Below are positions 1 through 64,000 of a stretch of 64,000 bases of DNA, piece by piece. Each line of letters begins with the position of its first letter. The stretch's first letter is position 1. The translations under genes and the position numbers were made by a program. The stretch comes from Nonomuraea angiospora (GTDB lineage Bacteria; Actinomycetota; Actinomycetes; Streptosporangiales; Streptosporangiaceae): assembly GCF_014873145.1 (NCBI RefSeq), contig NZ_JADBEK010000001.1, positions 6,324,001 to 6,388,000 of the forward strand, read 5' to 3'. The notes beneath the pieces are model-generated. The model did not search any database and was not told the origin of the DNA. It saw only the letters and a list, made by a program, of their open reading frames with translations.

Positions 1-486
1 CGAGCCCCAGACGTACGGCTTGCCGAGCAGCACCGCGGCGTCGTTCACCATGTAGCGGGTGGCGAAGTTGTCGGTGCCGTCGACGATGAGGTCGTAGCCG
101 GAGAAGATCTCCATGACGTTCTCGGTGGTCAGCGCCGTGTTGTGGATGACGACGTCGACCAGGGGGTTGATCTCGCGGACTGACGCCGCGGCGCTCTCGG
201 CCTTCAGCCTGCCCACGTCGGACTGGCCGTGGATGATCTGGCGCTGCAGGTTGGACTCATCGACCACGTCGAAGTCGATGATGCCGAGGGTGCCGACGCC
301 CGCCGCCGCGAGGTACATCAGCGCGGGCGAGCCCAGGCCCCCGGCGCCCACACACAGCACCTTGGCGTTCTTCAGCCGCTTCTGCCCCGCCATGCCCACA
401 TCGGGGATGATCAGGTGGCGCGAGTAGCGGCGCACTTCGTCGACGGACAGCTCTGCGGCCGGCTCGACCAGCGGTGGCAACGACAC
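1..486 (-). CDS. moeZ: MoeZ/MoeB-type adenylyltransferase, N-terminal part (cut by window edge)
   Basis: Translating the minus strand from GTG at 486 gives a start SLPPLVEPAAELS, then VRRYSRHL, a GAGGLGSPALMYLAAAG nucleotide-binding loop, DFDVVDESNLQRQ and DGTDNFATRYMVNDA. This is the ThiF/MoeB/E1 fold that adenylates the C-terminus of small sulfur-carrier proteins (MoaD, ThiS, CysO). Only about 162 codons are in the window, so the C-terminal rhodanese domain that separates MoeZ from MoeB cannot be seen; the symbol rests on the actinobacterial N-terminus and on its neighbours. The start is set by the conserved N-terminus. Confidence 0.88.
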   Translation of the reverse strand, partial: MSLPPLVEPAAELSVDEVRRYSRHLIIPDVGMAGQKRLKNAKVLCVGAGGLGSPALMYLAAAGVGTLGIIDFDVVDESNLQRQIIHGQSDVGRLKAESAAASVREINPLVDVVIHNTALTTENVMEIFSGYDLIVDGTDNFATRYMVNDAAVLLGKPYVWGS

Positions 487-529
487 TTTCTACGCTCCCG
501 TTCCAGGGGGTCCTATCTCACCTTGAAAC

Positions 530-1435
530 CTAGCTGGCGAGTGGGGCATTCCCCAATCGAGTCTCACGGATCAGACGGCGTGCTTCCGCCGCCACGACCT
601 GCGGCATCTCCATCATCGCCACGTGACCCGCCGTCGGCAGCAAGACAAGCCGGACCTGCGCGAACGTACGGTATGCCTTCGCGGCCATGGCGGGCCGGAC
701 CAGCCGGTCGTGCCTGCCGTGCACGATCAGGGTCGAAGCCTTGACCTTGGCCGCCTGGTGCCACAGGTTGTCCTCGCCGCGGCGGAAGTATTCGGCCACG
801 ATGCCCCTGGCCGACCTGATCATGGCCTCGCCCGAGTAGGGGAGGTCGTCGCGCCTGCGGAGCTCGTCGATCGCGTCGCGCAGGCGTAGGGGATGGACGC
901 CGTTGGTGTTGGCCCAGACCATGGACACGGAGGCGTTGACGCGGTGCTCGGCGGGCACCAGGCGGAGCCTGCTCGCCACCCATTCGCCCAGTACGGGCAC
1001 CGCGGCGGCGGCCACCCGGACGGGGCCGTACCTGGGGAGCAGGTCGGGCAGCGCCGGGGAGACGAGGGTGAGCGAGCGGACCAGGTCGGGGCGGGTGGCG
1101 GCCACCCGGACGGCGACCGCGCCCCCGAGCGAGTTGCCGAACAGGTGGGCCGGGCCCGTGTGCTCCATCAGCTCGGTCACGGCCCTGGCGTGGCCGGCGA
1201 CGGTGTAGTCGCCGTCGGCCGGGGCGGGTGAGAAGCCCGCGCCGGGAAGGTCGAGGGCGTGGCCGGTGACCATGTCCTTGAGCTCGTCCATGAGGTCGGT
1301 CCAGTTGGTGGCCGACCCGGCCAGGCCGTGTACGAAGACGGCCTGCTCGCGTTGTCCCCGCTGGTCGCTCGTCGATCGGACGTGCACCGAGCCGACCATG
1401 CGGCCCGGCCAGTCCGGGACCGGCTCCGCCATCAT
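530..1435 (-). CDS. alpha/beta-fold hydrolase
   Basis: 301-residue single-domain alpha/beta hydrolase. Visible are the oxyanion-loop motif VFVHGLAGSATNW (about residues 33-45), the nucleophile elbow GNSLGG with Ser near 102, an acid in HGRHDRL and the catalytic His in TAGHVAMME near the C-terminus. The cap segment is ordinary and no signal peptide is present, so it is cytoplasmic; the substrate cannot be read. An SD-like GGGAGGA lies just upstream of two adjacent ATG codons (1435 and 1432), and the second has the better spacing. It lies 43 bp upstream of moeZ on the same strand, so co-transcription is plausible. Confidence 0.85.
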   Translation of the reverse strand: MMAEPVPDWPGRMVGSVHVRSTSDQRGQREQAVFVHGLAGSATNWTDLMDELKDMVTGHALDLPGAGFSPAPADGDYTVAGHARAVTELMEHTGPAHLFGNSLGGAVAVRVAATRPDLVRSLTLVSPALPDLLPRYGPVRVAAAAVPVLGEWVASRLRLVPAEHRVNASVSMVWANTNGVHPLRLRDAIDELRRRDDLPYSGEAMIRSARGIVAEYFRRGEDNLWHQAAKVKASTLIVHGRHDRLVRPAMAAKAYRTFAQVRLVLLPTAGHVAMMEMPQVVAAEARRLIRETRLGNAPLAS

Positions 1436-2112
1436 GCGTCCTCCCTGCCGTTCCTTCGCGTTCCCTCAACGATAACCACAGCGTCTGGGTGGGGTCTGGA
1501 TTCCGTACAGAAGCCCGCTTATGCCACCTTTTCCGGCATCAGGTACATACGGCATCACATGCCTCAAACACCCCGCTGGTGCGACCCCCGGCGGCCGTGG
1601 CGGCGTCTCGGTGCCCGGCGCGGCGCCCGGATCCGGGGCGGCGGGTGGATCCCCGGCGATCATCGCCAGGTTCGGACATATCGCCATATATCGAGGCTTA
1701 GAGGTCTAATCGATCTCATCGCATGCCAAGAGTGTGGCAAAAGCCACCGAACATCGTTTATGGCGCACCAAGGTCGGAAAGCATGACAACCAGCAGCACT
1801 TAGCGTGACGGTTGAGGAACGCACCGTTAATGGCGGGACAGACCAGCCTCGAACGCACCACCGCCGGGTGCCGCAAAAAAAGCGGGAGACATTTTCGGAG
1901 GGCGCACAACGGCGTCCTCCGAATGATGACGCCGGGCGTCGGCGAAGCGCCCGGCGTAATGGCCGTTGATATGTTCGCGGACTTTCACCGGTCCGAGGGC
2001 GGCACCGCAGTCAGGCAAATCACCACTCGCAGAACCGGCACGGCCGATGACGACAGGCCAGTCCGGGGCGCGAGCGTTGCCACGCGTGGCCGCCCTATCA
2101 ATTGCACCACAA
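1436..2112. other. non-coding region upstream of the peptide cluster
   Basis: About 680 bp with no convincing gene; the open frames here lack family resemblance and SD sites. It holds a 10-bp perfect stem (1929-1938 with 1948-1957, acgccgggcg and its complement, 9-nt loop) and the motif GGACATATC near 1675, which recurs near 2115 and, inverted, near 5380 at the outer ends of the peptide cluster. Composition is patchily AT-rich compared with the genes on both sides. Confidence 0.5.
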
Positions 2113-2322
2113 TCGGACATATCATGCCATTTCATTGGATAGATCTGTAATGCGAGCAATAAGATTCTTAATGCATAGCAAAATAGGGTCTCTCCAGTTT
2201 GCCCGCCCGTCGCCCCGGAAATGACATTCAATGGATGACTCTTCAGCAGCCGTCCAAGACCTGTTTTCAGGTACCCGGAAACGTCGAGAACGGGGCAATC
2301 GATCCTTTAGGGGGAAAACGCA
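2113..2322 (+). promoter_or_regulatory. outer-type leader/promoter region of peptide gene 1
   Basis: This block is conserved with 5169-5388 (inverted). It starts with GGACATATC, continues with an AT-rich core that includes a TAATGC direct repeat flanking AATAAGATTC, then GTCCAAGACCT, and ends with GGGGCAATCGATCC followed by TTTAGGGGGAAAACGC right before ATG. The AGGGGG is the ribosome-binding site. The AT-rich core is the likely promoter, but no standard -35/-10 pair is clear, so an alternative sigma factor is possible. Confidence 0.5.
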
Positions 2323-2718
2323 ATGCCCAAGCTCAAGAGTGTTATCGCAGGCCTCGCCGTCAGCACGGCGCTGACCGGCGGCATGGTCTGCGCGGGCGCG
2401 GCCACCACTGCGGTCAGCGCCGACGCCATCAAGCTCAACACCTCGTCCATCCTCACCGGCATCGACGACGACGGCCTCGATGACGGCCTCGGCATCGATG
2501 AGGGCATCGACGACGGCCTCACCAACGGCATCGTCATCGACCGCCGCGACCGTGACCGTCACCGCCGGCAGTGCCGCCGTCACCACGGCTGGGGCGGCGG
2601 TTGGGGCGGCGGCTGGTGGGGTGGTCGCCACCGCCGCGGCGGCGAGGTCTGCGTCGTCATCCGCAACGACAACGTCAACGACAACAGGCCCGAGCGCCGC
2701 CGGGTTCGTACCTGGTAA
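2323..2718 (+). CDS. small secreted Asp/Gly/Trp/Arg-rich peptide, copy 1 (outer, plus)
   Basis: 131 residues. It begins MPKLKSVIAGLAVSTALTGG, a Sec signal peptide shared with three neighbours, probably cleaved near AGAATT. The mature part has an acidic insert of DDG/DGL repeats found only in this copy, a basic stretch (RRDRDRHRRQC), the Gly/Trp block HGWGGGWGGGWWGG, and a final strand VCVVIRNDNVNDN with alternating Asn. Two Cys lie about 25 residues apart. I do not recognise a named family. Secretion is supported by the signal peptide; function is unknown. Copy 4 is its positional partner in the inverted duplication. Confidence 0.8.
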   Translation: MPKLKSVIAGLAVSTALTGGMVCAGAATTAVSADAIKLNTSSILTGIDDDGLDDGLGIDEGIDDGLTNGIVIDRRDRDRHRRQCRRHHGWGGGWGGGWWGGRHRRGGEVCVVIRNDNVNDNRPERRRVRTW

Positions 2719-2799
2719 CAAAACCGTGTGTTAATGGCGGGAGGATGAGCGTCCGCACCTTCGGGTAGGTCCTGTCTTCTCGTCTTCCGCGGGGGGCTT

Positions 2800-2840
2800 A
2801 GTGAGGGCTCTCCCGGCCTTTGGCCGGGGGAGCCCTCACT
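2800..2840 (+). terminator. strong stem-loop after peptide gene 1
   Basis: agtgagggctctcccggcc pairs with ggccgggggagccctcact across a 3-nt TTT loop, a 19-bp stem with about one mismatch. There is no U tract, as is usual in high-GC actinobacteria. The related stem at 4717-4750 holds the matching place in the other arm. Confidence 0.8.
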
Positions 2841-2924
2841 GCGTTGTACGGCGAGGGGGCGGTGTCATGCCGGTACGGCGGGCGACGGGGCTATATGGGT
2901 GGAAGCTTTTGTTTTAACCATGAG

Positions 2925-3101
2925 GAAGTCTGTGGTCAGCCAAATCAAGGTAGTTCCGGTTTGCTGCTGATTTGTCCGGAAATATGCATCGTGCGGGAGA
3001 TTCTCTAAGAATCGTCCGTAGCGTTTCCCCGATGCGACCGGATCTGCATTCGCCGGGCGGGGGGCGTGAAACAGGGCAATCGAACCTTTAGGGGGAAAAC
3101 A
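2925..3101 (+). promoter_or_regulatory. inner-type leader/promoter region of peptide gene 2
   Basis: Conserved in inverted form with 4497-4690: TCTGTGGT..GCCAAAT, TTCC.GTTTGCT, CCGGAAATATGCAT, then a small palindrome GATTCTCTAAGAATC (in the other arm GATGATTCGTTAAGGATCATC), and finally GGGCAATCGAACC and TTTAGGGGGAAAAC before ATG. It differs from the outer leader except in the last 35 bp, so the two gene classes are probably expressed differently. Confidence 0.45.
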
Positions 3102-3437
3102 ATGCCCAAGCTCAAGAGTGTTGTCGCAGGTCTCGCCGTCAGTACGGCGCTGACCGGTGGCGTGGTAGCCGCGGGCGCGGCCACGTCTCCGGCCGGCGCG
3201 GCCGTCCAGGTCAAGTCCGCCGCTCCCGTCCTCACCGGCAACTGCCGCGGCGGAGGCTGGCGCCGGTGCGGCTGGGGCGGTCGCTGGGGCGGTCCCCGCT
3301 GGGCCTGGGGCGGTCCCCGCTGGGGCTGGGGCGGCGGCTGGGGCGGCCACAACAGGGGCGCCCGGGTCCGGATCGTCATCGTCAACCAGAACCACAACAT
3401 CAACCGTGTCGGCCGTGGCGACCGTGACGAGTGGTAG
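3102..3437 (+). CDS. small secreted Gly/Trp/Arg-rich peptide, copy 2 (inner, plus)
   Basis: 111 residues from the ATG at 3102, which follows AGGGGGAAAACA; an upstream in-frame start at 3066 would add residues encoded by the conserved leader and is rejected. Signal peptide MPKLKSVVAGLAVSTALTGG, then AATSPAGAAVQVKSA, the two-Cys motif CRGGGWRRC (C-x7-C), repeated WGGPRW units, and the C-terminal strand VRIVIVNQNHNINR followed by GRGDRDEW. Strongly cationic, with no acidic insert. Its transcript would run into the palindromic spacer towards copy 3. Confidence 0.82.
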   Translation: MPKLKSVVAGLAVSTALTGGVVAAGAATSPAGAAVQVKSAAPVLTGNCRGGGWRRCGWGGRWGGPRWAWGGPRWGWGGGWGGHNRGARVRIVIVNQNHNINRVGRGDRDEW

Positions 3438-3525
3438 GACTCAGACACTGAGCTGAGCATCGGCGCGCCTCTGAGGCCGCCATAGCGGGCGGAGCCCCCG
3501 AGCGATGGTCCTCCGCCCCGACAAA

Positions 3526-3593
3526 CGAGTGTCCGTATTCATCGGGACCGGCGCCACCCTCCGACCGGCGCCGCCCAGCGAATACGGGCACTC
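3526..3593. repeat. left palindromic element of the central spacer
   Basis: CGAGTGTCCGTATTC at 3526-3540 faces GAATACGGGCACTC at 3580-3593, with an inner GC-rich region (two ggcgcc sites) that can also pair. This is a 14-bp stem with one G-T-type mismatch. The right element 3996-4070 is its inverted counterpart. A terminator for copy 2 is the simplest reading. Confidence 0.7.
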
Positions 3594-3995
3594 ACTTCTG
3601 TTTTCGACGGTCTTGAAGCGCTCCCCACGGATGAATCCCGGGGATTCCAGCCGTCCCAACCGTGCGGCTACGCGCATGGTCGCGACGCTGTTGCTTGGCG
3701 GTTTCGACCGCGACTCACCATACTCACGCCGGGGCACGTCACCGCAGTCGATTCCCGTCAATGCACGCTCGCGCCCTGGCGGGCACTCCCGCGCCGGGCT
3801 TACCCCCATGGCTGAAGCCAGGGGTCCGCGCCCGGCATTCTCGATCGCCTGTCTCGAGCGGGCCCCTGTCCCCCGGCTCACCGGCACCCGGCCGCCATCG
3901 CCACGGATCGTCCGTTTCCCTGGAAGAGGGCGGTCGCGGCCCTCTCCCAGGTCGCCCGTCTTCGCACGCCGGCGGCAGCGGACATGCGGACATGT
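3594..3995. other. centre of the inverted duplication, no gene seen
   Basis: About 400 bp between the two palindromic elements. Open frames cross it but lack start signals or any recognisable protein. I see no insertion-sequence ends or transposase remnant here. Confidence 0.5.
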
Positions 3996-4070
3996 CGAGT
4001 GCCCGTATTCGGTGGGTCGACGTCGGCACTGTCGGGGTGGACGTCGCAACCCGGTGAATACGGGCACTCG
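3996..4070. repeat. right palindromic element of the central spacer
   Basis: CGAGTGCCCGTATTC at 3996-4010 pairs perfectly with GAATACGGGCACTCG at 4056-4070 (15 bp) around an inner loop that contains gtcgacgtcggc and further pairing. It mirrors 3526-3593 at nearly the same distance from the centre. Likely terminator for copy 3 on the minus strand. Confidence 0.72.
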
Positions 4071-4151
4071 ATCGGCGTGGCCGGGGCTTATCGCCCAGGG
4101 GACTCCTGGTGTGGCGCGGCCCGCGCCACGGGTTCGCCTGTGCGCTGAGCT

Positions 4152-4496
4152 CTACTGCCACGTGGGCTGGTTGTTGTCCTCGTGGTGGTCCATCTCGTGG
4201 CGCTCTTCCAGGCGCTGCTGCACGTTGCGGTTGCGGTTCGTGTTGATGATGATGATCTTGATGCGAGGCATGCGGTGGCGCCAGTTGGCCCAGCGGCCGC
4301 CGCCCCAGCCGCCCCAGCCGCCCCCGCCGCAGCGGCGCCAGCCCCCGCTGCCGCAGCCCCCGGCCAGGACGGAGGTGGCGGTGCCGACCTGGGTCGCCGC
4401 GTCGGCCGCGGACATGGCCGCGCCCACGCCGACCACGCCGCCGGAGAAGGCCGTACTCATGGCGAGGCCCGCCATAACACTTCTGAGCTTGGGCAT
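4152..4496 (-). CDS. small secreted Gly/Trp/Arg-rich peptide, copy 3 (inner, minus)
   Basis: 114 residues. MPKLRSVMAGLAMSTAFSGG is the signal peptide; the mature part has CGSGGWRRC (C-x7-C), a GGGGWGGWGGGRWANW block, the strand IKIIIINTNRNRN and a charged tail rich in Glu, His and Asn (EERHEMDHHEDNN). Start and SD (AGGGGGAAAACGC) match the other copies. It is the mirror partner of copy 2, sharing the inner-type leader. The His-rich tail could bind metal; that is inference. Confidence 0.82.
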   Translation of the reverse strand: MPKLRSVMAGLAMSTAFSGGVVGVGAAMSAADAATQVGTATSVLAGGCGSGGWRRCGGGGWGGWGGGRWANWRHRMPRIKIIIINTNRNRNVQQRLEERHEMDHHEDNNQPTWQ

Positions 4497-4690
4497 TGCG
4501 TTTTCCCCCTACAGGTTCGATTGCCCCGTTCCTCACGTTCCCGGCCAATCCCCGAAAACCCGATCGACTAGGAAACGCCCCGGGATGATCCTTAACGAAT
4601 CATCCGCATCATGCATATTTCCGGTTGAAACAGCAAGCAAACTGGAATTGCCGTCATTTGGCCCACCACAGACATTGCCATGATTCGACG
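4497..4690 (-). promoter_or_regulatory. inner-type leader/promoter region of peptide gene 3
   Basis: Inverted counterpart of 2925-3101 with the same order of motifs, ending in GGGCAATCGAACC and TGTAGGGGGAAAACGC before the ATG. A palindrome-like GATGATTCGTTAAGGATCATC occupies the place of GATTCTCTAAGAATC in the other arm. Confidence 0.45.
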
Positions 4691-4716
4691 CAAACGCCAT
4701 AGATCCGGACACAGCA

Positions 4717-4750
4717 AGGGCTCCCCAGCCCTAAGGTCTGGAGAGCCCTC
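4717..4750 (-). terminator. stem-loop after peptide gene 4
   Basis: agggctccccagcc faces ggtctggagagccct around ctaa. It lies between the 3' end of copy 4 and the leader of copy 3, and its sequence resembles the stem at 2800-2840 (gagggctctcc core), so it is part of the duplicated unit. Confidence 0.7.
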
Positions 4751-4829
4751 GTCGAAAGCCTGCCGTGGGAGGCGTGGAGAAAGCCCCCTACCGCGAAAAC
4801 GCGGTCATCCCCACGCCGTCAGCACACGG

Positions 4830-5168
4830 CTATGACCAGTTGTCGTCGTTGTTGTGGTGGTGGCGGAACTCACGCTCACGCTCACGCTCGAAGCGGTTGA
4901 TGTTGATGTTCCGGTTGTGGACGTTGACCCGAACGCGGCTGTTCTGGTGGTGGCGACGCCAGCCCCAGCCACCGCCCCAGCCGCCGCCCCCGCCGCAGCG
5001 ACGCCAGCCCCAGCTGCCGCAGCCATTGGCGAGGACGGAGGCGGCGGACTTGACCTGAGCGGCGGCGCCGGCACTGGCCGAAGTCGTGGCCGCGCCCGCG
5101 GCTACCACGCCACCGGTCAGCGCCGTGCTGACGGCGAGACCCGCGAAAACAGTCTTGAGCTTGGGCAT
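4830..5168 (-). CDS. small secreted Gly/Trp/Arg-rich peptide, copy 4 (outer, minus)
   Basis: 112 residues. Signal peptide MPKLKTVFAGLAVSTALTGG, then AATTSASAGAAAQVKSA (close to copy 2), CGSWGWRRC (C-x7-C), GGGGGWGGGWGWRRHH, the alternating strand VRVNVHNRNININR and a charged tail with ERERERE and HHHNND. The leader matches that of copy 1, yet the mature sequence is closer to copies 2 and 3, so copy 1 has diverged most. Same SD as the others. Confidence 0.82.
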   Translation of the reverse strand: MPKLKTVFAGLAVSTALTGGVVAAGAATTSASAGAAAQVKSAASVLANGCGSWGWRRCGGGGGWGGGWGWRRHHQNSRVRVNVHNRNININRFEREREREFRHHHNNDDNWS

Positions 5169-5388
5169 TGCGTTTTCCCCCTAAAGGATCGATTGCCCCG
5201 TTCTCGACATTTCCGGTTATCCCGGAAAGAGGTCTTGGACGCCTGCGAAGAGCCATCCATGAACTGTCATTTCCCGACAGCAGCCCAACAAACGACACCT
5301 AGCCGGTTTTACTATGCATTAAGAATCTTATTGCTTGCATTAAAGATTTATAGAGCGAAATGACATGACTTATCCGGATATGTCCTAT
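5169..5388 (-). promoter_or_regulatory. outer-type leader/promoter region of peptide gene 4
   Basis: Inverted counterpart of 2113-2322. The last 45 bp before the ATG are almost identical to those of copy 1 (GTCGAGAACGGGGCAATCGA and onward); the AT-rich AATAAGATTCTTAATGCATA core and the distal GGACATATC are also kept. Confidence 0.5.
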
Positions 5389-5423
5389 TTGGTGATCGCG
5401 CCGAAGAGGCCTGGGGCAGCACG

Positions 5424-5447
5424 AAAAACCCCACCTCGCGGTGGGGT
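5424..5447 (-). terminator. rho-independent terminator of ku
   Basis: On the minus strand ACCCCACC, a 4-nt loop and GGTGGGGT are followed by TTTTT, a textbook intrinsic terminator, rare in such GC-rich DNA. It lies about 110 nt beyond the ku stop codon and separates ku from the peptide cluster. Confidence 0.85.
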
Positions 5448-5510
5448 GGGTACCTGAGAAAGGCGGCCGGAGGCTCGACGCGAAAAGCGCCGGCGAGGCC
5501 GTGGATCGCC

Positions 5511-5534
5511 TTCCCGCACGAAGGCGTGCGGGAA
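5511..5534. terminator. second stem-loop downstream of ku
   Basis: TTCCCGCACG and CGTGCGGGAA form a perfect 10-bp stem with a 4-nt AAGG loop, between the ku stop codon and the U-tract terminator. It may protect the 3' end or act as a first terminator. Confidence 0.6.
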
Positions 5535-5557
5535 CGCTGAGAGAGGTTCTGAAGGGG

Positions 5558-6424
5558 TCAGGCCGTCTTGCGCGTCTTGCGCTTGGCGGGGGCCTTCTCC
5601 TCGTCCTTGGACTTGGCGGCGGCCTTCTTGGGCTTGGCGGCCCCGCCCTCCCGCTCCCGCTTCGCGGCCTCCACGCTGGCGCGCAGCGCGGCCATGAGGT
5701 CGACCGCCGGTCCGGCCTCCTCTTCCTCCCGAGCCGGGACGACCTCCTTGCCGGCCACCTTCGCCTCGATCACCTGCTGCAGCGCCTCGCGGTACGTGTC
5801 GTGGTACTCGCCCGGGTCGAAGTCCGACTCCATGGTGCTGATCAGCGACTCGGCCATCTGGAGCTCCTGAGGCCGTACCTCGATGTCCTCCTCGAGGAAG
5901 CCGAAGTCCGGCGTGCGGATCTCGTCGGGCCAGAGCATGGTCTCCAGGACGAAGACGCCGTCCCGTACCCGCAGCGTGGCCAGGGACTCGCGCTGGCGCA
6001 GCGCCACCTTGACCACCGCCACCTGGCCCGAGCTCTCCAGGGCGTTGCGCAGCAGCACGTACGGCTTCGCCCCCTGCGCGTCGGGCTCCAGGTAGTACGA
6101 CTTGGCGAAGTAGATCGGGTCGATCTGCTCGGCCGGGGCGAACTGCAGGACGTCGATCCTGCGGGACGTGCTCAGCGGCAGATCCTCGAAGTCCTCGTCG
6201 GTGAGCACGACGATCTCGCCCGTCGCCAGCTCGTAGCCCTTCGCGATGTCGGAGTACGGCACCTCTTCGCCGTCCAGCGTGCACACGCGCTTGTAGCGGA
6301 TCCGGCCGCCGTCCTCGCGATGGACCTGGTGGAACGTCACGTCCTTCTGCTCGGTGGCGGAGTAGAGCTTGACGGGGATCGTGACCAGGCCAAAGGAGAT
6401 CGCACCCTTCCAGATGCTGCGCAT
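5558..6424 (-). CDS. ku: Ku protein, non-homologous end joining
   Basis: Prokaryotic Ku homodimer that threads onto DNA ends and recruits LigD. The N-terminus MRSIWKGAISFGLVTIPVKLY and the segments VHREDGGRIRYKR, GYELATGEIVVLTDEDFEDLP and PIYFAKSYYLEPD are diagnostic of the Ku core beta-barrel. The C-terminal 60 residues are a Lys/Ala-rich tail (AAKPKKAAAKSKDEEKAPAKRK), the usual DNA- and LigD-binding extension. ATG 6424 is preferred over GTG 6430 because AGGAG lies 5-6 nt before it. It is divergent from the ligD genes across 47 bp, which must hold both promoters. Confidence 0.97.
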   Translation of the reverse strand: MRSIWKGAISFGLVTIPVKLYSATEQKDVTFHQVHREDGGRIRYKRVCTLDGEEVPYSDIAKGYELATGEIVVLTDEDFEDLPLSTSRRIDVLQFAPAEQIDPIYFAKSYYLEPDAQGAKPYVLLRNALESSGQVAVVKVALRQRESLATLRVRDGVFVLETMLWPDEIRTPDFGFLEEDIEVRPQELQMAESLISTMESDFDPGEYHDTYREALQQVIEAKVAGKEVVPAREEEEAGPAVDLMAALRASVEAAKREREGGAAKPKKAAAKSKDEEKAPAKRKTRKTA

Positions 6425-6471
6425 GGTCACTCCTCAGCTCTCAATCGTTCGCCAACGGGCACATACCCGTC

Positions 6472-7386
6472 ATGGGGCAACCAATGCCATACCCGGTCGA
6501 ACCGATGCTGGCCGTACCTGGGGAACTACCCTCCGATCGCGAGAGGTACGGACTGGAGGTCAAGTGGGACGGCATCCGCGCCGTCGTCCATCTTGACGGC
6601 GGGCTGAGGGTGACGGGGCGGCACGGAGTCGAATACACGCGGAGGTATCCGGAAATATCTGGTTTCGGGATCAAGAACGCGATCATCGACGGCGAGGTCG
6701 TCGCGCTCGACAAGCGGGGCAGGCCCAGCTTCGTACGGTTGCAGCACAGGATGCACCTGACCGATCCCGAGCCGGTCATGCTGGAGCTGTACCCCGTCAC
6801 GTACATGCCGTTCGACCTGCTCTATCTCGACGGCACCCCGCTGTTCGACCTGCCCTACCGCGACCGGCGGGCGCTGCTCGACGAGCTGGACGTCGGCGCG
6901 CCCCCGTACTTCCCCGGCGACTCCGACCTGCTCACGGCCACGTCCGAGCAGGGCCTGGAAGGCGTGGTCGCCAAGCGGCTGGACTCGCCCTACCGGCCGG
7001 GCACCCGGTCCCCGTGGTGGATCAAGGTGAAGCACCTGCGCACCAGAGAGGTCGTGATCGGCGGCTGGAAGCCCGGCAAGGGGCGGCGGGCTGGCGGGAT
7101 CGGCTCGCTGGTGATGGGGATGTTCACCGATCGAGGGCTCGCGTACGTGGGGCACGTCGGGACCGGGTTCACCGACACCGTGCTCGACGAGCTCCACCGG
7201 CGGATGCGGCCGCTGGAGGTCACGCACAGCCCGTTCAGCAACGCGGTCCCGTGGCGAAATCGGTGGGTTAGGCCGGATCTCGTCGGGGAGGTGGCCTACA
7301 CGATGTGGACCGACGAGCAGCGGCTGCGCCACCCCGTGTGGCGCGGCCTGCGCCCCGACAAGCTCCCCTCGGAGGTGACGCTGTGA
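6472..7386 (+). CDS. ligD: ATP-dependent DNA ligase (LigD ligase domain as a separate protein)
   Basis: 304 residues. The adenylated Lys sits in motif I VKWDGIRA (about residue 31); GRHGVEYTRRYPEI, IIDGEVVAL (motif III), FDLLYLDG, EGVVAKRLDSPY (motif IV) and SPWWIKVKH (motif V) follow, then an OB fold with GSLVMGMF and YVGHVGTGF. It seals the ends held by Ku. The polymerase domain is encoded by the next gene, overlapping by 4 nt, so LigD activities are split here rather than fused as in mycobacteria. No LigD 3'-phosphoesterase domain is seen in either protein. Confidence 0.94.
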   Translation: MGQPMPYPVEPMLAVPGELPSDRERYGLEVKWDGIRAVVHLDGGLRVTGRHGVEYTRRYPEISGFGIKNAIIDGEVVALDKRGRPSFVRLQHRMHLTDPEPVMLELYPVTYMPFDLLYLDGTPLFDLPYRDRRALLDELDVGAPPYFPGDSDLLTATSEQGLEGVVAKRLDSPYRPGTRSPWWIKVKHLRTREVVIGGWKPGKGRRAGGIGSLVMGMFTDRGLAYVGHVGTGFTDTVLDELHRRMRPLEVTHSPFSNAVPWRNRWVRPDLVGEVAYTMWTDEQRLRHPVWRGLRPDKLPSEVTL

Positions 7387-8267
7387 ACAGCCCGGCGAAG
7401 GTGCCGGTAAAGGTCGACGGGCGAGCGCTGACGCTGAGCAACCTGGAGAAGGTCCTCTACCCCGAGTACGGCTTCACCAAGGCCGAGGTCATCGACTACT
7501 ACAGCCGCGTGGCCCCCGTGCTCCTCCCCCACCTCCGGGGCAGGCCCCTGACCGTCAAGCGCTACCCGAACGGCGTCGACGGCCAGTCCTTCTTCGAGAA
7601 GAACGCCCCCGACCACACCCCGGACTGGGTCAGGCGGGTCAAGCTCCCCGTCCCCGGCAGCACCAAGAACCGCGAGGCCATCGACTTCGCCGTCATCGAG
7701 GACCTGCCCACGCTCGTCTACTACGCCAACCTGGCCGCGCTGGAGCTGCACGTACCCCAGTGGCGCGTCGACGAGGACGGCGAGGCGCTGCCGCCCGACA
7801 CGCTCGTGTTCGACCTCGATCCCGGCCCGCCCGCGACCATCGTCGAGTGCTGCCGCGTGGCCCTCAGGCTGCGCGAGGTGCTGGCGGCCGACGGGCTCAC
7901 CGCCCTGCCGAAGACCAGCGGGAACAAGGGCATGCAGCTGTACGCCGACTGGGACTGCCGCGAGGAGCCCTCCGCGTACGCCAAGAGGCTGGCCCGGCTC
8001 CTGGAGAAGGAGCAGCCCGGGCAGGTCGTCAGCGTGATGACGAAGAAGGCCAGGCCCGGCAAGGTGTTCATCGACTGGAGCCAGAACAACCCGGCCAAGA
8101 CCACCGTGGCGCCCTACTCGCTGCGGGCCAGGGAGCTGCCGACCGTCTCGACACCGCTGAGGTGGACGGAGGTCGAGGGCTGCGAACGGCCCGAGGAGCT
8201 GGTGTTCACGGCGGCCGACGTACTCGCCAGAGTGGAGAAACGCGGCGACCTTTTCGGCCGGGCGTAG
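7383..8267 (+). CDS. ligD: LigD-type DNA polymerase/primase
   Basis: 294 residues from GTG 7383, whose GTGA overlaps the ligase stop; an upstream ATG at 7305 would extend into the ligase gene. Archaeo-eukaryotic primase fold: LTLSNLEKVLYPEYGFTKAE, RPLTVKRYPNGVDGQ, FFEKNAP, the metal-binding VFDLDPGP, and SGNKGMQLYADW. It fills gaps and adds nucleotides, often ribonucleotides, during end joining. It shares an operon with the ligase and is divergent from ku, so the locus is a complete minimal NHEJ set. Confidence 0.94.
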   Translation: MNSPAKVPVKVDGRALTLSNLEKVLYPEYGFTKAEVIDYYSRVAPVLLPHLRGRPLTVKRYPNGVDGQSFFEKNAPDHTPDWVRRVKLPVPGSTKNREAIDFAVIEDLPTLVYYANLAALELHVPQWRVDEDGEALPPDTLVFDLDPGPPATIVECCRVALRLREVLAADGLTALPKTSGNKGMQLYADWDCREEPSAYAKRLARLLEKEQPGQVVSVMTKKARPGKVFIDWSQNNPAKTTVAPYSLRARELPTVSTPLRWTEVEGCERPEELVFTAADVLARVEKRGDLFGRA

Positions 8268-8302
8268 GCTGGGTCCGTCCACACCAAGAGGGGGACCAGA
8301 AG

Positions 8303-8518
8303 ATGTCGGAGATGGACACACGCGGGGACGAGCTCTCCTACGACCCGGAGGAGCCAGAGCTGTCGATCGAGACGCCCGAGGCGGACGCCGCGGAGCAGCA
8401 TTTCGAGATCCGCCAGAGCGCCGGGAGACAGCGCCGCGAGCTGCCGCTCGACGTCGACCCCGCCGACGCGGCCGACCAGGACCGAGTGGTGGATCTCGAC
8501 GACGACGAATATCGCTGA
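8303..8518 (+). CDS. small acidic protein of unknown function
   Basis: 71 residues, ATG at 8303 preceded by GAGGGGGACC. The sequence is very acidic (starts MSEMDTRGDELSYDPEEPEL, ends DLDDDEYR), lacks signal peptide and membrane segment, and looks intrinsically disordered. It resembles small actinobacterial DUF-type acidic proteins such as DUF5709, but I cannot confirm this. It starts 35 bp after the LigD polymerase gene, so it may be read with that operon. Confidence 0.65.
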   Translation: MSEMDTRGDELSYDPEEPELSIETPEADAAEQHFEIRQSAGRQRRELPLDVDPADAADQDRVVDLDDDEYR

Positions 8519-8635
8519 GCACGGCTGCGCGACGACCGGTCGGCCTCGCGGAGTGAGGCGATGAACAAATGAACAAGTGCCCAACCCGCACGTAGGATGT
8601 CCGCACAGCCCGCTGAGAGACCTATGGAGACCCGC

Positions 8636-9256
8636 GTGACCGCAACCCCGGACGCGAAGCCCCGGGGCACCCGGCTGCCCCGACTCGCCCGCCGCCGGCA
8701 GCTGCTGAGCGCCGCGCAGGAAGTGTTCGTGGAGAACGGCTATCACGCGGCCGCCATGGACGAGATCGCCGATCGGGCGGGCGTCAGCAAGCCGGTGCTC
8801 TACCAGCACTTCCCCGGCAAGCTCGAGCTCTATCTGGCGCTGCTCGACCTCCACGTCGACGACATGGTCAACCGCTGCCGGGAGGCGCTGGCCTCCACCC
8901 ACGAGAACAAACTCCGCGTGCAGGCCACGTTCAGCGCGTTCTTCGACTTCGTCTCCACGCAGGGCGAGGCGTTCCGGCTGGTGTTCGAGTCCGACCTGCG
9001 CAACGTCGCGCCGGTGCGGCAGCGCGTGGAACGCTCGCTGCAGGAGTGCGCGGAGATGGTCAGCGTGCTCATCCAGGAGGACACCGGGTGCACCAGCGAC
9101 GAGGCGCACCTGCTCGGCGTGGGGCTGGTCGGCATGGCCGAGGTGAGCGCCCGCTACTGGGTGACCCAGCACGGCTCGATCCCGAAGGACGCGGCCGAAC
9201 AGCTCATGGCCCGGCTGGCCTGGCGCGGCATCAGCGGTTTTCCGCGTACGGCATAA
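8636..9256 (+). CDS. TetR/AcrR-family transcriptional regulator
   Basis: About 206 residues. N-terminal HTH: RRRQLLSAAQEVFVENGYHAAAMDEIADRAGVSKPVLYQHFPGKLELYLALL, with the usual VSKPVLYQHF recognition helix, followed by an all-helical ligand domain. GTG 8636 is chosen because GGAG lies 6 nt before it; in-frame ATG codons at 8597 and 8624 are alternatives. It stands upstream of a DUF3107 gene, an order also known in mycobacteria and streptomycetes. Ligand and targets cannot be deduced. Confidence 0.9.
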   Translation: MTATPDAKPRGTRLPRLARRRQLLSAAQEVFVENGYHAAAMDEIADRAGVSKPVLYQHFPGKLELYLALLDLHVDDMVNRCREALASTHENKLRVQATFSAFFDFVSTQGEAFRLVFESDLRNVAPVRQRVERSLQECAEMVSVLIQEDTGCTSDEAHLLGVGLVGMAEVSARYWVTQHGSIPKDAAEQLMARLAWRGISGFPRTA

Positions 9257-9343
9257 CCCGTTCGCTGGGCGCGATCATTTGCCCCTTTCCCGGTTACGAG
9301 CCGCCACGATGGGAGTGAGCCAGCCCGTCGACTAGGGAGCCAC

Positions 9344-9574
9344 ATGGAAGTCAAGATCGGCGTACGCTCCGTACACCGCGAACTCGTTGTCGAGACCGAC
9401 CTCTCCGCTGAGCAGGTCGAAGAGGAGATCAGGAACGCGTTGTCGGTCGATCGTGGCGTGTTCGCCCTGACCGACGTGAAGGGCAGGCGGGTCATGGTGC
9501 CGGTGGCCTCGCTCGGTTTCGTCGAGATCGGTGAGGACGAGGCCCGGCCCGTCGGGTTCGGCGGCACCCTCTAG
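9344..9574 (+). CDS. DUF3107 family protein
   Basis: 76 residues, ATG 9344 with GGGAG 5-8 nt upstream. MEVKIGVRSVHRELVVETD, EEVEEEIRNAL-type helix and VPVASLGFVEIG match the actinobacterial DUF3107 family (Mycobacterium TB9.4). Small soluble alpha/beta protein, function unknown. It is linked to the TetR gene on the left; on the right 1.4 kb of tandem repeats follow directly after its stop codon. Confidence 0.88.
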   Translation: MEVKIGVRSVHRELVVETDLSAEQVEEEIRNALSVDRGVFALTDVKGRRVMVPVASLGFVEIGEDEARPVGFGGTL

Positions 9575-9718
9575 GAGTTTCCTGACCTGGGGGTACGGCC
9601 CACCCGCCGTACCCCTCCCAGGGCTGGCCCCGCTCCGACGATCGTCCCGCGCGTGGGACGGTGCGGCTGCGAGAGGTCGGCGCATGGCGCCCACGCACGA
9701 CCGTCTCGCGCGCGTGGC

Positions 9719-10180
9719 GCAGTGCGCGCCCAGCGGGCGTCGCAAGGGTCCGATCCGTCCCAAGGGGCAGTACGCGCCCAGCGGCCGTCGCAATAGCCCG
9801 GCCCGTCCCCAGAGGCAGCGCGCCGAGCGGGCTGGCCCGTCCCGAAGGGCAGTGCGCCCAGCGGGCGTCGCAAGACCTGGCCCGTCCCAAGGGGGCAGCG
9901 CGCCCAGTAGGCATCCCAAGACCTGGCCCGTCCCAAGGGGGCAGCGCGCCCAGTAGGCATCCCAAGACCTGGCCCGTCCCAAGGGGGCAGCGCGCCCAGC
10001 AGGCATCCCAAGACCTGGCCCGTCCCAAGGGGGCAGCGCGCCCAGCAGGCATCCCAAGACCTGGCCCGTCCCAAGGGGGCAGCGCGCCCAGCAGGCATCC
10101 CAAGACCTGGCCCGTCCCAAGGGGGCAGCGCGCCCAGCAGGCCGGCCTGTCCCAAGGGGCAGCGCGTCCCAGCGACCGCC
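9719..10180. repeat. 46-bp tandem repeat array (six close copies plus decayed edges)
   Basis: gcagcgcgcccagYaggcat begins at 9895, 9941, 9987, 10033, 10079 and 10125, an exact 46-bp spacing; the rest of the unit is cccaagacctggcccgtccc plus aaggggg. Copies differ by single bases (cagtagg in the first two, cagcagg in the rest). Decayed units run from about 9719, where gtcgcaag replaces atcccaag, and a shortened unit ends near 10180. There are no spacers, so it is not CRISPR. Confidence 0.92.
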
Positions 10181-10351
10181 ACAACCTGGCCCATCCTGGG
10201 GCAGTGCCCGACCGGCGAGCGTCGCAAGAGCCCAGCCCGCTCATCTGCGTCACCCGGCAGCGCCGCGCTGGAGGGTGGCGCCCGCGGCCGCATGCCGGCG
10301 CTGGATCGCCCGAACACCTCGCCACACCTTGCCCACAGCACGCCGACCATG

Positions 10352-10850
10352 GGCGTCGGCCGGGCGTGGCACGGGCCTCAGGGCTGCCACACCACGTCCC
10401 ACCGACCCCGGCGACTCGGAAAGCGGCGCATTCCCGCCACCCCGCGCCGACCGTAGGCGTCGGCTGGGCGCGGCACGGGCCTCAGGGCTGCCACACCACA
10501 TCCCGCCGACCCCGGCGACTCGGAAAGCGGCGCATTCCCGCCACCCCGCGCCGACCGTAGGCGTCGGCTGGGCGCGGCACGGGCCTCAATCACTGCCACA
10601 CCACATCCCACCGACCCGGCAACTCGGAACGTGGGGTCAGGTCCCGCCACACACCGCATCTATCGCACGCGTCGGCTGGGCGTGACACGGGCCTCAGGCG
10701 CTGCCAGACCACGTCCCCCGACCCAACGACTCGGAAAGCAGCGTCAGGTCCTGCCATGCCGCACCTACCGCACGCCGCCAGCTCGACGACTCGGAAAGCG
10801 GCGCCAGGTCCCGCCATGCCGCACCTACCGCACTCCGCCGACTCGGCGCC
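10352..10850. repeat. 104-bp tandem repeat array with 60-bp sub-array
   Basis: ggcgtcggcYgggcg starts at 10352, 10456 and 10560 (104-bp period) and again near 10667. Each unit also holds cacgggcctcagggctgcca and gactcggaaagcggcg. Near the right end a 60-bp derivative (ctcggaaagc to cctaccgcac) is repeated at about 10728 and 10788. Copies decay from left to right. Confidence 0.85.
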
Positions 10851-10930
10851 TCCGATGGCGGCACCGAAAGGCAGCCCCGAAGGCGGCATCGAGTCGCGCC
10901 ACGACCGTGCCTCTCTGACCCGACGCCCTT

Positions 10931-10990
10931 GGAAGCCGTGCCCTCGGAAGCCGTGCCGTCGGAAGCCGTGCCCTCGGAGGCCGTGCCCGG
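10931..10990. repeat. 15-bp tandem repeat, four copies
   Basis: GGAAGCCGTGCCCTC units start at 10931, 10946, 10961 and 10976 with one or two changes. The array ends 5 bp before the stop codon of the ferritin-like gene on the opposite strand. Confidence 0.92.
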
Positions 10991-10995
10991 GGCGG

Positions 10996-11634
10996 TCAGA
11001 GGCCCAGGGTGGCCATGCGTTTGTTGTGGGCCTCCGTCAATGTCGCGAAAAGTCGGGAAATATCGGTGGCGCCCTCCCCCGACACCAGCAGCAGCGCCAG
11101 CTCGGGCCGCGCCGAGGCCACCTGCTGCCCCTGGCTCAGCGCCTCGCCGACGAGCCGGCGCGCCCACAGCGCCAGCCGTCCGGCGACCGCGGGCGCCGCC
11201 TCGATCCCGGCCCTGACCCGCTCGACCGCGAACTGCGAGCGCCCCTCGTCCACCAGCACCTCGTCCACCAGCTTGGCGATCGAGGGGTCGAGGTGCCTGG
11301 CCGCCTCGCGGTAGAAGTCGAGCGCGATGCCGTCCCCGACGTACGTCTTGACCAGCGCCTGCAGCCAGTCGGCCGGCCTGGTCTGCGCGTGCCAGGCGTC
11401 GAGCGCGCCGACGAACGGAGACATCGCCGCGTCGGGATCGGCCCCGAACTCGGCCAGGCGGTCGCGCAGCAGGCGGAAGTGGGCGTACTCGGTCACGGCC
11501 AGCTCACTCAGCGCCGCGCGGTCGGCCAGCGAAGGCGCCAGCGTGGCGGCGTCCTCCGTCATCCGCGCGTACGCACTGAGCTCGGCGTAGGCGAGCACCC
11601 CGAGCAGATCGACGACTCCTGGAGACTCCTTCAT
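10996..11634 (-). CDS. ferritin-like-fold protein
   Basis: 212 residues from ATG 11634. All-helical, with Glu/His pairs typical of a di-iron four-helix bundle: AYAELSAYARM, TEYAHFRLLRDRL, DFYREAARHLDPSIAKLVDEVLVDE and EAHNKRM. It resembles the MiaE-like/ferritin-like proteins found next to an actinobacterial RhlE-type helicase. The exact reaction is unknown. It is transcribed divergently from the DEAD-box gene, with about 260 bp between the start codons. Its 3' end abuts the 15-bp repeat. Confidence 0.8.
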   Translation of the reverse strand: MKESPGVVDLLGVLAYAELSAYARMTEDAATLAPSLADRAALSELAVTEYAHFRLLRDRLAEFGADPDAAMSPFVGALDAWHAQTRPADWLQALVKTYVGDGIALDFYREAARHLDPSIAKLVDEVLVDEGRSQFAVERVRAGIEAAPAVAGRLALWARRLVGEALSQGQQVASARPELALLLVSGEGATDISRLFATLTEAHNKRMATLGL

Positions 11635-11786
11635 GACTGGCAGCGTACTTCCGCGAATCTTCGGGAACATACGTAAGCTCGGCCAGCGTTGTGGTATCGA
11701 GTACACTGCTCTGTGAAAGTGCGACCGCACTGTGTAAATTCGGGGGTTTCTCCCGGATACCCCCACTTCCGGGTGCGCGGTCGCTG

Positions 11787-11876
11787 ATGACGCGAGAGGG
11801 CTGGCTCTACCGCGAGGACCCACGTTACGAGGGCTGTTTCATGCCCGTCGGTCCCGGCAGGCCCGCCTTCATTTGA
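11787..11876 (+). CDS. possible 29-residue upstream ORF in the helicase leader
   Basis: ATG at 11787, stop at 11874-11876, encoding MTREGWLYREDPRYEGCFMP and nine more residues. It lies in the leader just before the DEAD-box gene, which lacks a standard start codon. The codons look plausible for the genome, but there is no strong SD. It may be a real small protein, a regulatory leader peptide, or chance. Confidence 0.3.
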   Translation: MTREGWLYREDPRYEGCFMPVGPGRPAFI

Positions 11877-11894
11877 GAACTGAGGCAGGCCACG

Positions 11895-13880
<1,986 letters not shown>

Positions 13881-13899
13881 GCGCCGTCTGACACCGCCT

Positions 13900-13935
13900 G
13901 AAAGGCGCGCACCCTCATTCGGATGCGCGCCTTTC
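13900..13935 (+). terminator. terminator of the DEAD-box helicase gene
   Basis: GAAAGGCGCGCA (13900-13911) pairs perfectly with TGCGCGCCTTTC (13924-13935) across a 12-nt loop, about 20 nt after the stop codon. TTTCC follows the stem. Confidence 0.85.
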
Positions 13936-14065
13936 CGGTCATAAGGCCCGCGGGCCCTCTCAGGCGCTCTGAGCGCGTCGTGGGCTCCCGCCACGGAGTC
14001 GCGTTTGCCCGGTGTAGTGCCCATCACGGTGTCGAGCCGCTGACCTCTGGGTATTGTTGCCCCAC

Positions 14066-14956
14066 GTGAGTACGCCGCGATTCCTCGATCTGCCTCCTGG
14101 CGTCGCACCACAGAAGATCGAAACGCCACAGGGCACGTTCGCGGTCCTGGAGGCCCTCCCGGTCAGTGGTGTGATTGAGCGCTGGCCCGCCCTCCTGGTC
14201 CCCGGCCTGACAGGCAGCAAGGAGGACTTCCTCGCGGTGCTGATGACCCTGGCCCACTCGGGGCGCAGGGTGATCGCCGTCGATCTGCGCGGCCAGTACG
14301 AGACGCCGGGCCCCGACGACCCCGCCGCCTACACCTGCCCCGCGCTCGGCGCCGACGTCGACGCGCTGGCCCAGATCATCGGCGGCGGCGACCCCGTTCA
14401 CCTGGTGGGCCACTCGTTCGGCGGCCTGGTGGCCAGGGAGGCGGTGATCGACGGGCTCACGAGGTTCGCGTCGTTCACGCTGATGGGGTCCGGGCCCTCG
14501 GGCATCGAGGGCAAGCGGGCGCTCAACGGCCGCAAGATCATGGAAGAGGTCCAGGAGTTCGGCCTGGAGCACGTGTGGCACCACCGGCTGGAGCCCGAGG
14601 CGCTGTCCAACGACGTGTCCGACGAGATCCTGGCGTTCCTGCGCAAGCGCCTGCTCACCAACTCCCCGACCGCGCTGGCGTGCATGGCCGAGCAGGTGCT
14701 GAGCATGCACGACCGCACCGACGATCTGCGCCAGGTCGAGGTGCCCACGCTGGTGCTCTACGGCGAGCACGACGACGGATGGCCGCCGGAGGCGCAGTCG
14801 GAGATGGCGGCCAGGCTCGGGGCCGAGTCCGTGGTCGTGCCCGGCGCCGTCCACTCGCCGGCCGTCGAGGCGCCGGAGACGACGGCGGCGGCGCTGGTGA
14901 GGTTCTGGAACGCGGCCGAGAAACACTATTTGGACACCAGGTCCAATGCCATGTAA
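14066..14956 (+). CDS. alpha/beta-fold hydrolase
   Basis: 296 residues from GTG 14066 (VSTPRFLDLPPGVAP). Features: LLVPGLTGSKEDF near the oxyanion site, GHSFGGL nucleophile elbow, YGEHDDGWPP acid loop and VHSPAVEAPE with the catalytic His. No signal peptide. Close to actinobacterial hydrolases annotated as lipase or haloperoxidase-like; the substrate is unknown. A TTG at 14054 is a less likely start. The next gene on the same strand begins 13 nt after its stop. Confidence 0.85.
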   Translation: MSTPRFLDLPPGVAPQKIETPQGTFAVLEALPVSGVIERWPALLVPGLTGSKEDFLAVLMTLAHSGRRVIAVDLRGQYETPGPDDPAAYTCPALGADVDALAQIIGGGDPVHLVGHSFGGLVAREAVIDGLTRFASFTLMGSGPSGIEGKRALNGRKIMEEVQEFGLEHVWHHRLEPEALSNDVSDEILAFLRKRLLTNSPTALACMAEQVLSMHDRTDDLRQVEVPTLVLYGEHDDGWPPEAQSEMAARLGAESVVVPGAVHSPAVEAPETTAAALVRFWNAAEKHYLDTRSNAM

Positions 14957-14969
14957 TTCTTTACTTACT

Positions 14970-15881
14970 ATGGCGAACATCGAGGACCTCGTCGTGCAGC
15001 CACCGCAGAGCGCGACGTGGCAGGTGCATCTCGACCGGTCGATGTGGGTGGGCGGCGTCCGCGGCCTCATGCTGCAGGCGCTGCACCCGCTGGCCATGCG
15101 CGGCGTCTGGCAGAACTCCAACTTCCAGGAGGACCCGTTCGGACGGCTGCGCCGCACGGCGGACTTCGTGGGGCGGGTGACGTTCGGCAGCCCGGAGCAG
15201 GCCGACGAGATCGGCAGGCGGGTGCGCGGCATCCACAAGGCGCTGCGCGTCCACGACCCCGACACCGGCCGGACCCATCGGGTGGACGAGCCCGAGCTGC
15301 TGCTGTGGGTCCACTGCGCGGAGGTGTCGTCGTACCTGGAGGTGGCCAGGCGCGGCGGGCTGGGCCTCACCGAGCGCCAGGCCGACCGCTACCTCCACGA
15401 GCAGCGCAAGAGCGCCGCGTACGTCGGCCTGCATCCCGAGGACGTGCCCGGCTCGTGCGCGGAGATGGACGCCTACTTCAAGCAGGCGCGTCCCGGCCTG
15501 CGCGTCACGGAGGAGGCGGCCTCGACCGTGCGGTTCCTGATGTGGCCGAGGCTGCCGCCCGAGCTCAGGCACCTGTCGGCGGGCAAGCCCGCCTACTTCC
15601 CGTTCGGCGCGCTGTGCTACTACACGCTGCCGGACTGGGCCAGGCGGATGTACGGGGCGCTGCCGGAGGTGCCGCGCGCGACGGTCACGGCCGCGCTGAG
15701 GGCCTTCAGGCTGGGGATGAACTCGCTGCCGGAGCCGGTGCACGACCACGCGTTCATGCCGGCCACGCGCGAGATGCTGCGGGCCGCCAGGGAGCGTCTC
15801 GGCGCGGTGGGGTACGACGTGAGCAGGGGCCTCAAGGGCCTGACCGATCCCCGTCGGTGGCCGCGGGAGCCGGCCGCCTGA
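14970..15881 (+). CDS. DUF2236 (MpaB-like/rubber-oxygenase-like) family protein
   Basis: 303 residues from ATG 14970; an in-frame ATG at 14946 inside the previous gene's end is possible. Signature segments: GGVRGLMLQALHPLAMRGV, DPFGRLRRTADFV, HKALRVHDPDTGRTHRVDEPELLLWVHC and a C-terminal MWPRLPPELRHLSAGK. In this family conserved Arg and His residues bind b-type haem in latex-clearing and MpaB oxygenases. Physiological substrate here unknown. Its 3' end overlaps the convergent MFS gene by 50 bp. Confidence 0.87.
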   Translation: MANIEDLVVQPPQSATWQVHLDRSMWVGGVRGLMLQALHPLAMRGVWQNSNFQEDPFGRLRRTADFVGRVTFGSPEQADEIGRRVRGIHKALRVHDPDTGRTHRVDEPELLLWVHCAEVSSYLEVARRGGLGLTERQADRYLHEQRKSAAYVGLHPEDVPGSCAEMDAYFKQARPGLRVTEEAASTVRFLMWPRLPPELRHLSAGKPAYFPFGALCYYTLPDWARRMYGALPEVPRATVTAALRAFRLGMNSLPEPVHDHAFMPATREMLRAARERLGAVGYDVSRGLKGLTDPRRWPREPAA

Positions 15882-17067
15882 CCGGCAGGAGCGCGCCGCC
15901 GACCAGCACGACCGCCGACACGCCGGCCATCGTCCATCCGCTGCGGCCCATGCCCCCGCCGTCGAACAGCACGCCGAGCAGGGTGGACGCGGTCGCGGCG
16001 CCCACGTACCTGGACGACTGGAAGAACCCCACGGCGACCCCGGTCTCGCTCCTGTCGGCGTGGACGAAGACCAGCGAGTTGAGCCCGAACTGGCTGAGCG
16101 CCGACGCCACCCCCAGCAGTCCCGCCGCCACCAGCACCAGCCAGACGGGGCCGACGGCGGGGATCAGGAAGGAGCCGGCGAGCAGCAGCGCCGCGCTCGC
16201 CACCAGCACGGTCCGCATCCCCAGCCGCGCGGCCAGCGCCACCGCGACCGGCGTCATGACGATCGCCAGCCCGGCCATGGGGAGCACCAGCAGGCCGGCG
16301 ATGTGGGCGGGCAGTCCCGCCGAGCGCTGCGCCCACAGCGGCACCACGAAGAACGCCGAGTAGAACACCACGTTGACCAGGGCGAACTGGCCGCAGGTGG
16401 CCAGCAGCCCGGGCCTCAGCCGGGGCAGCAGGGCCTGCTTCGGGCCGTCCACGCGGACCTTGGGCAGCCAGCGCAGGGCCGCGATGAGCGCGACCGCCGC
16501 GAGCGGGACGTTGACCAGGAAGATCGCCTGCCAGCCCCACAACGAGACCAGGAACCCGCCGAGCACCGGACCGGCGGCGGCGCTGGCGGTGAGCACCATG
16601 GAGATCGTCGCGATCACGCGCGGCGGCGGCCTCCCGTCCTCGCCCGGCATCACGGCCTGCACGATCGCCATCCCGGCGGGCATCGTCGCGCAGCTCCCGA
16701 ACGCCTGCAGCAGCCTGATCCCGACCAGCGCCGGATAGGACGGGGCCAGCGCGGCCAGCACGCCCGTGACGGCCATCGTCACCAGCCCGGCGCAGAACAC
16801 CAGCCGCGGGCCCAGCCGGTCGGCCAGCGTGCCCATCACGGGCGGGACGAGGATGCCGGCCAGGTAGAACCCGCCGGCCAGCCACGTCACGGCCGCGATG
16901 CCCACGTGGAACTCGGCCTCGATGTGGGCCAGGGCTACGGCGATCATGGACGAGTTCAGGGGATTGAAGAGTGTGCCCAGCGCCACTGCCGCCGGTAACC
17001 GCCCGATAGGAGCCACTTTCCCGTCATAACCACTGTTTTCCCCGGGAAACTGTGCGCCCTCCGGCAA
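15832..17067 (-). CDS. major facilitator superfamily transporter
   Basis: 411 residues with about 12 hydrophobic helices. The first region LFNPLNSSMIAVALAHIEAEF and the loop GTLADRLGPR (motif A-like) followed by GIRLLQAFGSCATMPAGMAIV place it in the DHA2-like drug:proton antiporter branch. Likely exports a small toxic molecule, but nothing fixes the substrate. ATG 17067 is taken; GTG 17019 (VAPIGRLPAAV) would also give a whole transporter. It overlaps DUF2236 tail-to-tail. Confidence 0.86.
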   Translation of the reverse strand: MPEGAQFPGENSGYDGKVAPIGRLPAAVALGTLFNPLNSSMIAVALAHIEAEFHVGIAAVTWLAGGFYLAGILVPPVMGTLADRLGPRLVFCAGLVTMAVTGVLAALAPSYPALVGIRLLQAFGSCATMPAGMAIVQAVMPGEDGRPPPRVIATISMVLTASAAAGPVLGGFLVSLWGWQAIFLVNVPLAAVALIAALRWLPKVRVDGPKQALLPRLRPGLLATCGQFALVNVVFYSAFFVVPLWAQRSAGLPAHIAGLLVLPMAGLAIVMTPVAVALAARLGMRTVLVASAALLLAGSFLIPAVGPVWLVLVAAGLLGVASALSQFGLNSLVFVHADRSETGVAVGFFQSSRYVGAATASTLLGVLFDGGGMGRSGWTMAGVSAVVLVGGALLPVRRPAPAATDGDRSGP

Positions 17068-17120
17068 ATGCCGTTAACCGGGGCGAGCGGTCCCCTCCGC
17101 CGCTCGCCCCGGCAGGCGGG

Positions 17121-18041
17121 TCACTCGGCGAGGCCGTCCCACGAATTGCGGTCGGGAGCCGCCGACAGGCCCTCCGGGCAGTGGCGGCGGAAGTCGCACC
17201 AGGAGCAGATCGGGCCGGGACTCGGCGCGAACAGCTCGTCGATCTCGTCCGGCACCGCCGCCGGTCCGACGGACGGCCGCTCTCCCGAAGCGGCGGACCC
17301 CTTCTTGGCGGGCGCGGGCGCGGGCACGAGCGCGCGGTAGCGCTCGTCGGCCGCCGACGCCTCCGTCGCGACGTCCTCGGCACGCCGGATGTGGCGGGCC
17401 AGCGACTCCTCGGTGTGCCGCCACTCCAGGATCTCGCCGGTCGGCAGGTGGTGGAGCTCGACCGTACGGCAGGGCGTGCGCATCATCGTGGAGGCCGCGA
17501 CCGCGTAGACGGCCAGGGCCAGGGACGAGCGGGCGTCGTCCTCGGTGAGCGGCCGGCGGCCGGTCTTGTAGTCGACCACGACCAGCTCGTCACCGCGCCG
17601 GTCGAGCCGGTCGATGCGGCCGGAGAGGGCCATGACCTTGGTACGGGTCGCGACCGTGCGCTCCACGCCCACCGGGTCGTCGCCGGGGTCTAAGGTCGCG
17701 ACGTATCCGGAGACCAGGTCGCGGGCCCGGCCCAGCCAGTGGGCCGACTGCTCGACGTCCCTGAACCCCTCGGCGATCCAGCCGTTCGTGACCAGGATGG
17801 CGGCCGTCAGCGGGGTCCTGCGGTCGTACGGCTCCCGCCACCACCCCGCCAGCGCGTTGTGCACGCTCGCCCCGACGCTGTTGTGCGCCCACGCGGGTCC
17901 CTTGGACGGCTGCGGCCGGTCAAGGTAGGTGAACCGGTAGCGGCGGCGGCAGTCGAGCCACGCGTTCAGCCGCGACGGCGTGCACGAGTAGAGCCGCCGC
18001 GGCATCCCGTCCAGCGGGAGTTGCCCCTGGGTCGCGCTCAT
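17121..18041 (-). CDS. RecB-family PD-(D/E)XK nuclease with Fe-S cluster ligands
   Basis: 306 residues from ATG 18041 (GTG 18050 possible). LYSCTPSRLNAWLDCRRRYRF at the start, an SVGASVHNALAGWW helix, ALSGRIDRLDRRGDELVVVDYKTGR with the catalytic D-x..-D/E-x-K (VVDYK), and C-terminal CSWCDFRRHC. The Cys in LDCRRR and the three Cys in CSWCDFRRHC are the four ligands expected for a Cas4/AddB-type 4Fe-4S cluster. Single-domain homologs occur beside UvrD-like repair helicases in actinobacteria; no such helicase adjoins it here. Probable DNA repair exonuclease. Confidence 0.87.
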   Translation of the reverse strand: MSATQGQLPLDGMPRRLYSCTPSRLNAWLDCRRRYRFTYLDRPQPSKGPAWAHNSVGASVHNALAGWWREPYDRRTPLTAAILVTNGWIAEGFRDVEQSAHWLGRARDLVSGYVATLDPGDDPVGVERTVATRTKVMALSGRIDRLDRRGDELVVVDYKTGRRPLTEDDARSSLALAVYAVAASTMMRTPCRTVELHHLPTGEILEWRHTEESLARHIRRAEDVATEASAADERYRALVPAPAPAKKGSAASGERPSVGPAAVPDEIDELFAPSPGPICSWCDFRRHCPEGLSAAPDRNSWDGLAE

Positions 18042-18141
18042 GGCCTCCACCCCGCGAAGGCGGCGGCGCTGCCTCGCGCGCTCATGGCGTCCACTCCGTG
18101 GAGGCGGCCCGGTCGCCCGGAAGCCGCCGTCCTGTCTCGCC

Positions 18142-18852
18142 TCACTCGTCGTCGGGGTCGAGCTTGATCCCGGAGAGCCTGGTGCCGTCGGTCAGCGGGC
18201 CGTCGTCGGCGCTGTCCGTGCGGGTCAGCGAGCCCGACACCCAGTCGTCGAAGTGCGGCTCGAGGTCGCCGATCGTGACCTCGTCGCCGTGGGCGGCCAG
18301 CACCCGCGTCTCGGCCGGCAGCGTGAACAGCCGCCCGCCGATGGAGGTCAGCTGGTCGGCCAGGGCGGGGTAGTCGCCGCCCAGCTTGCCGGGCCCGTCG
18401 GCCTGCAGGGCCTTGCCGGTGAAGACGGCCCCGAGCGCCTCGCAGTAGAGCGACACGCCGCCGGGCGAGATGCCGGGCGTCTCCATGACGTCGAGCTGGA
18501 CGTCGGCCACCCCGAAGATGCCGTCGTCCTCCATGTCGATGTCGGGCCAGGTCTCCCGCCAGGTCTCCCGCCACAGCGGCTTGTCCTTGGGATGCAGGGC
18601 GACCACGGCCTCGTCCCGGCTGGCCACCTCGATGGCCGCGGAGACGTGGTCGGGCAGGCCCGCCGTGCAGATGACGGCCAGCACTTCCCGCTCGCCCACC
18701 TGCTCCAGGATCTTCTCGGCGGCGCGCGCCGGGTCGATGACGATGACTTCGTCGTCGTCACCGATGATCCAGGTGTTGTTCTCGACCTTGTACTCGGTGC
18801 CGTCGATGTCGACGACGCCCTCGGTCACCACTCGCTCGATACGCGCTGTCAC
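18142..18852 (-). CDS. metallo-beta-lactamase-fold protein with degenerate metal site
   Basis: 236 residues. The fold is clear (NNTWIIGDDDEVIVIDPA, VICTAGLPDHV, METPGISPGGVSLY, GAVFTGKALQADGPG, VLAAHGDEVTIG). In active glyoxalase-II-like relatives these read THxHxDH, TPGHxPG, FTGDTLF and HGD. Here the first two His of HxHxDH, the His of TPGH and the bridging Asp of GDT are replaced (A, L, I, K), leaving only DH and HGD. It is therefore probably not a metallohydrolase. It lies between the nuclease and DUF6758 on the same strand. Confidence 0.85.
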   Translation of the reverse strand: MTARIERVVTEGVVDIDGTEYKVENNTWIIGDDDEVIVIDPARAAEKILEQVGEREVLAVICTAGLPDHVSAAIEVASRDEAVVALHPKDKPLWRETWRETWPDIDMEDDGIFGVADVQLDVMETPGISPGGVSLYCEALGAVFTGKALQADGPGKLGGDYPALADQLTSIGGRLFTLPAETRVLAAHGDEVTIGDLEPHFDDWVSGSLTRTDSADDGPLTDGTRLSGIKLDPDDE

Positions 18853-18909
18853 GCCTCCGAACTCTAGCCCGTCTGCATGAGAGCGCGAATCAAGAGCGTG
18901 AAAGCACGC

Positions 18910-19536
18910 CTAATCCTCGAGCCTGGGCGAGAAAGCGCCGAACGGCACGTCCAGCTCATGGTCGCGGGCGTCGAGCAACGACAGCTCGGCCAGCGCGATC
19001 ATGCACCCGGCGTCGGCCGGCCACGCGATGGCCCACAGCCAGTTGCCCAGCGCCTCGCCCGCGTAGACGGCCCGGTCGTCGGCGCCGTCCACGCACCACA
19101 GCGCGGTGGGATGCCCGAGCACGCCGATCTTGGCGTTCGGCGGCCCCGTGTCGAACCCCTCGCCCGGATCGGGGCCGTCCAGCCCGGCGAACGCCGCGCC
19201 GAGCCCGATGCCCGGCTCCTCCGCGATGACGAGCAGGTCGGCGGGGCCTTCCGTCAGCGACGGCCCCGTCAGCGCGACCACGCTGGCCCGGGCGCCGGTG
19301 CGCTCGTCGCCGACCTCCCCGAAACCGGTCACCAGCCAGCCGGCGGGCAACGGCCACGGCAGCCACACGGGCACCACGGAGCTCTTGCGGATGGCCTCCA
19401 ACGCCGTGCCGGTCGGCGGCCACGGAGGCTGATACGGCAGGACATCACCGTGCGTGTCGCATCGGTACGCGCTGGACCACACACTCGGCCCGTGAAGCGG
19501 GCCAAAGCACCGTGGGCAAGTCGGAGCCGCTCTCAC
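18910..19536 (-). CDS. DUF6758 family protein
   Basis: About 208 residues from GTG 19536 (VRAAPTCPRCFGPL), the start that matches Streptomyces DUF6758 proteins; GTG 19563 is an alternative. An N-terminal CPRC and a downstream CDTHGD suggest a small zinc ribbon. Further matches are VPVWLPWPLPAGWLVTGFGEVGDERTGARA, LVIAEEPGIGLGAAFAGLDGPDPG and C-terminal PFGAFSPRL. Function unknown. A 13-bp inverted repeat overlaps its 5' end. It is divergent from the NUDIX gene. Confidence 0.82.
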   Translation of the reverse strand: MRAAPTCPRCFGPLHGPSVWSSAYRCDTHGDVLPYQPPWPPTGTALEAIRKSSVVPVWLPWPLPAGWLVTGFGEVGDERTGARASVVALTGPSLTEGPADLLVIAEEPGIGLGAAFAGLDGPDPGEGFDTGPPNAKIGVLGHPTALWCVDGADDRAVYAGEALGNWLWAIAWPADAGCMIALAELSLLDARDHELDVPFGAFSPRLED

Positions 19537-19554
19537 AACTACCCACGGTGCTTT
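19504..19554. promoter_or_regulatory. 13-bp inverted repeat over the DUF6758 start
   Basis: aaagcaccgtggg (19504-19516) and cccacggtgcttt (19542-19554) form a perfect inverted repeat with a 25-bp centre that contains the GTG start of DUF6758. It could be an operator shared with the divergent NUDIX gene or an mRNA hairpin that controls translation. Confidence 0.6.
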
Positions 19555-19610
19555 CTCCGGCACCGGCCCGTCAAGGGTGCTTCCCGTTGTCCCGTCGTAA
19601 TCTTGGTCAT

Positions 19611-20006
19611 GTGCGCGTAAATTGTGTCGGCGCGATTATCTTCGACTCCTCCGACCGGTTGCTCCTCATCAAGCGGGGGCGTCCCCCGGGCAAGGGGCAG
19701 TGGTCCATCCCCGGTGGCCGCCTGGAGGCCGGGGAGACGGACGCCGAGGGCGTGCGGCGCGAGGTGCTGGAGGAGACCGGGCTGCGCGTGGAGGTGGGCC
19801 GCCTGGCGGGCACGGTGGACCGCCCCGGCCTGGGCGGGGCCACGTACGTGATCCGCGACTACCTCGCCACCGTGGCGGGAGGCGTGCCCGTGGCCGGGGA
19901 CGACGCCGACGACGTGCGCTGGTGCGGCGTGGACGAGCTGGCGCGGCTGCCGCTCGCCGACGGCCTCCTGGAGTCGCTGACCGACTGGGGTGTGCTGCCC
20001 CGCTGA
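19611..20006 (+). CDS. NUDIX hydrolase
   Basis: 131 residues from GTG 19611 (VRVNCVGAIIFDSSDRLLLIKRG). The complete Nudix box GGRLEAGETDAEGVRREVLEETG provides GX5EX7REVXEEXGU, the Mg-binding site for cleaving nucleoside diphosphates linked to another moiety. Length and layout fit MutT-like house-cleaning enzymes (dGTP- or ADP-ribose-like substrates); the specific substrate cannot be told. Its 3' end is 22 bp from the convergent large membrane protein. Confidence 0.93.
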   Translation: MRVNCVGAIIFDSSDRLLLIKRGRPPGKGQWSIPGGRLEAGETDAEGVRREVLEETGLRVEVGRLAGTVDRPGLGGATYVIRDYLATVAGGVPVAGDDADDVRWCGVDELARLPLADGLLESLTDWGVLPR

Positions 20007-20028
20007 AGCGGCGCAGCACACCGGGGTC

Positions 20029-22983
20029 CTATCGGTTCGAGGTGAGGCTGGAGGTCCAGAGGATCAGGTGGTCGGCGTTGTACGTGGTGGAGCGCCCGAG
20101 CGCCACGACCTCCGAGCCCGACACGGCCACCGCCGACAGCCACTGCGCCCCCTGGCCGGCCAGCCGGTCCTTGGTCAGCGCCATGCGGTTCCACGACAGG
20201 CCGTCCTGCGAGGTCCAGGCCGCGCTGTCGCCCTCTCCCGGTACGCCGTGCCAGCCCACGGCCACCAGCCCCTCGTCCGCCGCGGCCAGGTCGTACACCG
20301 CCGCCGCCTGGTCCGCGGGCAGCCAGGCCGTCTGCCAGGACGAGCCGTCGTCGTCCGAGACCGCCGCGAAGGCGCGCCGCGAACCTCCCGACACGGCCGT
20401 GCCGACGGCCACCAGCTTGTCCTGATAAGTCGTGACCCGTCGCAGCCCGGCCGACGTGGCGTCCGGCGGGACCACGCGCTTGCGCGCGCTCCAGTTGACG
20501 CCGTCCGAGGAGTGCCAGACCACGCTGCTCTCCTGGTCGGCCCCGCCCGAGCCGCCCACGGCCACGTAACCGCCGTCCCCGGTGGCGACGGCGTCGTAGA
20601 TCCGCACCCCGGAGCCGCCCTGCGGCAGCTTCTTCGACCTGGTGAACTTGCGCAGATCTGGGGTGAACCACATGGCGGCGCTCGCCGTGCCCATCTGGTC
20701 CTTGGCCTCGCCGGCCAGCACGTAGCCCTCCTTGCCGGCCGTCACGACGTGGGTCTCCAGGGAGGGGGCGTTCGGGTCGCGGGCCAGGTCGCCGGTGACG
20801 TCCACCTTCTTCCAGCTCTCCCCGTCGGCGGAGGTGACGAGGAGCGGGTCGGTGAGGGCCACGTTCGTCTCGGTCGAGCCGACGGCCAGCCAGCCGCGGC
20901 TGCCGTGCGCCACGTCCTCCAGCGTCTGCTTGCCCGGCCCGCCGAGGCTCATGGACTTCCAGCTCGCCCAGTCCCTGATCGTCCACAGGCCCGCGTCGCC
21001 GGAGGCCGAGCCGACGGCGACGTACCTGCCGGCGAAGCCGGCCAGCGCGTTGGTCTCGCGGGCGATCCTGGTCAGGCCCTCGACCTGCCCGAGCTGGACG
21101 CGCGAGGCGCCGCCGCGCGGCGGCGCGGCCATGAGCACGAGCTGGTTGTCGACGTCGGACACCGCCTGGTCGCCGCCGGCGAACAGGGTGCCGCCGTCGG
21201 CGATCGTGAACCCGCGCAGCGTCGCGCCGGTCAGGTTGCCGAGGTCGGTCCGCTTGCTCCACGAGCGCCCGTCGGTGCTGGTCAGCACCGAGTAGCGGCC
21301 CAGGCCGGCCTGCGTGATCGCCGCGATGCCCGACGGGAAGGAGACCAGCGTCTCCACGCCCGTGCTCTCGCCGCTCAGGCCGCCGATGGAGCCGCACTGC
21401 GACCACTGCGCCCCGGTCGGCGAGCAGTAGACGCGCAGGTCGCCCGTGAACGTGGGGAAGCGCGTCGGCACCAGCACGAACCTCTTGGGCGACACGGCCA
21501 CCATCCCGCTGTGCGGGGCGACCTCGGGCAGCTGGAACGCGGTCGCCTGCCAGTCCCGCCCGCCGTCCGCCGATCGGAGCACCCGCGATCCCTCGCCGAC
21601 CGCGGGGTCTCCGATGGCGACGACCGTGTCGCCCTTGGCGACCACGGCCTTGATCTCGCGTACCTCCAGCTCCCTGGTCTCGACCCGCTCCCAGGTCCGG
21701 CCGTCGGCGGAGCGCCAGGCCGCGGGGCCCGAACCGCCGTCGTCTCCCGTCGTGCGTCCCACGGCCACGAAACCCGAGGCGGTCCTGGCGATGTCGTTGA
21801 TCTGGTCACCGGACCTGAACGCGGCCAGCCCCGCCGCCTCCACGGCCGTCCAGCTGAACCCGTCGGTGCTGGTCCACAGGCCGCGTTCGCCGGACACGCC
21901 GTCGCCGCCGCTGGCCAGCCAGCGCCCGCCGCCGCCGACGACCCGCTGGACCGTGGGGGTGGAGGCGCCGTTCACCTGGCCGAGCTGCCAGGTCTTGCCG
22001 CCGTCCGGCGAGAACAGGAAGAGCGGGCGCGGGGTCGGGCTCGTCGTGTCGCTGCCGACCGCCACGACCGCGCGGCCCACGGACGCCATGTCGTTGAGCT
22101 TCTGGTTGGCGCCTTCGCCCGCGGCCGGCACGGTGAACAGCTCGTCCCCCGAGCGCCCCGTGCCCGCCTCCAGCCGCAGCCCCGGGGCCTCGTCCGAGGT
22201 CCACTGCCACACGAGCACGCCGGCGGCCACGAGGATCGCCACGGCCAGGGTCAGGGCTACGGGGGTGGACCTGCTGCGGCGGCGTACGGGGCTGGACCTG
22301 CGCACGGCGGAGGGCGCCGGGCCTCTGTGGTGCCGGCCGCTCGACCCCTGGGGCGCCCCGCCGGTGGCGACGAGGAGGTCCGGCCTCGTGGGGCGGCCCG
22401 CCGGCGGGCGCCCGACGCGCCGCACCTCGGGCTCGCCGTCCTGCTCCGGGGCCTCGGGGGTCTCGTCGCGCCCGGCCGGCTCCTCGTCCTGCTCGGGTGC
22501 CGGCTCGGGTGCGGCGGCCTCGGCGCGTTCCGGGACGGGATACACCAGCCGGTACGGCGGCGCGGGCCGGGACGACCGCTCAGGGGAGGGCTCGGGGGCG
22601 GGTGCGGCCTCCGCGTCCGGCTCGGACCGTTCGGGCGCCTCCCGCGGCGGATGGAGCGGGGCGCCCGCGACGAGCTTGTCCGGGTGGTTGACGACGCGGC
22701 GGGGGCGGCGGCGCGGCTCGACGTCGGGCTCGGCCGTCGGCGAGCTGTACGGCCGGCGCCCCTTGGGCGGCTCCTGCGGCTCGTCGTCCGGGACGGGGGC
22801 GGCGAAGGGCGGCATGCCCCAGGGCGAGCTCAGCGGTAAGCCCCTGGCCCGGTCGTCAGTGGGACCCGGCGGCGAATGGCTGATCCTCGGCTCTTCGGAG
22901 GAATGCGGTTCAGAGGCGCCCTCGGGACGAGGTTCGTCGTCATCCGGCGGTCGCCGTGGCGGTTCGCTGGGGCCGGAGGCCAC
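20029..22983 (-). CDS. membrane-anchored beta-propeller (sialidase/BNR-like) protein
   Basis: 984 residues. Residues 1-240 are a disordered, cytoplasmic Pro/Glu/Arg-rich region; one membrane helix follows (VALTLAVAILVAAGVLVWQW), then about 700 extracellular residues made of repeated four-stranded blades with Asp-box-like motifs (SPDGGKTWQ, STDGFSWT, SADGGRDWQ, SSDGVNWS). The catalytic Arg triad of true sialidases is not evident, so it more likely binds a ligand or scaffolds a complex. The GTG start at 22983 gives a polar N-terminus MASGPSEPPRRPPDDD. Confidence 0.8.
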   Translation of the reverse strand: MASGPSEPPRRPPDDDEPRPEGASEPHSSEEPRISHSPPGPTDDRARGLPLSSPWGMPPFAAPVPDDEPQEPPKGRRPYSSPTAEPDVEPRRRPRRVVNHPDKLVAGAPLHPPREAPERSEPDAEAAPAPEPSPERSSRPAPPYRLVYPVPERAEAAAPEPAPEQDEEPAGRDETPEAPEQDGEPEVRRVGRPPAGRPTRPDLLVATGGAPQGSSGRHHRGPAPSAVRRSSPVRRRSRSTPVALTLAVAILVAAGVLVWQWTSDEAPGLRLEAGTGRSGDELFTVPAAGEGANQKLNDMASVGRAVVAVGSDTTSPTPRPLFLFSPDGGKTWQLGQVNGASTPTVQRVVGGGGRWLASGGDGVSGERGLWTSTDGFSWTAVEAAGLAAFRSGDQINDIARTASGFVAVGRTTGDDGGSGPAAWRSADGRTWERVETRELEVREIKAVVAKGDTVVAIGDPAVGEGSRVLRSADGGRDWQATAFQLPEVAPHSGMVAVSPKRFVLVPTRFPTFTGDLRVYCSPTGAQWSQCGSIGGLSGESTGVETLVSFPSGIAAITQAGLGRYSVLTSTDGRSWSKRTDLGNLTGATLRGFTIADGGTLFAGGDQAVSDVDNQLVLMAAPPRGGASRVQLGQVEGLTRIARETNALAGFAGRYVAVGSASGDAGLWTIRDWASWKSMSLGGPGKQTLEDVAHGSRGWLAVGSTETNVALTDPLLVTSADGESWKKVDVTGDLARDPNAPSLETHVVTAGKEGYVLAGEAKDQMGTASAAMWFTPDLRKFTRSKKLPQGGSGVRIYDAVATGDGGYVAVGGSGGADQESSVVWHSSDGVNWSARKRVVPPDATSAGLRRVTTYQDKLVAVGTAVSGGSRRAFAAVSDDDGSSWQTAWLPADQAAAVYDLAAADEGLVAVGWHGVPGEGDSAAWTSQDGLSWNRMALTKDRLAGQGAQWLSAVAVSGSEVVALGRSTTYNADHLILWTSSLTSNR

Positions 22984-23119
22984 GCGCCCTACCTCCTATG
23001 GGGTCGAACGTCGTACGGGTGGAACGAGGACGCTGGTCCGTTCCACAGGACCAGACCAGCATGACTCAGCCGGAATAGCGAGACCTCTCTAGCGAGATTC
23101 CCGGCACCTCACGACCGAT

Positions 23120-24103
23120 TTATTCCGAAGTAGTCTTAATTGACTGTTTTTTGGCTAGATACAACACACCAAACGCATACACCCCGAGCTGCACCACCGT
23201 TCCCGACAATGCCTGCCAGGGCACCGGCACCTTTCCCTGGTCCAGCGCGTCGGACAGATGCCCGGCGGCGGCGGCCTGCCCGAAGGCCAGCAGGTTGTTC
23301 AGCACGTGCAGCGAGACCGCCGACTCCAGCCCTCCGGTACGCACCGTGAGGAAGCCCATCACGACCCCGAACCCGAACACGTCCACGAGCCCCGCCCACG
23401 AATACCCGTGCAACGACATGAACAGCGCGGACCCGAGCACGATGGACCAGGCCGGATTGCGCACGTGCGCTCCGACCGCCTGGATGAACCAGCCGCGGAA
23501 GACGTACTCCTCGGCGGCCGCCTGGAACGGCACCAGCAGCAGGATCACGATGAGCGCGGGCAGGAACCCCGACCACCCGGCCCAGCCGAACAGCTCGGCG
23601 TCCTCGCCGGCCGCCGACAGCGCGAGCGCCTGCGCGCCCTGCCCCAGCAGCAGGGCCAGCACCGCCAGGCCCGAGCAGGTCAGCAGCCAGCGCCAGCGCA
23701 GCCGCCCGGCCACCGACGAGAGCGTGCCGGGGCGCCTGCGCTGGACGAGCGCCGCGGTGCCGTACACGAGGGGCAGCACGGGCGCGAGCGACAGCAACAC
23801 CACGACCAGCGAGAACACCGGATCGCCGAACAGCTGCCCCTCGGACTCCAGCGGCGCGGGGATCCCGAGGAGCAGCGACATCACCACGCCGCCCCACACC
23901 ACCACCGCGCCGATCACGACGAACCCGGTGGCCACGACCAGCGTGCCCACGATCGCCCGCCACGGCCGGGTCGCGGCATTCCTCGCCAGGTGGTCGTAAC
24001 TCGCGCCGATCGGCGTCGGCAGGAACCAGGACGGCGGTTGATACGGATAGACCGGCGGCTGCATGCCGTAAACGGGCGGCTGGCGCCCTGGATTCTCCTG
24101 CAT
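23120..24103 (-). CDS. CPBP-family intramembrane metalloprotease
   Basis: 327 residues with about eight hydrophobic helices after a Pro/Tyr-rich cytoplasmic N-terminus (MQENPGRQPPVYGMQPP). Catalytic motifs of the Rce1/CPBP family are present: AAAEEYVFRGW (EExxxR), LFMSLHGYSW (His) and VSLHVLNN (H and N). Such proteases mature prenylated proteins in eukaryotes and bacteriocins or unknown substrates in bacteria. No bacteriocin gene adjoins it. Confidence 0.9.
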   Translation of the reverse strand: MQENPGRQPPVYGMQPPVYPYQPPSWFLPTPIGASYDHLARNAATRPWRAIVGTLVVATGFVVIGAVVVWGGVVMSLLLGIPAPLESEGQLFGDPVFSLVVVLLSLAPVLPLVYGTAALVQRRRPGTLSSVAGRLRWRWLLTCSGLAVLALLLGQGAQALALSAAGEDAELFGWAGWSGFLPALIVILLLVPFQAAAEEYVFRGWFIQAVGAHVRNPAWSIVLGSALFMSLHGYSWAGLVDVFGFGVVMGFLTVRTGGLESAVSLHVLNNLLAFGQAAAAGHLSDALDQGKVPVPWQALSGTVVQLGVYAFGVLYLAKKQSIKTTSE

Positions 24104-24203
24104 CTATCCATTCTGTCCGCGCGATGCGCAATAGTTCACAGACGGCTCACCGATTTAGGCGGATGCTCGGAGGCGTACGGCATTTCGACCCTGGGAGCAG
24201 TCC

Positions 24204-24917
24204 ATGTCAAGGCTGGGACCTGTCATCACCCTCGCGGCGGGAGCAGTGCTCGCCGTGGGGCTGGGTGTCGCCAGCGTCACCGCGACACCGGCGGCCAACG
24301 ACGAAGCCGCCAACACCGCCGCGGAGGCACCGTCGGCGGGCGAGACCGCCGCGGCCCCGTCACGATCGGCCGAGGCCGAGGCGGACGCCACGCCCTCGCC
24401 TCAGCGGACCGAACCGAAGAAGACCGCGAAGGCGGACTACGGAGGCTACGTCAAGGGCAACGGCGGCCTCATCGCGATCTCGATCAGAGACGGCAAGGCC
24501 GTCGGCTACTTCTGCGACGGCAAGGCCGAGGCCTGGTTCAAGGGCAGCGAGTCCGACGGCGAGCTGCAGCTGACCGGCCTCGGCGGCGCCAAGGTCACCG
24601 CCGAGCTGGGCGGCGGCCGGGCCAGGGGCTCGGTCGCGGTCGGCGGCAAGAAGTGGACCTTCGTGGCGCCCACGGTGGTCAAGCCGTCGGGCCTCTACCG
24701 CGCCACCGCGCTCGTCAGGGGCGCCAAGCTGCGGGCCGGCTGGATCGTGCTGAAGAACCCGGGGGGCGGCTACACCCAGGTCGGCGCCGCCTTCGAGGGC
24801 GACACGCAGGTGCCGATCCCCCAGTTGCAGGGCGAGCGGCCCACGGCGCCCGTGACCGTCGGCGACACCACGATCCAGCCTGAGGACGTGGACGGCTTCA
24901 TCGAGGAGATGCAATGA
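24204..24917 (+). CDS. secreted or membrane-anchored protein of unknown function
   Basis: 237 residues. An N-terminal hydrophobic segment (LGPVITLAAGAVLAVGLGVAS) followed by TATPAAND indicates a signal peptide or signal anchor. An Ala/Glu/Thr/Pro-rich linker runs to residue 75; the rest is a Gly-rich beta domain (YGGYVKGNGGLIAISIRDGKAVGYFCDGKAEAWF). It overlaps the DUF6529 gene by 4 nt (ATGA), so the two are translated together. No family recognised. Confidence 0.75.
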   Translation: MSRLGPVITLAAGAVLAVGLGVASVTATPAANDEAANTAAEAPSAGETAAAPSRSAEAEADATPSPQRTEPKKTAKADYGGYVKGNGGLIAISIRDGKAVGYFCDGKAEAWFKGSESDGELQLTGLGGAKVTAELGGGRARGSVAVGGKKWTFVAPTVVKPSGLYRATALVRGAKLRAGWIVLKNPGGGYTQVGAAFEGDTQVPIPQLQGERPTAPVTVGDTTIQPEDVDGFIEEMQ

Positions 24918-25456
24918 CCGCCCTCCCCCACCAGTCCCGCGGGCTGACCCCGCTCCTCGTGCCGCTGCTGGCCGGCGGCCTGGCGGCGCTCGCGCTCGGC
25001 GTCTACGGGCGCGTGCACACGCCCACCGGGTTCGCCGTGGGCGTGGCCGGGTTCTCCGGCGCGCTGCCGATGAAGGCGTGGCTGACGACGGGGGCGTTCG
25101 TGCTCGCGATCGTGCAGGTCGTCTCGGCCCTGTCGATGTGGGGCAGGCTCGGGGTCACGATCCCGCCCGGCGTGCACCGCTGGTCGGGGCGGATCGCGTT
25201 CCTGCTCACGATCCCCGTCGCCTTCCACTGCCTCTACGCCCTGGGCCTGCAGTACGACGTGCCGCGGGTGCTCGCGCACTCGCTGCTCGGCTGCTTCTTC
25301 TACGGCGTGTTCACGGCGAAGATGCTGGCCCTGCCCAAGCACGACGCGCCCGGCTGGACGCTGCCGGTGCTCGGCGGGCTGGCGTTCACCGCGCTGATCG
25401 GGCTCTGGCTGACGTCGTCGTTCTGGTTCTTCGCCGTCATCGGCTTCAAGGTGTGA
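24914..25456 (+). CDS. DUF6529 membrane protein
   Basis: 180 residues with about five membrane helices. The pattern GVHRWSGRIAFLLTIPVAFHCLYALG and VLAHSLLGCFFYGVFTAKML with conserved His residues in adjacent helices recalls cytochrome b561-type haem binding; this is inference. In actinobacteria DUF6529 proteins sit beside small secreted proteins, as here. ATG 24914 overlaps the preceding stop. Its 3' end overlaps that of the convergent CoA-lyase gene by 11 bp. Confidence 0.8.
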   Translation: MTALPHQSRGLTPLLVPLLAGGLAALALGVYGRVHTPTGFAVGVAGFSGALPMKAWLTTGAFVLAIVQVVSALSMWGRLGVTIPPGVHRWSGRIAFLLTIPVAFHCLYALGLQYDVPRVLAHSLLGCFFYGVFTAKMLALPKHDAPGWTLPVLGGLAFTALIGLWLTSSFWFFAVIGFKV

Positions 25457-26378
25457 AGCTCTTCGTCCGCCTCAACCCGGCGGCCCGCCCCTTGGCCGCC
25501 ACGACGAGCGCCATCTTGCGCGAGGCCTCGTCGATCATCTCGTCGCCCAGCATGGCCGCGCCGCGCTTCTCGACCGAGGTGTAGTACTCGTACGCCTCCA
25601 AGATGAGCTCGGCGTGGTCATAGTCGTCCTGCGACGGCGAGAAGACCTCGTTGGCCGCGTCCACCTGGGCGGGGTGGAGCACCCACTTGCCGTCGAACCC
25701 GAGCGCCGCCGACCTCCTGGCGGCCCGCTTGAAGCCCTCGACGTCCTTGATCTGCAGGTAGGGCCCGTCGATGACCTGCAGGTCGTGCATCCTGGCCGCC
25801 ATGAGCAGCCGCATGAGGATGTAGTGGTAGGCGTCGCCCTCTTCGTAGCCGGGCGGCTGCTCGCCGACGACGAGCGTACGCATGTTGATCGACGCCATGA
25901 AGTCCGCCGGCCCGAAGACCAGCGTCTCCAGGCGCTTGGACGAGCCGGCGATGGCGTCGGCGTTGACCAGGCCGCGGGCGTTCTCGATCTGCGCCTCGAT
26001 GCCGATGCGGCCCACCTCGTACCCCATGGACTTCTCGATCTGGGTGAGCAGCGTGTCGAGCCAGACGACCTCGGTCGGGTCCTGCACCTTGGGCAGGATC
26101 AGGCAGTCGAGGAACTCCCCCGCGCCCTCGACGACCTCGATCACGTCCCGATACGTCCACTGCGTCGTGAGGTCGTTGACCCTGACCACGCGCGTCTTGC
26201 CGGACCAGTCGCCCTCGCGGAGCGCGGTCACGATGTTCTTGCGCGCCTCCTCCTTGGCCAGCGGCGCGACCGCGTCCTCCAGGTCGAGGAAGACCTCGTC
26301 GACGGGCAGGGTCTGGGCCTTCTCCAGGAACCTGGGGTTGCTGCCTGGCACGGCGAGCACGGAACGGCGTGAGCGCAT
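25446..26378 (-). CDS. HpcH/HpaI aldolase-family CoA-ester lyase (malyl-CoA lyase-like)
   Basis: 310 residues from ATG 26378 (MRSRRSVLAVPGSNPRFLEKA). EVFLDLEDAVAP, RVVRVNDLTTQW, LPKVQDP, IGIEAQIENARGLVN (metal-binding Glu), FGPADFMASINMRT and GKWVLHPAQV are typical of L-malyl-CoA/beta-methylmalyl-CoA and citramalyl-CoA lyases: Mg-dependent retro-Claisen cleavage to acetyl- or propionyl-CoA plus glyoxylate. It starts 9 nt after the YbaB stop, so the two are probably one transcript; no other pathway gene is nearby. Confidence 0.9.
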   Translation of the reverse strand: MRSRRSVLAVPGSNPRFLEKAQTLPVDEVFLDLEDAVAPLAKEEARKNIVTALREGDWSGKTRVVRVNDLTTQWTYRDVIEVVEGAGEFLDCLILPKVQDPTEVVWLDTLLTQIEKSMGYEVGRIGIEAQIENARGLVNADAIAGSSKRLETLVFGPADFMASINMRTLVVGEQPPGYEEGDAYHYILMRLLMAARMHDLQVIDGPYLQIKDVEGFKRAARRSAALGFDGKWVLHPAQVDAANEVFSPSQDDYDHAELILEAYEYYTSVEKRGAAMLGDEMIDEASRKMALVVAAKGRAAGLRRTKSFTP

Positions 26379-26387
26379 GCGCACACG

Positions 26388-26807
26388 CTACTGGCCCGGC
26401 CAGGCCGATCCCATGCGGGCCTCGATCTCGCGGGAAACCTGCTCGACGCGTTCCTGCACGAAGTCCGCGCCGAGCGCCTCGGGCAGCCGCGGGGTCTGCG
26501 CGTCGATCTCCGCCATCAGGTCGTGGACCTGGCGTTCGGCGTCCCGCTGGGCGGCCCGCAGCGCCTCGCCGACCTCCCGGCCGAGCGCCTCGGCGCCCAG
26601 CCGCATGCCGCGCGGGTCGACGACGAGCTCCCGGACCCTGCCGTGGCCGTCGGCCACCGCGCTCACCAGGCCACCGGCCGCCTGGCCCGTGCCAGTGATC
26701 CGCCCGATCCTGGCCCGGGCGCCGGCCAGGCTCCGCATCATGGTCTCCGCCTGCGTGAGCAGCCGGTCCAGGTAGTCGCGGTCTTCCTCGATGGACGACG
26801 GTCTCAC
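26388..26807 (-). CDS. YbaB/EbfC-family nucleoid-associated-like protein
   Basis: 139 residues, predicted helix - small sheet - long helix. VSAVADGHGRVRELVVDPRGMRL is the beta-hairpin core of YbaB, and AQRDAERQVHDLMAEID the long dimer helix. The N-terminal 30 residues carry LTQAETMMRSLAGARARI. YbaB proteins bind DNA as tweezer-like dimers; actinobacteria also have YbaB-like proteins linked to T7SS genes, and the T7SS-like cassette starts about 100 bp away, divergently. Confidence 0.75.
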   Translation of the reverse strand: MRPSSIEEDRDYLDRLLTQAETMMRSLAGARARIGRITGTGQAAGGLVSAVADGHGRVRELVVDPRGMRLGAEALGREVGEALRAAQRDAERQVHDLMAEIDAQTPRLPEALGADFVQERVEQVSREIEARMGSAWPGQ

Positions 26808-26903
26808 GCGGCCCAGTCTCGCCGGACGCCCGGAGAACGTCGGCCGTTTCGAGGATTTTCGAACTGTTCATCCGGAAGTCATCCGCTGCTTAGGCTGACC
26901 GGA

Positions 26904-27221
26904 ATGAACGCAGGCTTCAGCGCGGATCCGCATGCCCTGGAGGCCGGGTCGAGCCGGCTGGCGCAGCACGCCGAGCAGTACCAGGCGGTGCCCCGGCAGC
27001 TGGCCACCCTGGGACTCGGCGAGTCGTGGGGGGCCGACGGGCTGATCGCGCCGTTCGCCCTGGCCGTCGCGCAGTGCGTCCAGGCGGGGGTGCGGGCGCT
27101 GTCCGTCCACGGCGCCGTGCTCGACGACACGGGACGCGGCCTCGGCGACACGGCCGCCACCCTGCGCGACGCCGACGCCACCGCCAGGGGCGCCGTCCCC
27201 GGGCACGGGGCGGCGACTTGA
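26904..27221 (+). CDS. small helical T7SS/WXG100-like partner protein
   Basis: 105 residues, two Ala-rich amphipathic helices around a turn with GESWGADG, in the size range and layout of ESX/WXG100 or Lap-type helper proteins. There is no signal peptide. ATG 26904 lies 80-100 bp from the divergent YbaB gene. Its stop overlaps the next start (TTGA), so the partner and the larger protein are translated in a coupled way. Family assignment rests on size, composition and context, not on a strong motif. Confidence 0.6.
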   Translation: MNAGFSADPHALEAGSSRLAQHAEQYQAVPRQLATLGLGESWGADGLIAPFALAVAQCVQAGVRALSVHGAVLDDTGRGLGDTAATLRDADATARGAVPGHGAAT

Positions 27222-28090
27222 CCTCGAACCTCGTCGACGGGCTGGCCCAGCTCGCCGGCGTCCACGTCCTCGACGTCAACCCCGACCAGGTGGCGGTGGA
27301 CGCCGCGGCGGTGAACCGGATCGCCCCCGACGTGGCCGCGGCGGCCACCCAGGCCGACTCCACCGTGCGGCGCGCGACGGAGGACTACCAGGGGGCCTCC
27401 GCGACCGCCCTGGCGGAGAGCTGGGAGAGTGCCGGCGGCGGACGCATGCTGCAGACCGCCGCCGCGATGAACGTCCTGCCGCCGGTGGTGAACGGCTTCG
27501 CGACGGTGGCCTCGGCCGCCAGGCTCGCGGAGATCACGCAGCTCGTGCAGCTCGCGTCCGTGCTGAAGGTGGCCGTGGGAGCCGGCGCGCTGGGAGCGGG
27601 CGTGGTGGCCGCCAGGACGGCCACCACGCGGGTGGCGATCCAGCGGATCAAGCACACCTTCGAGCGGGGCGTGGCCGGCCGCCTCACCCCGGCGGTCGAG
27701 CGCATCACCCGGCGCCTCGAAGACCTGGGCGAACGCGTGCCCGGACCGCGCGGCGGCCTCGGCAACCTCGCGCCCGCCGGGGCGGGCCGGATCAGCCCGT
27801 ACGCGGCCAGGCCGCTCGAGGCGGCCTCTCCGGGGGGTCGCGGCATGCGGACGTTCATGGGGTGGGGCAAGAAGGACAACACCGGGAAATTCCACGGGAA
27901 CGTCCCGGACAGCACCATGAACATGACGGACAAGGAGAAGAAGCAGCTGAAGAAGGACCTGGAGGACAGCATCAAGACCCGCCAGGAGGAAGAGGCCTGG
28001 CTCGGGTTCTCCGACAAGGGGCACCAGGAGAGAATGCGGCGGGAGCAGGAGGCCCTGGACATGATCAACGACGACCTGGAACCGTGGTGA
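27218..28090 (+). CDS. probable T7SS-type polymorphic toxin
   Basis: 290 residues from TTG 27218, overlapping the previous stop by 4 nt. The N-terminal half is helical with ATALAESWESAGGGRM (W-x-S-x-G), then a Val/Ala-rich hydrophobic pair of helices (LKVAVGAGALGAGVVAART). The C-terminal 80 residues differ: GWGKKDNTGKFHGNVPD, a Lys/Glu-rich helix (DKEKKQLKKDLEDSIKTRQE) and MRREQEALDMINDDLEPW, which looks like an attached effector module seen at the end of other polymorphic toxins. Followed 10 bp later by a helical-repeat gene, as toxin genes are by immunity genes. Activity unknown. Confidence 0.55.
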   Translation: MTSNLVDGLAQLAGVHVLDVNPDQVAVDAAAVNRIAPDVAAAATQADSTVRRATEDYQGASATALAESWESAGGGRMLQTAAAMNVLPPVVNGFATVASAARLAEITQLVQLASVLKVAVGAGALGAGVVAARTATTRVAIQRIKHTFERGVAGRLTPAVERITRRLEDLGERVPGPRGGLGNLAPAGAGRISPYAARPLEAASPGGRGMRTFMGWGKKDNTGKFHGNVPDSTMNMTDKEKKQLKKDLEDSIKTRQEEEAWLGFSDKGHQERMRREQEALDMINDDLEPW

Positions 28091-28100
28091 GGACCGGCTG

Positions 28101-28745
28101 ATGCTGGGCGACGACCTGATCGATCGCATTTGTGCTCATGCGTCTGACCTGGACGAAGAGCTCGGGGTCGCGGCCAACGATCTGCTGCACGAGCTGTTCT
28201 CCGGATATCCCGTCGAGAACCTCACCAGGCTCCTGCGCGCCGGGGACGACACGTGCGTGCGGACGGGCACGTGGCTGCTCTCGGAGCTGGGCGAGCGCGC
28301 CGCTCCGATGACGGGTGAGCTTCCCGCGCTGCTCGGCCACCCGCTCCGGCACGTCCGTTTCTTCGCCCTCGACGTCGTGCTCGTGAACGGCCGGCACGGC
28401 GGCGTGCTCGCGCCCGCCCTGAAGCTGACCCAGGACCCCGAGGCGGCCGTGCGCTGGAAGGCGCTGTCGTTCCTCGCCGGGGCGTCGCAGGACCAGCTGG
28501 CGGCCGGAGCGGCGGGGCTGGAGGCCGGCCGGGTCAGGGACCTGACCGAATGGCTGGCCGGACGGCCGGCGTCCCGGGACGTCGTGGCCCGGCTCGGGGA
28601 CCCCGATCTCACCACCCGCCTGTTCGCCGCCGCCGCGGCGGCCCGGCTGGCCGCCGAGGACACCGGCCCCCTGGAGGCCGCCGCCCGCGCGGAGGACAGG
28701 GAGATCAGCTCGTTCGCCTCGGAGCGGCTCGGGTCCTCGCGCTGA
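28101..28745 (+). CDS. HEAT-like helical-repeat protein, probable immunity protein
   Basis: 214 residues. ATG 28101 has TGAGGA upstream. The sequence is a run of short helices with HEAT/Armadillo-like periodicity (RTGTWLLSELGERAAPMTGELPALL, LRHVRFFALDVVLV, AAVRWKALSFLAGAS, LTTRLFAAAAAARLA). No membrane segment or enzyme motif. Such helical-repeat proteins are often immunity partners of contact-dependent toxins; the short spacing after the toxin-like gene supports this. An unrelated role is possible. Confidence 0.6.
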   Translation: MLGDDLIDRICAHASDLDEELGVAANDLLHELFSGYPVENLTRLLRAGDDTCVRTGTWLLSELGERAAPMTGELPALLGHPLRHVRFFALDVVLVNGRHGGVLAPALKLTQDPEAAVRWKALSFLAGASQDQLAAGAAGLEAGRVRDLTEWLAGRPASRDVVARLGDPDLTTRLFAAAAAARLAAEDTGPLEAAARAEDREISSFASERLGSSR

Positions 28746-28764
28746 ACGGACTACAGTCGAAGCT

Positions 28765-29136
28765 GTGAGCGACGACACCGCGGCCATCGAGGAGGGCGCC
28801 AAGAAGTCCGGCATCCTCTGGCTCACTCTCGACCGCCCCCGCCTGGCCTGGCACACCTGGCACGACGGCGCGATCTACCTGGTGACGGGCGGCGAGGAGC
28901 AGGCGCTGCCCGGCCTCGACGCGCTCGACCGGGTCCACGTCACGCTGCGCAGCAAGGACAACGGCGCCAGGCTGGTGGAGTTCGAGGCCGCGGTCGCGGT
29001 CGTCGACCAGGCCGCGGCGGCCGACGCCGTGGCCGCGCTGGCCAAGGAGCGGCTCAACGCCCTCGACAGCGAGCACCTCACCGAACGCTGGGCCCGCGAC
29101 TCCACGATCCTGCGCCTCACCCCCGACCGCCGCTGA
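28765..29136 (+). CDS. conserved hypothetical protein
   Basis: 123 residues from GTG 28765. Core: LWLTLDRPRLAWHTWHDGAIYLVTGGEEQALPGLD, VHVTLRSKDNGARLVEFEAAV, and a C-terminal LTERWARDSTILRLTP. The beta-rich pattern recalls split-barrel FMN-binding folds, and similar proteins occur in streptomycetes, but no cofactor motif can be named. It lies 19 bp after the immunity-like gene, possibly co-transcribed, although it looks like a chromosomal housekeeping protein. Confidence 0.7.
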   Translation: MSDDTAAIEEGAKKSGILWLTLDRPRLAWHTWHDGAIYLVTGGEEQALPGLDALDRVHVTLRSKDNGARLVEFEAAVAVVDQAAAADAVAALAKERLNALDSEHLTERWARDSTILRLTPDRR

Positions 29137-29150
29137 GGCCGCTGAGGGGG

Positions 29151-30104
29151 TCACCTCCTGGTGGTGACGGGCTCCGCGTCGAGCTCCGCCGCGGGTGAGG
29201 GCGAGGCACTCGCCGTGGCGGTCTGAGCGAGCAGCGCGCCGGACAGCACCAGCAGGCCACCCAAGATCTGGAAGACGCCCAGCGTCTCGCCGACCAGGGC
29301 CCAGGCCACCACCGCGCCGCCGATGACCTCGAGCGAGGCGACCGTGGCCCCCACCGCGGCCGACAGCCGCCGCACGGCGTTCACCCCCAGGATGTACGCG
29401 ATCACGGTCGCGATCAGCACCATCCACAGGTACGCGCCCAGCACCGGCAGCGTCCGGCCGCCCTCCGGCGCGACGGTGGCCGTGAAGGCCGTCCACGGGA
29501 TGTCCCACGGCCGGGCGAACGGGATCAGCACCACGGCCGCCCCCGCCATCCCCCAGGCGATGAGGCCGAGCGGGTCCACGTCGTCGCCGAAGCTATCGTT
29601 CATCAGGAAATATCCGGCGCAGCACGCCCCGGCCAGCAGGCCGAGCAGCAGGCCCACCGCGTCCAGCCGCATCCCCTGCCACGCCTCGACCACGATCCCG
29701 AGGCCCACGACCGCGACGACCGCCCCGATGTAGGCCGCCCGCGCGAGCCGCACCTTCCGTACGAACCGCACCCAGGCCACCACCATCACCGGCGCCATGA
29801 ACTCCAGCAGCAGCGCGATCCCCACCGGCAGCCGCGTGATCGCCACGAAATACAGCGACTGCACGCCGGCCACCGCCATCACCGCATACAGCCCGAAGAA
29901 CGGCAGCCTGGACCTGGGGATCCGCAGCGCCTGGGGCTTGACCACGGCCAGCACGGCCAGCAGCAGCAGGCCCGCGCCCGCCATCCGGGTCCAGACGGCC
30001 TCGATCGGCGCCAGCCCAGCGGTGATCAGATATTTGGCCATCGGCCCCGAGAACGCGAAACACCAGGAGGAGACGAAGGCGAGCCCGAGTCCCGCATACC
30101 TCAT
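29151..30104 (-). CDS. EamA/DMT-superfamily transporter
   Basis: 317 residues, ten predicted membrane helices as two five-helix EamA repeats (first ends near VGLGIVVEAWQ; second contains GVNAVRRLSAAVGATVASLEVIGGAVVAWALVGE, the usual end of a repeat). Likely exports amino acids or other small metabolites (RhtA-like). A short Ala/Ser/Thr-rich cytoplasmic tail follows. It is convergent with the hypothetical gene at 28765. Confidence 0.88.
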   Translation of the reverse strand: MRYAGLGLAFVSSWCFAFSGPMAKYLITAGLAPIEAVWTRMAGAGLLLLAVLAVVKPQALRIPRSRLPFFGLYAVMAVAGVQSLYFVAITRLPVGIALLLEFMAPVMVVAWVRFVRKVRLARAAYIGAVVAVVGLGIVVEAWQGMRLDAVGLLLGLLAGACCAGYFLMNDSFGDDVDPLGLIAWGMAGAAVVLIPFARPWDIPWTAFTATVAPEGGRTLPVLGAYLWMVLIATVIAYILGVNAVRRLSAAVGATVASLEVIGGAVVAWALVGETLGVFQILGGLLVLSGALLAQTATASASPSPAAELDAEPVTTRR

Positions 30105-30201
30105 CGTCCACCACCTGCGCAGTAATCACCGTTAAGCACGTTTGATACTGACATGAGAGGCGTCAGAGGCGCAATGGGGCAGCACTGTTAGCCTTGGCCA
30201 C

Positions 30202-31422
30202 GTGAAGATCTTCGTGGCCCGGCTGCCGGGCACCCCGGTCTTCGACCCCGCGGGCGACCAGATCGGCCGGGTCAGGGACGTGGTGGTCGGCCTGCGCATC
30301 GGCCTCCGGCCCACCGTGCACGGCCTGGTGGTGGAGGTGCAGCCGCGCCGCAGGGTGTTCCTGCCCATCACCCGAGTACGCCGCATCGAGACGGGGGCCG
30401 TGGTCTTCACCGGGCGGCTCAACATGCGCAGGTTCGAGCAGCGCGCCACCGAGACGCTGGTGATCGGCGAGATGCTGGACCTGAGCGTCGAGCACGAGGA
30501 CGAGCCCATGACCGTCTACGACGCGGCCATGGAGGAGATCAAGCCGTCCCACTGGGAGATCACCCAGGTGGCCCTCTACAAGGGCAGGCGGCGCGACCCG
30601 CGGATCGTCGACTGGGAAGAGGTCTCCGGGTTCGACAAGCTGCAGAAGGACCAGGGGGCGGCCGGGCTGATCTCCGCGTTCGAGTCGCTGCGGGCCGCCG
30701 ACATGGCCAGCGCGCTGCACGAGCTGCCGAGCAAGCGCCGCATCGAGATCGCCCGCGCCCTGAACGACGGCCGGCTGGCCGACGTGCTCGAAGAGCTTCC
30801 GCCCGACGACCAGATCTCCATCCTCGGCACGCTGGAGCCCGAGCGGGCGGCCGACGTGCTGGAGGAGATGGGCCCCGACGACGCGGCCGACCTGCTGCAC
30901 GACCTCCCGGAGGAGCAGGCGGCCAGGCTGCTGGCGCTGATGGAGCCCGGGGAGGCCGCCCCCGTGCGGCGCCTGCTGACCTATCCGGAGACCAGCGCGG
31001 GCGGCGTGATGACCAACGAACCGGTCATCCTGCCCCCCACCGCCACGGTGGCCGAGGCGCTGGCCCACATCAGGCAGCAGGACCTCACGCCCGCCGTCGC
31101 GGCGCAGGTCTACGTGGCCCGGCCGCCCACCGAGACGCCGACGGGCACCTACCTGGGCGTCTCGCACTTCCAGCGGCTGCTGCGCGAGCCGCCGTCGACG
31201 CTGCTCGGCGGCGTGATCGACCCGTCGATCGACCCGATCAGGCCGGACTTCACGCTGCGCGAGGTCACCCGCTACCTGGCCAACTACAACCTCGTCGCCG
31301 CCCCGGTCGTGGACGAGCTGGGCCGGCTCGTCGGCGCCGTGACGGTGGACGACGTGCTCGACCACATCCTGCCCGAGGACTGGCGTGAGGGGACGGACGA
31401 CCATGACGACCGAACGGCTTGA
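30202..31422 (+). CDS. PRC-barrel / MgtE-N / CBS-domain protein without transporter domain
   Basis: 406 residues from GTG 30202. A PRC-barrel-like N-terminus (VFDPAGDQIGRVRDVVVGLR), an MgtE N-terminal superhelix (LHELPSKRRIEIARALNDGRLADVLEELPPDDQ, then LEPERAADVLEEMGPDDAADLL) and two CBS motifs (VMTNEPVILPPTATVAEALAHI; VAAPVVDELGRLVGAVTVDDVLDHIL). The membrane domain of MgtE is absent, so it probably senses Mg2+ or nucleotides rather than transporting. It overlaps the DUF1003 membrane gene, which may be its partner. Confidence 0.9.
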   Translation: MKIFVARLPGTPVFDPAGDQIGRVRDVVVGLRIGLRPTVHGLVVEVQPRRRVFLPITRVRRIETGAVVFTGRLNMRRFEQRATETLVIGEMLDLSVEHEDEPMTVYDAAMEEIKPSHWEITQVALYKGRRRDPRIVDWEEVSGFDKLQKDQGAAGLISAFESLRAADMASALHELPSKRRIEIARALNDGRLADVLEELPPDDQISILGTLEPERAADVLEEMGPDDAADLLHDLPEEQAARLLALMEPGEAAPVRRLLTYPETSAGGVMTNEPVILPPTATVAEALAHIRQQDLTPAVAAQVYVARPPTETPTGTYLGVSHFQRLLREPPSTLLGGVIDPSIDPIRPDFTLREVTRYLANYNLVAAPVVDELGRLVGAVTVDDVLDHILPEDWREGTDDHDDRTA

Positions 31423-31870
31423 CCAGCCCCGGGCCCTGCGCCGCTCGCTGCGGCCGCACTACGACCCGGAGGCGTTCGGCCGCCTGTCGGAGCAGATCGC
31501 CCGGTTCCTCGGCACCGCGCGCTTCATCGTCTACATGACCGTGGTCGTCGCGATCTGGGTCATCTGGAACGCGTTCGCGCCGCCGAACCTCAAGTTCGAC
31601 CCGTACCCGTTCATCTTCCTGACGCTGATGCTGTCGCTGCAGGCCAGCTACGCCGCGCCGCTGATCCTGCTGGCCCAGAACCGGCAGGGCGACCGGGACC
31701 GCATCCAGTACGAGCAGGACCGCGAGACCGCCGAGCGCAACCAGGCCGAGATCGAGTACCTGACCCGCGAGATCGCGGGGCTGCGCCTGGCGCTCAACGA
31801 GCTGGCCACGCGCGACTACCTGCGCGCCGAGCTCGGACGCCTCGCGGAGGAGATCAAGGAGAGCCGCTGA
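31403..31870 (+). CDS. DUF1003 membrane protein
   Basis: 155 residues from ATG 31403, which overlaps the end of the CBS gene by 20 nt. Two membrane helices (FIVYMTVVVAIWVIWNAF and PFIFLTLMLSLQASYAAPLILLAQNRQ) and a C-terminal coiled coil (RDRIQYEQDRETAERNQAEIEYLTREIAGLRLAL) define DUF1003. The AAPLILLAQNRQ segment is highly conserved in the family. Coupling to the MgtE-N/CBS gene suggests one unit. Its stop codon lies in the first copy of a 35-bp repeat. Confidence 0.92.
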   Translation: MTTERLDQPRALRRSLRPHYDPEAFGRLSEQIARFLGTARFIVYMTVVVAIWVIWNAFAPPNLKFDPYPFIFLTLMLSLQASYAAPLILLAQNRQGDRDRIQYEQDRETAERNQAEIEYLTREIAGLRLALNELATRDYLRAELGRLAEEIKESR

Positions 31871-31955
31871 GGTCCAGCTTGGCAGAGCTCAAGGAGAGCC
31901 GCTGAGGTCCAGCTGGGCGGAGCTCAGGGAGAGCCGCTGAGGTCCAGCTTGGCGA
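31857..31955. repeat. 35-bp tandem repeat joining two convergent gene ends
   Basis: gagccgctgaggtccagct recurs at 31861, 31896 and 31931 (35-bp spacing). The first copy holds the stop of DUF1003 and the last holds, on the other strand, the stop of the MarR gene. The shared gene-end sequence has been triplicated. Confidence 0.88.
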
Positions 31956-32385
31956 CCATCGCCCGGACGCGGGTGATCTCCTCCGCGCCCAGCAGGTCGA
32001 GGAACTGGGTGCGGACGCCGCGCAGGTAGGTCGGGGTGGCCTCGGCCAGCCGCTCCGCGCCGGCGTCCGTGAGCACGGCGAACAGCCCGCGGGCGTCGTC
32101 CGCGCACGCCTCCCGCGACACCAGCCCGTCCCGCTGCAGCCGGTCGATGAGCCTGGTCAGGCCGCTGCGGGAGAGCAGGACACGGCCCGCGAGATCGTTC
32201 ATGCGCAGCCGCCGCTCCGGCGCCTCGGCCAGTTGCACGAGCACCTCGTACGAGGCCAGCGGCAGGTCGTGGGCGACGAGCAGCTCCGCCTCCAGATGCC
32301 GGGTGATGCGCACCTGGGCGCGCTGCATCATCCGCCAGACCGCCAGCTCCTCGGCGGTCAGGCCCTCGTCGCGCAGAAGGGTCAC
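31924..32385 (-). CDS. MarR-family transcriptional regulator
   Basis: 153 residues. Winged HTH: LEAELLVAHDLPLASYEVLVQLAEAPERRLRMNDLAGRVLLSRSGLTRLIDRLQRDGLVSREACADDARGLFAVLTDAGAERL, with the recognition helix SRSGLTRLIDRL and wing ADDARGLFAVLT. Flanking helices form the dimer domain. Its C-terminus (KLDLSGSP) is encoded by the last 35-bp repeat unit. Neighbours suggest no obvious target. Confidence 0.92.
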   Translation of the reverse strand: MTLLRDEGLTAEELAVWRMMQRAQVRITRHLEAELLVAHDLPLASYEVLVQLAEAPERRLRMNDLAGRVLLSRSGLTRLIDRLQRDGLVSREACADDARGLFAVLTDAGAERLAEATPTYLRGVRTQFLDLLGAEEITRVRAMVAKLDLSGSP

Positions 32386-32509
32386 GGAGTAACCTTAAGA
32401 CGTTGTTGCACAGACATCTAACAGCACGGATTAACTCAGCGAGGCCGCCCGTTCATACCATGGAGGGGCATCCTCACTGGCGTCCTGCGCCTGTCACACA
32501 TATACCGAC

Positions 32510-32545
32510 AAAGGAGGGACGGCACTCCCTCGTGCCGAGACTTCG
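32510..32545 (+). promoter_or_regulatory. structured leader between SD and start of mrp
   Basis: AAGGAGGG at about 32511-32518 is a perfect SD but lies some 28 nt before the ATG at 32546. In between CGGCAC and GTGCCG can form a short hairpin that would bring SD and start together, or hide the SD because TCCCT in its loop complements AGGGA. Confidence 0.4.
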
Positions 32546-33682
32546 ATGGCACCTACCCAGGAACAGGTGACGGCAGCCCTAGGCACCGTCATCGACCCCG
32601 AGATCCGTCGCCCGATCACGGACCTCGACATGGTCAAGAGCATCGATATCGCTCCCGACGGCGTGGTGCGCGTGGGCATCTTCCTCACCGTGGCGGGCTG
32701 TCCGCTGAAGGACACCATTCGCCGCGACGTCACCAACGCCGTCGCCAAGCTCGACGGCGTGGCGGGCGTCCAGATCGAGCTCGACGTCATGAGCACCGAG
32801 CAGCGCAAGCAGCTGCAGACCAAGCTGCGAGGCGACCGGGGGCCGGAGAAGGAGATCCCGTTCAACCAGCCGGGCTCGCTGACCCGCGTGTTCGCGGTGG
32901 CCAGCGGCAAGGGCGGGGTCGGCAAGTCGTCCGTGACGGTCAACCTGGCCGCCTCGATGGCCTCCAACGGCATGAAGGTCGGCATCGTCGACGCCGACAT
33001 CTACGGCCACAGCATCCCGCGCATGCTGGGCGCCGCCGAGCGGCCCACCAAGGTCGAAGACATGATCATGCCGCCGGTGGCCCACGACATCAAGGTCATC
33101 TCGGTCGGGATGTTCAAGCCGGAGGGCAACACGCCGGTGGTCTGGCGCGGGCCGATGCTCGACCGGGCGCTCCACCAGTTCCTGGCCGACGTCTACTGGG
33201 GCGACCTCGACGTGCTCCTCCTCGACCTGCCCCCGGGCACGGGCGACATCGCGATCTCGGTGGCGCAGCGGCTGCCCACGGCGGAGATCCTGGTCGTGAC
33301 GACGCCGCAGATGGCCGCCGCGGAGGTGGCCGAGCGGGCGGGGTCGATCGCCGCACAGACGCACCAGCAGATCGCCGGCGTCATCGAGAACATGGCCTGG
33401 CTGCCGTGCCCTCACTGCGACGAGCGCATCGCCGTGTTCGGGGAGGGCGGCGGCCAGACGGTCGCCGACGCGCTCACCCGCACGCTGGGCGCCCGCGTCC
33501 CGCTCCTGGGCCAGGTCCCGATCGACCTGCGGCTGCGTGAGGGCGGCGACGAGGGCAAGCCGCTGGTCCTGACGGAGCCCGACTCACCGGCGGCGGCCGA
33601 ACTCCGCAAGATCGCCTCCGGCCTCAGCAAGCGCTCCACCAGCCTCAAGGGCCTCCAACTCGGCCTCTCCCCCAACCGCTGA
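32546..33682 (+). CDS. mrp: Mrp/NBP35-family Fe-S cluster carrier ATPase
   Basis: 378 residues. An N-terminal MIP18/DUF59 domain (VTAALGTVIDPEIRRPITDLDMV, VAGCPLKD) is followed by the deviant Walker A VASGKGGVGKSSVTVNLA, DADIYGHSIPRMLG, LLDLPPGTGD and LPCPHC, the CxxC that binds the bridging 4Fe-4S cluster in the dimer. It delivers Fe-S clusters to apoproteins. Position beside tatB-htrA-sigE matches the mycobacterial order. It ends 6 nt before its terminator. Confidence 0.95.
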   Translation: MAPTQEQVTAALGTVIDPEIRRPITDLDMVKSIDIAPDGVVRVGIFLTVAGCPLKDTIRRDVTNAVAKLDGVAGVQIELDVMSTEQRKQLQTKLRGDRGPEKEIPFNQPGSLTRVFAVASGKGGVGKSSVTVNLAASMASNGMKVGIVDADIYGHSIPRMLGAAERPTKVEDMIMPPVAHDIKVISVGMFKPEGNTPVVWRGPMLDRALHQFLADVYWGDLDVLLLDLPPGTGDIAISVAQRLPTAEILVVTTPQMAAAEVAERAGSIAAQTHQQIAGVIENMAWLPCPHCDERIAVFGEGGGQTVADALTRTLGARVPLLGQVPIDLRLREGGDEGKPLVLTEPDSPAAAELRKIASGLSKRSTSLKGLQLGLSPNR

Positions 33683-33687
33683 TCCTT

Positions 33688-33712
33688 GGTGCCCGTCCTC
33701 TGGGCGGGCACC
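33688..33712 (+). terminator. mrp terminator
   Basis: GGTGCCCG (33688-33695) pairs with CGGGCACC (33705-33712) across 9 nt, then CTTTCCCTCTC. It follows the mrp stop directly. Confidence 0.8.
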
Positions 33713-33760
33713 CTTTCCCTCTCTCGGGGCCCGTTACGGCTGCGCACGGCGAGCAGCCGC

Positions 33761-34110
33761 GCCGTTTTCGGTGCCCGTCCTTCGGGTCCTTTACGGCTGC
33801 GCGCAGCACTACCGCCGTTTTCGGTGCCCGATCTTGGATCCTGCACGCCTTCGCGAAGTGGGCAGCGTCCCCGCCGTTTCGGTGCCCGACCTTGAGTCCT
33901 GCGCGGCTGCGCACGGCGAGCAGCGTCCCCGCCGTTTTCAGTGCCCGTCCTTCGGTCCTTTACGGCTGAGCACGGTGGGCGCCACCCGCCGACCCGGGTG
34001 GCCGACCTTCCAGGGGAACGCTCACCGGCTTCCCCGGCGCGCCACCGCTACGGCCAGGCGTGACCGGCTGGGTGGTGAACAGCGTTGACCGAGGCGCGCC
34101 CGAGAGGGCA
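33761..34110. repeat. left arm of an inverted repeat framing tatB, with 53-59 bp sub-repeats
   Basis: gccgttttcggtgcccg-like cores start at 33761, 33814, 33873 and 33931. Then acggctgagcacggtgggcg, cacccgccgacccgg, ttccaggggaacgctcaccg and ccggcttccccggcgcgcca run in the same order, reverse-complemented, as 34740-34885 on the other side of tatB. No gene is seen from 33713 to 34248. Confidence 0.85.
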
Positions 34111-34248
34111 TGGAGAACCCTCAGAAGGCCATGTGTGCGCTCGTGAGCGACGGTGGTCCAGGAGGACGGCTGGCGGGCTGTTTGAGCCCTCGTGTGCCGT
34201 CCGGGGCGTGGCGAGCCGTATGGACGGCGGCGGGCCTTGCGTAGCCCG

Positions 34249-34614
34249 TCAGGTCGCCTCTGCGTCGTAAGGGGGGATCTCCCCGTAGCCGAGCTCGTCC
34301 ACCGGCTCGGGCGAGTACGGAGCCGTCGTGGCGGGCTCCAGCTCTCGAGGCTTGTTGTTGTTCCAGTCGTCCTCGAGGTCGTCCAGCAGGTGCTTGCGGA
34401 CGAAGTTCCTCGGGTTGAGGTCGGCGGGGTCGAAGTTGGAGAACTCCGGCCCCAGCCCGGAACGCAGGTCGTCACGCGCGTTGTTCGCCATCCGGCGCAG
34501 GTTGCGCAGCGTCTTGCCTGCCTGAGATGCGGCCTGAGGCAGCTTGTCGGGACCGAAGACGAGGAGCGCGATGACGATCAGCGCTCCGACCTCCATCCAC
34601 CCGAGTCCGAACAC
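34249..34614 (-). CDS. tatB: Sec-independent protein translocase TatB
   Basis: 121 residues. An N-terminal membrane helix (GWMEVGALIVIALLVFGPDKLP) with the FGPDKLP hinge, an amphipathic helix (QAGKTLRNLRRMANNARDDL), then actinobacterial TatB features: GLGPEFSNFDPADLNPRNFVRKHLL. TatB with TatC recognises twin-arginine signal peptides. The location between mrp and htrA is the conserved actinobacterial one. It is isolated from both neighbours by long repeat arms. Confidence 0.92.
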   Translation of the reverse strand: MFGLGWMEVGALIVIALLVFGPDKLPQAASQAGKTLRNLRRMANNARDDLRSGLGPEFSNFDPADLNPRNFVRKHLLDDLEDDWNNNKPRELEPATTAPYSPEPVDELGYGEIPPYDAEAT

Positions 34615-34734
34615 CGTGAGCTCCTACCGCAGTCCAATCACTCCGAGGACAACCCCGGCCTATCCACAGACTAAGGGCTCCTGGGGGTGGGTCGGTCGTC
34701 CACCCTCGGTCATATCACCGACATCGCCCGCATA

Positions 34735-35035
34735 CACCCCTCCGGCCCCGGTCAACGCGTCTGCCACCCAGCCGGTCGCACCGTCCGTAACGGCGGCGCG
34801 GCGGGGAAGCCGGTGAGCGTCTCCCTGGAAGGGCGGTCAGCCGGGTCGGCGGGTGGTGCCCACCGTGCTCAGCCGTAAAAGGGCCCGAAAGGACGGGCAC
34901 CGAAAACGGCGGGGGTGCCGCCCACTCCGCGAAGGCGTGCAGGACCCAAGGACAGACACCGAAAACGGCGCGAGTGCTGCTCACTCTGCGAAGGCGTGCA
35001 GGACCCAAGGACAGGCACCGAAAACGGCGCGGGTG
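34735..35035. repeat. right arm of the inverted repeat framing tatB, with three 59-bp units
   Basis: caccgaaaacggcg begins at 34898, 34957 and 35016, exactly 59 bp apart, each unit holding ctgcgaaggcgtgcaggacc. Upstream, 34740-34885 is the reverse complement of 33960-34100 with few changes. The array ends in the htrA terminator, whose outer sequence equals the repeat core. Confidence 0.85.
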
Positions 35036-35051
35036 GTGAGCACCCGCGCCG
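35025..35051 (-). terminator. htrA terminator
   Basis: CGGCGCGGGTG and CACCCGCGCCG form a perfect 11-bp stem with a 5-nt loop; on the minus strand it is followed by TTTTCG. It lies about 20 nt beyond the htrA stop. The AAAACGGCGCG edge is the core of the neighbouring 59-bp repeats. Confidence 0.85.
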
Positions 35052-35072
35052 TCGAAAAGACCTAAGCGTGGA

Positions 35073-36815
<1,743 letters not shown>

Positions 36816-36994
36816 CTAAGTCTCACCACTCCTTGGCTCGGCCACCGCAATCCTCGCTCTTGCGGCATACGAGGGTCATAAAGCATTTGTCAGGAATCGC
36901 TTGTGACAAATCCCGAACCCAGATCGTATGCCCAGCGCGCTGCCAAGTACGCCAAGTCCAAGTCTCCCAGGCATAGCCGGAGGTCAGCCGGAGG

Positions 36995-37516
36995 TCAAGG
37001 AGTAGCGGTCGAGGGCGCGCCCGCCGGCGTGCGCGGCTGCTGGAACAGCTCCACCGGCGGCGCCGGGTTGTTCTGTCCGACGCCGGTGGCCGCGAAGAAG
37101 GTGCCGAGCGCGACGGCCGCTGAGACCACCCCTACGGCCACGTAGGTCGAACGCCGCCTACCGCCGCGGCCAGGGCCCGAGACCCCACCAGTGGCGTCCC
37201 TGCGCGGGCGGTTGTCCAGCGGAGCGATGGTGTGCGGCCCAGGGATGGGCACCCCGCCGAAGGTGCGCGACGGGAAAGGGCGCTCCCTCGGAGGCAGCGG
37301 CCCGCCCGGCTCCGCCATCCGGAGCAGGGACATCGTCAGATCGGCCGGCATCGCCGGCCCCTCCAGCGAGCGCAGGCGCGACTTCAGCGCCCGCACCGAC
37401 TCGACCTCTTGCCGACAGTCGGCACAGAAGGTCAGATGAGCCAGCGCGCGCTCGCGCTCGGTGTGGTTGAGCTCTCCGTCGACGAGCGCGGAAACGCGTT
37501 CTCCAAGATGAGCCAT
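36995..37516 (-). CDS. rseA: anti-sigma-E factor with zinc-binding domain
   Basis: 173 residues. The N-terminal ZAS domain has LVDGELNHTERERALAHLTFCADCRQEVE (H-x3-C-x2-C with an upstream His), followed by a linker, then one membrane helix (STYVAVGVVSAAVALGTFFAATGVG) and a short Pro-rich outer tail. It should hold SigE inactive and release it under oxidative or surface stress. Its ATG shares one base with the sigE stop (TGATG), and GGGGAGGA before it lies inside sigE, so translation is coupled. Confidence 0.93.
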   Translation of the reverse strand: MAHLGERVSALVDGELNHTERERALAHLTFCADCRQEVESVRALKSRLRSLEGPAMPADLTMSLLRMAEPGGPLPPRERPFPSRTFGGVPIPGPHTIAPLDNRPRRDATGGVSGPGRGGRRRSTYVAVGVVSAAVALGTFFAATGVGQNNPAPPVELFQQPRTPAGAPSTATP

Positions 37517-38112
37517 CAGAATTCCTCCCCACGGATCACGGTCGGGGGGAGTTGAGAATTACGGGGGGCTCGATGATCGAGTGCCTCCCGCAACTGCGCC
37601 CGGCCACGGTGAATACGGCTTCGGACCGTACCCAGCTTGACGCCGAGCGTGGCCGCGATCTCCTCGTAAGAAAGGCCCTCGATGTCACACAGCACGATCG
37701 CGGCCCGGAACTCGGGGGCGAGCGCGTCGAGGGCGGCCTGGATGTCGGGCTCCAGGTGGGCGTCGTCGAACGCCTGCGCCGGGGACGGCTCACGGCCGCG
37801 CAGCCGCTCGGCGGCGTCGTCGGCCAGCCCCTCGAACCTGATGCGCTGCTTGCGCCGCGCCATGTCGAGGAACAGGTTCGTCGTGATCCGGTGCAGCCAC
37901 CCCTCGAACGTGCCCGGGGTGTAGCTCGACAGCGACCTGAAGACGCGGACGAAGACCTCCTGGGTGAGGTCTTCCGCGTCGTGGACATTGCCGGTCAGCC
38001 GGTATGCCAGCCGATACACGCGTGCGGAGTGAGTCCGCACCACTTCCTCCCATGTGGGAGGTGTCCAGTCAGACGACACGGGAGTATCCGCCTGGTGGTC
38101 GCTTTCGTCCAC
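37516..38112 (-). CDS. sigE: ECF RNA polymerase sigma factor SigE
   Basis: 198 residues from GTG 38112. Region 2: [38 protein letters not shown]; region 4: [48 protein letters not shown]; the linker [27 protein letters not shown] is typical of mycobacterial SigE. GTG 38112 has a perfect AGAGAGGAG 5 nt upstream; ATG 38148 and a start at 38454 are weaker. It directs the envelope-stress regulon and is bound by RseA from the overlapping gene. Its own promoter type is visible at 38217-38243. Confidence 0.95.
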
Positions 38113-38216
38113 CAGAACTCCTCTCTTTGGGACCACCGCTACCGCCATAGTGCCTGGTTTCGTCCCTTCGTGCGCACTGCCTGCCTTCCGGACCGGCAAA
38201 GCCCGTTTAAACCTGC

Positions 38217-38243
38217 AACGCCTTAGGTCCCTCCTGAGTTCCC
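38217..38243 (-). promoter_or_regulatory. ECF/SigE-type promoter of sigE
   Basis: On the minus strand GGGAACT (38243-38237), 16 nt, then CGTT (38220-38217): the -35/-10 signature of SigE-like ECF factors. Transcription would begin near 38210, about 60 nt before ATG 38148 and 100 nt before GTG 38112. It implies autoregulation. Confidence 0.72.
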
Positions 38244-38321
38244 GTCCTGGCGTGTCTCCCCTAGGCTGCGATCGGTGCCAATCTCGTGGACCAATCGCAC
38301 GAAAGTGGGGGGAGGCGGCCG

Positions 38322-38960
38322 ATGACCAACCCGGTGGAGGCCACTCTGGCCTATGCGGAGCAGTTCCATCAGGAAGATGAGCTCCTGCACACGGCGCGAC
38401 AGCGCGGGCTGGAGATGGGGGCCACACCCATCCTTCCCGGCGGCGGGGCGGCACTGTGCTTCCTCGCCACCGCCGTCAACGCCAAGTCGGTCGTCGAGAT
38501 CGGCACGGGCTGCGGCGTCTCGGGGCTGTGGCTGCTGCGCGGCATGCGTACGGACGGGACGCTCACGAGCGTGGACGTCGAGCCCGAGCACCAGCGGCTG
38601 GCCAGACAGGCGTTCGCGGAGGCGGGCTTCGCCGGCGGGAGGGTGCGGCTCATCTCGGGCCGGGCGCTCGACGTGCTGCCCCGGCTGTCGGACGGCGGCT
38701 ACGACATGGTGTTCGCCGACGGCGCGAGGCAGGAGTACGCCGACTACCTCGCCGAGGCGGTCCGCCTGCTGCGCGTGGGCGGCATCGTGGCCTTCGGCAA
38801 CATGCTGTGGCACAACCGGGTGGCCGACCCCGCGCAACGCGACGCCGACACGGTGGCGCTGCGCGAGGTGGGCAAGCTGGTGCAGTCGGACGACCGCCTG
38901 CGCTCGGTGCTCATACCGCTGGGCGACGGCCTGCTGGCCGCCATCAAGATCGCCGACTAG
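38322..38960 (+). CDS. class I SAM-dependent O-methyltransferase
   Basis: 212 residues from ATG 38322 after GGGGGGAGGCGG. CCoAMT/COMT-like family: [20 protein letters not shown] (SAM loop), [62 protein letters not shown] (metal- and substrate-binding region). This gene divergent from sigE is conserved in mycobacteria (Rv1220c), supporting orthology; the acceptor is not known. Confidence 0.93.
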
Positions 38961-39043
38961 CCGCGCGCGACCCGCTCCGGCGAAACGTCACCCGCGCGAG
39001 CGGCCGGAGCCAGGCGAAGCGGCGGGACCGGGCGCGCGACCCG

Positions 39044-39115
39044 GGCGCGGGTGACCGGGCCGGGCGCGGGTGAGCGGGCTTGGCGCGGGTGAGCGGGCTA
39101 GGCGCGGGTGAGCCA
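39044..39115. repeat. 19-bp tandem repeat, four copies, running into pepA
   Basis: ggcgcgggtgagcgggct-type units start at 39044, 39063, 39082 and 39101. The last copy encodes, on the minus strand, the final residues of PepA (WLTRA and stop). The other three lie downstream. Confidence 0.88.
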
Positions 39116-40501
39116 CTCCAGCAGGAGGCGGACTCCGAACCCTGTGGCGCCCTTGGTCAGCGTGCCCTCGTCGACCGTGCTGCGGCCGACGCCGGCGATG
39201 TCGAGGTGCGCCCACGGCCGCCGCCCCGCGAACTCCCGCAGGAACAGCGCCGCCGTGATCGACCCGGCCCCGAACCTGGACCCGGCCTCGACGTTGGCGA
39301 GGTCGGCGATCGACGACTCCAGCGCGGGCGCGTAGTCCTCGATCAGCGGCATCCGCCACAGCCGGTCGTCGCTGTCCTGCCCGGCGTCCAGGAGCTGCTT
39401 GGCCAGCGCGTCGTCGGAGGCGTAGACGGCGCCGACGTTGCGGCCGAGCGCCACCGTGATCGCCCCGGTGAGGGTGGCGATGTCCACGACCTCGTCGGGA
39501 TCGAGGACGGCGTCGGCGTAGGCGAGGGCGTCGGCCAGCACCAGCCGGCCCTCGGCGTCGGTGTTGAGCACCTCGACCGTGCGCCCGCCGTAATGCTTGA
39601 TCACGTCGCTGGGCCGCTGCGCCGTGCCCGAGGGCATGTTCTCGGCGGAGGCGATCAGCCCGGTGACCCGTACGGGAGCGCCCAGCTCGGCCAGCGCGCC
39701 GAGCACGGCGATCACCACCGCGCCGCCCGCCATGTCGGTCTTCTGGGTCTTCATGTTCTCGTTGGGCTTGAGCGACAGCCCGCCCGAGTCGAACGTGATC
39801 CCCTTGCCCACCAGCACCACGTGCCGGTCGGTGGGCTCGGCGGGGGTGTAGGAGAGCTGGATGAGCCGGGGCGGGCTGGCCGAGCCCCTGCCGACCGCGA
39901 GGATGCCGCCGAACCCGTCGGCCTGCAGCTGCTCCTCGTCCCAGATCCGCGCGGGCACCCCGACCTCGGCGGCCCGCTCGGCCAGCCACGCGGGGTTCTT
40001 GACGGAGGAGGGGGTGTTGGCCAGGTCACGGGCGAGCGCCACCGCCTGCGCCACGACCTGCGCGCGCCGCACCTGCGCCGCGTCCGCACCCGCGAAGGCC
40101 AGCGCCCGCACCGGCTTCTTGCCGCCGTTGCCGATCTTGAACGAGTACGCCGCGAGCAGCGCCGCCTCGGCGAACGCCGCCACGTCGCCCTCGGGCGCGA
40201 CCACGGTCAGCGTGTCCCTGCCCTTGGCTCTGCGGGTGAGCGCGGCGCCGGCCTTGCGCAGGGCACGCGGCGAGCCGTCGCCCACTCCGTAGAGCAGGAC
40301 GCGGCCGACACCGCCGGCCCGTGCCACGGGAACCTCGACGATCTCCCCCGCCTCCCCCTTGGCCTCGTAGTGGGCCAGCAGGTCGGACACCGGCAGGTGC
40401 AGCTCGACCTCGGGGCTGAGGGCGGAGTCAAAGGGAACGGCCAGCAGCTCGGCTCCGTCGGGAACCTGGGCGACCACCGACGCAGTGGTCTCAATGGGCA
40501 C
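39098..40501 (-). CDS. pepA: leucyl aminopeptidase (M17, PepA-type)
   Basis: 467 residues. The C-terminal catalytic domain shows LVGKGITFDSGGLSLKPNENMKTQKTDMAGGA, ASAENMPSG, NTDAEGRLVLADAL and VDIATLTGA, containing the two-metal site and the catalytic Lys/Arg pair. The N-terminal domain is less conserved, as usual. Cytosolic hexameric aminopeptidase removing N-terminal Leu and related residues; in some bacteria also DNA-binding. The C-terminus comes from the 19-bp repeat unit. Confidence 0.95.
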   Translation of the reverse strand: MPIETTASVVAQVPDGAELLAVPFDSALSPEVELHLPVSDLLAHYEAKGEAGEIVEVPVARAGGVGRVLLYGVGDGSPRALRKAGAALTRRAKGRDTLTVVAPEGDVAAFAEAALLAAYSFKIGNGGKKPVRALAFAGADAAQVRRAQVVAQAVALARDLANTPSSVKNPAWLAERAAEVGVPARIWDEEQLQADGFGGILAVGRGSASPPRLIQLSYTPAEPTDRHVVLVGKGITFDSGGLSLKPNENMKTQKTDMAGGAVVIAVLGALAELGAPVRVTGLIASAENMPSGTAQRPSDVIKHYGGRTVEVLNTDAEGRLVLADALAYADAVLDPDEVVDIATLTGAITVALGRNVGAVYASDDALAKQLLDAGQDSDDRLWRMPLIEDYAPALESSIADLANVEAGSRFGAGSITAALFLREFAGRRPWAHLDIAGVGRSTVDEGTLTKGATGFGVRLLLEWLTRA

Positions 40502-40579
40502 GGATTCTCTCCTCGAACGTCAGCGACCCTGGCGCCGGATTACGCCAGGGTCGTGGAACAGGTGGTCTTTCGGGAGCTC

Positions 40580-40747
40580 TCAGCCGACGACGTTCTTCAA
40601 CGCCTCGCCGAGCGCCTTCGCCTCGTCGGCGGAAATCTCCACGACGAGCCGGCCGCCACCCTCCAGGGGAACCCGCATGACAATGCCGCGCCCTTCCTTG
40701 GTGACCTCGAGCGGACCATCGCCGGTCCGCGGCTTCATCGCCGCCAT
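40580..40747 (-). CDS. DUF3117 family protein
   Basis: 55 residues: MAAMKPRTGDGPLEVTKEGR, then GIVMRVPLEGGGRLVVEISADEAKALGEALKNVVG split across a beta-rich core and a short helix. This is the highly conserved actinobacterial DUF3117 (small, basic then acidic). Function unknown. It is about 80 bp upstream of pepA on the same strand and 160 bp from the divergent PaaX-like gene. Confidence 0.92.
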   Translation of the reverse strand: MAAMKPRTGDGPLEVTKEGRGIVMRVPLEGGGRLVVEISADEAKALGEALKNVVG

Positions 40748-40907
40748 GCGTGCATCCCTTCCTGCCTTGGGCTCCCGCGGCCCGCGATTTCCGACCGCCC
40801 GTGGGGGGTGGTCGGCGCATTCACGTCTTCTGTGATGTCCTATTCTCCCGCATCGAGAGCGCTCATGGGTAACGATCTCCTCCCAGAATGCGTTGTCGAG
40901 CCGTGCG

Positions 40908-41705
40908 ATGACGTCCAAACTGGACTTCGTGCACGCTCGCGCCGCTCTGTTCGATCTCTATGGAGACCACCTGCGCCCGCGCGGTGGACAGGCGTCCGTC
41001 GCCTCGCTCGTGAGGCTCATGAAACCCCTGGAAATAGCCGCTCCCGCCGTCCGCACCGCCGTGTCACGAATGGTGCGGCAAGGGTGGCTGCAGCCGGTGA
41101 AACTACCGCAGGGAGCCGGCTACGGGCTGACGCCGAAATGCGGCAGACGCCTGGACGAGGCCGCGCTCAGAATTTACCGAGCCGGGACGCTGACCTGGCA
41201 CGGCCGGTGGCACCTGATCGTCTTCGCGCCGGTGAAGGAGCGGCCGCGCAGGGAGCGGCTGCGGGCCGATCTGGCGTTCCTCGGGTACGCGGCCCTGTCC
41301 GAGACGACGTGGATCGGTCCACGCTCGTCGATCGAGCTGGACAACCTGCTCGACGGCGAGGGGGTGCGGGCCGACAGGTTCGACTCGGCGCTGGAGGGCG
41401 ACCCGCGGGAGCTGGTGGCCAGGGCGTGGGATCTGACCGCCATCGGCGAGGCGTACGAGCTCTGGCTCGCCGAGGCTGTCACGCTGATCAGCACGCTGCC
41501 CGAGAGGGCACCGGCGGACCAGGTGTTCGCCACCAGGAGCAGGCTCGTGCACGGCTGGCGCAACTTCCTGTTCCGCGACCCGGGCCTGCCGCCCGAGCTG
41601 CTGCCCTCCGGCTGGCCGGGCGAGAAGGCCAGGGCGTACTTCGAGCAGGAGGCCGCCCGGCTGCTGCCCGCGGCCGCCGCGTTCGTCGAGAGGGAGTTAC
41701 TTTGA
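40908..41705 (+). CDS. PaaX-family transcriptional regulator
   Basis: 265 residues from ATG 40908. Winged-helix N-terminus (FDLYGDHLRPRGGQASVASLVRLMKPLEIAAPAVRTAVSRMVRQGWLQP), then the PaaX C-terminal domain (TLTWHGRWHLIVFAPVKERPRRERLRADLAFLGYAALSETTWIGPR, LVHGWRNFLFRDPGLPPELLPSGWPG). PaaX-type repressors respond to phenylacetyl-CoA or related CoA thioesters. It is translationally coupled (TTGA) to an enoyl-CoA hydratase, its likely target and regulated function. Confidence 0.93.
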   Translation: MTSKLDFVHARAALFDLYGDHLRPRGGQASVASLVRLMKPLEIAAPAVRTAVSRMVRQGWLQPVKLPQGAGYGLTPKCGRRLDEAALRIYRAGTLTWHGRWHLIVFAPVKERPRRERLRADLAFLGYAALSETTWIGPRSSIELDNLLDGEGVRADRFDSALEGDPRELVARAWDLTAIGEAYELWLAEAVTLISTLPERAPADQVFATRSRLVHGWRNFLFRDPGLPPELLPSGWPGEKARAYFEQEAARLLPAAAAFVERELL

Positions 41706-42478
41706 TCCGCTATGACGTGGCCGACACGGTCGCCACCATCACGCTCGACCGCCCCGACGCCATGAACTCGCTGACCGCCGAGACCAAGGACGCGCTCCTC
41801 GGCGCGCTGCGCCGCGCGGCGGGCGACGCCGCGATCAGGGCCGTGCTGCTGACCGGCTCGGGCCGGGCCTTCTGCGCGGGCCAGGACCTGCGCGAGCACG
41901 CCGAGAACCTGGAGGCGGGTCGCGGCCTGGCCGACACGGTCCGCGTCCACTACAACCCGATCGTGGAGCTGATCACCACCATGGCCAAGCCCGTGGTGGC
42001 CGCGGTCAACGGCGTCGCCGCGGGCGCGGGCGCGTCCCTGGCCTTCGCCTGCGACCTGCGGGTGGCCTCGGAGAAGGCGAAGTTCGCGCTGGCGTTCGCC
42101 GGCATCGGCCTGGTGCCCGACTCGGGCGCCTCCTGGACGCTGCAGCGCCTGGTAGGTCAGGGCCGCGCGGCCGAGCTGCTGCTGCTCGGCGAGCCGCTCG
42201 ACGCGGCCCGAGCGCTGGAGCTGGGCCTGGTCACGCGCGTGGTGCCCGCCGACGACGTCCTGAAGACCGCCCACGAGCTGGCCGTACGCCTCGCGCACGG
42301 CCCGACCCTCGCCTACGCCGCCACCAAGCGGGCGCTGGCCTACGCCGCGACCCACTCGCTGACCGACTCGCTCGCCATGGAGGCCGACCTCCAGGACGAG
42401 TGCGCCGCCACCCTGGATCACCTGAACGCCACCCGCGCCTTCCTCGCCAAGGAACGCCCGACGTTCCGCGCCGAGTGA
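41702..42478 (+). CDS. enoyl-CoA hydratase/isomerase (PaaG-like)
   Basis: 258 residues from TTG 41702. Crotonase fold: ATITLDRPDAMNSLT, oxyanion residues in GSGRAFCAGQDLREH and KPVVAAVNGVAAGAGASLAFACDLRVA, FAFAGIGLVPDSGASWTLQRLVG-like segment with Asp where PaaG-type isomerases have it, and AKERPTFRAE tail. Close to 2-(1,2-epoxyphenyl)acetyl-CoA isomerase, consistent with the upstream PaaX-type regulator; no other paa gene is present here. Its stop overlaps the PL8 start. Confidence 0.92.
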   Translation: MIRYDVADTVATITLDRPDAMNSLTAETKDALLGALRRAAGDAAIRAVLLTGSGRAFCAGQDLREHAENLEAGRGLADTVRVHYNPIVELITTMAKPVVAAVNGVAAGAGASLAFACDLRVASEKAKFALAFAGIGLVPDSGASWTLQRLVGQGRAAELLLLGEPLDAARALELGLVTRVVPADDVLKTAHELAVRLAHGPTLAYAATKRALAYAATHSLTDSLAMEADLQDECAATLDHLNATRAFLAKERPTFRAE

Positions 42479-44814
42479 CGCCCCCACCGGACCCTCGCGC
42501 ACCGGACCCTCGCGCACCGGACCCTCGCGCACCGGACCCTCGCGCACCGAACCCGGCCGCGCAGGAGCTCGCCGCGCAGGAGCTCGCGGCGTTCGACGCT
42601 CTTCGCGCGGGCGCGCTCGGCCTGCTCACCGGCGGCGGGATCGACGTCTCCGACCCGGTCTACGCCGGGCCGCTGGCCAGGCTGAGCGAGGCCGCCGGCG
42701 GCCTGCTGGCCTCGATGGCGCCCGGAACGCTCTGGCCGGACCTGCCGCCCGCCGGCGGCCCCGGCAACGTCACGGGCAGCTACGGCCGCCTCCGGCGGAT
42801 CGCCACGGCCTGGGCCACGCCCGGCACCGCGCAGCACGGCGACGACGCCGTAGCGGCCCGGCTGGTGGACGCGCTCGACGTGCTCCACGAGCGCCACTAC
42901 AACGAGCGGCTCCCCGAGACGGGCAACTGGTGGTTCTGGGAGATCGGCACGCCCGCCCACCTGAGCCGGTTGTGCGTGCTGCTCGGCGACCGGCTCGACG
43001 CCGCCAGGCTCGACGCCTACCTGGCGGCCGTGGACCGGTTCTGCCCGGACGCCGACCGCCGGACCGGCAACCCGCAGGCGGGCGAGAGCGGCGCCAACCG
43101 GGCCGACAAGGCCTCCATCGTCGCCTTCCGCGGCATCGCGGGGCGCAGCGCGGACAAGCTGGCGCTGGCCCGCGACGGCCTGTCGGACGTGCGCGACGGC
43201 GGGCTCAGGAGCGTGTTCCGCCACGTCGAGTCCGGCGACGGCTTCTACCGCGACGGGTCGTTCATCCAGCACGAGTGCGTCGCCTACACCGGCTCCTACG
43301 GCCTGTCGCTGCTCGTCGCGGTCGCCGAGGCGCTCGCGCTCCTGGGCGGTTCGCCGTGGCAGGTCCGCGATCCGGGCCTGCCCGTGGTCCTGGACGCGGT
43401 CGAGCGGTCGTACGCGCCGTTCGTCCACGACGGGCTGCTCATGGACACGGTCAGGGGGCGGGCGGCCACGCGGCAGGCGTTCTCCGACGCCGTGGCCGGC
43501 CACGGCCTGATCGGCGCCGTCCTGCTGCTGGCCGGGAGCGCGCCCGAGCCGTACGCCGGCCGGTTCAAGGAGCTGGCCAAGGGGTGGATCGAGCGCGGCA
43601 AGGCCCGCCCGTACCTGGAGCACGCGGACGTGCCGGAGACCCGGCGGGCGGTCGCGGTGCTGCGTGACGGGAGCGTCGAGGCCGCGCCCGGGCCCATCGG
43701 GCACTTCGTGTTCCCCTCGATGGACCGGATCGTGCACCGGCGGCCCACCTGGTCGTTCGCGCTCAGCCTGTCGTCACGCCGGATCGCCGCGTACGAGGCG
43801 ATCAACGGGGAGAACCTGCACGGCTGGTACACCGGCGACGGCATGACCTACCTCTACACGAGCGACCTGGGCCAGTTCGGAGAGGACTTCTGGCCGACGG
43901 TGGACCCGTATCGGCTGCCCGGGACCACCGTCGACGACCGCGAGCGCGCGGACCTCTCCTTCCGCGCCCACTGCCCGCCCGGCGCGTGGGCCGGCGGCGC
44001 GGTGCTCGGCGGCCGGTACGGGGCCGCCGTCATGGAGGTGACGAGCGAGGGCGTGAGCCTGCGGGCGCGCAAGTCGTGGTTCTTCCTCGACGCGGCCGTG
44101 GTGGCGCTCGGCAGCGGCATCACCGGCTCGGACGGGCGCCGGGTGGTGACCGTGGTGGAGAACCGCGCCACGGACGCGACGCCGCACGTCGGCGACGGCT
44201 GGGCGCACCTGCCCGGAGTCGCGGGCTACGTGCTGGACGGCGCTCAGTGCGCCGTGGAGACGCGTACGGGCAGGTGGCGCGACATCAACGCGGGCGACGA
44301 CACCGGCGGCGCGGTCGAGCCCGTCACGCGGCGCTACGCGAGCCTCTGGATCGACCACGGCGTCAACCCCGTGAACGCCTCCTACGCGTACACGGTGCTG
44401 CCGGGCGCGGCGCGCGAGCAGACGCGGAGGTACCGGGGGCGGCGTCCCGTGCGGGTGGCCGCCAACACCGCCGAGTTGCAGGCCGTGCGGGCGCGGGGGC
44501 TGCTCGCGGCCGTGTTCTGGACGGCCGGGACCATCGGGGAGATCGCGGTGGACGCGCCGTGCGTGGTGATCGTGCGGCGCGCCGGCGGGCGGGTGGCCGT
44601 TGCGGTGGCCGACCCGAGCCGGACGGTGGACGTCGTGACGATCACGCTCGGCCACCCGGTGCGCGGGCTCATCAGGGCGGACGAAACCGTCACGGCACGG
44701 GCCGGGGAGCCGACCGCCGTGACCGTCGAGCTCGGCGGGTCGCTCGGCGCGACCCACACCTTCGAGTTCGGGCTCAGCGCGAACGGGCCACGCAGCCCTC
44801 GATGTGATCGTTGA
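42475..44814 (+). CDS. polysaccharide lyase family 8 (hyaluronate/chondroitin/xanthan lyase type)
   Basis: 779 residues from GTG 42475, whose GTGA overlaps the hydratase stop. Alpha/alpha toroid: NWWFWEIGTPAHLSRL, DGFYRDGSFIQHECVAYTGSYG (catalytic His and Tyr), DTVRGRAATRQ (Arg); then beta-sandwich NGENLHGWYTGDGMTYLYTSDLGQF and FWPTVDPYRLPGTTVD. These cleave uronic-acid polysaccharides by beta-elimination. No signal peptide: the N-terminus is four PDPRA repeats from a 15-bp minisatellite. An extracellular enzyme family without export signal is odd. It overlaps tag tail-to-tail by 41 bp. Confidence 0.9.
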   Translation: MTPPPDPRAPDPRAPDPRAPDPRAPNPAAQELAAQELAAFDALRAGALGLLTGGGIDVSDPVYAGPLARLSEAAGGLLASMAPGTLWPDLPPAGGPGNVTGSYGRLRRIATAWATPGTAQHGDDAVAARLVDALDVLHERHYNERLPETGNWWFWEIGTPAHLSRLCVLLGDRLDAARLDAYLAAVDRFCPDADRRTGNPQAGESGANRADKASIVAFRGIAGRSADKLALARDGLSDVRDGGLRSVFRHVESGDGFYRDGSFIQHECVAYTGSYGLSLLVAVAEALALLGGSPWQVRDPGLPVVLDAVERSYAPFVHDGLLMDTVRGRAATRQAFSDAVAGHGLIGAVLLLAGSAPEPYAGRFKELAKGWIERGKARPYLEHADVPETRRAVAVLRDGSVEAAPGPIGHFVFPSMDRIVHRRPTWSFALSLSSRRIAAYEAINGENLHGWYTGDGMTYLYTSDLGQFGEDFWPTVDPYRLPGTTVDDRERADLSFRAHCPPGAWAGGAVLGGRYGAAVMEVTSEGVSLRARKSWFFLDAAVVALGSGITGSDGRRVVTVVENRATDATPHVGDGWAHLPGVAGYVLDGAQCAVETRTGRWRDINAGDDTGGAVEPVTRRYASLWIDHGVNPVNASYAYTVLPGAAREQTRRYRGRRPVRVAANTAELQAVRARGLLAAVFWTAGTIGEIAVDAPCVVIVRRAGGRVAVAVADPSRTVDVVTITLGHPVRGLIRADETVTARAGEPTAVTVELGGSLGATHTFEFGLSANGPRSPRCDR
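42485..42559. repeat. 15-bp tandem repeat at the 5' end of the PL8 gene
   Basis: CACCGGACCCTCGCG starts at 42485, 42500, 42515 and 42530, with a decayed copy at 42545. In frame it encodes PDPRA repeats. A second 15-bp duplication (AAQEL twice) follows. Confidence 0.92.
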
Positions 44815-45328
44815 CCAGGCCGATGGCCTGCATCAACGCGTAGGCCGTGGTCGGGCCGACGAACCTGAAGCCGTGCTTCTTCAGCTCCTTGGCCAGCGCC
44901 TTGGAGCCGGGCGTGGTGGCGGGCACGTCGGCCATGCTCCTCGGCACGGGCGCGTCCGGGTCGGCGTAGCGCCACACCAGGTCCGACAGGCCCTCGGACA
45001 GGTCCATGGCGGCCCTGGCGTTGCCGACCACGGCCTCGATCTTTGCCCGGTTGCGCACGATGCCCTCGTCGCCGAGCAGGCGCTCGACGTCCTGCTCGGT
45101 GTACGCGGCCACCTTGACGATCGAGAACCGGTCGAAGGCCGCGCGGAAGTTCTCCCGCTTGCGCAGGATCGTCAGCCACGACAGGCCCGACTGGAACGCC
45201 TCCAGGGCCACTCGCTCGAAGACCGCGTCGTCGCCCGTGAGCGGGCGGCCCCACTCGTCGTCGTGGTAGGCGATGTAGGCGGCGTTGCCCGCCATGCCCG
45301 TCCAGGAGCAGCGGATCAGCTCGGTCAC
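44774..45328 (-). CDS. tag: DNA-3-methyladenine glycosylase I
   Basis: 184 residues from GTG 45328. Helix-hairpin-helix glycosylase: RCSW near the N-terminus and HIEGC near the end supply zinc ligands, YHDDEWGRPL the conserved His, FERVALEAFQSGLSWLTILRKRENFRAAFD the substrate pocket, and FVGPTTAYALMQAIGLVNDH the C-terminal motif. It excises 3-methyladenine from DNA. Start overlaps the stop of the DivIVA-like gene by 4 nt. Same neighbour order as the mycobacterial Rv1209-tagA pair. Confidence 0.95.
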   Translation of the reverse strand: MTELIRCSWTGMAGNAAYIAYHDDEWGRPLTGDDAVFERVALEAFQSGLSWLTILRKRENFRAAFDRFSIVKVAAYTEQDVERLLGDEGIVRNRAKIEAVVGNARAAMDLSEGLSDLVWRYADPDAPVPRSMADVPATTPGSKALAKELKKHGFRFVGPTTAYALMQAIGLVNDHIEGCVARSR

Positions 45329-46104
45329 GGGCGCCGGTCCCCGTCCTTGCCCTGCGGGGCGGCCGGTGTGGCCTCCGCGCCGTCCTTGGACTCACCCACC
45401 GGCTCGGCGACCTCGCCTGTCTCGGCTTTCACGGTCTCGTCGGGCTTCTCGTCCGGATCTTCCTCCGGCTGCTCGTCGGCGGACGGCTTCACAACGGCAG
45501 CGGCTTCCTCAGCCGTTGTGGCCTCGGGCGTTGTGGTCTCGGGCGCGGTGGCCTCGCTGTGGGGAGACTCGGCCTCGGCCTTGTCGTCCGGGGCTGCCTG
45601 CTCGCCGTCGCCCGGCGGGATCCGCCACTCCGGCTCCTCCGGCGCCCGCCGCAGGTCCGGCGTGCCGTCCCAGGACACCGTGGCGCCGCTCACCTCCACA
45701 GGATCGCCGGACTCCGGCAGCTCGCGCGCCACCGCCGGGGCCTCGGGCGCGTGGTCGGTACGCAGCCCCGCCCCCGGCGCGGCGTAGATCTCCTGGCGCG
45801 CGTGCAACCGGCTCGACAGCAGCTCGGAGACCCGCTGCTCCAGCACCGCGATCCGCGTGTCACGCGCGCTGATCGCGTTGGCGGCCCTGCGCAGGGTCTC
45901 GTCGACGCTCGCCGTGTGGTAGCCGACCAGGTTGACCGGCAGTTGGAGCGCCATGAAGTCGACCGCCGTCAGCTGTCCGGGCTCGGGCAGGTCGAGGGGC
46001 GGCACATCCGGCGGGAACTCGGTCAGCTCACCGCCCCTACCGAGGGAGACCAAGACCACACACGCCAAGATGGCGATGGCGGCGATGGCGAGAATGACCA
46101 GCAC
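45325..46104 (-). CDS. DivIVA-domain-like membrane-anchored protein
   Basis: 259 residues from GTG 46104. One N-terminal membrane helix (VLVILAIAAIAILACVVLVSLG), then a short DivIVA-like region: LQLPVNLVGYHTASVDETLRRAANAISARDTRIAVLEQRVSEL, with the GY..xxVDxxL core. The remaining 150 residues are Glu/Pro/Ala-rich and disordered. GTG 46104 is chosen because TACGAT lies 6 nt upstream, as a -10 element of a leaderless mRNA, and because homologs start at the helix; ATG 46134 is an alternative. Possible role in cell growth or septation. Confidence 0.82.
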   Translation of the reverse strand: MLVILAIAAIAILACVVLVSLGRGGELTEFPPDVPPLDLPEPGQLTAVDFMALQLPVNLVGYHTASVDETLRRAANAISARDTRIAVLEQRVSELLSSRLHARQEIYAAPGAGLRTDHAPEAPAVARELPESGDPVEVSGATVSWDGTPDLRRAPEEPEWRIPPGDGEQAAPDDKAEAESPHSEATAPETTTPEATTAEEAAAVVKPSADEQPEEDPDEKPDETVKAETGEVAEPVGESKDGAEATPAAPQGKDGDRRP

Positions 46105-46186
46105 ATTGGCATCGTACTCACACCATCGGGGCATGAGGTCCCGCACTTGCCGCAGTCCGTGCCTCTCCGGGCGGTGAGCGCGCCGG

Positions 46187-46771
46187 TCAGCCGACCGCCT
46201 CGCCGAGTTCGGCGACGCTGGGCCGGACCGGCTGCGCACGCGCCTCCAGGTGGGCGAACGCCTCCTCCACCGTGGAGGTCCAGGAGATCGCGTCGAAGAC
46301 GTCGGGCCGGGTGAAGCCCTCGTCGTACAGGTGGTTCATCAGCTGCTTGAGCGGGTCGTACAGACCCCAGGGGTCGAGGATCACCAGGGGGCGGTCGTGC
46401 ATGCCGAGCACCCGCGCGGTCCAGATCTCGAACAGCTCCTCCAGCGTGCCGATGCCACCGGGCAGCACGAGGAACGCGTCGGAGCGGGCGTCCATGATCC
46501 CCTTGCGCTCGCGCATGTCGGTGGTGACGATCAGCTCGTCGGACTCCTCGTCCGCCACCTCGATGTCCACCAGCACCTGCGGGATCACGCCGATCGTGCG
46601 TCCGCCGCCCGCGCGGGCCGCGGAGCCGACCGCGCCCATGCAGGAGACGGTGGCGCCGCCGCTCACCAGGGTGTGGCCCCGCTTGGCGAGCTCGGCGCCC
46701 ACGTGTCCGGCCAGGTCGATGTACTTCTTGTCGATGTTCAGGCTGGAGGCGCAGAAGACGCAGATATTCAC
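46187..46771 (-). CDS. LOG-family cytokinin riboside phosphoribohydrolase-like protein
   Basis: 194 residues from GTG 46771 (MNICVFCASSL). The Rossmann fold has GHTLVSGGATVSCMGAVG and the diagnostic PGGIGTLEELFEIWT with the catalytic Glu. LOG enzymes split N6-modified AMP into adenine base and ribose phosphate. A second, longer LOG gene lies 11 nt upstream on the same strand; both are probably in one transcript with downstream genes. Mycobacterial Rv1205 is the recognised relative. Confidence 0.92.
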   Translation of the reverse strand: MNICVFCASSLNIDKKYIDLAGHVGAELAKRGHTLVSGGATVSCMGAVGSAARAGGGRTIGVIPQVLVDIEVADEESDELIVTTDMRERKGIMDARSDAFLVLPGGIGTLEELFEIWTARVLGMHDRPLVILDPWGLYDPLKQLMNHLYDEGFTRPDVFDAISWTSTVEEAFAHLEARAQPVRPSVAELGEAVG

Positions 46772-46782
46772 ATCGGGGAAGC

Positions 46783-47589
<807 letters not shown>

Positions 47590-47736
47590 GCTAGCCCTCT
47601 TCGGGCGGGATGGGCGTCCTGAGCGCGAACACCGCAGGTCAGGCCGGTGAACCCCGCCTCTAAAAAATCTTGAAAAAACCAGGGAACCGGATTTCGACCC
47701 CCCTGCGTCTAACGGACGAGGGTGCTGCTCGGGACT

Positions 47737-47782
47737 GAAAGTGGTCTTCCCCGCCAAATGGCCGGCGAGGAAGGCCACTTTC
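47737..47782 (-). terminator. dapE terminator
   Basis: gaaagtggtcttccccgcc faces ggccggcgaggaaggccact plus ttc around AAAT, a stem of about 19 bp with a small asymmetry. It overlaps the dapE stop codon by two bases and separates the dap genes from the LOG pair. Confidence 0.82.
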
Positions 47783-48836
47783 ATTTTGTGAGCCAGTCGA
47801 GCATGGCCCGCTCGCTCTCGACGATCTTCGTCAGCGACACGTACTCGCCCTGCTGGTGCGCCAGGTTCGGATCCCCGGGACCGTAGTTCACGGCGGGCAC
47901 CCCGAGCGCGGAGAAACGGGCGACGTCCGTCCAGCCCAGCTTGGCGCGCGGCGTGCCGCCGACGGCCGCGGTGAAGGCCGCCGCCACCGGGTGCGTCAGC
48001 CCCGGCCTGGCCCCGGGCGCGGCGTCCACGAAGCTCACCTCGAACCCGTCGAAGACCTCGCGTACGTGCTCCTGCGCCTGCTCGACCGTCAGATCGGGAG
48101 CGAACCGGTAGTTGACGGACACCACGCACAGGTCGGGGATGACGTTGCCCGCGACCCCGCCCCGGACGCCGACGGCGTTGAGGCCCTCGTGGTATTCGAG
48201 GCCGTCGACCACCGGCAGCCGCGCCTCGTACGCGTTCAGCCTGGCCAGGACCGGCTCGATCCCGTGAATGGCGTTGACCCCGAACCACGACCTGGCGCTG
48301 TGGGCCCGCTTGCCCCTGACGGTGACATCGGCGCGCAGCGTGCCCTGGCAGCCGCCCTCGATCGTCCCGTCGGTCGGCTCCATGAGCACCGCGAAGTCGG
48401 CCGCCAGCCAGTCGGGGTGGTCCCTGGCCACGCGGTTGAGGCCGTTGCGCTCGGCCTCGACCTCCTCGCAGTCGTAGAAGACGTACGTGACGTCCTTGTT
48501 GGGGGCGGGGACGGTGGCCGCGAGCTTGAGCGCGACCGCCACGCCGGCCTTCATGTCGGACGTGCCGCACCCGTAGAGCAGGTCGCCCTCCACCCGGCTG
48601 GGCAGGTTGGCGGCGACGGGGACGGTGTCGAGGTGCCCGGCGATCAGCACCCGCTCGGACCTGCCCAGCTCGGTGCGGGCCACGACCGTCTCGCCCGACC
48701 TGTCGACCTTGAGGTGCGGCAGCGCGGACAGCGCCACCTCGACCGCGTCGGCCAGCGCCCGCTCGTCGCCGCTCACCGACTCGATGTCCACGATCGCCGC
48801 GGTCAGCGCGCGTACGTCCTGTGTGAGATCAAGCAT
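47781..48836 (-). CDS. dapE: succinyl-diaminopimelate desuccinylase
   Basis: 351 residues from ATG 48836. M20 peptidase: [12 protein letters not shown] (metal His/Asp), [31 protein letters not shown] (catalytic and metal Glu), [43 protein letters not shown] (dimer lid), LGWTDVARF, and HQQGEYVSL with the last metal His. Removes succinate from N-succinyl-LL-DAP in lysine and peptidoglycan synthesis. Its ATG shares one base with the dapD stop (TGATG). Confidence 0.95.
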
Positions 48837-49669
48837 CAGGTGTTCACTCCGTGTTCGCGCAGCACGTCGTTGAGCGCCGCCTTGTCGTGTCGCTGCCCCG
48901 GCTCCAGGCGCTTGAGCACCAGCACGCACGGCAGGCCGAACGTGCCGCCGGGGAACTCCTTCTGCCGGGTGCCGCCGACCGCCACGCACCACGCAGGGAC
49001 GTGGCCGCGGGCCAGCTCCTCGCCGGTCTGCACGTCGATCACCGGGATCGAGCCGGACAGGATCGTGCCGGCGCCGACGACCGCGCCCTCGCCCACCCGG
49101 GCGCCCTCGACGATCATCGAGCGGCTGCCGATCAGCGCGCCGTCGCCGACGACGACCGGCACGGCGTTGGGCGGCTCCAGCACGCCGCCGATGCCCGCCC
49201 CGCCCGACAGGTGGACGTTCTTCCCGATCTGCGCGCACGAGCCGACGGTGGCCCAGGTGTCCACCATGGTCCCCTCGTCCACGTACGCGCCGATGTTCGT
49301 GAACGACGGCATCAGCACCACCCCGGGCGCCAGGTACGAGCCCCAGCGGGCGATCGCGCCGGGCACCACACGCACGCCGTCGAGCGAGCTCTTGAGCGGG
49401 ACCCGGTCGTGATGCTGGAAGTCGCCCACCTGCGAGCGCGCCATGCCGAGCACCTTGAAGCTGAGCAGGATGGCCCGTTTGGCGCGTTCGTCCACGACCA
49501 CCTCGCCACCCTCCAGGCGCGCGGCCCTGGCCTCGCCCCTGTCGAGCAGGTCGACGGCGCCGACGATCAGCCGGCGCGCCTCGGCGTCGGCCGGCGACAG
49601 CTCCGCCCGGCGCTCCCACAACTCGTCCACCACCGGGGAAATCGCTGAGGTGGTGCTCACGTCACTCAT
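48836..49669 (-). CDS. dapD: tetrahydrodipicolinate N-succinyltransferase, short (enterobacterial-like) type
   Basis: 277 residues from ATG 49669 (GTG 49675 possible). Left-handed beta-helix hexapeptide repeats: [69 protein letters not shown] is very close in pattern to E. coli DapD, rather than to the longer DapD I know from Mycobacterium. Transfers succinate from succinyl-CoA to tetrahydrodipicolinate. Coupled to dapE. Confidence 0.93.
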
Positions 49670-49707
49670 GGCCACGGAGCTTATCCGCCACGGGTAGGTT
49701 CTTCAGG

Positions 49708-50529
49708 GTGCGCCTGCGCTTCTCCCGTGGAGTCATCACCATCGCGATCATCGTCATCGTGCTCGCCGTGGGCATCTCCGTGGGCCTGTTCCACCTGCTG
49801 AAGAAGACCAAGCCGCTGGCGGTGGCGCCGGAGCCGCACTGCACCGTGCGCACCCCGCTGGGCGAGCGCTATCTCGACTTCGAGCAGGCCGAGATCTCCG
49901 CCACCATCGCGGCCGTCGCGGCCCGCCGCCGGCTGCCCGAGCGGGCCGTCGTGATCGCGTACGCCACGGCGCTCCAGGAGTCCAAGATCTACAACCTCGA
50001 CTACGGCGACCGTGACTCGGTGGGCGTGTTCCAGCAGCGGGAGTCGCAGGGCTGGGGCAGCAAGAAGCAGCTCATGGACCCCGTCTACGCCACGAACAAG
50101 TTCTTCGCCGCGCTGGAGAAGGTCAAGAACTACCGCAAGATGCCGCTGGCCGAAGCGGCCCAGGAGGTGCAGCGCTCGGCGGGCGGCTACGCGTACGCGC
50201 AGCACGAGGAGGAGGCCAAACTGCTCGCCGCCGCCTTCACCGGGCGGGTCCCGCGCGCCGTCCACTGCTGGTATCCGCCGGGCAAGAAGACCCCGGCGCC
50301 GCAGCCCCGTACCGCCGAGGCCCGCAAGCAGCTGGCCAGGGCGCTCGGCAGCACGGCCGTCACCTCGGAGCGGCGGGGCTGGTTGATCGCCGCCTGGTCG
50401 GTCTCCTACTCGCAGAAGTACGCGCTACGCCAGGTCGGGTTCGCGGGGGCGACGTGGAAGAACGACGTGGAGCTCGAGAGCTGGCAGACCGGCGGCAAGG
50501 CCGGCACCCGCGAGGTCGAGCTCTCCTAA
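49708..50529 (+). CDS. membrane-anchored lysozyme-like (transglycosylase-like) protein
   Basis: 273 residues from GTG 49708. Signal anchor (VITIAIIVIVLAVGISVGLFHLL), then a helical domain with AIAYATALQESKIYNLDYGDRDSVGVFQQRESQGWG: the ALQES Glu and the GVFQQR motif are those of lysozyme-like transglycosylases. A second half with CWYPPGKK and AAWSVSYSQKYALRQVGFAGATWK ends the protein. Such proteins are sometimes mislabelled heavy-metal transporters. Probable cell-wall role outside the membrane. Divergent from dapD by 38 bp. Confidence 0.82.
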   Translation: MRLRFSRGVITIAIIVIVLAVGISVGLFHLLKKTKPLAVAPEPHCTVRTPLGERYLDFEQAEISATIAAVAARRRLPERAVVIAYATALQESKIYNLDYGDRDSVGVFQQRESQGWGSKKQLMDPVYATNKFFAALEKVKNYRKMPLAEAAQEVQRSAGGYAYAQHEEEAKLLAAAFTGRVPRAVHCWYPPGKKTPAPQPRTAEARKQLARALGSTAVTSERRGWLIAAWSVSYSQKYALRQVGFAGATWKNDVELESWQTGGKAGTREVELS

Positions 50530-51176
50530 GAGGCGCGGCGGACGATGGTGATGGAGCCCGGCGGCAGGGGCTGGGCGTAACTGGCCGTCCACGACTGCCC
50601 CTGGATGCGTTCGAACGACAGCAGCCGCCCGTCCGAGGCGCGATAGTCCGCGAAGTCCAGCAGGCCCCGCTCGGGATGGCCGGTGTCGCCCTCGCTCCGG
50701 AACGCCGCCGTGCCCCGCTCGATCGGGGAGAACTCCACGCCCTCCATGACCAGCGTGCTCTTGGCCGGGACCATCCCCTGCGTGGGCACGTCCGTCCAGA
50801 GCTGGACCTCCAGATGGGGCGAATCACCCTCGTGCGCCTCGACCGAGAGCCACTGGAAGCGGCGGGCGCTGTCTCTGAGCAGGTATTCGACCCACTGCTG
50901 CCCCTGCCAGGAGACGAACATCGCGCCGAGCACCCGGCGGGGGGACCCGTGCACCTCGATCCGGTCGCCGACCCGGATCGTGCGAGGGTCGGTGTAGTCG
51001 GTGCCGGCATGCCCGGGCGCGATCACCGGCGCCGGCAGCGGGGTCTCGACGGGGGCGACCTCGACCGGCGGCGCGCTCGTACGGCCCTTCCTGTCCTGCC
51101 GCATGGTGGCCAGAAAAGCCCCAAGCAGCAGAAGGACGGTGGCGATGCTCAGCCCGAGTACGACCATGGAGGTCAT
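50526..51176 (-). CDS. DUF4178-domain membrane protein
   Basis: 216 residues from ATG 51176. One N-terminal membrane helix (MVVLGLSIATVLLLLGAFLATM), a Pro-rich linker, then the DUF4178 beta domain: IRVGDRIEVHGSPRRVLGAMFVSWQGQQWVEYLLRDSARRFQWLSVEAHE. Domain function unknown; in other actinobacteria it is next to DUF350 and spermidine-synthase-like genes, absent here. Tail-to-tail overlap of 4 nt with the lysozyme-like gene. Confidence 0.85.
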   Translation of the reverse strand: MTSMVVLGLSIATVLLLLGAFLATMRQDRKGRTSAPPVEVAPVETPLPAPVIAPGHAGTDYTDPRTIRVGDRIEVHGSPRRVLGAMFVSWQGQQWVEYLLRDSARRFQWLSVEAHEGDSPHLEVQLWTDVPTQGMVPAKSTLVMEGVEFSPIERGTAAFRSEGDTGHPERGLLDFADYRASDGRLLSFERIQGQSWTASYAQPLPPGSITIVRRAS

Positions 51177-51273
51177 GCTCATCGATCAGCTCGCTCCACT
51201 CGCGGTCTGCCTCGGCAAAAGCCCTTATCAATTTATGCGTATCAGCCGGATTGCCCGGCTATGACGGGCGATC

Positions 51274-52344
51274 CTACTGGAGGCGGCGCACCGCCGCAGC
51301 GATCCGCTCATCAGTCGCGGTAACCGCGATGCGGATGTGCCGCTCACCTGCCGATCCGTAGAACTCGCCCGGCGCGACCAAAATGCCGATTTCGGAAAGC
51401 TTCCCGACCTGATCCCAGGCGCTCTGCCCGTTCGACGCCCAGAAGTACAGCCCGGCCGTCGAATGGTCGATGTGCCACCCCGCCCGCTCCAGCGCGGGCC
51501 GCAGCAGGGCGCGGCGGGCGGAGTACAGCTCGCGCTGCCGGTCGGCGTGCTCGTCGTCGCCGAGCGCGACCGTCATGGCGGCCTGTACGGGCTGGGGCAT
51601 GATCATGCCCGCGTGCTTGCGCGTCTCCAGCAGCCGCTTGACCAGGACGGGATCTCCCGTCACGAACCCGGCGCGGTAGCCGGCCAGGTTGGAGCGCTTG
51701 GAGAGCGAGTGGACCGCGAGCAGCCCCTCGTGGGAGCCGCCGCAGACGTCGGGGTGGAGGATCGAGACCGGCTCCGCCTCCCAGCCGAGCTCGATGTAGC
51801 ACTCGTCGGAGGCCACCACGGCGCCGCGCTCGCGGGCCCAGGAGACCACCTTGCGCAGGTGTTCGGCGGGCAGCACCCGGCCCGTGGGGTTGCCCGGGGA
51901 GTTGACCCAGATGAGGTCGACGCGCTCGGGGCCGAGCGCGAGCGTGCTGTCGGAGGCCGTGCCCACGGCACCGGCCAGCCGGGCGCCCACGTCGTAGGTG
52001 GGGTAGGCCAGCTCGGGGAAGACCACCCGCCGCGCGCCCAGGTAGGTGGGCAGCCAGGCGACGAACTCCTTGGAGCCGATCAGCGGGAGCACGTCCTGCT
52101 GGTCGACGGTGACACCGTGCCTGCGCCGCAGCCACCCGGCCGCGGCCTCGCGCAGCGCCTTGGTGCCGTGCGTGAAGGGGTAACCGGGGCTGTCGGCCGC
52201 CCCCGCGAGAGCGTCCTGGACGATCCGCGGCACGGGATCGACGGGCGTGCCGATCGAGAGGTCGACGATGCCGTCGGGATGTGCGAGCGCGCGCTCCTTG
52301 TACGGCTCCAGCCGGTCCCAGGGGAAGTCGGGCAACTTGTTCAC
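51274..52344 (-). CDS. dapC: succinyl-diaminopimelate aminotransferase
   Basis: 356 residues. Class I/II PLP aminotransferase: LPLIGSKEFVAWLP, AYPTYDVGARLAGA, WVNSPGNPTGRVLPAEHLRKVVSWARERGAVVASDECYIEL (PLP ring contact), HSLSKRSNLAGYRAGFVTGD with the Schiff-base Lys in SLSKRSN, and GLYFWAS. The adjacent ferredoxin gene and the dapD/dapE genes a few kb away match the actinobacterial DapC context. Transfers amino groups from glutamate to N-succinyl-2-amino-6-ketopimelate. Confidence 0.93.
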   Translation of the reverse strand: MNKLPDFPWDRLEPYKERALAHPDGIVDLSIGTPVDPVPRIVQDALAGAADSPGYPFTHGTKALREAAAGWLRRRHGVTVDQQDVLPLIGSKEFVAWLPTYLGARRVVFPELAYPTYDVGARLAGAVGTASDSTLALGPERVDLIWVNSPGNPTGRVLPAEHLRKVVSWARERGAVVASDECYIELGWEAEPVSILHPDVCGGSHEGLLAVHSLSKRSNLAGYRAGFVTGDPVLVKRLLETRKHAGMIMPQPVQAAMTVALGDDEHADRQRELYSARRALLRPALERAGWHIDHSTAGLYFWASNGQSAWDQVGKLSEIGILVAPGEFYGSAGERHIRIAVTATDERIAAAVRRLQ

Positions 52345-52439
52345 GGTTCTCCAGGGTTGTCGGTCGCCGTACTCAAAAAGCGCACGCCGACGGGGCGCAT
52401 CCGAACCGGATGCCCCCGTGTACGGCGTGACAGGATCGT

Positions 52440-52766
52440 CTAGTGGTCCTCACCCTGCGGCGGCAGGGCTGCCACCACCGGGTGGTCCTTTTCGATCTTG
52501 CCGACCTTCGAGGCGCCACCGGGCGAGCCGAGGTCCTCGAAGAAGTCCACGTTCGCCTTGTAGAAGTCCTTCCACTGCTCGGGAAGGTCGTCCTCATAGA
52601 AAATCGCCTCGACGGGGCATACAGGCTCACACGCGCCGCAGTCCACGCACTCGTCGGGGTGGATGTAAAGCATGCGCTCGCCCTCGTAGATGCAATCGAC
52701 GGGGCACTCCTCGATGCACGCCTTGTCCAGGACGTCCACGCAAGGCTGCGCGATGACGTAGGTCAC
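52440..52766 (-). CDS. fdxA: 7Fe (3Fe-4S/4Fe-4S) ferredoxin
   Basis: 108 residues. [26 protein letters not shown] gives ligands of the 3Fe-4S site and one for the other cluster, and [18 protein letters not shown] the 4Fe-4S ligands; the C-terminal [16 protein letters not shown] extension is that of actinobacterial FdxA. Electron carrier, often for cytochrome P450s or stress metabolism. About 95 nt upstream of dapC on the same strand. Confidence 0.96.
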
Positions 52767-52871
52767 CTCGAGCTCCTTCTTCTCCGCACCATGGCATGAC
52801 TCTGACCGCGGTTTGCTACGCCCTAGTATTGCCGTGCTTGCCAGCTGGCCGAAACGGAGGGTGGCAAAGTC

Positions 52872-53102
52872 GTGGCCGCACGTCTCATCATCGCGATCAC
52901 AAGTCAGGATATAGGTGCACGCATCACCACCCGCAGGCGCGTTCCTGGGGGATTTCGAGATGCGGTGGGCATCCTCGTGTCGTGGGAGAACGGACTACTC
53001 AAAGTTCGCAAAAGAGACGGCACCGTGGTGGAGATACCGGAAGAGACGCTGGTGGCCGCCAAGGTGGTTCCGGCCGCGCCTCCTCGACCTGAACGAATGT
53101 AA
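52872..53102 (+). CDS. stand-alone small beta module resembling the N-terminus of a GNAT protein
   Basis: 76 residues from GTG 52872. [65 protein letters not shown] is an SH3-like beta barrel. In other actinobacteria I recall the same module as the first 70 residues of a GNAT acetyltransferase encoded next to fdxA. Here it stops after the PAAPPRP linker and no acetyltransferase follows, so the gene looks like a remnant or a free-standing module. Confidence 0.65.
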
Positions 53103-53119
53103 CGGTAAGTATTTGTTGT

Positions 53120-54190
53120 GTGACTGTACGTACCTGCGCCGCCGCAGCAGCCATCCTCGCCAGCGCCGGATGCGGCGCGTCGTCCACCCACTCCACCTCT
53201 GCCCAGCCCAAGAACCTGCCGCCGGTCAACGTCCAGGCGAGCTCCATGAAGGCCGGCTTCGCCACCATGGACCGGCTGGTCGAGGCGGCCAAGCGTGAGG
53301 GCCAGCTCAACGTGATCGCGCTGCCTCACGACTGGGTCAACTACGGCGAGATCATCGAGGCGTTCGCCGACAAGTACGGGCTCAAGGTCAACGAGCTGGA
53401 GCCGACCGCCGGCAGCAAGCGCGAGCTGGACGCCGCCGCGCAGCTCAAGCCCGACGTCTTCGACCTGACCCTGGACGCGGCCGTCTCCGGGGCCGACCGG
53501 TTCGCCCCGTACAAGGTGCAGGTCTGGCAGGACCTGCCCGACGACGTCAAGGACCCGGCCGGCGCCTGGTACGCCGCCTACGGCGGCTACATGTCCATCG
53601 GGTACGACCCGCGCGAGGTCAAGCCCCCGGCCTCCTTCGCCGACCTGCTCAATCCCGGCTACCGGGTCGCGCTCGACGGCGACCCGCTGCGGTCGGAGGG
53701 GGCGTTCGACGGCGTGATGGCCGCCTCCATGCGCTCGGGCGTGCCGCAGCCGTCGCAGGGGGTGGCGCTGTTCGCCAAACTCAAGCAGGCCGGGCGGCTC
53801 ACCGACCTGGCCAAGGCCAACACCGTCATCGCCTGGGACCACCTGAACGCGGCCCGCAGCGCCGCCCACGCCGACGCGTGGAAGGTCACGATCCCCAAGG
53901 ACGCGCCACTCGGCGGCTACCACATGCAGGCCATCAACAAGGCGGCCCCGCATCCGGCCGCGGCCCGCCTGTGGCAGGAGTTCCTGTTCTCGAACGAGGG
54001 CCAGAACCTCTTCCAGAAGGGTTTCGCCCGCCCGGCGCGCAGCGAGGCGATGATCATGAAGGGCACGCTCGACGCCGAGCAGGCCGCGAAACTTCCCAAG
54101 GCTCCGGGCCCGCCGGTCCTCATGACAATCCCGCAGGCAGACGCGGCGAAGGCGTATCTCAACCGGGAATGGACCAAGAGTGTCGGATGA
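53120..54190 (+). CDS. ABC-type extracellular substrate-binding lipoprotein
   Basis: 356 residues from GTG 53120. Signal peptide with lipobox (AAAILASAGC), then a type-II periplasmic binding fold: RLVEAAKREGQLNVIALPHDWVNYGEIIEAFADKYGLKV, QLKPDVFDLTLDAA, AWYAAYGGYMSIGYDPREVKPPASFADLLNP and RLWQEFLFSNEGQNLFQKGFARP. Closest in style to putative spermidine/putrescine or iron(III) binding proteins. No permease or ATPase gene is adjacent, so the transporter must be elsewhere. Confidence 0.88.
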   Translation: MTVRTCAAAAAILASAGCGASSTHSTSAQPKNLPPVNVQASSMKAGFATMDRLVEAAKREGQLNVIALPHDWVNYGEIIEAFADKYGLKVNELEPTAGSKRELDAAAQLKPDVFDLTLDAAVSGADRFAPYKVQVWQDLPDDVKDPAGAWYAAYGGYMSIGYDPREVKPPASFADLLNPGYRVALDGDPLRSEGAFDGVMAASMRSGVPQPSQGVALFAKLKQAGRLTDLAKANTVIAWDHLNAARSAAHADAWKVTIPKDAPLGGYHMQAINKAAPHPAAARLWQEFLFSNEGQNLFQKGFARPARSEAMIMKGTLDAEQAAKLPKAPGPPVLMTIPQADAAKAYLNREWTKSVG

Positions 54191-54292
54191 GTCCCATGTG
54201 ACTTGATATGTCGTAGGGACGTTCAGGCTCTAAAGTGAGCAGACAGCACGGCCAGGGGGGCCCGTTGTCTGATCGAATGTGAGCTGATCGTC

Positions 54293-55069
54293 TTGCGATA
54301 TGACACACCGAGCTTGGAGCGGTGGAACAGTCGCGCCTACGACAGCAGCTTCGGCTACGTCTCTACTCAGGGCGCGCCACTGGTCGACCTGCTGGATCCG
54401 CGTCCCGGCGAGCGGGTGCTCGACCTCGGCTGCGGCACGGGCGTGCTCACCGCGCAGATCGCCTTCAGGGGCGCGGACGTGCTGGGCATCGACGGCTCCC
54501 CCGCGATGATCGAAAAGGCCCTCGCGCAGTACCCGGGGATCAACTTCATCGTCGGCGACGGGCACGACTTCAACGTCGTGAACCCGTACGACGCGGTGTT
54601 CTCCAACGCGGCGCTGCACTGGATGAGCCGCGACCCCGGTCTGGTGATCGCCCGGGTGCGCGAGGCGCTGACGCCCGGCGGGCGCTTCGTCGCCGAGATG
54701 GGCGGGGCCGGCAACTGCGCCGAGCTGACCGCCGCGATGCTGACGGCCTGGCGCGAGTACGGCCTGCGCGAACCCGATCTCCCGTGGTACTTTCCCTCGC
54801 CTGCCGAGTACGCCCGCCGCCTGGAGCAGGAGGGCTTCGTCGTCAGGTTGCTGGAATACTTCGACCGGCCGACCCCCCTGGACGAGTGCCCCGGCGGGGC
54901 CGCCGACTGGGTGCGCATGTTCGCCTCGTCGGTGCTCGAAGGACTCCCGCCGGAGATCGTGGAGCCCCTGCTTCATCGCGTGAACGAGTTGGCCGCGCCC
55001 GCGCTTCGCAGGGAGACTGGCTGGATGGCCGACTACGTGCGTCTACGCTTTGCCGCTGTTCGGCGTTGA
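54293..55069 (+). CDS. class I SAM-dependent methyltransferase
   Basis: 258 residues from TTG 54293. Rossmann methyltransferase: RVLDLGCGTGVLTAQIAFRGADVLGIDGSPAMIEKAL, FIVGDGHDF, YDAVFSNAALHWM, VREALTPGGRFVAEMGGAGN. The YDAVFSNAALHWM motif and the overall layout resemble trans-aconitate methyltransferase. It lies between the orphan binding protein and the helicase unit; no functional link is evident. Confidence 0.88.
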   Translation: MRYDTPSLERWNSRAYDSSFGYVSTQGAPLVDLLDPRPGERVLDLGCGTGVLTAQIAFRGADVLGIDGSPAMIEKALAQYPGINFIVGDGHDFNVVNPYDAVFSNAALHWMSRDPGLVIARVREALTPGGRFVAEMGGAGNCAELTAAMLTAWREYGLREPDLPWYFPSPAEYARRLEQEGFVVRLLEYFDRPTPLDECPGGAADWVRMFASSVLEGLPPEIVEPLLHRVNELAAPALRRETGWMADYVRLRFAAVRR

Positions 55070-55181
55070 TGCGTAGTACATGATGCGTAGGGCTGATTTG
55101 CCGGACTATGGTCTGTTCCGTGGGCGGCGAGATTATGGCTGCACCGCTGCGGCGGCGTGAGGGGCTGGTGAACGGAACGGG

Positions 55182-57521
55182 ATGAACTTCTGCCTGAGCG
55201 ACCTCGTACCACCGTTGAGGTGGAGCGACGCCACGACGATCACGCTGCTCACCGGGCAGCCTGAGCTGCCCGACGCGTGGTGGCGCAGTCTGCCCATGCC
55301 ACACGTCCTGGCTGCCATCGGCCCCGAGTCGTTGGGCGAGCTGCTGACGGAGATCGCCCTGGAGCACTGGCCCGCGGCGGCGGTGGGTGACGTCCTGCCG
55401 GCGCTGTACGTGCTGGACCCGGAGGAGGCCGACGAGCCCGCCGTCGCGATCGCCCTCGACCGGGCCGGATCGTGGGCCGGGCTGCTGACGTTGACCAGCA
55501 GGGAGCTGGTGGACCAGCCCTTCATCCAGGCCCGGCCGGTGCTGAACACGCTGTTCTCGGCGGTCCTGGTGCGTCTGGCGCACCCGCGCACGGCCGAGCC
55601 GGAGCCCGTGGCCGAGGAGCGGGCCCCCGAGCCGGTCGAGGAGCCCGACCCCGTGGTCCGGTTCGCCGCCGTCGGGTCGGTGATCGACGACCCCGAGCCC
55701 GACGCCCACTTCGTCCCCGCCGGTTCCGTCATCGACGACCCCGAGCCCGACGAGGGCGCGGCCGCTCCCGAGCCCGCCGAGGCCCCGCACGCCGCCGAGG
55801 CCGAGCACCCGAGGGACGAGGAGGCCGTCGCGTCCCACGAGGGTGCGCCCGCTCCCCAGGAGGACGAGCCCCAGGCCGCCGCGCCGCGCGAGGGCACGCC
55901 GGAGGGCGCCGCGGCACACGAGGACGTGCCCGAGGACGCCCCGGCACACGAGGACGTGCCCGAGGACGCCCCGGCACACGAGGACGTGCCCGAGGACGCC
56001 GCTCCCCAGGAGGGCGCCCCCGAGGTCGCCGCGTCCCACGAGGGCGCGCCCGAGGATGCCGCTCCCCAGCAGGACGAGCCCGAGGCCGTCGCCCCCCAGC
56101 ACGACGAGCCTGAGGCCGTCGCCCCCCAGCAGGATGTGCCCGAGGCCGTCTCGCACGAGGGGGCGCCCGAGGCCGCCGCTTCGCCCGAGAGCGAGCCCGA
56201 AGGCGTCGCTGCGGAGCAGGGTGCGTCCGAGGGCGCTGAGCCGGTGCTCGACGCCGCGCCGGACGCCGGCGAGGCGCCTGAACGCGAGCCGCAACCCGAG
56301 CCCCAGTCCGAGCCGCAGCGCGTGCTCGACGCCGCCGAGGAGCCCGTCCCCGAACCGGCCGCCCAGGAGGCGCCCGCCCAGGAGGTCCCGGCTCAGGAGG
56401 TGGCCGTCCTGGAAGCGGCGGCTCAGGAGGCGCCGGAAGGGGCCGAGGCGCCCGAGCCGGAGCCCGCCCCGTCGCAGCAGCAGGACGGGCAGCCGCTGCC
56501 GGACCTCATCGAGGCCGCGTTCGCGGGGCTCGACGACAAGAGCTGGGCCGTGGCCCAGAACCGCGTCTTCACCGACGAGCCCTCCGCCGTGGACCAGCTG
56601 GCCAAGCTCTTCGCCGTCCCCCCGGCCGAGATCTCCGCCACCGAGGACGAGCTCCGTACCCGGCTCGACCACTGGCTGGCGAGCGAGGAGGCGGCCCCGT
56701 ACCGGGCCCATCTGGAGGAGCTGCGCAAGACCCTGGGCCCGGCCGCCCGCAAGGAGCAGCTCATCGGCGCGGCCGACTGGCACAACGTGGAGATCCGCGC
56801 CCTGGAAGTCCCGGCCTGGCAGTTCGTGCTGGCGACGCTGTCGCCCCAGCCCCAGCCGCAGCCCCAGTTGCAGCCGCAGTCGGCGTTCGGCTCGCCGCAG
56901 CTGCCGCCGTCCCCTCCCCCGGGCCCGCCGCAGTTCCAGGCGTTCACCCCGGCCGCCCCGCAGGTGGAGGAGTCGAACGGCGGCTCCGGGGAGCACAAGC
57001 CGTACCAGCCACTGAAGGACGTCTCGCAGACCAGGCGCTGCTTCAGGCAGCCCGACGGACGCTGGTGGCTGCGCATCGACGTGACGGCCGAGCAGCTGGC
57101 CGGCGGCGAGTGCGCGCTGCCGACGGGGTTCGCCTCGTACCTGGGCCTGTCCCCGGGCGAGAGCCGGACGGTCAGGAGCGCCGCGGGCGAGCTGACCATG
57201 ACGTGGCACGGCAAGCCGGTGCTCGAATCCATCGAACGCCTCCTGGTGGACGTGGGCGCGCGAGAGGGCGGGCACCTGTTCCTGACGCTGTCGGACGAGG
57301 GGGTGCTCAGGGCCAGGCACCTCCCGGTCGCCGCGCAGGGCGCCGAGAAGATCACCAAGGCGCTCCGGCTGGTGGGGTACACGGCCCCGGGCGGCACCCG
57401 AGATCAGGCGGCCAGGGTGATCGCCACCAGGATCGGCATGACGGGACCGGTCGCGCTCCCCGACCTGCTCACCAGGCTCCGCGAACGCGGGGACCGCGAC
57501 CTGCTCGCCCTCCTGGACTGA
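55182..57521 (+). CDS. large paralog A flanking the helicase (degenerate HTH, repeat linker)
   Basis: 779 residues. N-terminal domain MNFCLSDLVPPLRWSDATTI (about 1-135) is shared with protein B at 59397. Then about 290 residues of Glu/Pro/Ala-rich linker with 10-residue repeats (EDVPEDAPAH three times, from a 30-bp tandem repeat at 55921). Residues 440-560 align with the HTH region of B, but the recognition helix is altered (KLFAVPPAEISATEDEL against QRFSVTRERIRQIERDL). The C-terminal 180 residues (PYQPLKDVSQTRRCF to LRERGDRDLLALL) match B. Starts 4 nt before the helicase gene. Function unknown. Confidence 0.75.
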   Translation: MNFCLSDLVPPLRWSDATTITLLTGQPELPDAWWRSLPMPHVLAAIGPESLGELLTEIALEHWPAAAVGDVLPALYVLDPEEADEPAVAIALDRAGSWAGLLTLTSRELVDQPFIQARPVLNTLFSAVLVRLAHPRTAEPEPVAEERAPEPVEEPDPVVRFAAVGSVIDDPEPDAHFVPAGSVIDDPEPDEGAAAPEPAEAPHAAEAEHPRDEEAVASHEGAPAPQEDEPQAAAPREGTPEGAAAHEDVPEDAPAHEDVPEDAPAHEDVPEDAAPQEGAPEVAASHEGAPEDAAPQQDEPEAVAPQHDEPEAVAPQQDVPEAVSHEGAPEAAASPESEPEGVAAEQGASEGAEPVLDAAPDAGEAPEREPQPEPQSEPQRVLDAAEEPVPEPAAQEAPAQEVPAQEVAVLEAAAQEAPEGAEAPEPEPAPSQQQDGQPLPDLIEAAFAGLDDKSWAVAQNRVFTDEPSAVDQLAKLFAVPPAEISATEDELRTRLDHWLASEEAAPYRAHLEELRKTLGPAARKEQLIGAADWHNVEIRALEVPAWQFVLATLSPQPQPQPQLQPQSAFGSPQLPPSPPPGPPQFQAFTPAAPQVEESNGGSGEHKPYQPLKDVSQTRRCFRQPDGRWWLRIDVTAEQLAGGECALPTGFASYLGLSPGESRTVRSAAGELTMTWHGKPVLESIERLLVDVGAREGGHLFLTLSDEGVLRARHLPVAAQGAEKITKALRLVGYTAPGGTRDQAARVIATRIGMTGPVALPDLLTRLRERGDRDLLALLD

Positions 57522-57525
57522 GCCG

Positions 57526-59346
57526 GTGCCGCGGCTCGCGATCGGCCCTGAGTTTCCCAGGGAGCTCAGCGCACTGGCCCAGCCGGTGCGCAGGGACGCC
57601 GTTGTCGCGCTGCGCAGGTTCCTGCTGAACGTGGCCGGCGCCCCGCACCCCCAGCGGGTCAGGGGCTGCCGGGATCCGCGGGTCGCGACGCTGCGGCTGG
57701 CCGAGGGTCATCGCGGGGTGGTGGTGCGGCAGCGGGAGGTGTACTGGCTGCGCACGGTGCTGCCCGACCCCGAGGCCTGGTCGTACGCGCGACGCTTCAG
57801 GTTCGGGGTCAACCCGGTGATCGGCGTGGTCGAGGAGTGGGACGCCGAGGCGCTCGAACGCGTCGAGCCCGCATTACGCCGCTCGGCCAGGTCGTCCGGG
57901 CTGTTCGACCCGATCTGCGACGGCGACCTGATGGGGCTCGGCCTCGACGTGCACGCGCTGCCGCTGTTCAGGCTGATCACGACCGAGGCCGACGTGGCCG
58001 CGCTCGAACCGCTGCTCCCGCCGACCCAGCACGTCCCGCTCGCCGTGCTGGCCCGCGGCGGCACGCTCGCCGAGGCGTGGCGGGAGCTGGACGCCTGGCG
58101 CGCCTCCGACGAGGAGACCGGGCCGATCGACCCCGAGGACCTGCACGCGGCGCTGCGCCGCAGCCCCGACCGGGCGGCGTTCGTCGCGGACAAGGTGGAG
58201 CTCGACCGGGTGCTCGGGGCGCCCGCCTGGTGCACGTTTCTCGACCCGCCGCAGCACCGGCTGGCCAGGGCCGCCCGCTTCGAGCAGCCGGTGCTGGTCG
58301 TGGGCGGGGCGGGCACCGGCAAGACGGTCGTCGCCCTGCAGCGGGCCGCTCACCTGGCCGCGCACGGCTCGGGGCCCGTGCTGCTCGTGACGTTCTCCCA
58401 GGCGCTGGCCGAGGACCTGTCGGCGAAGCTGGACCTGCTGATCGAGGACGAGGTGGTCCGCAAGCGGGTCGAGGTCGGCAACACCGAGCGCCTGGCCCTG
58501 CGCATCGTGGCCGACGCCGAGGGCCGCCGCCCCGCGCTGGTCGGACCGGGGGCGCGGACGCTGGCCCAGCTCACGGACGAGGCGCTCAGGCTGCTCTCCC
58601 TGGCGACGGGCGGCCTGCTCGACGACGTGGACCCGGGGCGCAAGCCGTACCGTCACATCGTCGTGGACGAGGCGCAGGACATCAGCCCGTCGCAGTGGCG
58701 GCTGCTGCGCGCGGCGGTGCCGCGGGCGCGCGACGACCTGTTCGTGGTCGGCGACCCGCACCAGCGGATCACCGACACGCGGGTGGCGCTCGGCGCGGTC
58801 GGCATCCCCGCCGCCCAGCACACGCTGCGGCGCTCCTACCGGCTGTCCCAGGAGCTGCTGTCCTTCGTGGTACGGCTGCGCGGCGGCGGCCCGGCCAGCG
58901 GCCTGGTCAAGGGCACGACCAACATGTACGGCTTCCACTCGACGCGCAACGGCGACCGGCCCGTCGTCAGGGCCTACGAGACGCCGGAGTCGGAGCTGGC
59001 CGGGCTGCGGAGCACGGTCGAGTCCTGGCTGGCGGACGGCGTACCCGCCGATGAGATCGCCGTCGGCGCGCGCAGTCCGCGGCTCGTGCGGGATGCCAGG
59101 CGGGCGCTGGAGGGGCTGGACGTACGGGCCTCGACGTTCCAACATCTCAAGGGGCTGGAATTCGAGCGGGTGGCGCTCATCGGCGTGGCGGAGGGCGTGG
59201 TGCCCGAGCCGCCGCCCGAGGAACCGGACGCTCGGGCTCGTGCCCTGCAACGTGAACGGAGCATACTGTTCGTCGCCTGCACGCGGGCTCGTGCGATGCT
59301 CTATATCTCCCATTCCGGAAGAGGCAGCCCGTTTTTGTCACTCTAA
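57526..59346 (+). CDS. UvrD/Rep-like superfamily 1 helicase
   Basis: 606 residues from GTG 57526. Walker A GGAGTGKT (about 260-267) after a Q-like FLDPPQHRLA; LVTFSQALAEDL (Ia), DEAQD (381-385, Walker B), VVGDPHQRI (III), RRSYRLSQEL (IV), FQHLKGLEFERVALIG (V) and LFVACTRARAMLYIS (VI). The N-terminal 230 residues are unusual: GHRGVVVRQREVYWLRTVL, then AWSYARRFRFGVNP recalls RelE/ParE-like N-termini of some actinobacterial helicases. No nuclease domain. It is tightly linked to proteins A and B, suggesting a common complex. Confidence 0.88.
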   Translation: MPRLAIGPEFPRELSALAQPVRRDAVVALRRFLLNVAGAPHPQRVRGCRDPRVATLRLAEGHRGVVVRQREVYWLRTVLPDPEAWSYARRFRFGVNPVIGVVEEWDAEALERVEPALRRSARSSGLFDPICDGDLMGLGLDVHALPLFRLITTEADVAALEPLLPPTQHVPLAVLARGGTLAEAWRELDAWRASDEETGPIDPEDLHAALRRSPDRAAFVADKVELDRVLGAPAWCTFLDPPQHRLARAARFEQPVLVVGGAGTGKTVVALQRAAHLAAHGSGPVLLVTFSQALAEDLSAKLDLLIEDEVVRKRVEVGNTERLALRIVADAEGRRPALVGPGARTLAQLTDEALRLLSLATGGLLDDVDPGRKPYRHIVVDEAQDISPSQWRLLRAAVPRARDDLFVVGDPHQRITDTRVALGAVGIPAAQHTLRRSYRLSQELLSFVVRLRGGGPASGLVKGTTNMYGFHSTRNGDRPVVRAYETPESELAGLRSTVESWLADGVPADEIAVGARSPRLVRDARRALEGLDVRASTFQHLKGLEFERVALIGVAEGVVPEPPPEEPDARARALQRERSILFVACTRARAMLYISHSGRGSPFLSL

Positions 59347-59396
59347 TCACATAGTCTGAACTGCGGATATATCTTCCCTTTGCCGGTTGGACGTCA

Positions 59397-61241
59397 ATGA
59401 ACCTCAGCCTGAGCGACCTCGCGCCACCCCTGCGATGGACCTCCCCTGGTCAGATCGCGCCGATCGTGGAGGAGCCACAGCTGCCCGAGGCCTGGTGGCA
59501 GGCGATCCCCCTCGATCGCGCGTGCGCCATGGTCGGGACGCCGGCCGTGGCCGGCCGCCTGGCCGACCTCGCCGTGGCCTGCTGGGGTCATCTGATGGTC
59601 GGCGACATCCTCCCCCTGCTGCGCTTCTCCGACCCCGCCGAGGCCGAGCGGACGCCGGAGACGCTGGGCAAGGACGTGGTGCAGAAGCTGTTCAGCGGCG
59701 TGTTCGAGCGGCTGCTCGAACCGGCTCCCGAGGTCGTGCCCGCGCCGTCCAGGCCGGACCGGCCGCTGCCCGAGCCGATCGACGACCTGTTCGGGGCGCT
59801 GGACGACCGGCAGCGGGCCATCGCCCGCGACCGGCTCTACGCCGCGCAGCGGGCCACGCTGGACGAGCTGGCCCAGCGTTTCTCGGTCACGCGCGAACGG
59901 ATCCGGCAGATCGAACGCGACCTGCGCGACCACGTGGAGGCCTGGCTCGGCAAGCCGGACGCCTCCGCCCTCGTCGCGCACGTCTCCTGGCTGCGCGGCC
60001 GGCTCGGCTCCGCGGTCCCGGCCGACGACCTGCAGGCCGCCGTGCCGTGGCACCGGGCCGAGCTGCGCTCGCTGGGGATCCCGGCGTGGCGGTTCGTGCG
60101 TACGCTGCTGACCGGCTACGAGCAGTCCGACGGGTGGCTGGTGGCGGGCGGGGCCGACGAGCTCCGGGAGAAGACGCGGCAGCTGTTCGCCGACGGGCCG
60201 CGGCCGCTCGGCGAGGCGGTGTCCATGGTCTCCCAGCTCGGCGTGCGCGAGGACGTGGCCGAGCGGTGGATCCTCGCGGTGCCGCAGCTTCGCGTGCTGG
60301 GCCAGCACGTCGTGCCGTGGCCGCGCAGCATCAACGAGAAGGCCGAGGCGGTGCTGGCGGTGGCGGGCGCGCCGCTGTCGCCCGAGGAGATCCAGGAGCG
60401 CATCGGCGAGGACTACAGCCTGGTCGGCATCCGCAACCAGCTCACCGCCGACGAGCGCTTCCGCCGGGTCGACCGCAACAAGTACGGCCTGACGCGATGG
60501 GGCGGCGACGAATACCTGGGGATCAGGGAGATGATCGCCAGGGAGATCGAGCGGGCCGGCGGCGAGGCCTCGGTGAGCACGATCGTCACCAACCTGACCG
60601 CCAAGTACGACGTCAGCGAGAGCTCGGTGCGGGCGTACTCGGGCGGGCCGGGCTTCGAGCGGACGCAGCGGGGCTGGATCCGGGTGGCCGGCACCTCGCC
60701 GACCGGGGAGGCGGAGCCGTACCAGCCGCGCAAGGACGTGTCGGAGACGCGGCGCAGCTTCCGCTCCCGCGACGGCCGCTGGTGGCACCGGGTGGACGTC
60801 AACGCCGAGCACCTGCGCGGGTCCGGTTCGCCGCTGCCCACGGGGTTCGCGGCGTACCTGGGGATGGCGCCGGGCGGGCAGCTCACCGCCTCGACCCCGT
60901 CCGGTGACGTGGTGATCAGCTGGCACAACCAGCCGACCATGGGGTCGATCCGCAACGTGCTGGCCGACTTCAAGGCGAGCGAGGGCGACCACGTGTTCCT
61001 GACCGTGTCGGACGGGGGCGAGCTGCTGACCCGCTACCTGCCGGCCGCGCCCGTCGGGATGCCGCCCGTCAACCGCGCCCTCTACCTCATCGGCTACACC
61101 GCTCCCGTGAGCTCGGAGCTGGAGGGGCTGCGGCTGATCGGGGCCAGGATCGGGATGCCCGACACGGCCGCGCGCGAGGAGGTGCTGGGCAGGCTGCGCG
61201 AGCGCGGCGACCGGGACATCCTCGGCTTCCTCGGAGGCTGA
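59397..61241 (+). CDS. large paralog B flanking the helicase (sigma-region-4-like HTH protein)
   Basis: 614 residues. Shared N-terminal domain (MNLSLSDLAPPLRW, PEAWWQAIP). Residues 138-184 hold a sigma-70 region-4-like HTH: ATLDELAQRFSVTRERIRQIERDLRDHVEAWL. A later winged-helix-like segment (AGAPLSPEEIQERIGEDYSLVGIRNQLTADERFRRVDRNKYGL) recalls HARE-HTH modules. The C-terminal 180 residues (PYQPRKDVSETRRSFRSRDGRWW to LRERGDRDILGFL) are shared with A. It lacks region 2 of sigma factors, so it is not a sigma factor but may bind DNA. Begins 50 bp after the helicase stop. Confidence 0.8.
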   Translation: MNLSLSDLAPPLRWTSPGQIAPIVEEPQLPEAWWQAIPLDRACAMVGTPAVAGRLADLAVACWGHLMVGDILPLLRFSDPAEAERTPETLGKDVVQKLFSGVFERLLEPAPEVVPAPSRPDRPLPEPIDDLFGALDDRQRAIARDRLYAAQRATLDELAQRFSVTRERIRQIERDLRDHVEAWLGKPDASALVAHVSWLRGRLGSAVPADDLQAAVPWHRAELRSLGIPAWRFVRTLLTGYEQSDGWLVAGGADELREKTRQLFADGPRPLGEAVSMVSQLGVREDVAERWILAVPQLRVLGQHVVPWPRSINEKAEAVLAVAGAPLSPEEIQERIGEDYSLVGIRNQLTADERFRRVDRNKYGLTRWGGDEYLGIREMIAREIERAGGEASVSTIVTNLTAKYDVSESSVRAYSGGPGFERTQRGWIRVAGTSPTGEAEPYQPRKDVSETRRSFRSRDGRWWHRVDVNAEHLRGSGSPLPTGFAAYLGMAPGGQLTASTPSGDVVISWHNQPTMGSIRNVLADFKASEGDHVFLTVSDGGELLTRYLPAAPVGMPPVNRALYLIGYTAPVSSELEGLRLIGARIGMPDTAAREEVLGRLRERGDRDILGFLGG

Positions 61242-61290
61242 CGCGGCTGGGCTCGGCTTGCGGGGATGCCGGCGCGGCTAGGCTCGGAGC

Positions 61291-62646
61291 ATGCTCCGGA
61301 TCTACGACACGCGTGCCCGGCAGGTCGAGCAGATCGCCGCGGGGCGGGCGGTGCGCATGTACACGTGCGGGCCGACCGTCTACCGCCACGCGCACGTGGG
61401 CAACCTCCGTACGTACCTGCTGTCCGACCTGATCAGGCGGGTGCTCGAACGGCGGCGGGTGCGCGTGCTGGCCTGCCAGAACATCACCGACGTGGGCCAC
61501 TTGACCGACGCCGGCTCCGACAAGGTCCTGGAGCAGGCTCGGGCGGAGGGGCGCTCGGTGGGCGAGCTCGCCCGCTTCTACGAGGACGCCTTCAGGAACG
61601 ACACCTCGGCGCTCAACATCCGCCCGCCGGAGCACACGCCCCGGGCGAGCGAGACCGTCGACCTGATGATCGAGCTGATCGCCAAGCTGATCGAGCGGGG
61701 GCACGCGTACGAGGTGCCGGATGGGTCGGTGTTCTTCGACGCCCAAACCTTCCCCACTTACGGCGAAATTTCGGGAAATCGCCTGGATTCGCTCAAGCCC
61801 GCCCACCGCATCGACGCCGTCGACCCGCGCAAGCGCTTCCACGCCGACTGGGCCCTGTGGAAGCCCTCCTCGGGAGACCTCACGTGGGACGCGCCCTGGG
61901 GCCGCGGCTTCCCCGGGTGGCACGTGGAGTGCTCGGCCATGTCCCTCCGCTTCCTCGGCTCCAGCTTCGAGATCCACGTCGGCGGGATCGACCTTCGTTT
62001 CCCGCACCACGAGGACGAGCGGGCCCAGTCCAACTCGGCGACCGGGCACGAGGTGGTGCGGCACTGGGTGCACGGGGAGCACCTGCTGTTCGACGGCCGC
62101 AAGATGGCCAAGTCCACGGGGAACGTCGTGCTGCTGCCGGACGTGGCCGCGGCCGGGCTCGACCCGCTCGCCGTACGCCTGGCGTTCCTGGAGCACCGCT
62201 ACCGGCAGCAGCTGAACCTGACCTGGGACACCCTGCGAGCGGCCGACCGTACGGTGCGGCGGTGGCGCGCCCGGGTGGCCGAGTGGTCGGAGTCGCCCAG
62301 CGCGCCGATGGCCGCGGACTACGCCGAACGGGTGGAGGCCGCCTTCTCCGACGACCTGGACACGCCGTCCGCGCTGCGGACCCTCCGGGACCTCGAACGC
62401 GACGAGTCCGTCGCGCCCGGGGCCAAGTTCGAGACGTTCCTGCATCTGGACCAGGTGCTGGGGCTCGACCTCTCGACGGAGATCGGCAAGGCGCGGGTGC
62501 TGCCGCCCGGGGCCGGAGAGCTCCTGGAGGCGCGGGGACGGGCGCGGGAGGCTCAGGACTGGGAGGAGGCGGACCGGATCCGGGAGGAGCTGGCGGAGAT
62601 GGGGGTACGCGTCGCGGACACCCCGGACGGCCAGACCTGGACCTGA
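61291..62646 (+). CDS. cysteinyl-tRNA synthetase-like protein, second type
   Basis: 451 residues. MYTCGPTVYRHAHVGNLRTYLLSD (zinc Cys plus HVGN in place of HIGH), WHVECSAM (Cys), GGIDLRFPHHEDERAQS (HHxxE zinc ligands) and KMAKSTGN (KMSKS loop). All zinc ligands and both signature loops are kept, so it should be active. The YTCGPTVY type differs from the CGATVQ type that I regard as the usual actinobacterial housekeeping enzyme, so this may be a duplicate or a specialised enzyme. 49 bp downstream of protein B. Confidence 0.88.
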   Translation: MLRIYDTRARQVEQIAAGRAVRMYTCGPTVYRHAHVGNLRTYLLSDLIRRVLERRRVRVLACQNITDVGHLTDAGSDKVLEQARAEGRSVGELARFYEDAFRNDTSALNIRPPEHTPRASETVDLMIELIAKLIERGHAYEVPDGSVFFDAQTFPTYGEISGNRLDSLKPAHRIDAVDPRKRFHADWALWKPSSGDLTWDAPWGRGFPGWHVECSAMSLRFLGSSFEIHVGGIDLRFPHHEDERAQSNSATGHEVVRHWVHGEHLLFDGRKMAKSTGNVVLLPDVAAAGLDPLAVRLAFLEHRYRQQLNLTWDTLRAADRTVRRWRARVAEWSESPSAPMAADYAERVEAAFSDDLDTPSALRTLRDLERDESVAPGAKFETFLHLDQVLGLDLSTEIGKARVLPPGAGELLEARGRAREAQDWEEADRIREELAEMGVRVADTPDGQTWT

Positions 62647-62683
62647 CCCTCACCCGCCCGCTCGGGCACGCGCGCGAGACGCG

Positions 62684-63913
62684 TCATGCGCCGGCTGATC
62701 GGGAGAAGGCGGCCAGGGCGATGCGCAGCGTTCTGTCATTCTGGCCGGATGCCTTGGCGTCGGTGGAGTTGACCGAGTAGACGAGGGTCCGGCTCAGGTC
62801 GCGGGTCGCGCCGACCCCGGCGGCGTAGCCGTAGCGGGCGCCGGTCTTGCCGTACGCGACGATCCCGCCCGGCAGCACGAGCCTCGTCATGCCCGAGGTG
62901 TAGACGGCCGGCTGGTTGCCGCACTCGTCGTACATCGTCACGTCCGGGACCGTGAACATCGGCTCCAGCTGCGCTGGCGGCACGACCTTCCCCGAGAACA
63001 GCGCCTTGACGAACTTCTCCAGGTCCGCGGCGGTGGAGATGAGATCACCCGACGCCCAGGTCGAGGTGACACTGGTCTCGGTCATGTCCACCACCTGGCC
63101 CGCACCGTAGGCGATGGCGCCGTCGAAGCCCGCGGGCACGGACTGGTAGCCCTTGTGGTGCGGGCCGCGGATGCGGGGCGAAGCTCCGGGCAGGTAGCTG
63201 TCCCGCATGCCGAGCGGGCGCAGGATCCTGGACGTGACCTCGCGCTCGTACGAGCGTCCGGTGATCTTCTCGATCAGCAGGCCGGCCACGAACGTGTTGG
63301 TGTTGAGGTAGTGCTGCCTGGTGCCGGGCGCGAACTCGATCGGGTTGCGCACGGCCAGCCCGACGTACTCCTCCGGCGTCCAGGTCTTGAACCGGGTCCG
63401 GTAGACCCAGTCGAACGTGCCGGGCAGGTCGGGCGCCGGCAGCCCGCTGGTGTGGTTGAGCAGCTGGCCGACGCGGACCTCGGGGTAGGACTCGGGCAGC
63501 AGGCCGGGCAGGTGGTCCTGGACGGCTCCGTCCAGTGAGAGCCTGCCCTCGGCCACGAGCTGCAGCACGACCGCGGTGGTGAACATCTTGGTCACGCTGC
63601 CCGCCCGGAAGCGTACGCCTGCGGAGGCCTTGCGCCCGGTGGTGATGTCGGCCACGCCGGTCACGCCCCGCCACGAGCCCTTCGTGCCGCCCACCCGCAC
63701 GATCGCGGCAGTGGCATCGGCAGCGGGCAGGTCCTTGACGGCCTGCTCCAGCGCGGCGGCGTTGACGGGAGGAACCGGAGCGCCGGGATCGGGCTGGACC
63801 ACGGCCGGTGGCGGGCAGACACTCGACGCGGGGGCCGGGGTTGTGGCGGTCGCTTGAGCGGGTGTCGCCACGAGGAGGGTGGCGAGGGCGAGGCAGGCGG
63901 CTGACAGCTTCAT
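62684..63913 (-). CDS. secreted serine hydrolase (class C beta-lactamase/DD-peptidase family)
   Basis: 409 residues. Cleavable signal peptide (LSAACLALATLLVATPAQATA). FRAGSVTKMFTTAVVLQLV holds the SxxK nucleophile, YLNTNTFVAGLLIEKITGRSYE the Y-x-N motif, and AYGKTGARYGYAAGVG the KTG motif. HTSGLPAPDLPG is typical of the Streptomyces R61 DD-peptidase/esterase branch. It probably acts on peptidoglycan stem peptides or on esters outside the cell. Convergent with the cysteinyl-tRNA synthetase-like gene. Confidence 0.9.
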   Translation of the reverse strand: MKLSAACLALATLLVATPAQATATTPAPASSVCPPPAVVQPDPGAPVPPVNAAALEQAVKDLPAADATAAIVRVGGTKGSWRGVTGVADITTGRKASAGVRFRAGSVTKMFTTAVVLQLVAEGRLSLDGAVQDHLPGLLPESYPEVRVGQLLNHTSGLPAPDLPGTFDWVYRTRFKTWTPEEYVGLAVRNPIEFAPGTRQHYLNTNTFVAGLLIEKITGRSYEREVTSRILRPLGMRDSYLPGASPRIRGPHHKGYQSVPAGFDGAIAYGAGQVVDMTETSVTSTWASGDLISTAADLEKFVKALFSGKVVPPAQLEPMFTVPDVTMYDECGNQPAVYTSGMTRLVLPGGIVAYGKTGARYGYAAGVGATRDLSRTLVYSVNSTDAKASGQNDRTLRIALAAFSRSAGA

Positions 63914-64000
63914 CGGAGTATCTCCAAGGGAGAGGGGTTCAGGTGGAATGCGCCCATCCTGTCGATCAGCACCACCGCCGCGGATCGCCGGTGCGATCGA
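63914..64000. other. end of window, no gene seen
   Basis: 87 bp upstream of the serine hydrolase; on the minus strand CTCTCCCTTGGAGATACTCCG precedes its ATG, with GGAG as the probable SD. Nothing else is recognised. Confidence 0.5.

Follow-up and report, generated by a model that had tools for sequence, protein, structure and literature searches.

What does a mirrored pair of two-gene units encode in Nonomuraea angiospora, and why does each of its four genes follow the same kind of leader? We have analyzed this locus in the window, a 64,000-nt stretch of the genome in which the initial annotation had described an inverted duplication encoding four secreted Gly/Trp/Arg-rich peptides. We report a family of small proteins whose genes are preceded by a leader carrying a covarying RNA hairpin; the hairpin is new here. 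Family and leader appear undescribed in the literature that was searched, with subscription papers largely outside it.

Organization of the locus

The duplication is real, and its proposed extent of 2113 to 5388 is adequate, both outer leaders being inside it. The features are as follows.

2113..2322, plus strand: leader of gene 1, outer class, holding the covarying hairpin and core RNA element (match to model R1 at 2256-2331; inverted copy at 5169-5388)
2323..2718, plus strand: gene 1, 131 aa, outer-left type, with an acidic DDG-repeat insert, a G/W/R stretch and the strand VCVVIRNDNVNDN
2801..2839, plus strand: G+C hairpin 3' of gene 1, terminator-like without a T-run, read from the sequence, with a mirrored copy; not called by a terminator scan of 1900-5560
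2850..3101, plus strand: leader of gene 2, inner class, start placed by eye (R1 match 3050-3110)
3102..3437, plus strand: gene 2, 111 aa, inner-left type, strand VRIVIVNQNHN
3527..3593, no strand assigned: stem-loop 3' of gene 2, arms GAGTGTCCGTATTC / GAATACGGGCACTC, read from the sequence
3997..4069, no strand assigned: mirror stem-loop 3' of gene 3, GAATACGGGCACTC arms, within an inverted match
4152..4496, minus strand: gene 3, 114 aa, inner-right type, strand IKIIIINTNRN
4497..4700, minus strand: leader of gene 3, inner class, start placed by eye (R1 match 4488-4564)
4716..4750, minus strand: G+C hairpin 3' of gene 4, mirroring 2801-2839
4830..5168, minus strand: gene 4, 112 aa, outer-right type, strand VRVNVHNRNIN
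5169..5388, minus strand: leader of gene 4, outer class (R1 match 5160-5236)

The start of gene 2 was assigned to MPKLK rather than to GTG 3066 because the ribosome-site block is conserved. Self-comparison recovered inverted arms at 2272-2427/5064-5219 (156 nt, 90%), 2114-2183/5307-5376 (70 nt, 83%), 3091-3309/4289-4507 (219 nt, 74%) and 2965-3017/4583-4635 (53 nt, 77%), as well as inverted hairpin regions at 2803-2844/4709-4750 (42 nt, 81%). The suggested pairing of gene 1 with gene 4 and of gene 2 with gene 3 holds for the leaders (positions -200 to -36: 81% and 72%, respectively) and the 3' flanks (70% and 66%), but not for the coding sequence. Mature parts 1 and 4 are only 49% alike, mature part 4 is nearest to mature part 3 (71%), and the signal-peptide region of gene 4 is nearest to that of gene 2 (94%).

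Among the neighbors scanned, an abhydrolase lies on one flank and Ku with two LigD frames on the other; a translated neighboring fragment is presumably MoeB/ThiF-like. The sole T-tailed terminator in the scan of 1900-5560 is at 5428-5447 (minus strand), upstream of gene 4. No sigma-70-like promoter was found over the same interval, and a TTGATA-N18-TAAGAT promoter read by eye in the outer consensus was therefore dropped and is not claimed.

The four proteins and their family

All four proteins begin MPKL[KR] and have the signal peptide in common, as had been noted. They are small and apparently secreted; by eye the leader peptide looks like a Sec signal. Identity to gene 1 is 45-56% for genes 2-4. 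The description of the mature parts as cationic clearly fits genes 2, 3 and 4 (net charge +10.0, +5.1 and +7.3) but not gene 1, which is near neutral (+1.1) with 14% Asp. The proteins indeed fall in no Pfam or NCBIfam family: Pfam returned no family at E<=1 for any of them, NCBIfam gave chance matches only, and a PDB sequence search gave one chance match (E 0.28). AlphaFold produced no fold (mean pLDDT 51.6, pTM 0.16), a result that would fit either disorder or polymerization and proves neither.

In most relatives the mature part has two Cys, a stretch rich in G/W/R/H and a strand with the alternating pattern V-x-V-x-V-x-N-x-N-x-N. The motif [VIL]x[VIL]x(1-3)NxNxN is present in 188 of 269 family proteins, against 0.3 after shuffling, and exactly two Cys are found in 222 of the 269. 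The median pI of the mature parts is 10.7, with the lowest 5% of relatives at or below 5.7. His-rich stretches occur in many relatives, while the His content of the window proteins is low (3-8%).

Homologs with the conserved signal peptide exist in related genomes. Family matches were found in 53 of 54 genus genomes at E<=1e-3, some of them weak, and relatives also occur in Planotetraspora, Microtetraspora and Streptosporangium. An abhydrolase and/or Ku-LigD neighbor accompanies 35 of 37 named loci, so the family's usual site is one conserved place beside Ku-LigD. For comparisons, 59 clusters were kept from 78 source stretches (37 and 40 loci plus the window); stretches were dropped when at least half of their proteins were also in a kept cluster or when they yielded none. 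Two clusters of another layout (L109 and L110) were left out of the convergent-cluster sets. In keeping with the initial annotation, copy number varies, from one to seven family genes at a locus, with some loci truncated by a contig end. The motif [VI]C[VIT]..NxNxN marks the outer-left gene in 21 of 24 convergent clusters and is absent from all 54 genes in other positions. Of the three exceptions, L022 and L034 have the true outer-left gene cut off by a contig end, and both were excluded from leader and coding comparisons, which cover 22 of the 24 clusters.

A covarying hairpin in the leader

The initial annotation had remarked on a common Shine-Dalgarno (SD) block. A scan of the 13.1-Mb genome allowing up to three mismatches found the block GGGGCAATCGANCCTNTAGGGGGAAAAC four times, always here, and the reversed control gave none. 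The leaders fall into an outer class (44 leaders in the alignment) and an inner class, and run from a covarying hairpin into a near-invariant core that reaches the start codon. First consensus folds from loose alignments missed the hairpin. Model R1 was then built with a structure set by eye from 16 of 35 leaders, picked by eye as register-consistent, and double changes were seen in 8 of 11 pairs. Selecting the subset by eye biases this result toward the hairpin, and a slid control and a wider leader set served as the check. Among 138 distinct leaders, drawn from the best 150 of 182 matches and aligned by fitting to the model, all 11 pairs show compensatory changes, and covariation is 0.344 compared with 0.140 in shuffled and at most 0.100 in slid alignments. 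Covariation thus exceeds both controls, and the leader contains a structured 5' UTR element, presumably transcribed with the gene.

With 150 of 1470 first-look candidates scored, R1 has four matches at E<=1 in its own genome, all at the locus. The hairpin leader occurs in 49 of 200 sampled genomes of the bacterial family, and in a class-wide sample it was limited to that one family. Rfam yielded 10 matches at E<=5 in window positions 1400-6500, all below gathering scores and none over the four R1 hairpins. In the outer class, the ~160 nt upstream of the core are 71-78% conserved across the genus, compared with 60-61% for mature coding sequence; part of this stretch may be promoter.

Constraint also appears to extend into the start of the coding sequence. 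Pro2 is CCC in 160 of 163 Pro2 codons, whereas in mature parts CCC accounts for 103 of 337 Pro codons, and Ser6 is AGT in 84 cases and AGC in 21, AGT making up just 14 of 594 mature Ser codons. Across 19 pairs, hand-summed synonymous differences were 49.5 per 520 sites in the signal region and 184.1 per 994 in the mature part. Such first-codon usage points to constraint on the nucleic acid. Pairing of GGGCA with the start codon and codon 2 was at first an attractive means of ribosome-site sequestration, and 143 of the 160 CCC genes could form the GGGCA/UGCCC helix, compared with a null of 13% computed on 80 of them. Non-CCC genes, however, were compensated in 7 of 24 cases (29%), not clearly above the 21% expected by chance. 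The start codon is moderately less accessible than in shuffles (unpaired 0.43 vs 0.58), and the SD is no less accessible (0.31 vs 0.20), which speaks mildly against a ribosome site that would be off by default. Sequestration was accordingly lowered, as neither covariation nor accessibility is supportive. A model with four helices over the entire outer leader paired no better than shuffles, 326 of 500 of which did as well; 5 of 500 shuffles reach its covariation. For its long-range helix between UTR AUGACAUUC and codons 5-8 there is a weak hint (double changes in three of nine pairs; covariation 1/500).

Age and selection

Recent duplication was rejected, since layout and position types recur across the genus. 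The mirror layout is old: outer leaders from different genomes are 73% alike, hardly less than the 76% seen within a single genome. The same figures tell against the view that the arms are kept symmetrical by gene conversion with each other and not by selection on each leader, and the same-genome partner is best in only 1 of 22 genomes for outer leaders and 2 of 9 for inner leaders. Conversion is nonetheless suggested by the oppositely oriented inner genes of N. longispora (identical proteins, coding DNA 99-100%), by the likeness of window signal regions 2 and 4 noted above, and by inner pairs in which the same-genome partner is best in 5 of 9 (signal), 4 of 9 (mature) and 5 of 9 (3' flank) cases. 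On balance we regard it as a rather unlikely account of the symmetry.

The diversifying selection that had been suggested was not borne out. Against N. jabiensis, the closest relative, mature dN/dS is 0.29, 0.20, 0.55 and 0.16 for genes 1-4, indicating purifying selection on the window genes. In 15 other close pairs, chosen by hand, dN/dS was below 0.6 in 11, 0.90 in one and 1.00-1.33 in three; these last all compare L045 with L088, in alignments with 5-25 indel positions. Because of these values, mature parts may change faster in some lineages.

Reuse of the leader before other mature parts

In other genera, such as Microbispora, the same leader and signal peptide can be followed by mature parts that show no detectable resemblance to those of the family. 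Among 20 regions hand-picked from further R1 hits, every one matched the signal-peptide profile (E<=1.3e-4). A mature profile trained on 130 proteins, with the Microtetraspora and Planotetraspora clusters left out, matched nine at E<1e-4 and three marginally (E 0.004-0.023); eight had no match (E above 0.1 or none). Eight of the 20 regions might still belong to the main site of their genomes: three (L170, L171 and L172) are the sole hit in their genomes, and five (L155-L159) come from one genome with hits on five contigs. We tentatively propose that leader hairpin, constant ribosome-site core and signal peptide could form a portable cassette kept across Streptosporangiaceae, the mature part being swapped for unrelated low-complexity sequence. 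Such a cassette would be an RNA-coordinated export module through which each lineage supplies its own components of the surface of hyphae or spores.

Discussion

We see an even chance that the four genes encode paralogous secreted structural proteins, co-regulated by one leader type, that assemble at the surface of hyphae or spores. Each gene would give its own transcript, hairpin included, and the proteins would be exported by Sec, each forming one disulfide. Stacking of the V/N strands would lead to co-assembly into an extracellular layer or fiber on hyphae or spores, and while the layer is being built the leader would coordinate protein amounts by acting on translation or on mRNA stability.

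Known surface proteins offer partial parallels. Like the chaplins ChpA-H of Streptomyces, for which short forms have two cysteines, the proteins are small, multi-copy and secreted in mycelial, sporulating actinomycetes, with surface assembly proposed; unlike chaplins, the family is mostly cationic and has a Val/Asn strand and a common RNA leader. The four proteins gave no match to the chaplin family (PF03777) at E<=1, and the four families listed when 56 relatives were searched at E<=0.1 do not include it. Chaplin domains do occur elsewhere in the genome, at 7.49-7.56 Mb, and chaplins occur in 54 of 54 genus genomes, which as known surface proteins we count against a surface layer made by the present family. 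The arrangement also recalls the rodlins RdlA/RdlB, paired small secreted structural proteins that accompany chaplins. NCBIfam gave chance matches only, from a library that may or may not include a rodlin model. According to one published account, obvious rodlins are restricted to streptomycetes (PMC4255298).

The likeness to functional amyloids comes only from the conserved V/N strand. Strands of curli-type and other amyloids form N/Q ladders, and alternating hydrophobic and Asn positions would suit stacked beta strands as a resemblance; unlike curli-type amyloids, the listed examples have a single such strand per protein. As for the leader, a conserved sequence with a covarying hairpin just before the ribosome site is reminiscent of riboswitches and RNA thermometers. 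It differs from these in belonging to no Rfam family, in being confined to one bacterial family in the class sample, and in always being followed by the same signal peptide in the 20 further hits.

Other roles were weighed against surface assembly. Secreted cationic antimicrobial or bacteriocin-like peptides, with a conserved leader and varied Gly/Trp/Arg cores directed against neighbors, would agree with the high median pI, with mature parts that diverge faster than outer leaders, and with a Trp/Arg/Gly-rich composition, which is typical of antimicrobial peptides. We nevertheless find this improbable: gene 1 and the lowest 5% of relatives are not cationic, the proteins that follow this leader in Microbispora look acidic by eye, window mature parts are under purifying selection with position types kept, and no immunity, export or modification gene is present among the abhydrolase, Ku and two LigD frames. 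Nor did these neighbors, together with the MoeB/ThiF-like fragment, include a modification enzyme for a RiPP precursor; the leader of such a precursor would be non-Sec, and the signal peptide here reads by eye as Sec-like. Extracellular binding of metal or nucleic acid by His-, Cys- and Arg-rich proteins, for example for metal or DNA capture in the matrix, seems improbable as well. His-rich stretches, the usual Cys pair and mostly strong positive charge would suit it, yet His is high in some relatives only, and a conserved Val/Asn strand would be unexpected for metal binding.

The leader itself has just short of an even chance of being a passive element for mRNA stability or translation strength in highly expressed genes, with no switch. 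Its hairpin is simple and varies in sequence, the ribosome site that follows hardly varies, the SD is not occluded, and no Rfam regulatory family matches; against this, the conserved ~160 nt upstream of the outer core exceed the needs of a stability hairpin.

Conclusions

In our judgement, the surface proteins of sporulating actinomycetes have been poorly described except in Streptomyces. The present family, found in nearly every searched Nonomuraea genome beside chaplins, would be a second, unrelated surface system, and its N-rich strands are new candidates for bacterial fiber proteins. The leader is a candidate regulatory RNA absent from Rfam, with clear covariation and tied to one class of secreted proteins. 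Its reuse before dissimilar mature parts, if true, would represent a regulatory-plus-export module evolving independently of its cargo.

Results

Organization of the gene cluster

Four genes, two per strand and convergent, were found by reading the region and listing its repeats. The features of the cluster are:

2148-2183 and 5307-5342, 36-nt AT-rich block (TAATGCNAGCAATAAGATTNTTAATGCATAGCAAAA) in the outer leaders
2323-2718, + strand, gene 1 (outer)
3102-3437, + strand, gene 2 (inner)
3527-3593 and 3997-4069, mirror stem-loops between genes 2 and 3
4152-4496, - strand, gene 3 (inner)
4830-5168, - strand, gene 4 (outer)
5558-8267, Ku and LigD genes adjoining the cluster, as in most named relatives

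All four genes share the signal peptide MPKL[KR]..-AGLA.. and a 30-nt block 5' of the start codon. The inverted duplication with a common signal peptide proposed in the initial annotation was borne out, with inverted arms of 42-219 nt (74-90% identity) spanning the leaders, signal peptides and 3' hairpins. The proposed pairing of gene 1 with gene 4 and gene 2 with gene 3 holds for the flanks (leaders 81% and 72% identical, 3' flanks 70% and 66%, respectively) and fails for the mature parts, which are 49% identical between genes 1 and 4, 66% between genes 2 and 3, and 71% between genes 3 and 4. The description of the mature parts as cationic does not extend to gene 1, which is not clearly so. 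Within the 13.1-Mb genome, searches for the protein family (150 of 394 first-look candidates scored) and for the pre-start block each returned four matches, all at this cluster.

Direct repeats of 12/18 bp in gene 1 (2466-2540) encode DDGL/DEGI-like repeats, and the protein lies nine indel residues from its N. jabiensis ortholog. The mirror stem-loops have 14-nt arms in common and are possibly two transcription ends. Four copies of GAATACGGGCACTC (three exact, one with a mismatch) lie between genes 2 and 3; elsewhere the genome holds none that is exact and just one that differs at a single base, as expected by chance. The AT-rich block, which contains an apparent direct repeat spaced ~22 bp apart, is well conserved among outer leaders, occurs in this genome at ≤3 mismatches only in the two outer leaders, and is a candidate promoter or operator.

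A covarying hairpin in the leaders

A hairpin lies 5' of the constant core that carries the ribosome site, and its arms covary (e.g., GACAUUUUC/GAAAAUGUC, AUAUUUUCC/GGAAAAUAU and CGUUUUCC/GGAAAACG). Among 16 leaders from several genera, two-sided changes were seen in 8 of 11 pairs, and the covariation score was reached by none of 500 shuffles. A covariance model built from these leaders, with the seed picked by eye, gave 182 matches in 79 sources (E ≤ 0.01). The best 150 of these provided 138 distinct rows, with double changes at all 11 pairs and a covariation of 0.344 versus 0.140 when shuffled and ≤0.100 when slid; since this alignment was fitted to the model and the seed was picked by eye, the slid control weighs most. 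The model matched only the four leaders in the home genome (150 of 1470 first-look candidates scored), 49 of 200 sampled Streptosporangiaceae genomes (13 of 68 genera) and 6 of 296 genomes sampled class-wide, all Streptosporangiaceae; samples of more than 40 genomes were run with stricter filters, under which weak matches are lost.

Of the 163 genes with Pro at codon 2, 160 use CCC and three a different Pro codon, whereas in the mature parts CCC accounts for 103 of 337 Pro codons. In a set of 184 genes, AGT (84) and GTT (54) are the most frequent codons at positions 6 and 7, although mature parts seldom use either (14 of 594 Ser and 24 of 782 Val codons). This bias, together with synonymous differences in the signal region at about half the level of the mature part, points to a constraint on the nucleic acid within the first 30 nt. 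The most evident candidate, a helix between GGGCA and the UGCCC at the start, could form in 143 of the 160 CCC genes and hardly varies. A ribosome-site switch is not claimed, because compensation where codon 2 differs was not clear (7 of 24 versus 21% by chance), predicted SD accessibility was not reduced, and an extended outer-leader model had little support.

Distribution and genomic site of the family

No family in Pfam or NCBIfam fits these proteins, in line with the initial annotation, which recognised no family for the mature parts. A four-protein profile search (the 8000 candidates with the most shared words scored) recovered 99 relatives, confirming the expected homologs with a conserved signal peptide; almost every named one is from Nonomuraea, and the few others belong to Streptosporangium, Planotetraspora and Microtetraspora. 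Within Nonomuraea, 53 of 54 genomes were positive at E ≤ 1e-3, with only marginal hits in a few. An abhydrolase gene and/or Ku-LigD lies close by at 35 of 37 loci of named genomes; neither is visible near the remaining two (L023 and L028), which are also single-copy. Ku-LigD seems tied to the secreted proteins through conserved synteny alone.

Layouts in 59 kept clusters include >>< (10), >><< (9), >< (3) and ><< (2), and among the loci listed, those of Microtetraspora and most of Planotetraspora carry four to seven tandem copies; many clusters are truncated at a contig or locus boundary. In N. candida, two opposite-orientation frames (6799-6954 and 7989-8282 of locus L026) match the family profile without its signal peptide and are either decayed copies or sequence errors. 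The 11.85-Mb N. gerenzanensis record (NZ_LT559118.1) is titled 'plasmid I' and filed among plasmids, but its size suggests that it is presumably the chromosome.

Twenty further covariance-model hits were read out for downstream proteins, and all 20 precede a protein with a like signal peptide (profile E ≤ 1.3e-4). Against a mature-part profile trained on 130 family proteins, nine matched at E < 1e-4, three were marginal and eight had no match. The eight include a Microbispora type (three loci; 24 relatives, the named ones Microbispora save one Sphaerimonospora) and a Gly/Phe/Asn-rich type (two loci). Their mature parts may reflect replacement or extreme divergence, which look alike in such low-complexity sequences.

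Discussion

The strand [VI]C[VIT]..NxNxN occurs in the outer-left gene of 21 of 24 convergent clusters and in none of 54 genes at other positions; the cluster positions are therefore old gene types. Gene conversion does not generally account for the symmetry of the outer pair, since the own-genome partner was the best match for outer leaders (-200..-36) in only 1 of 22 genomes; similarity of these leaders is 76% within and 73% between genomes. Mature parts in like position are 60-63% alike between genomes. Conversion may underlie the symmetry of inner pairs, for which the own-genome partner was best in the signal region in 5 of 9 genomes, the mature part in 4 and the 3' flank in 5. The inner genes of N. 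longispora (6714-6998 and 7875-8159 of L018), inverted, with identical proteins and 99-100% identical DNA, represent a recent conversion or duplication event. For the four genes, the suggested diversifying selection finds no support, given mature-part dN/dS values of 0.16-0.55 against the nearest relative; values of 1.00-1.33 arose in 3 of 15 other pairs, all between loci L045 and L088.

The closest known systems are the chaplins and rodlins. Chaplin identity was rejected because the chaplin domain is absent from these proteins and present at another site in the same genome. One study (PMC4255298) reports chaplin-like proteins in Streptosporangium roseum and obvious rodlins in streptomycetes only. 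A literature search, confined largely to open-access papers, returned no account of this protein family or leader.

Among 269 proteins analysed from residue 34 (a few start-truncated), 222 contain two cysteines and no more, and in 188 an alternating hydrophobic strand leads into NxNxN, versus 0.3 expected after shuffling. No relative was found in the PDB; the AlphaFold model has a mean pLDDT of 51.6, with its best block at residues 81-90 (the Val/Asn strand, 71). The simplest interpretation is that of structural subunits expressed together, in view of the retained gene types, a single alternating strand per protein, cysteine pairs, linkers of low complexity, secretion and multiple copies. Each gene would be transcribed separately, the common leader would set the relative amounts of the subunits, the paired cysteines would form a disulfide, and the subunits would assemble at the surface.
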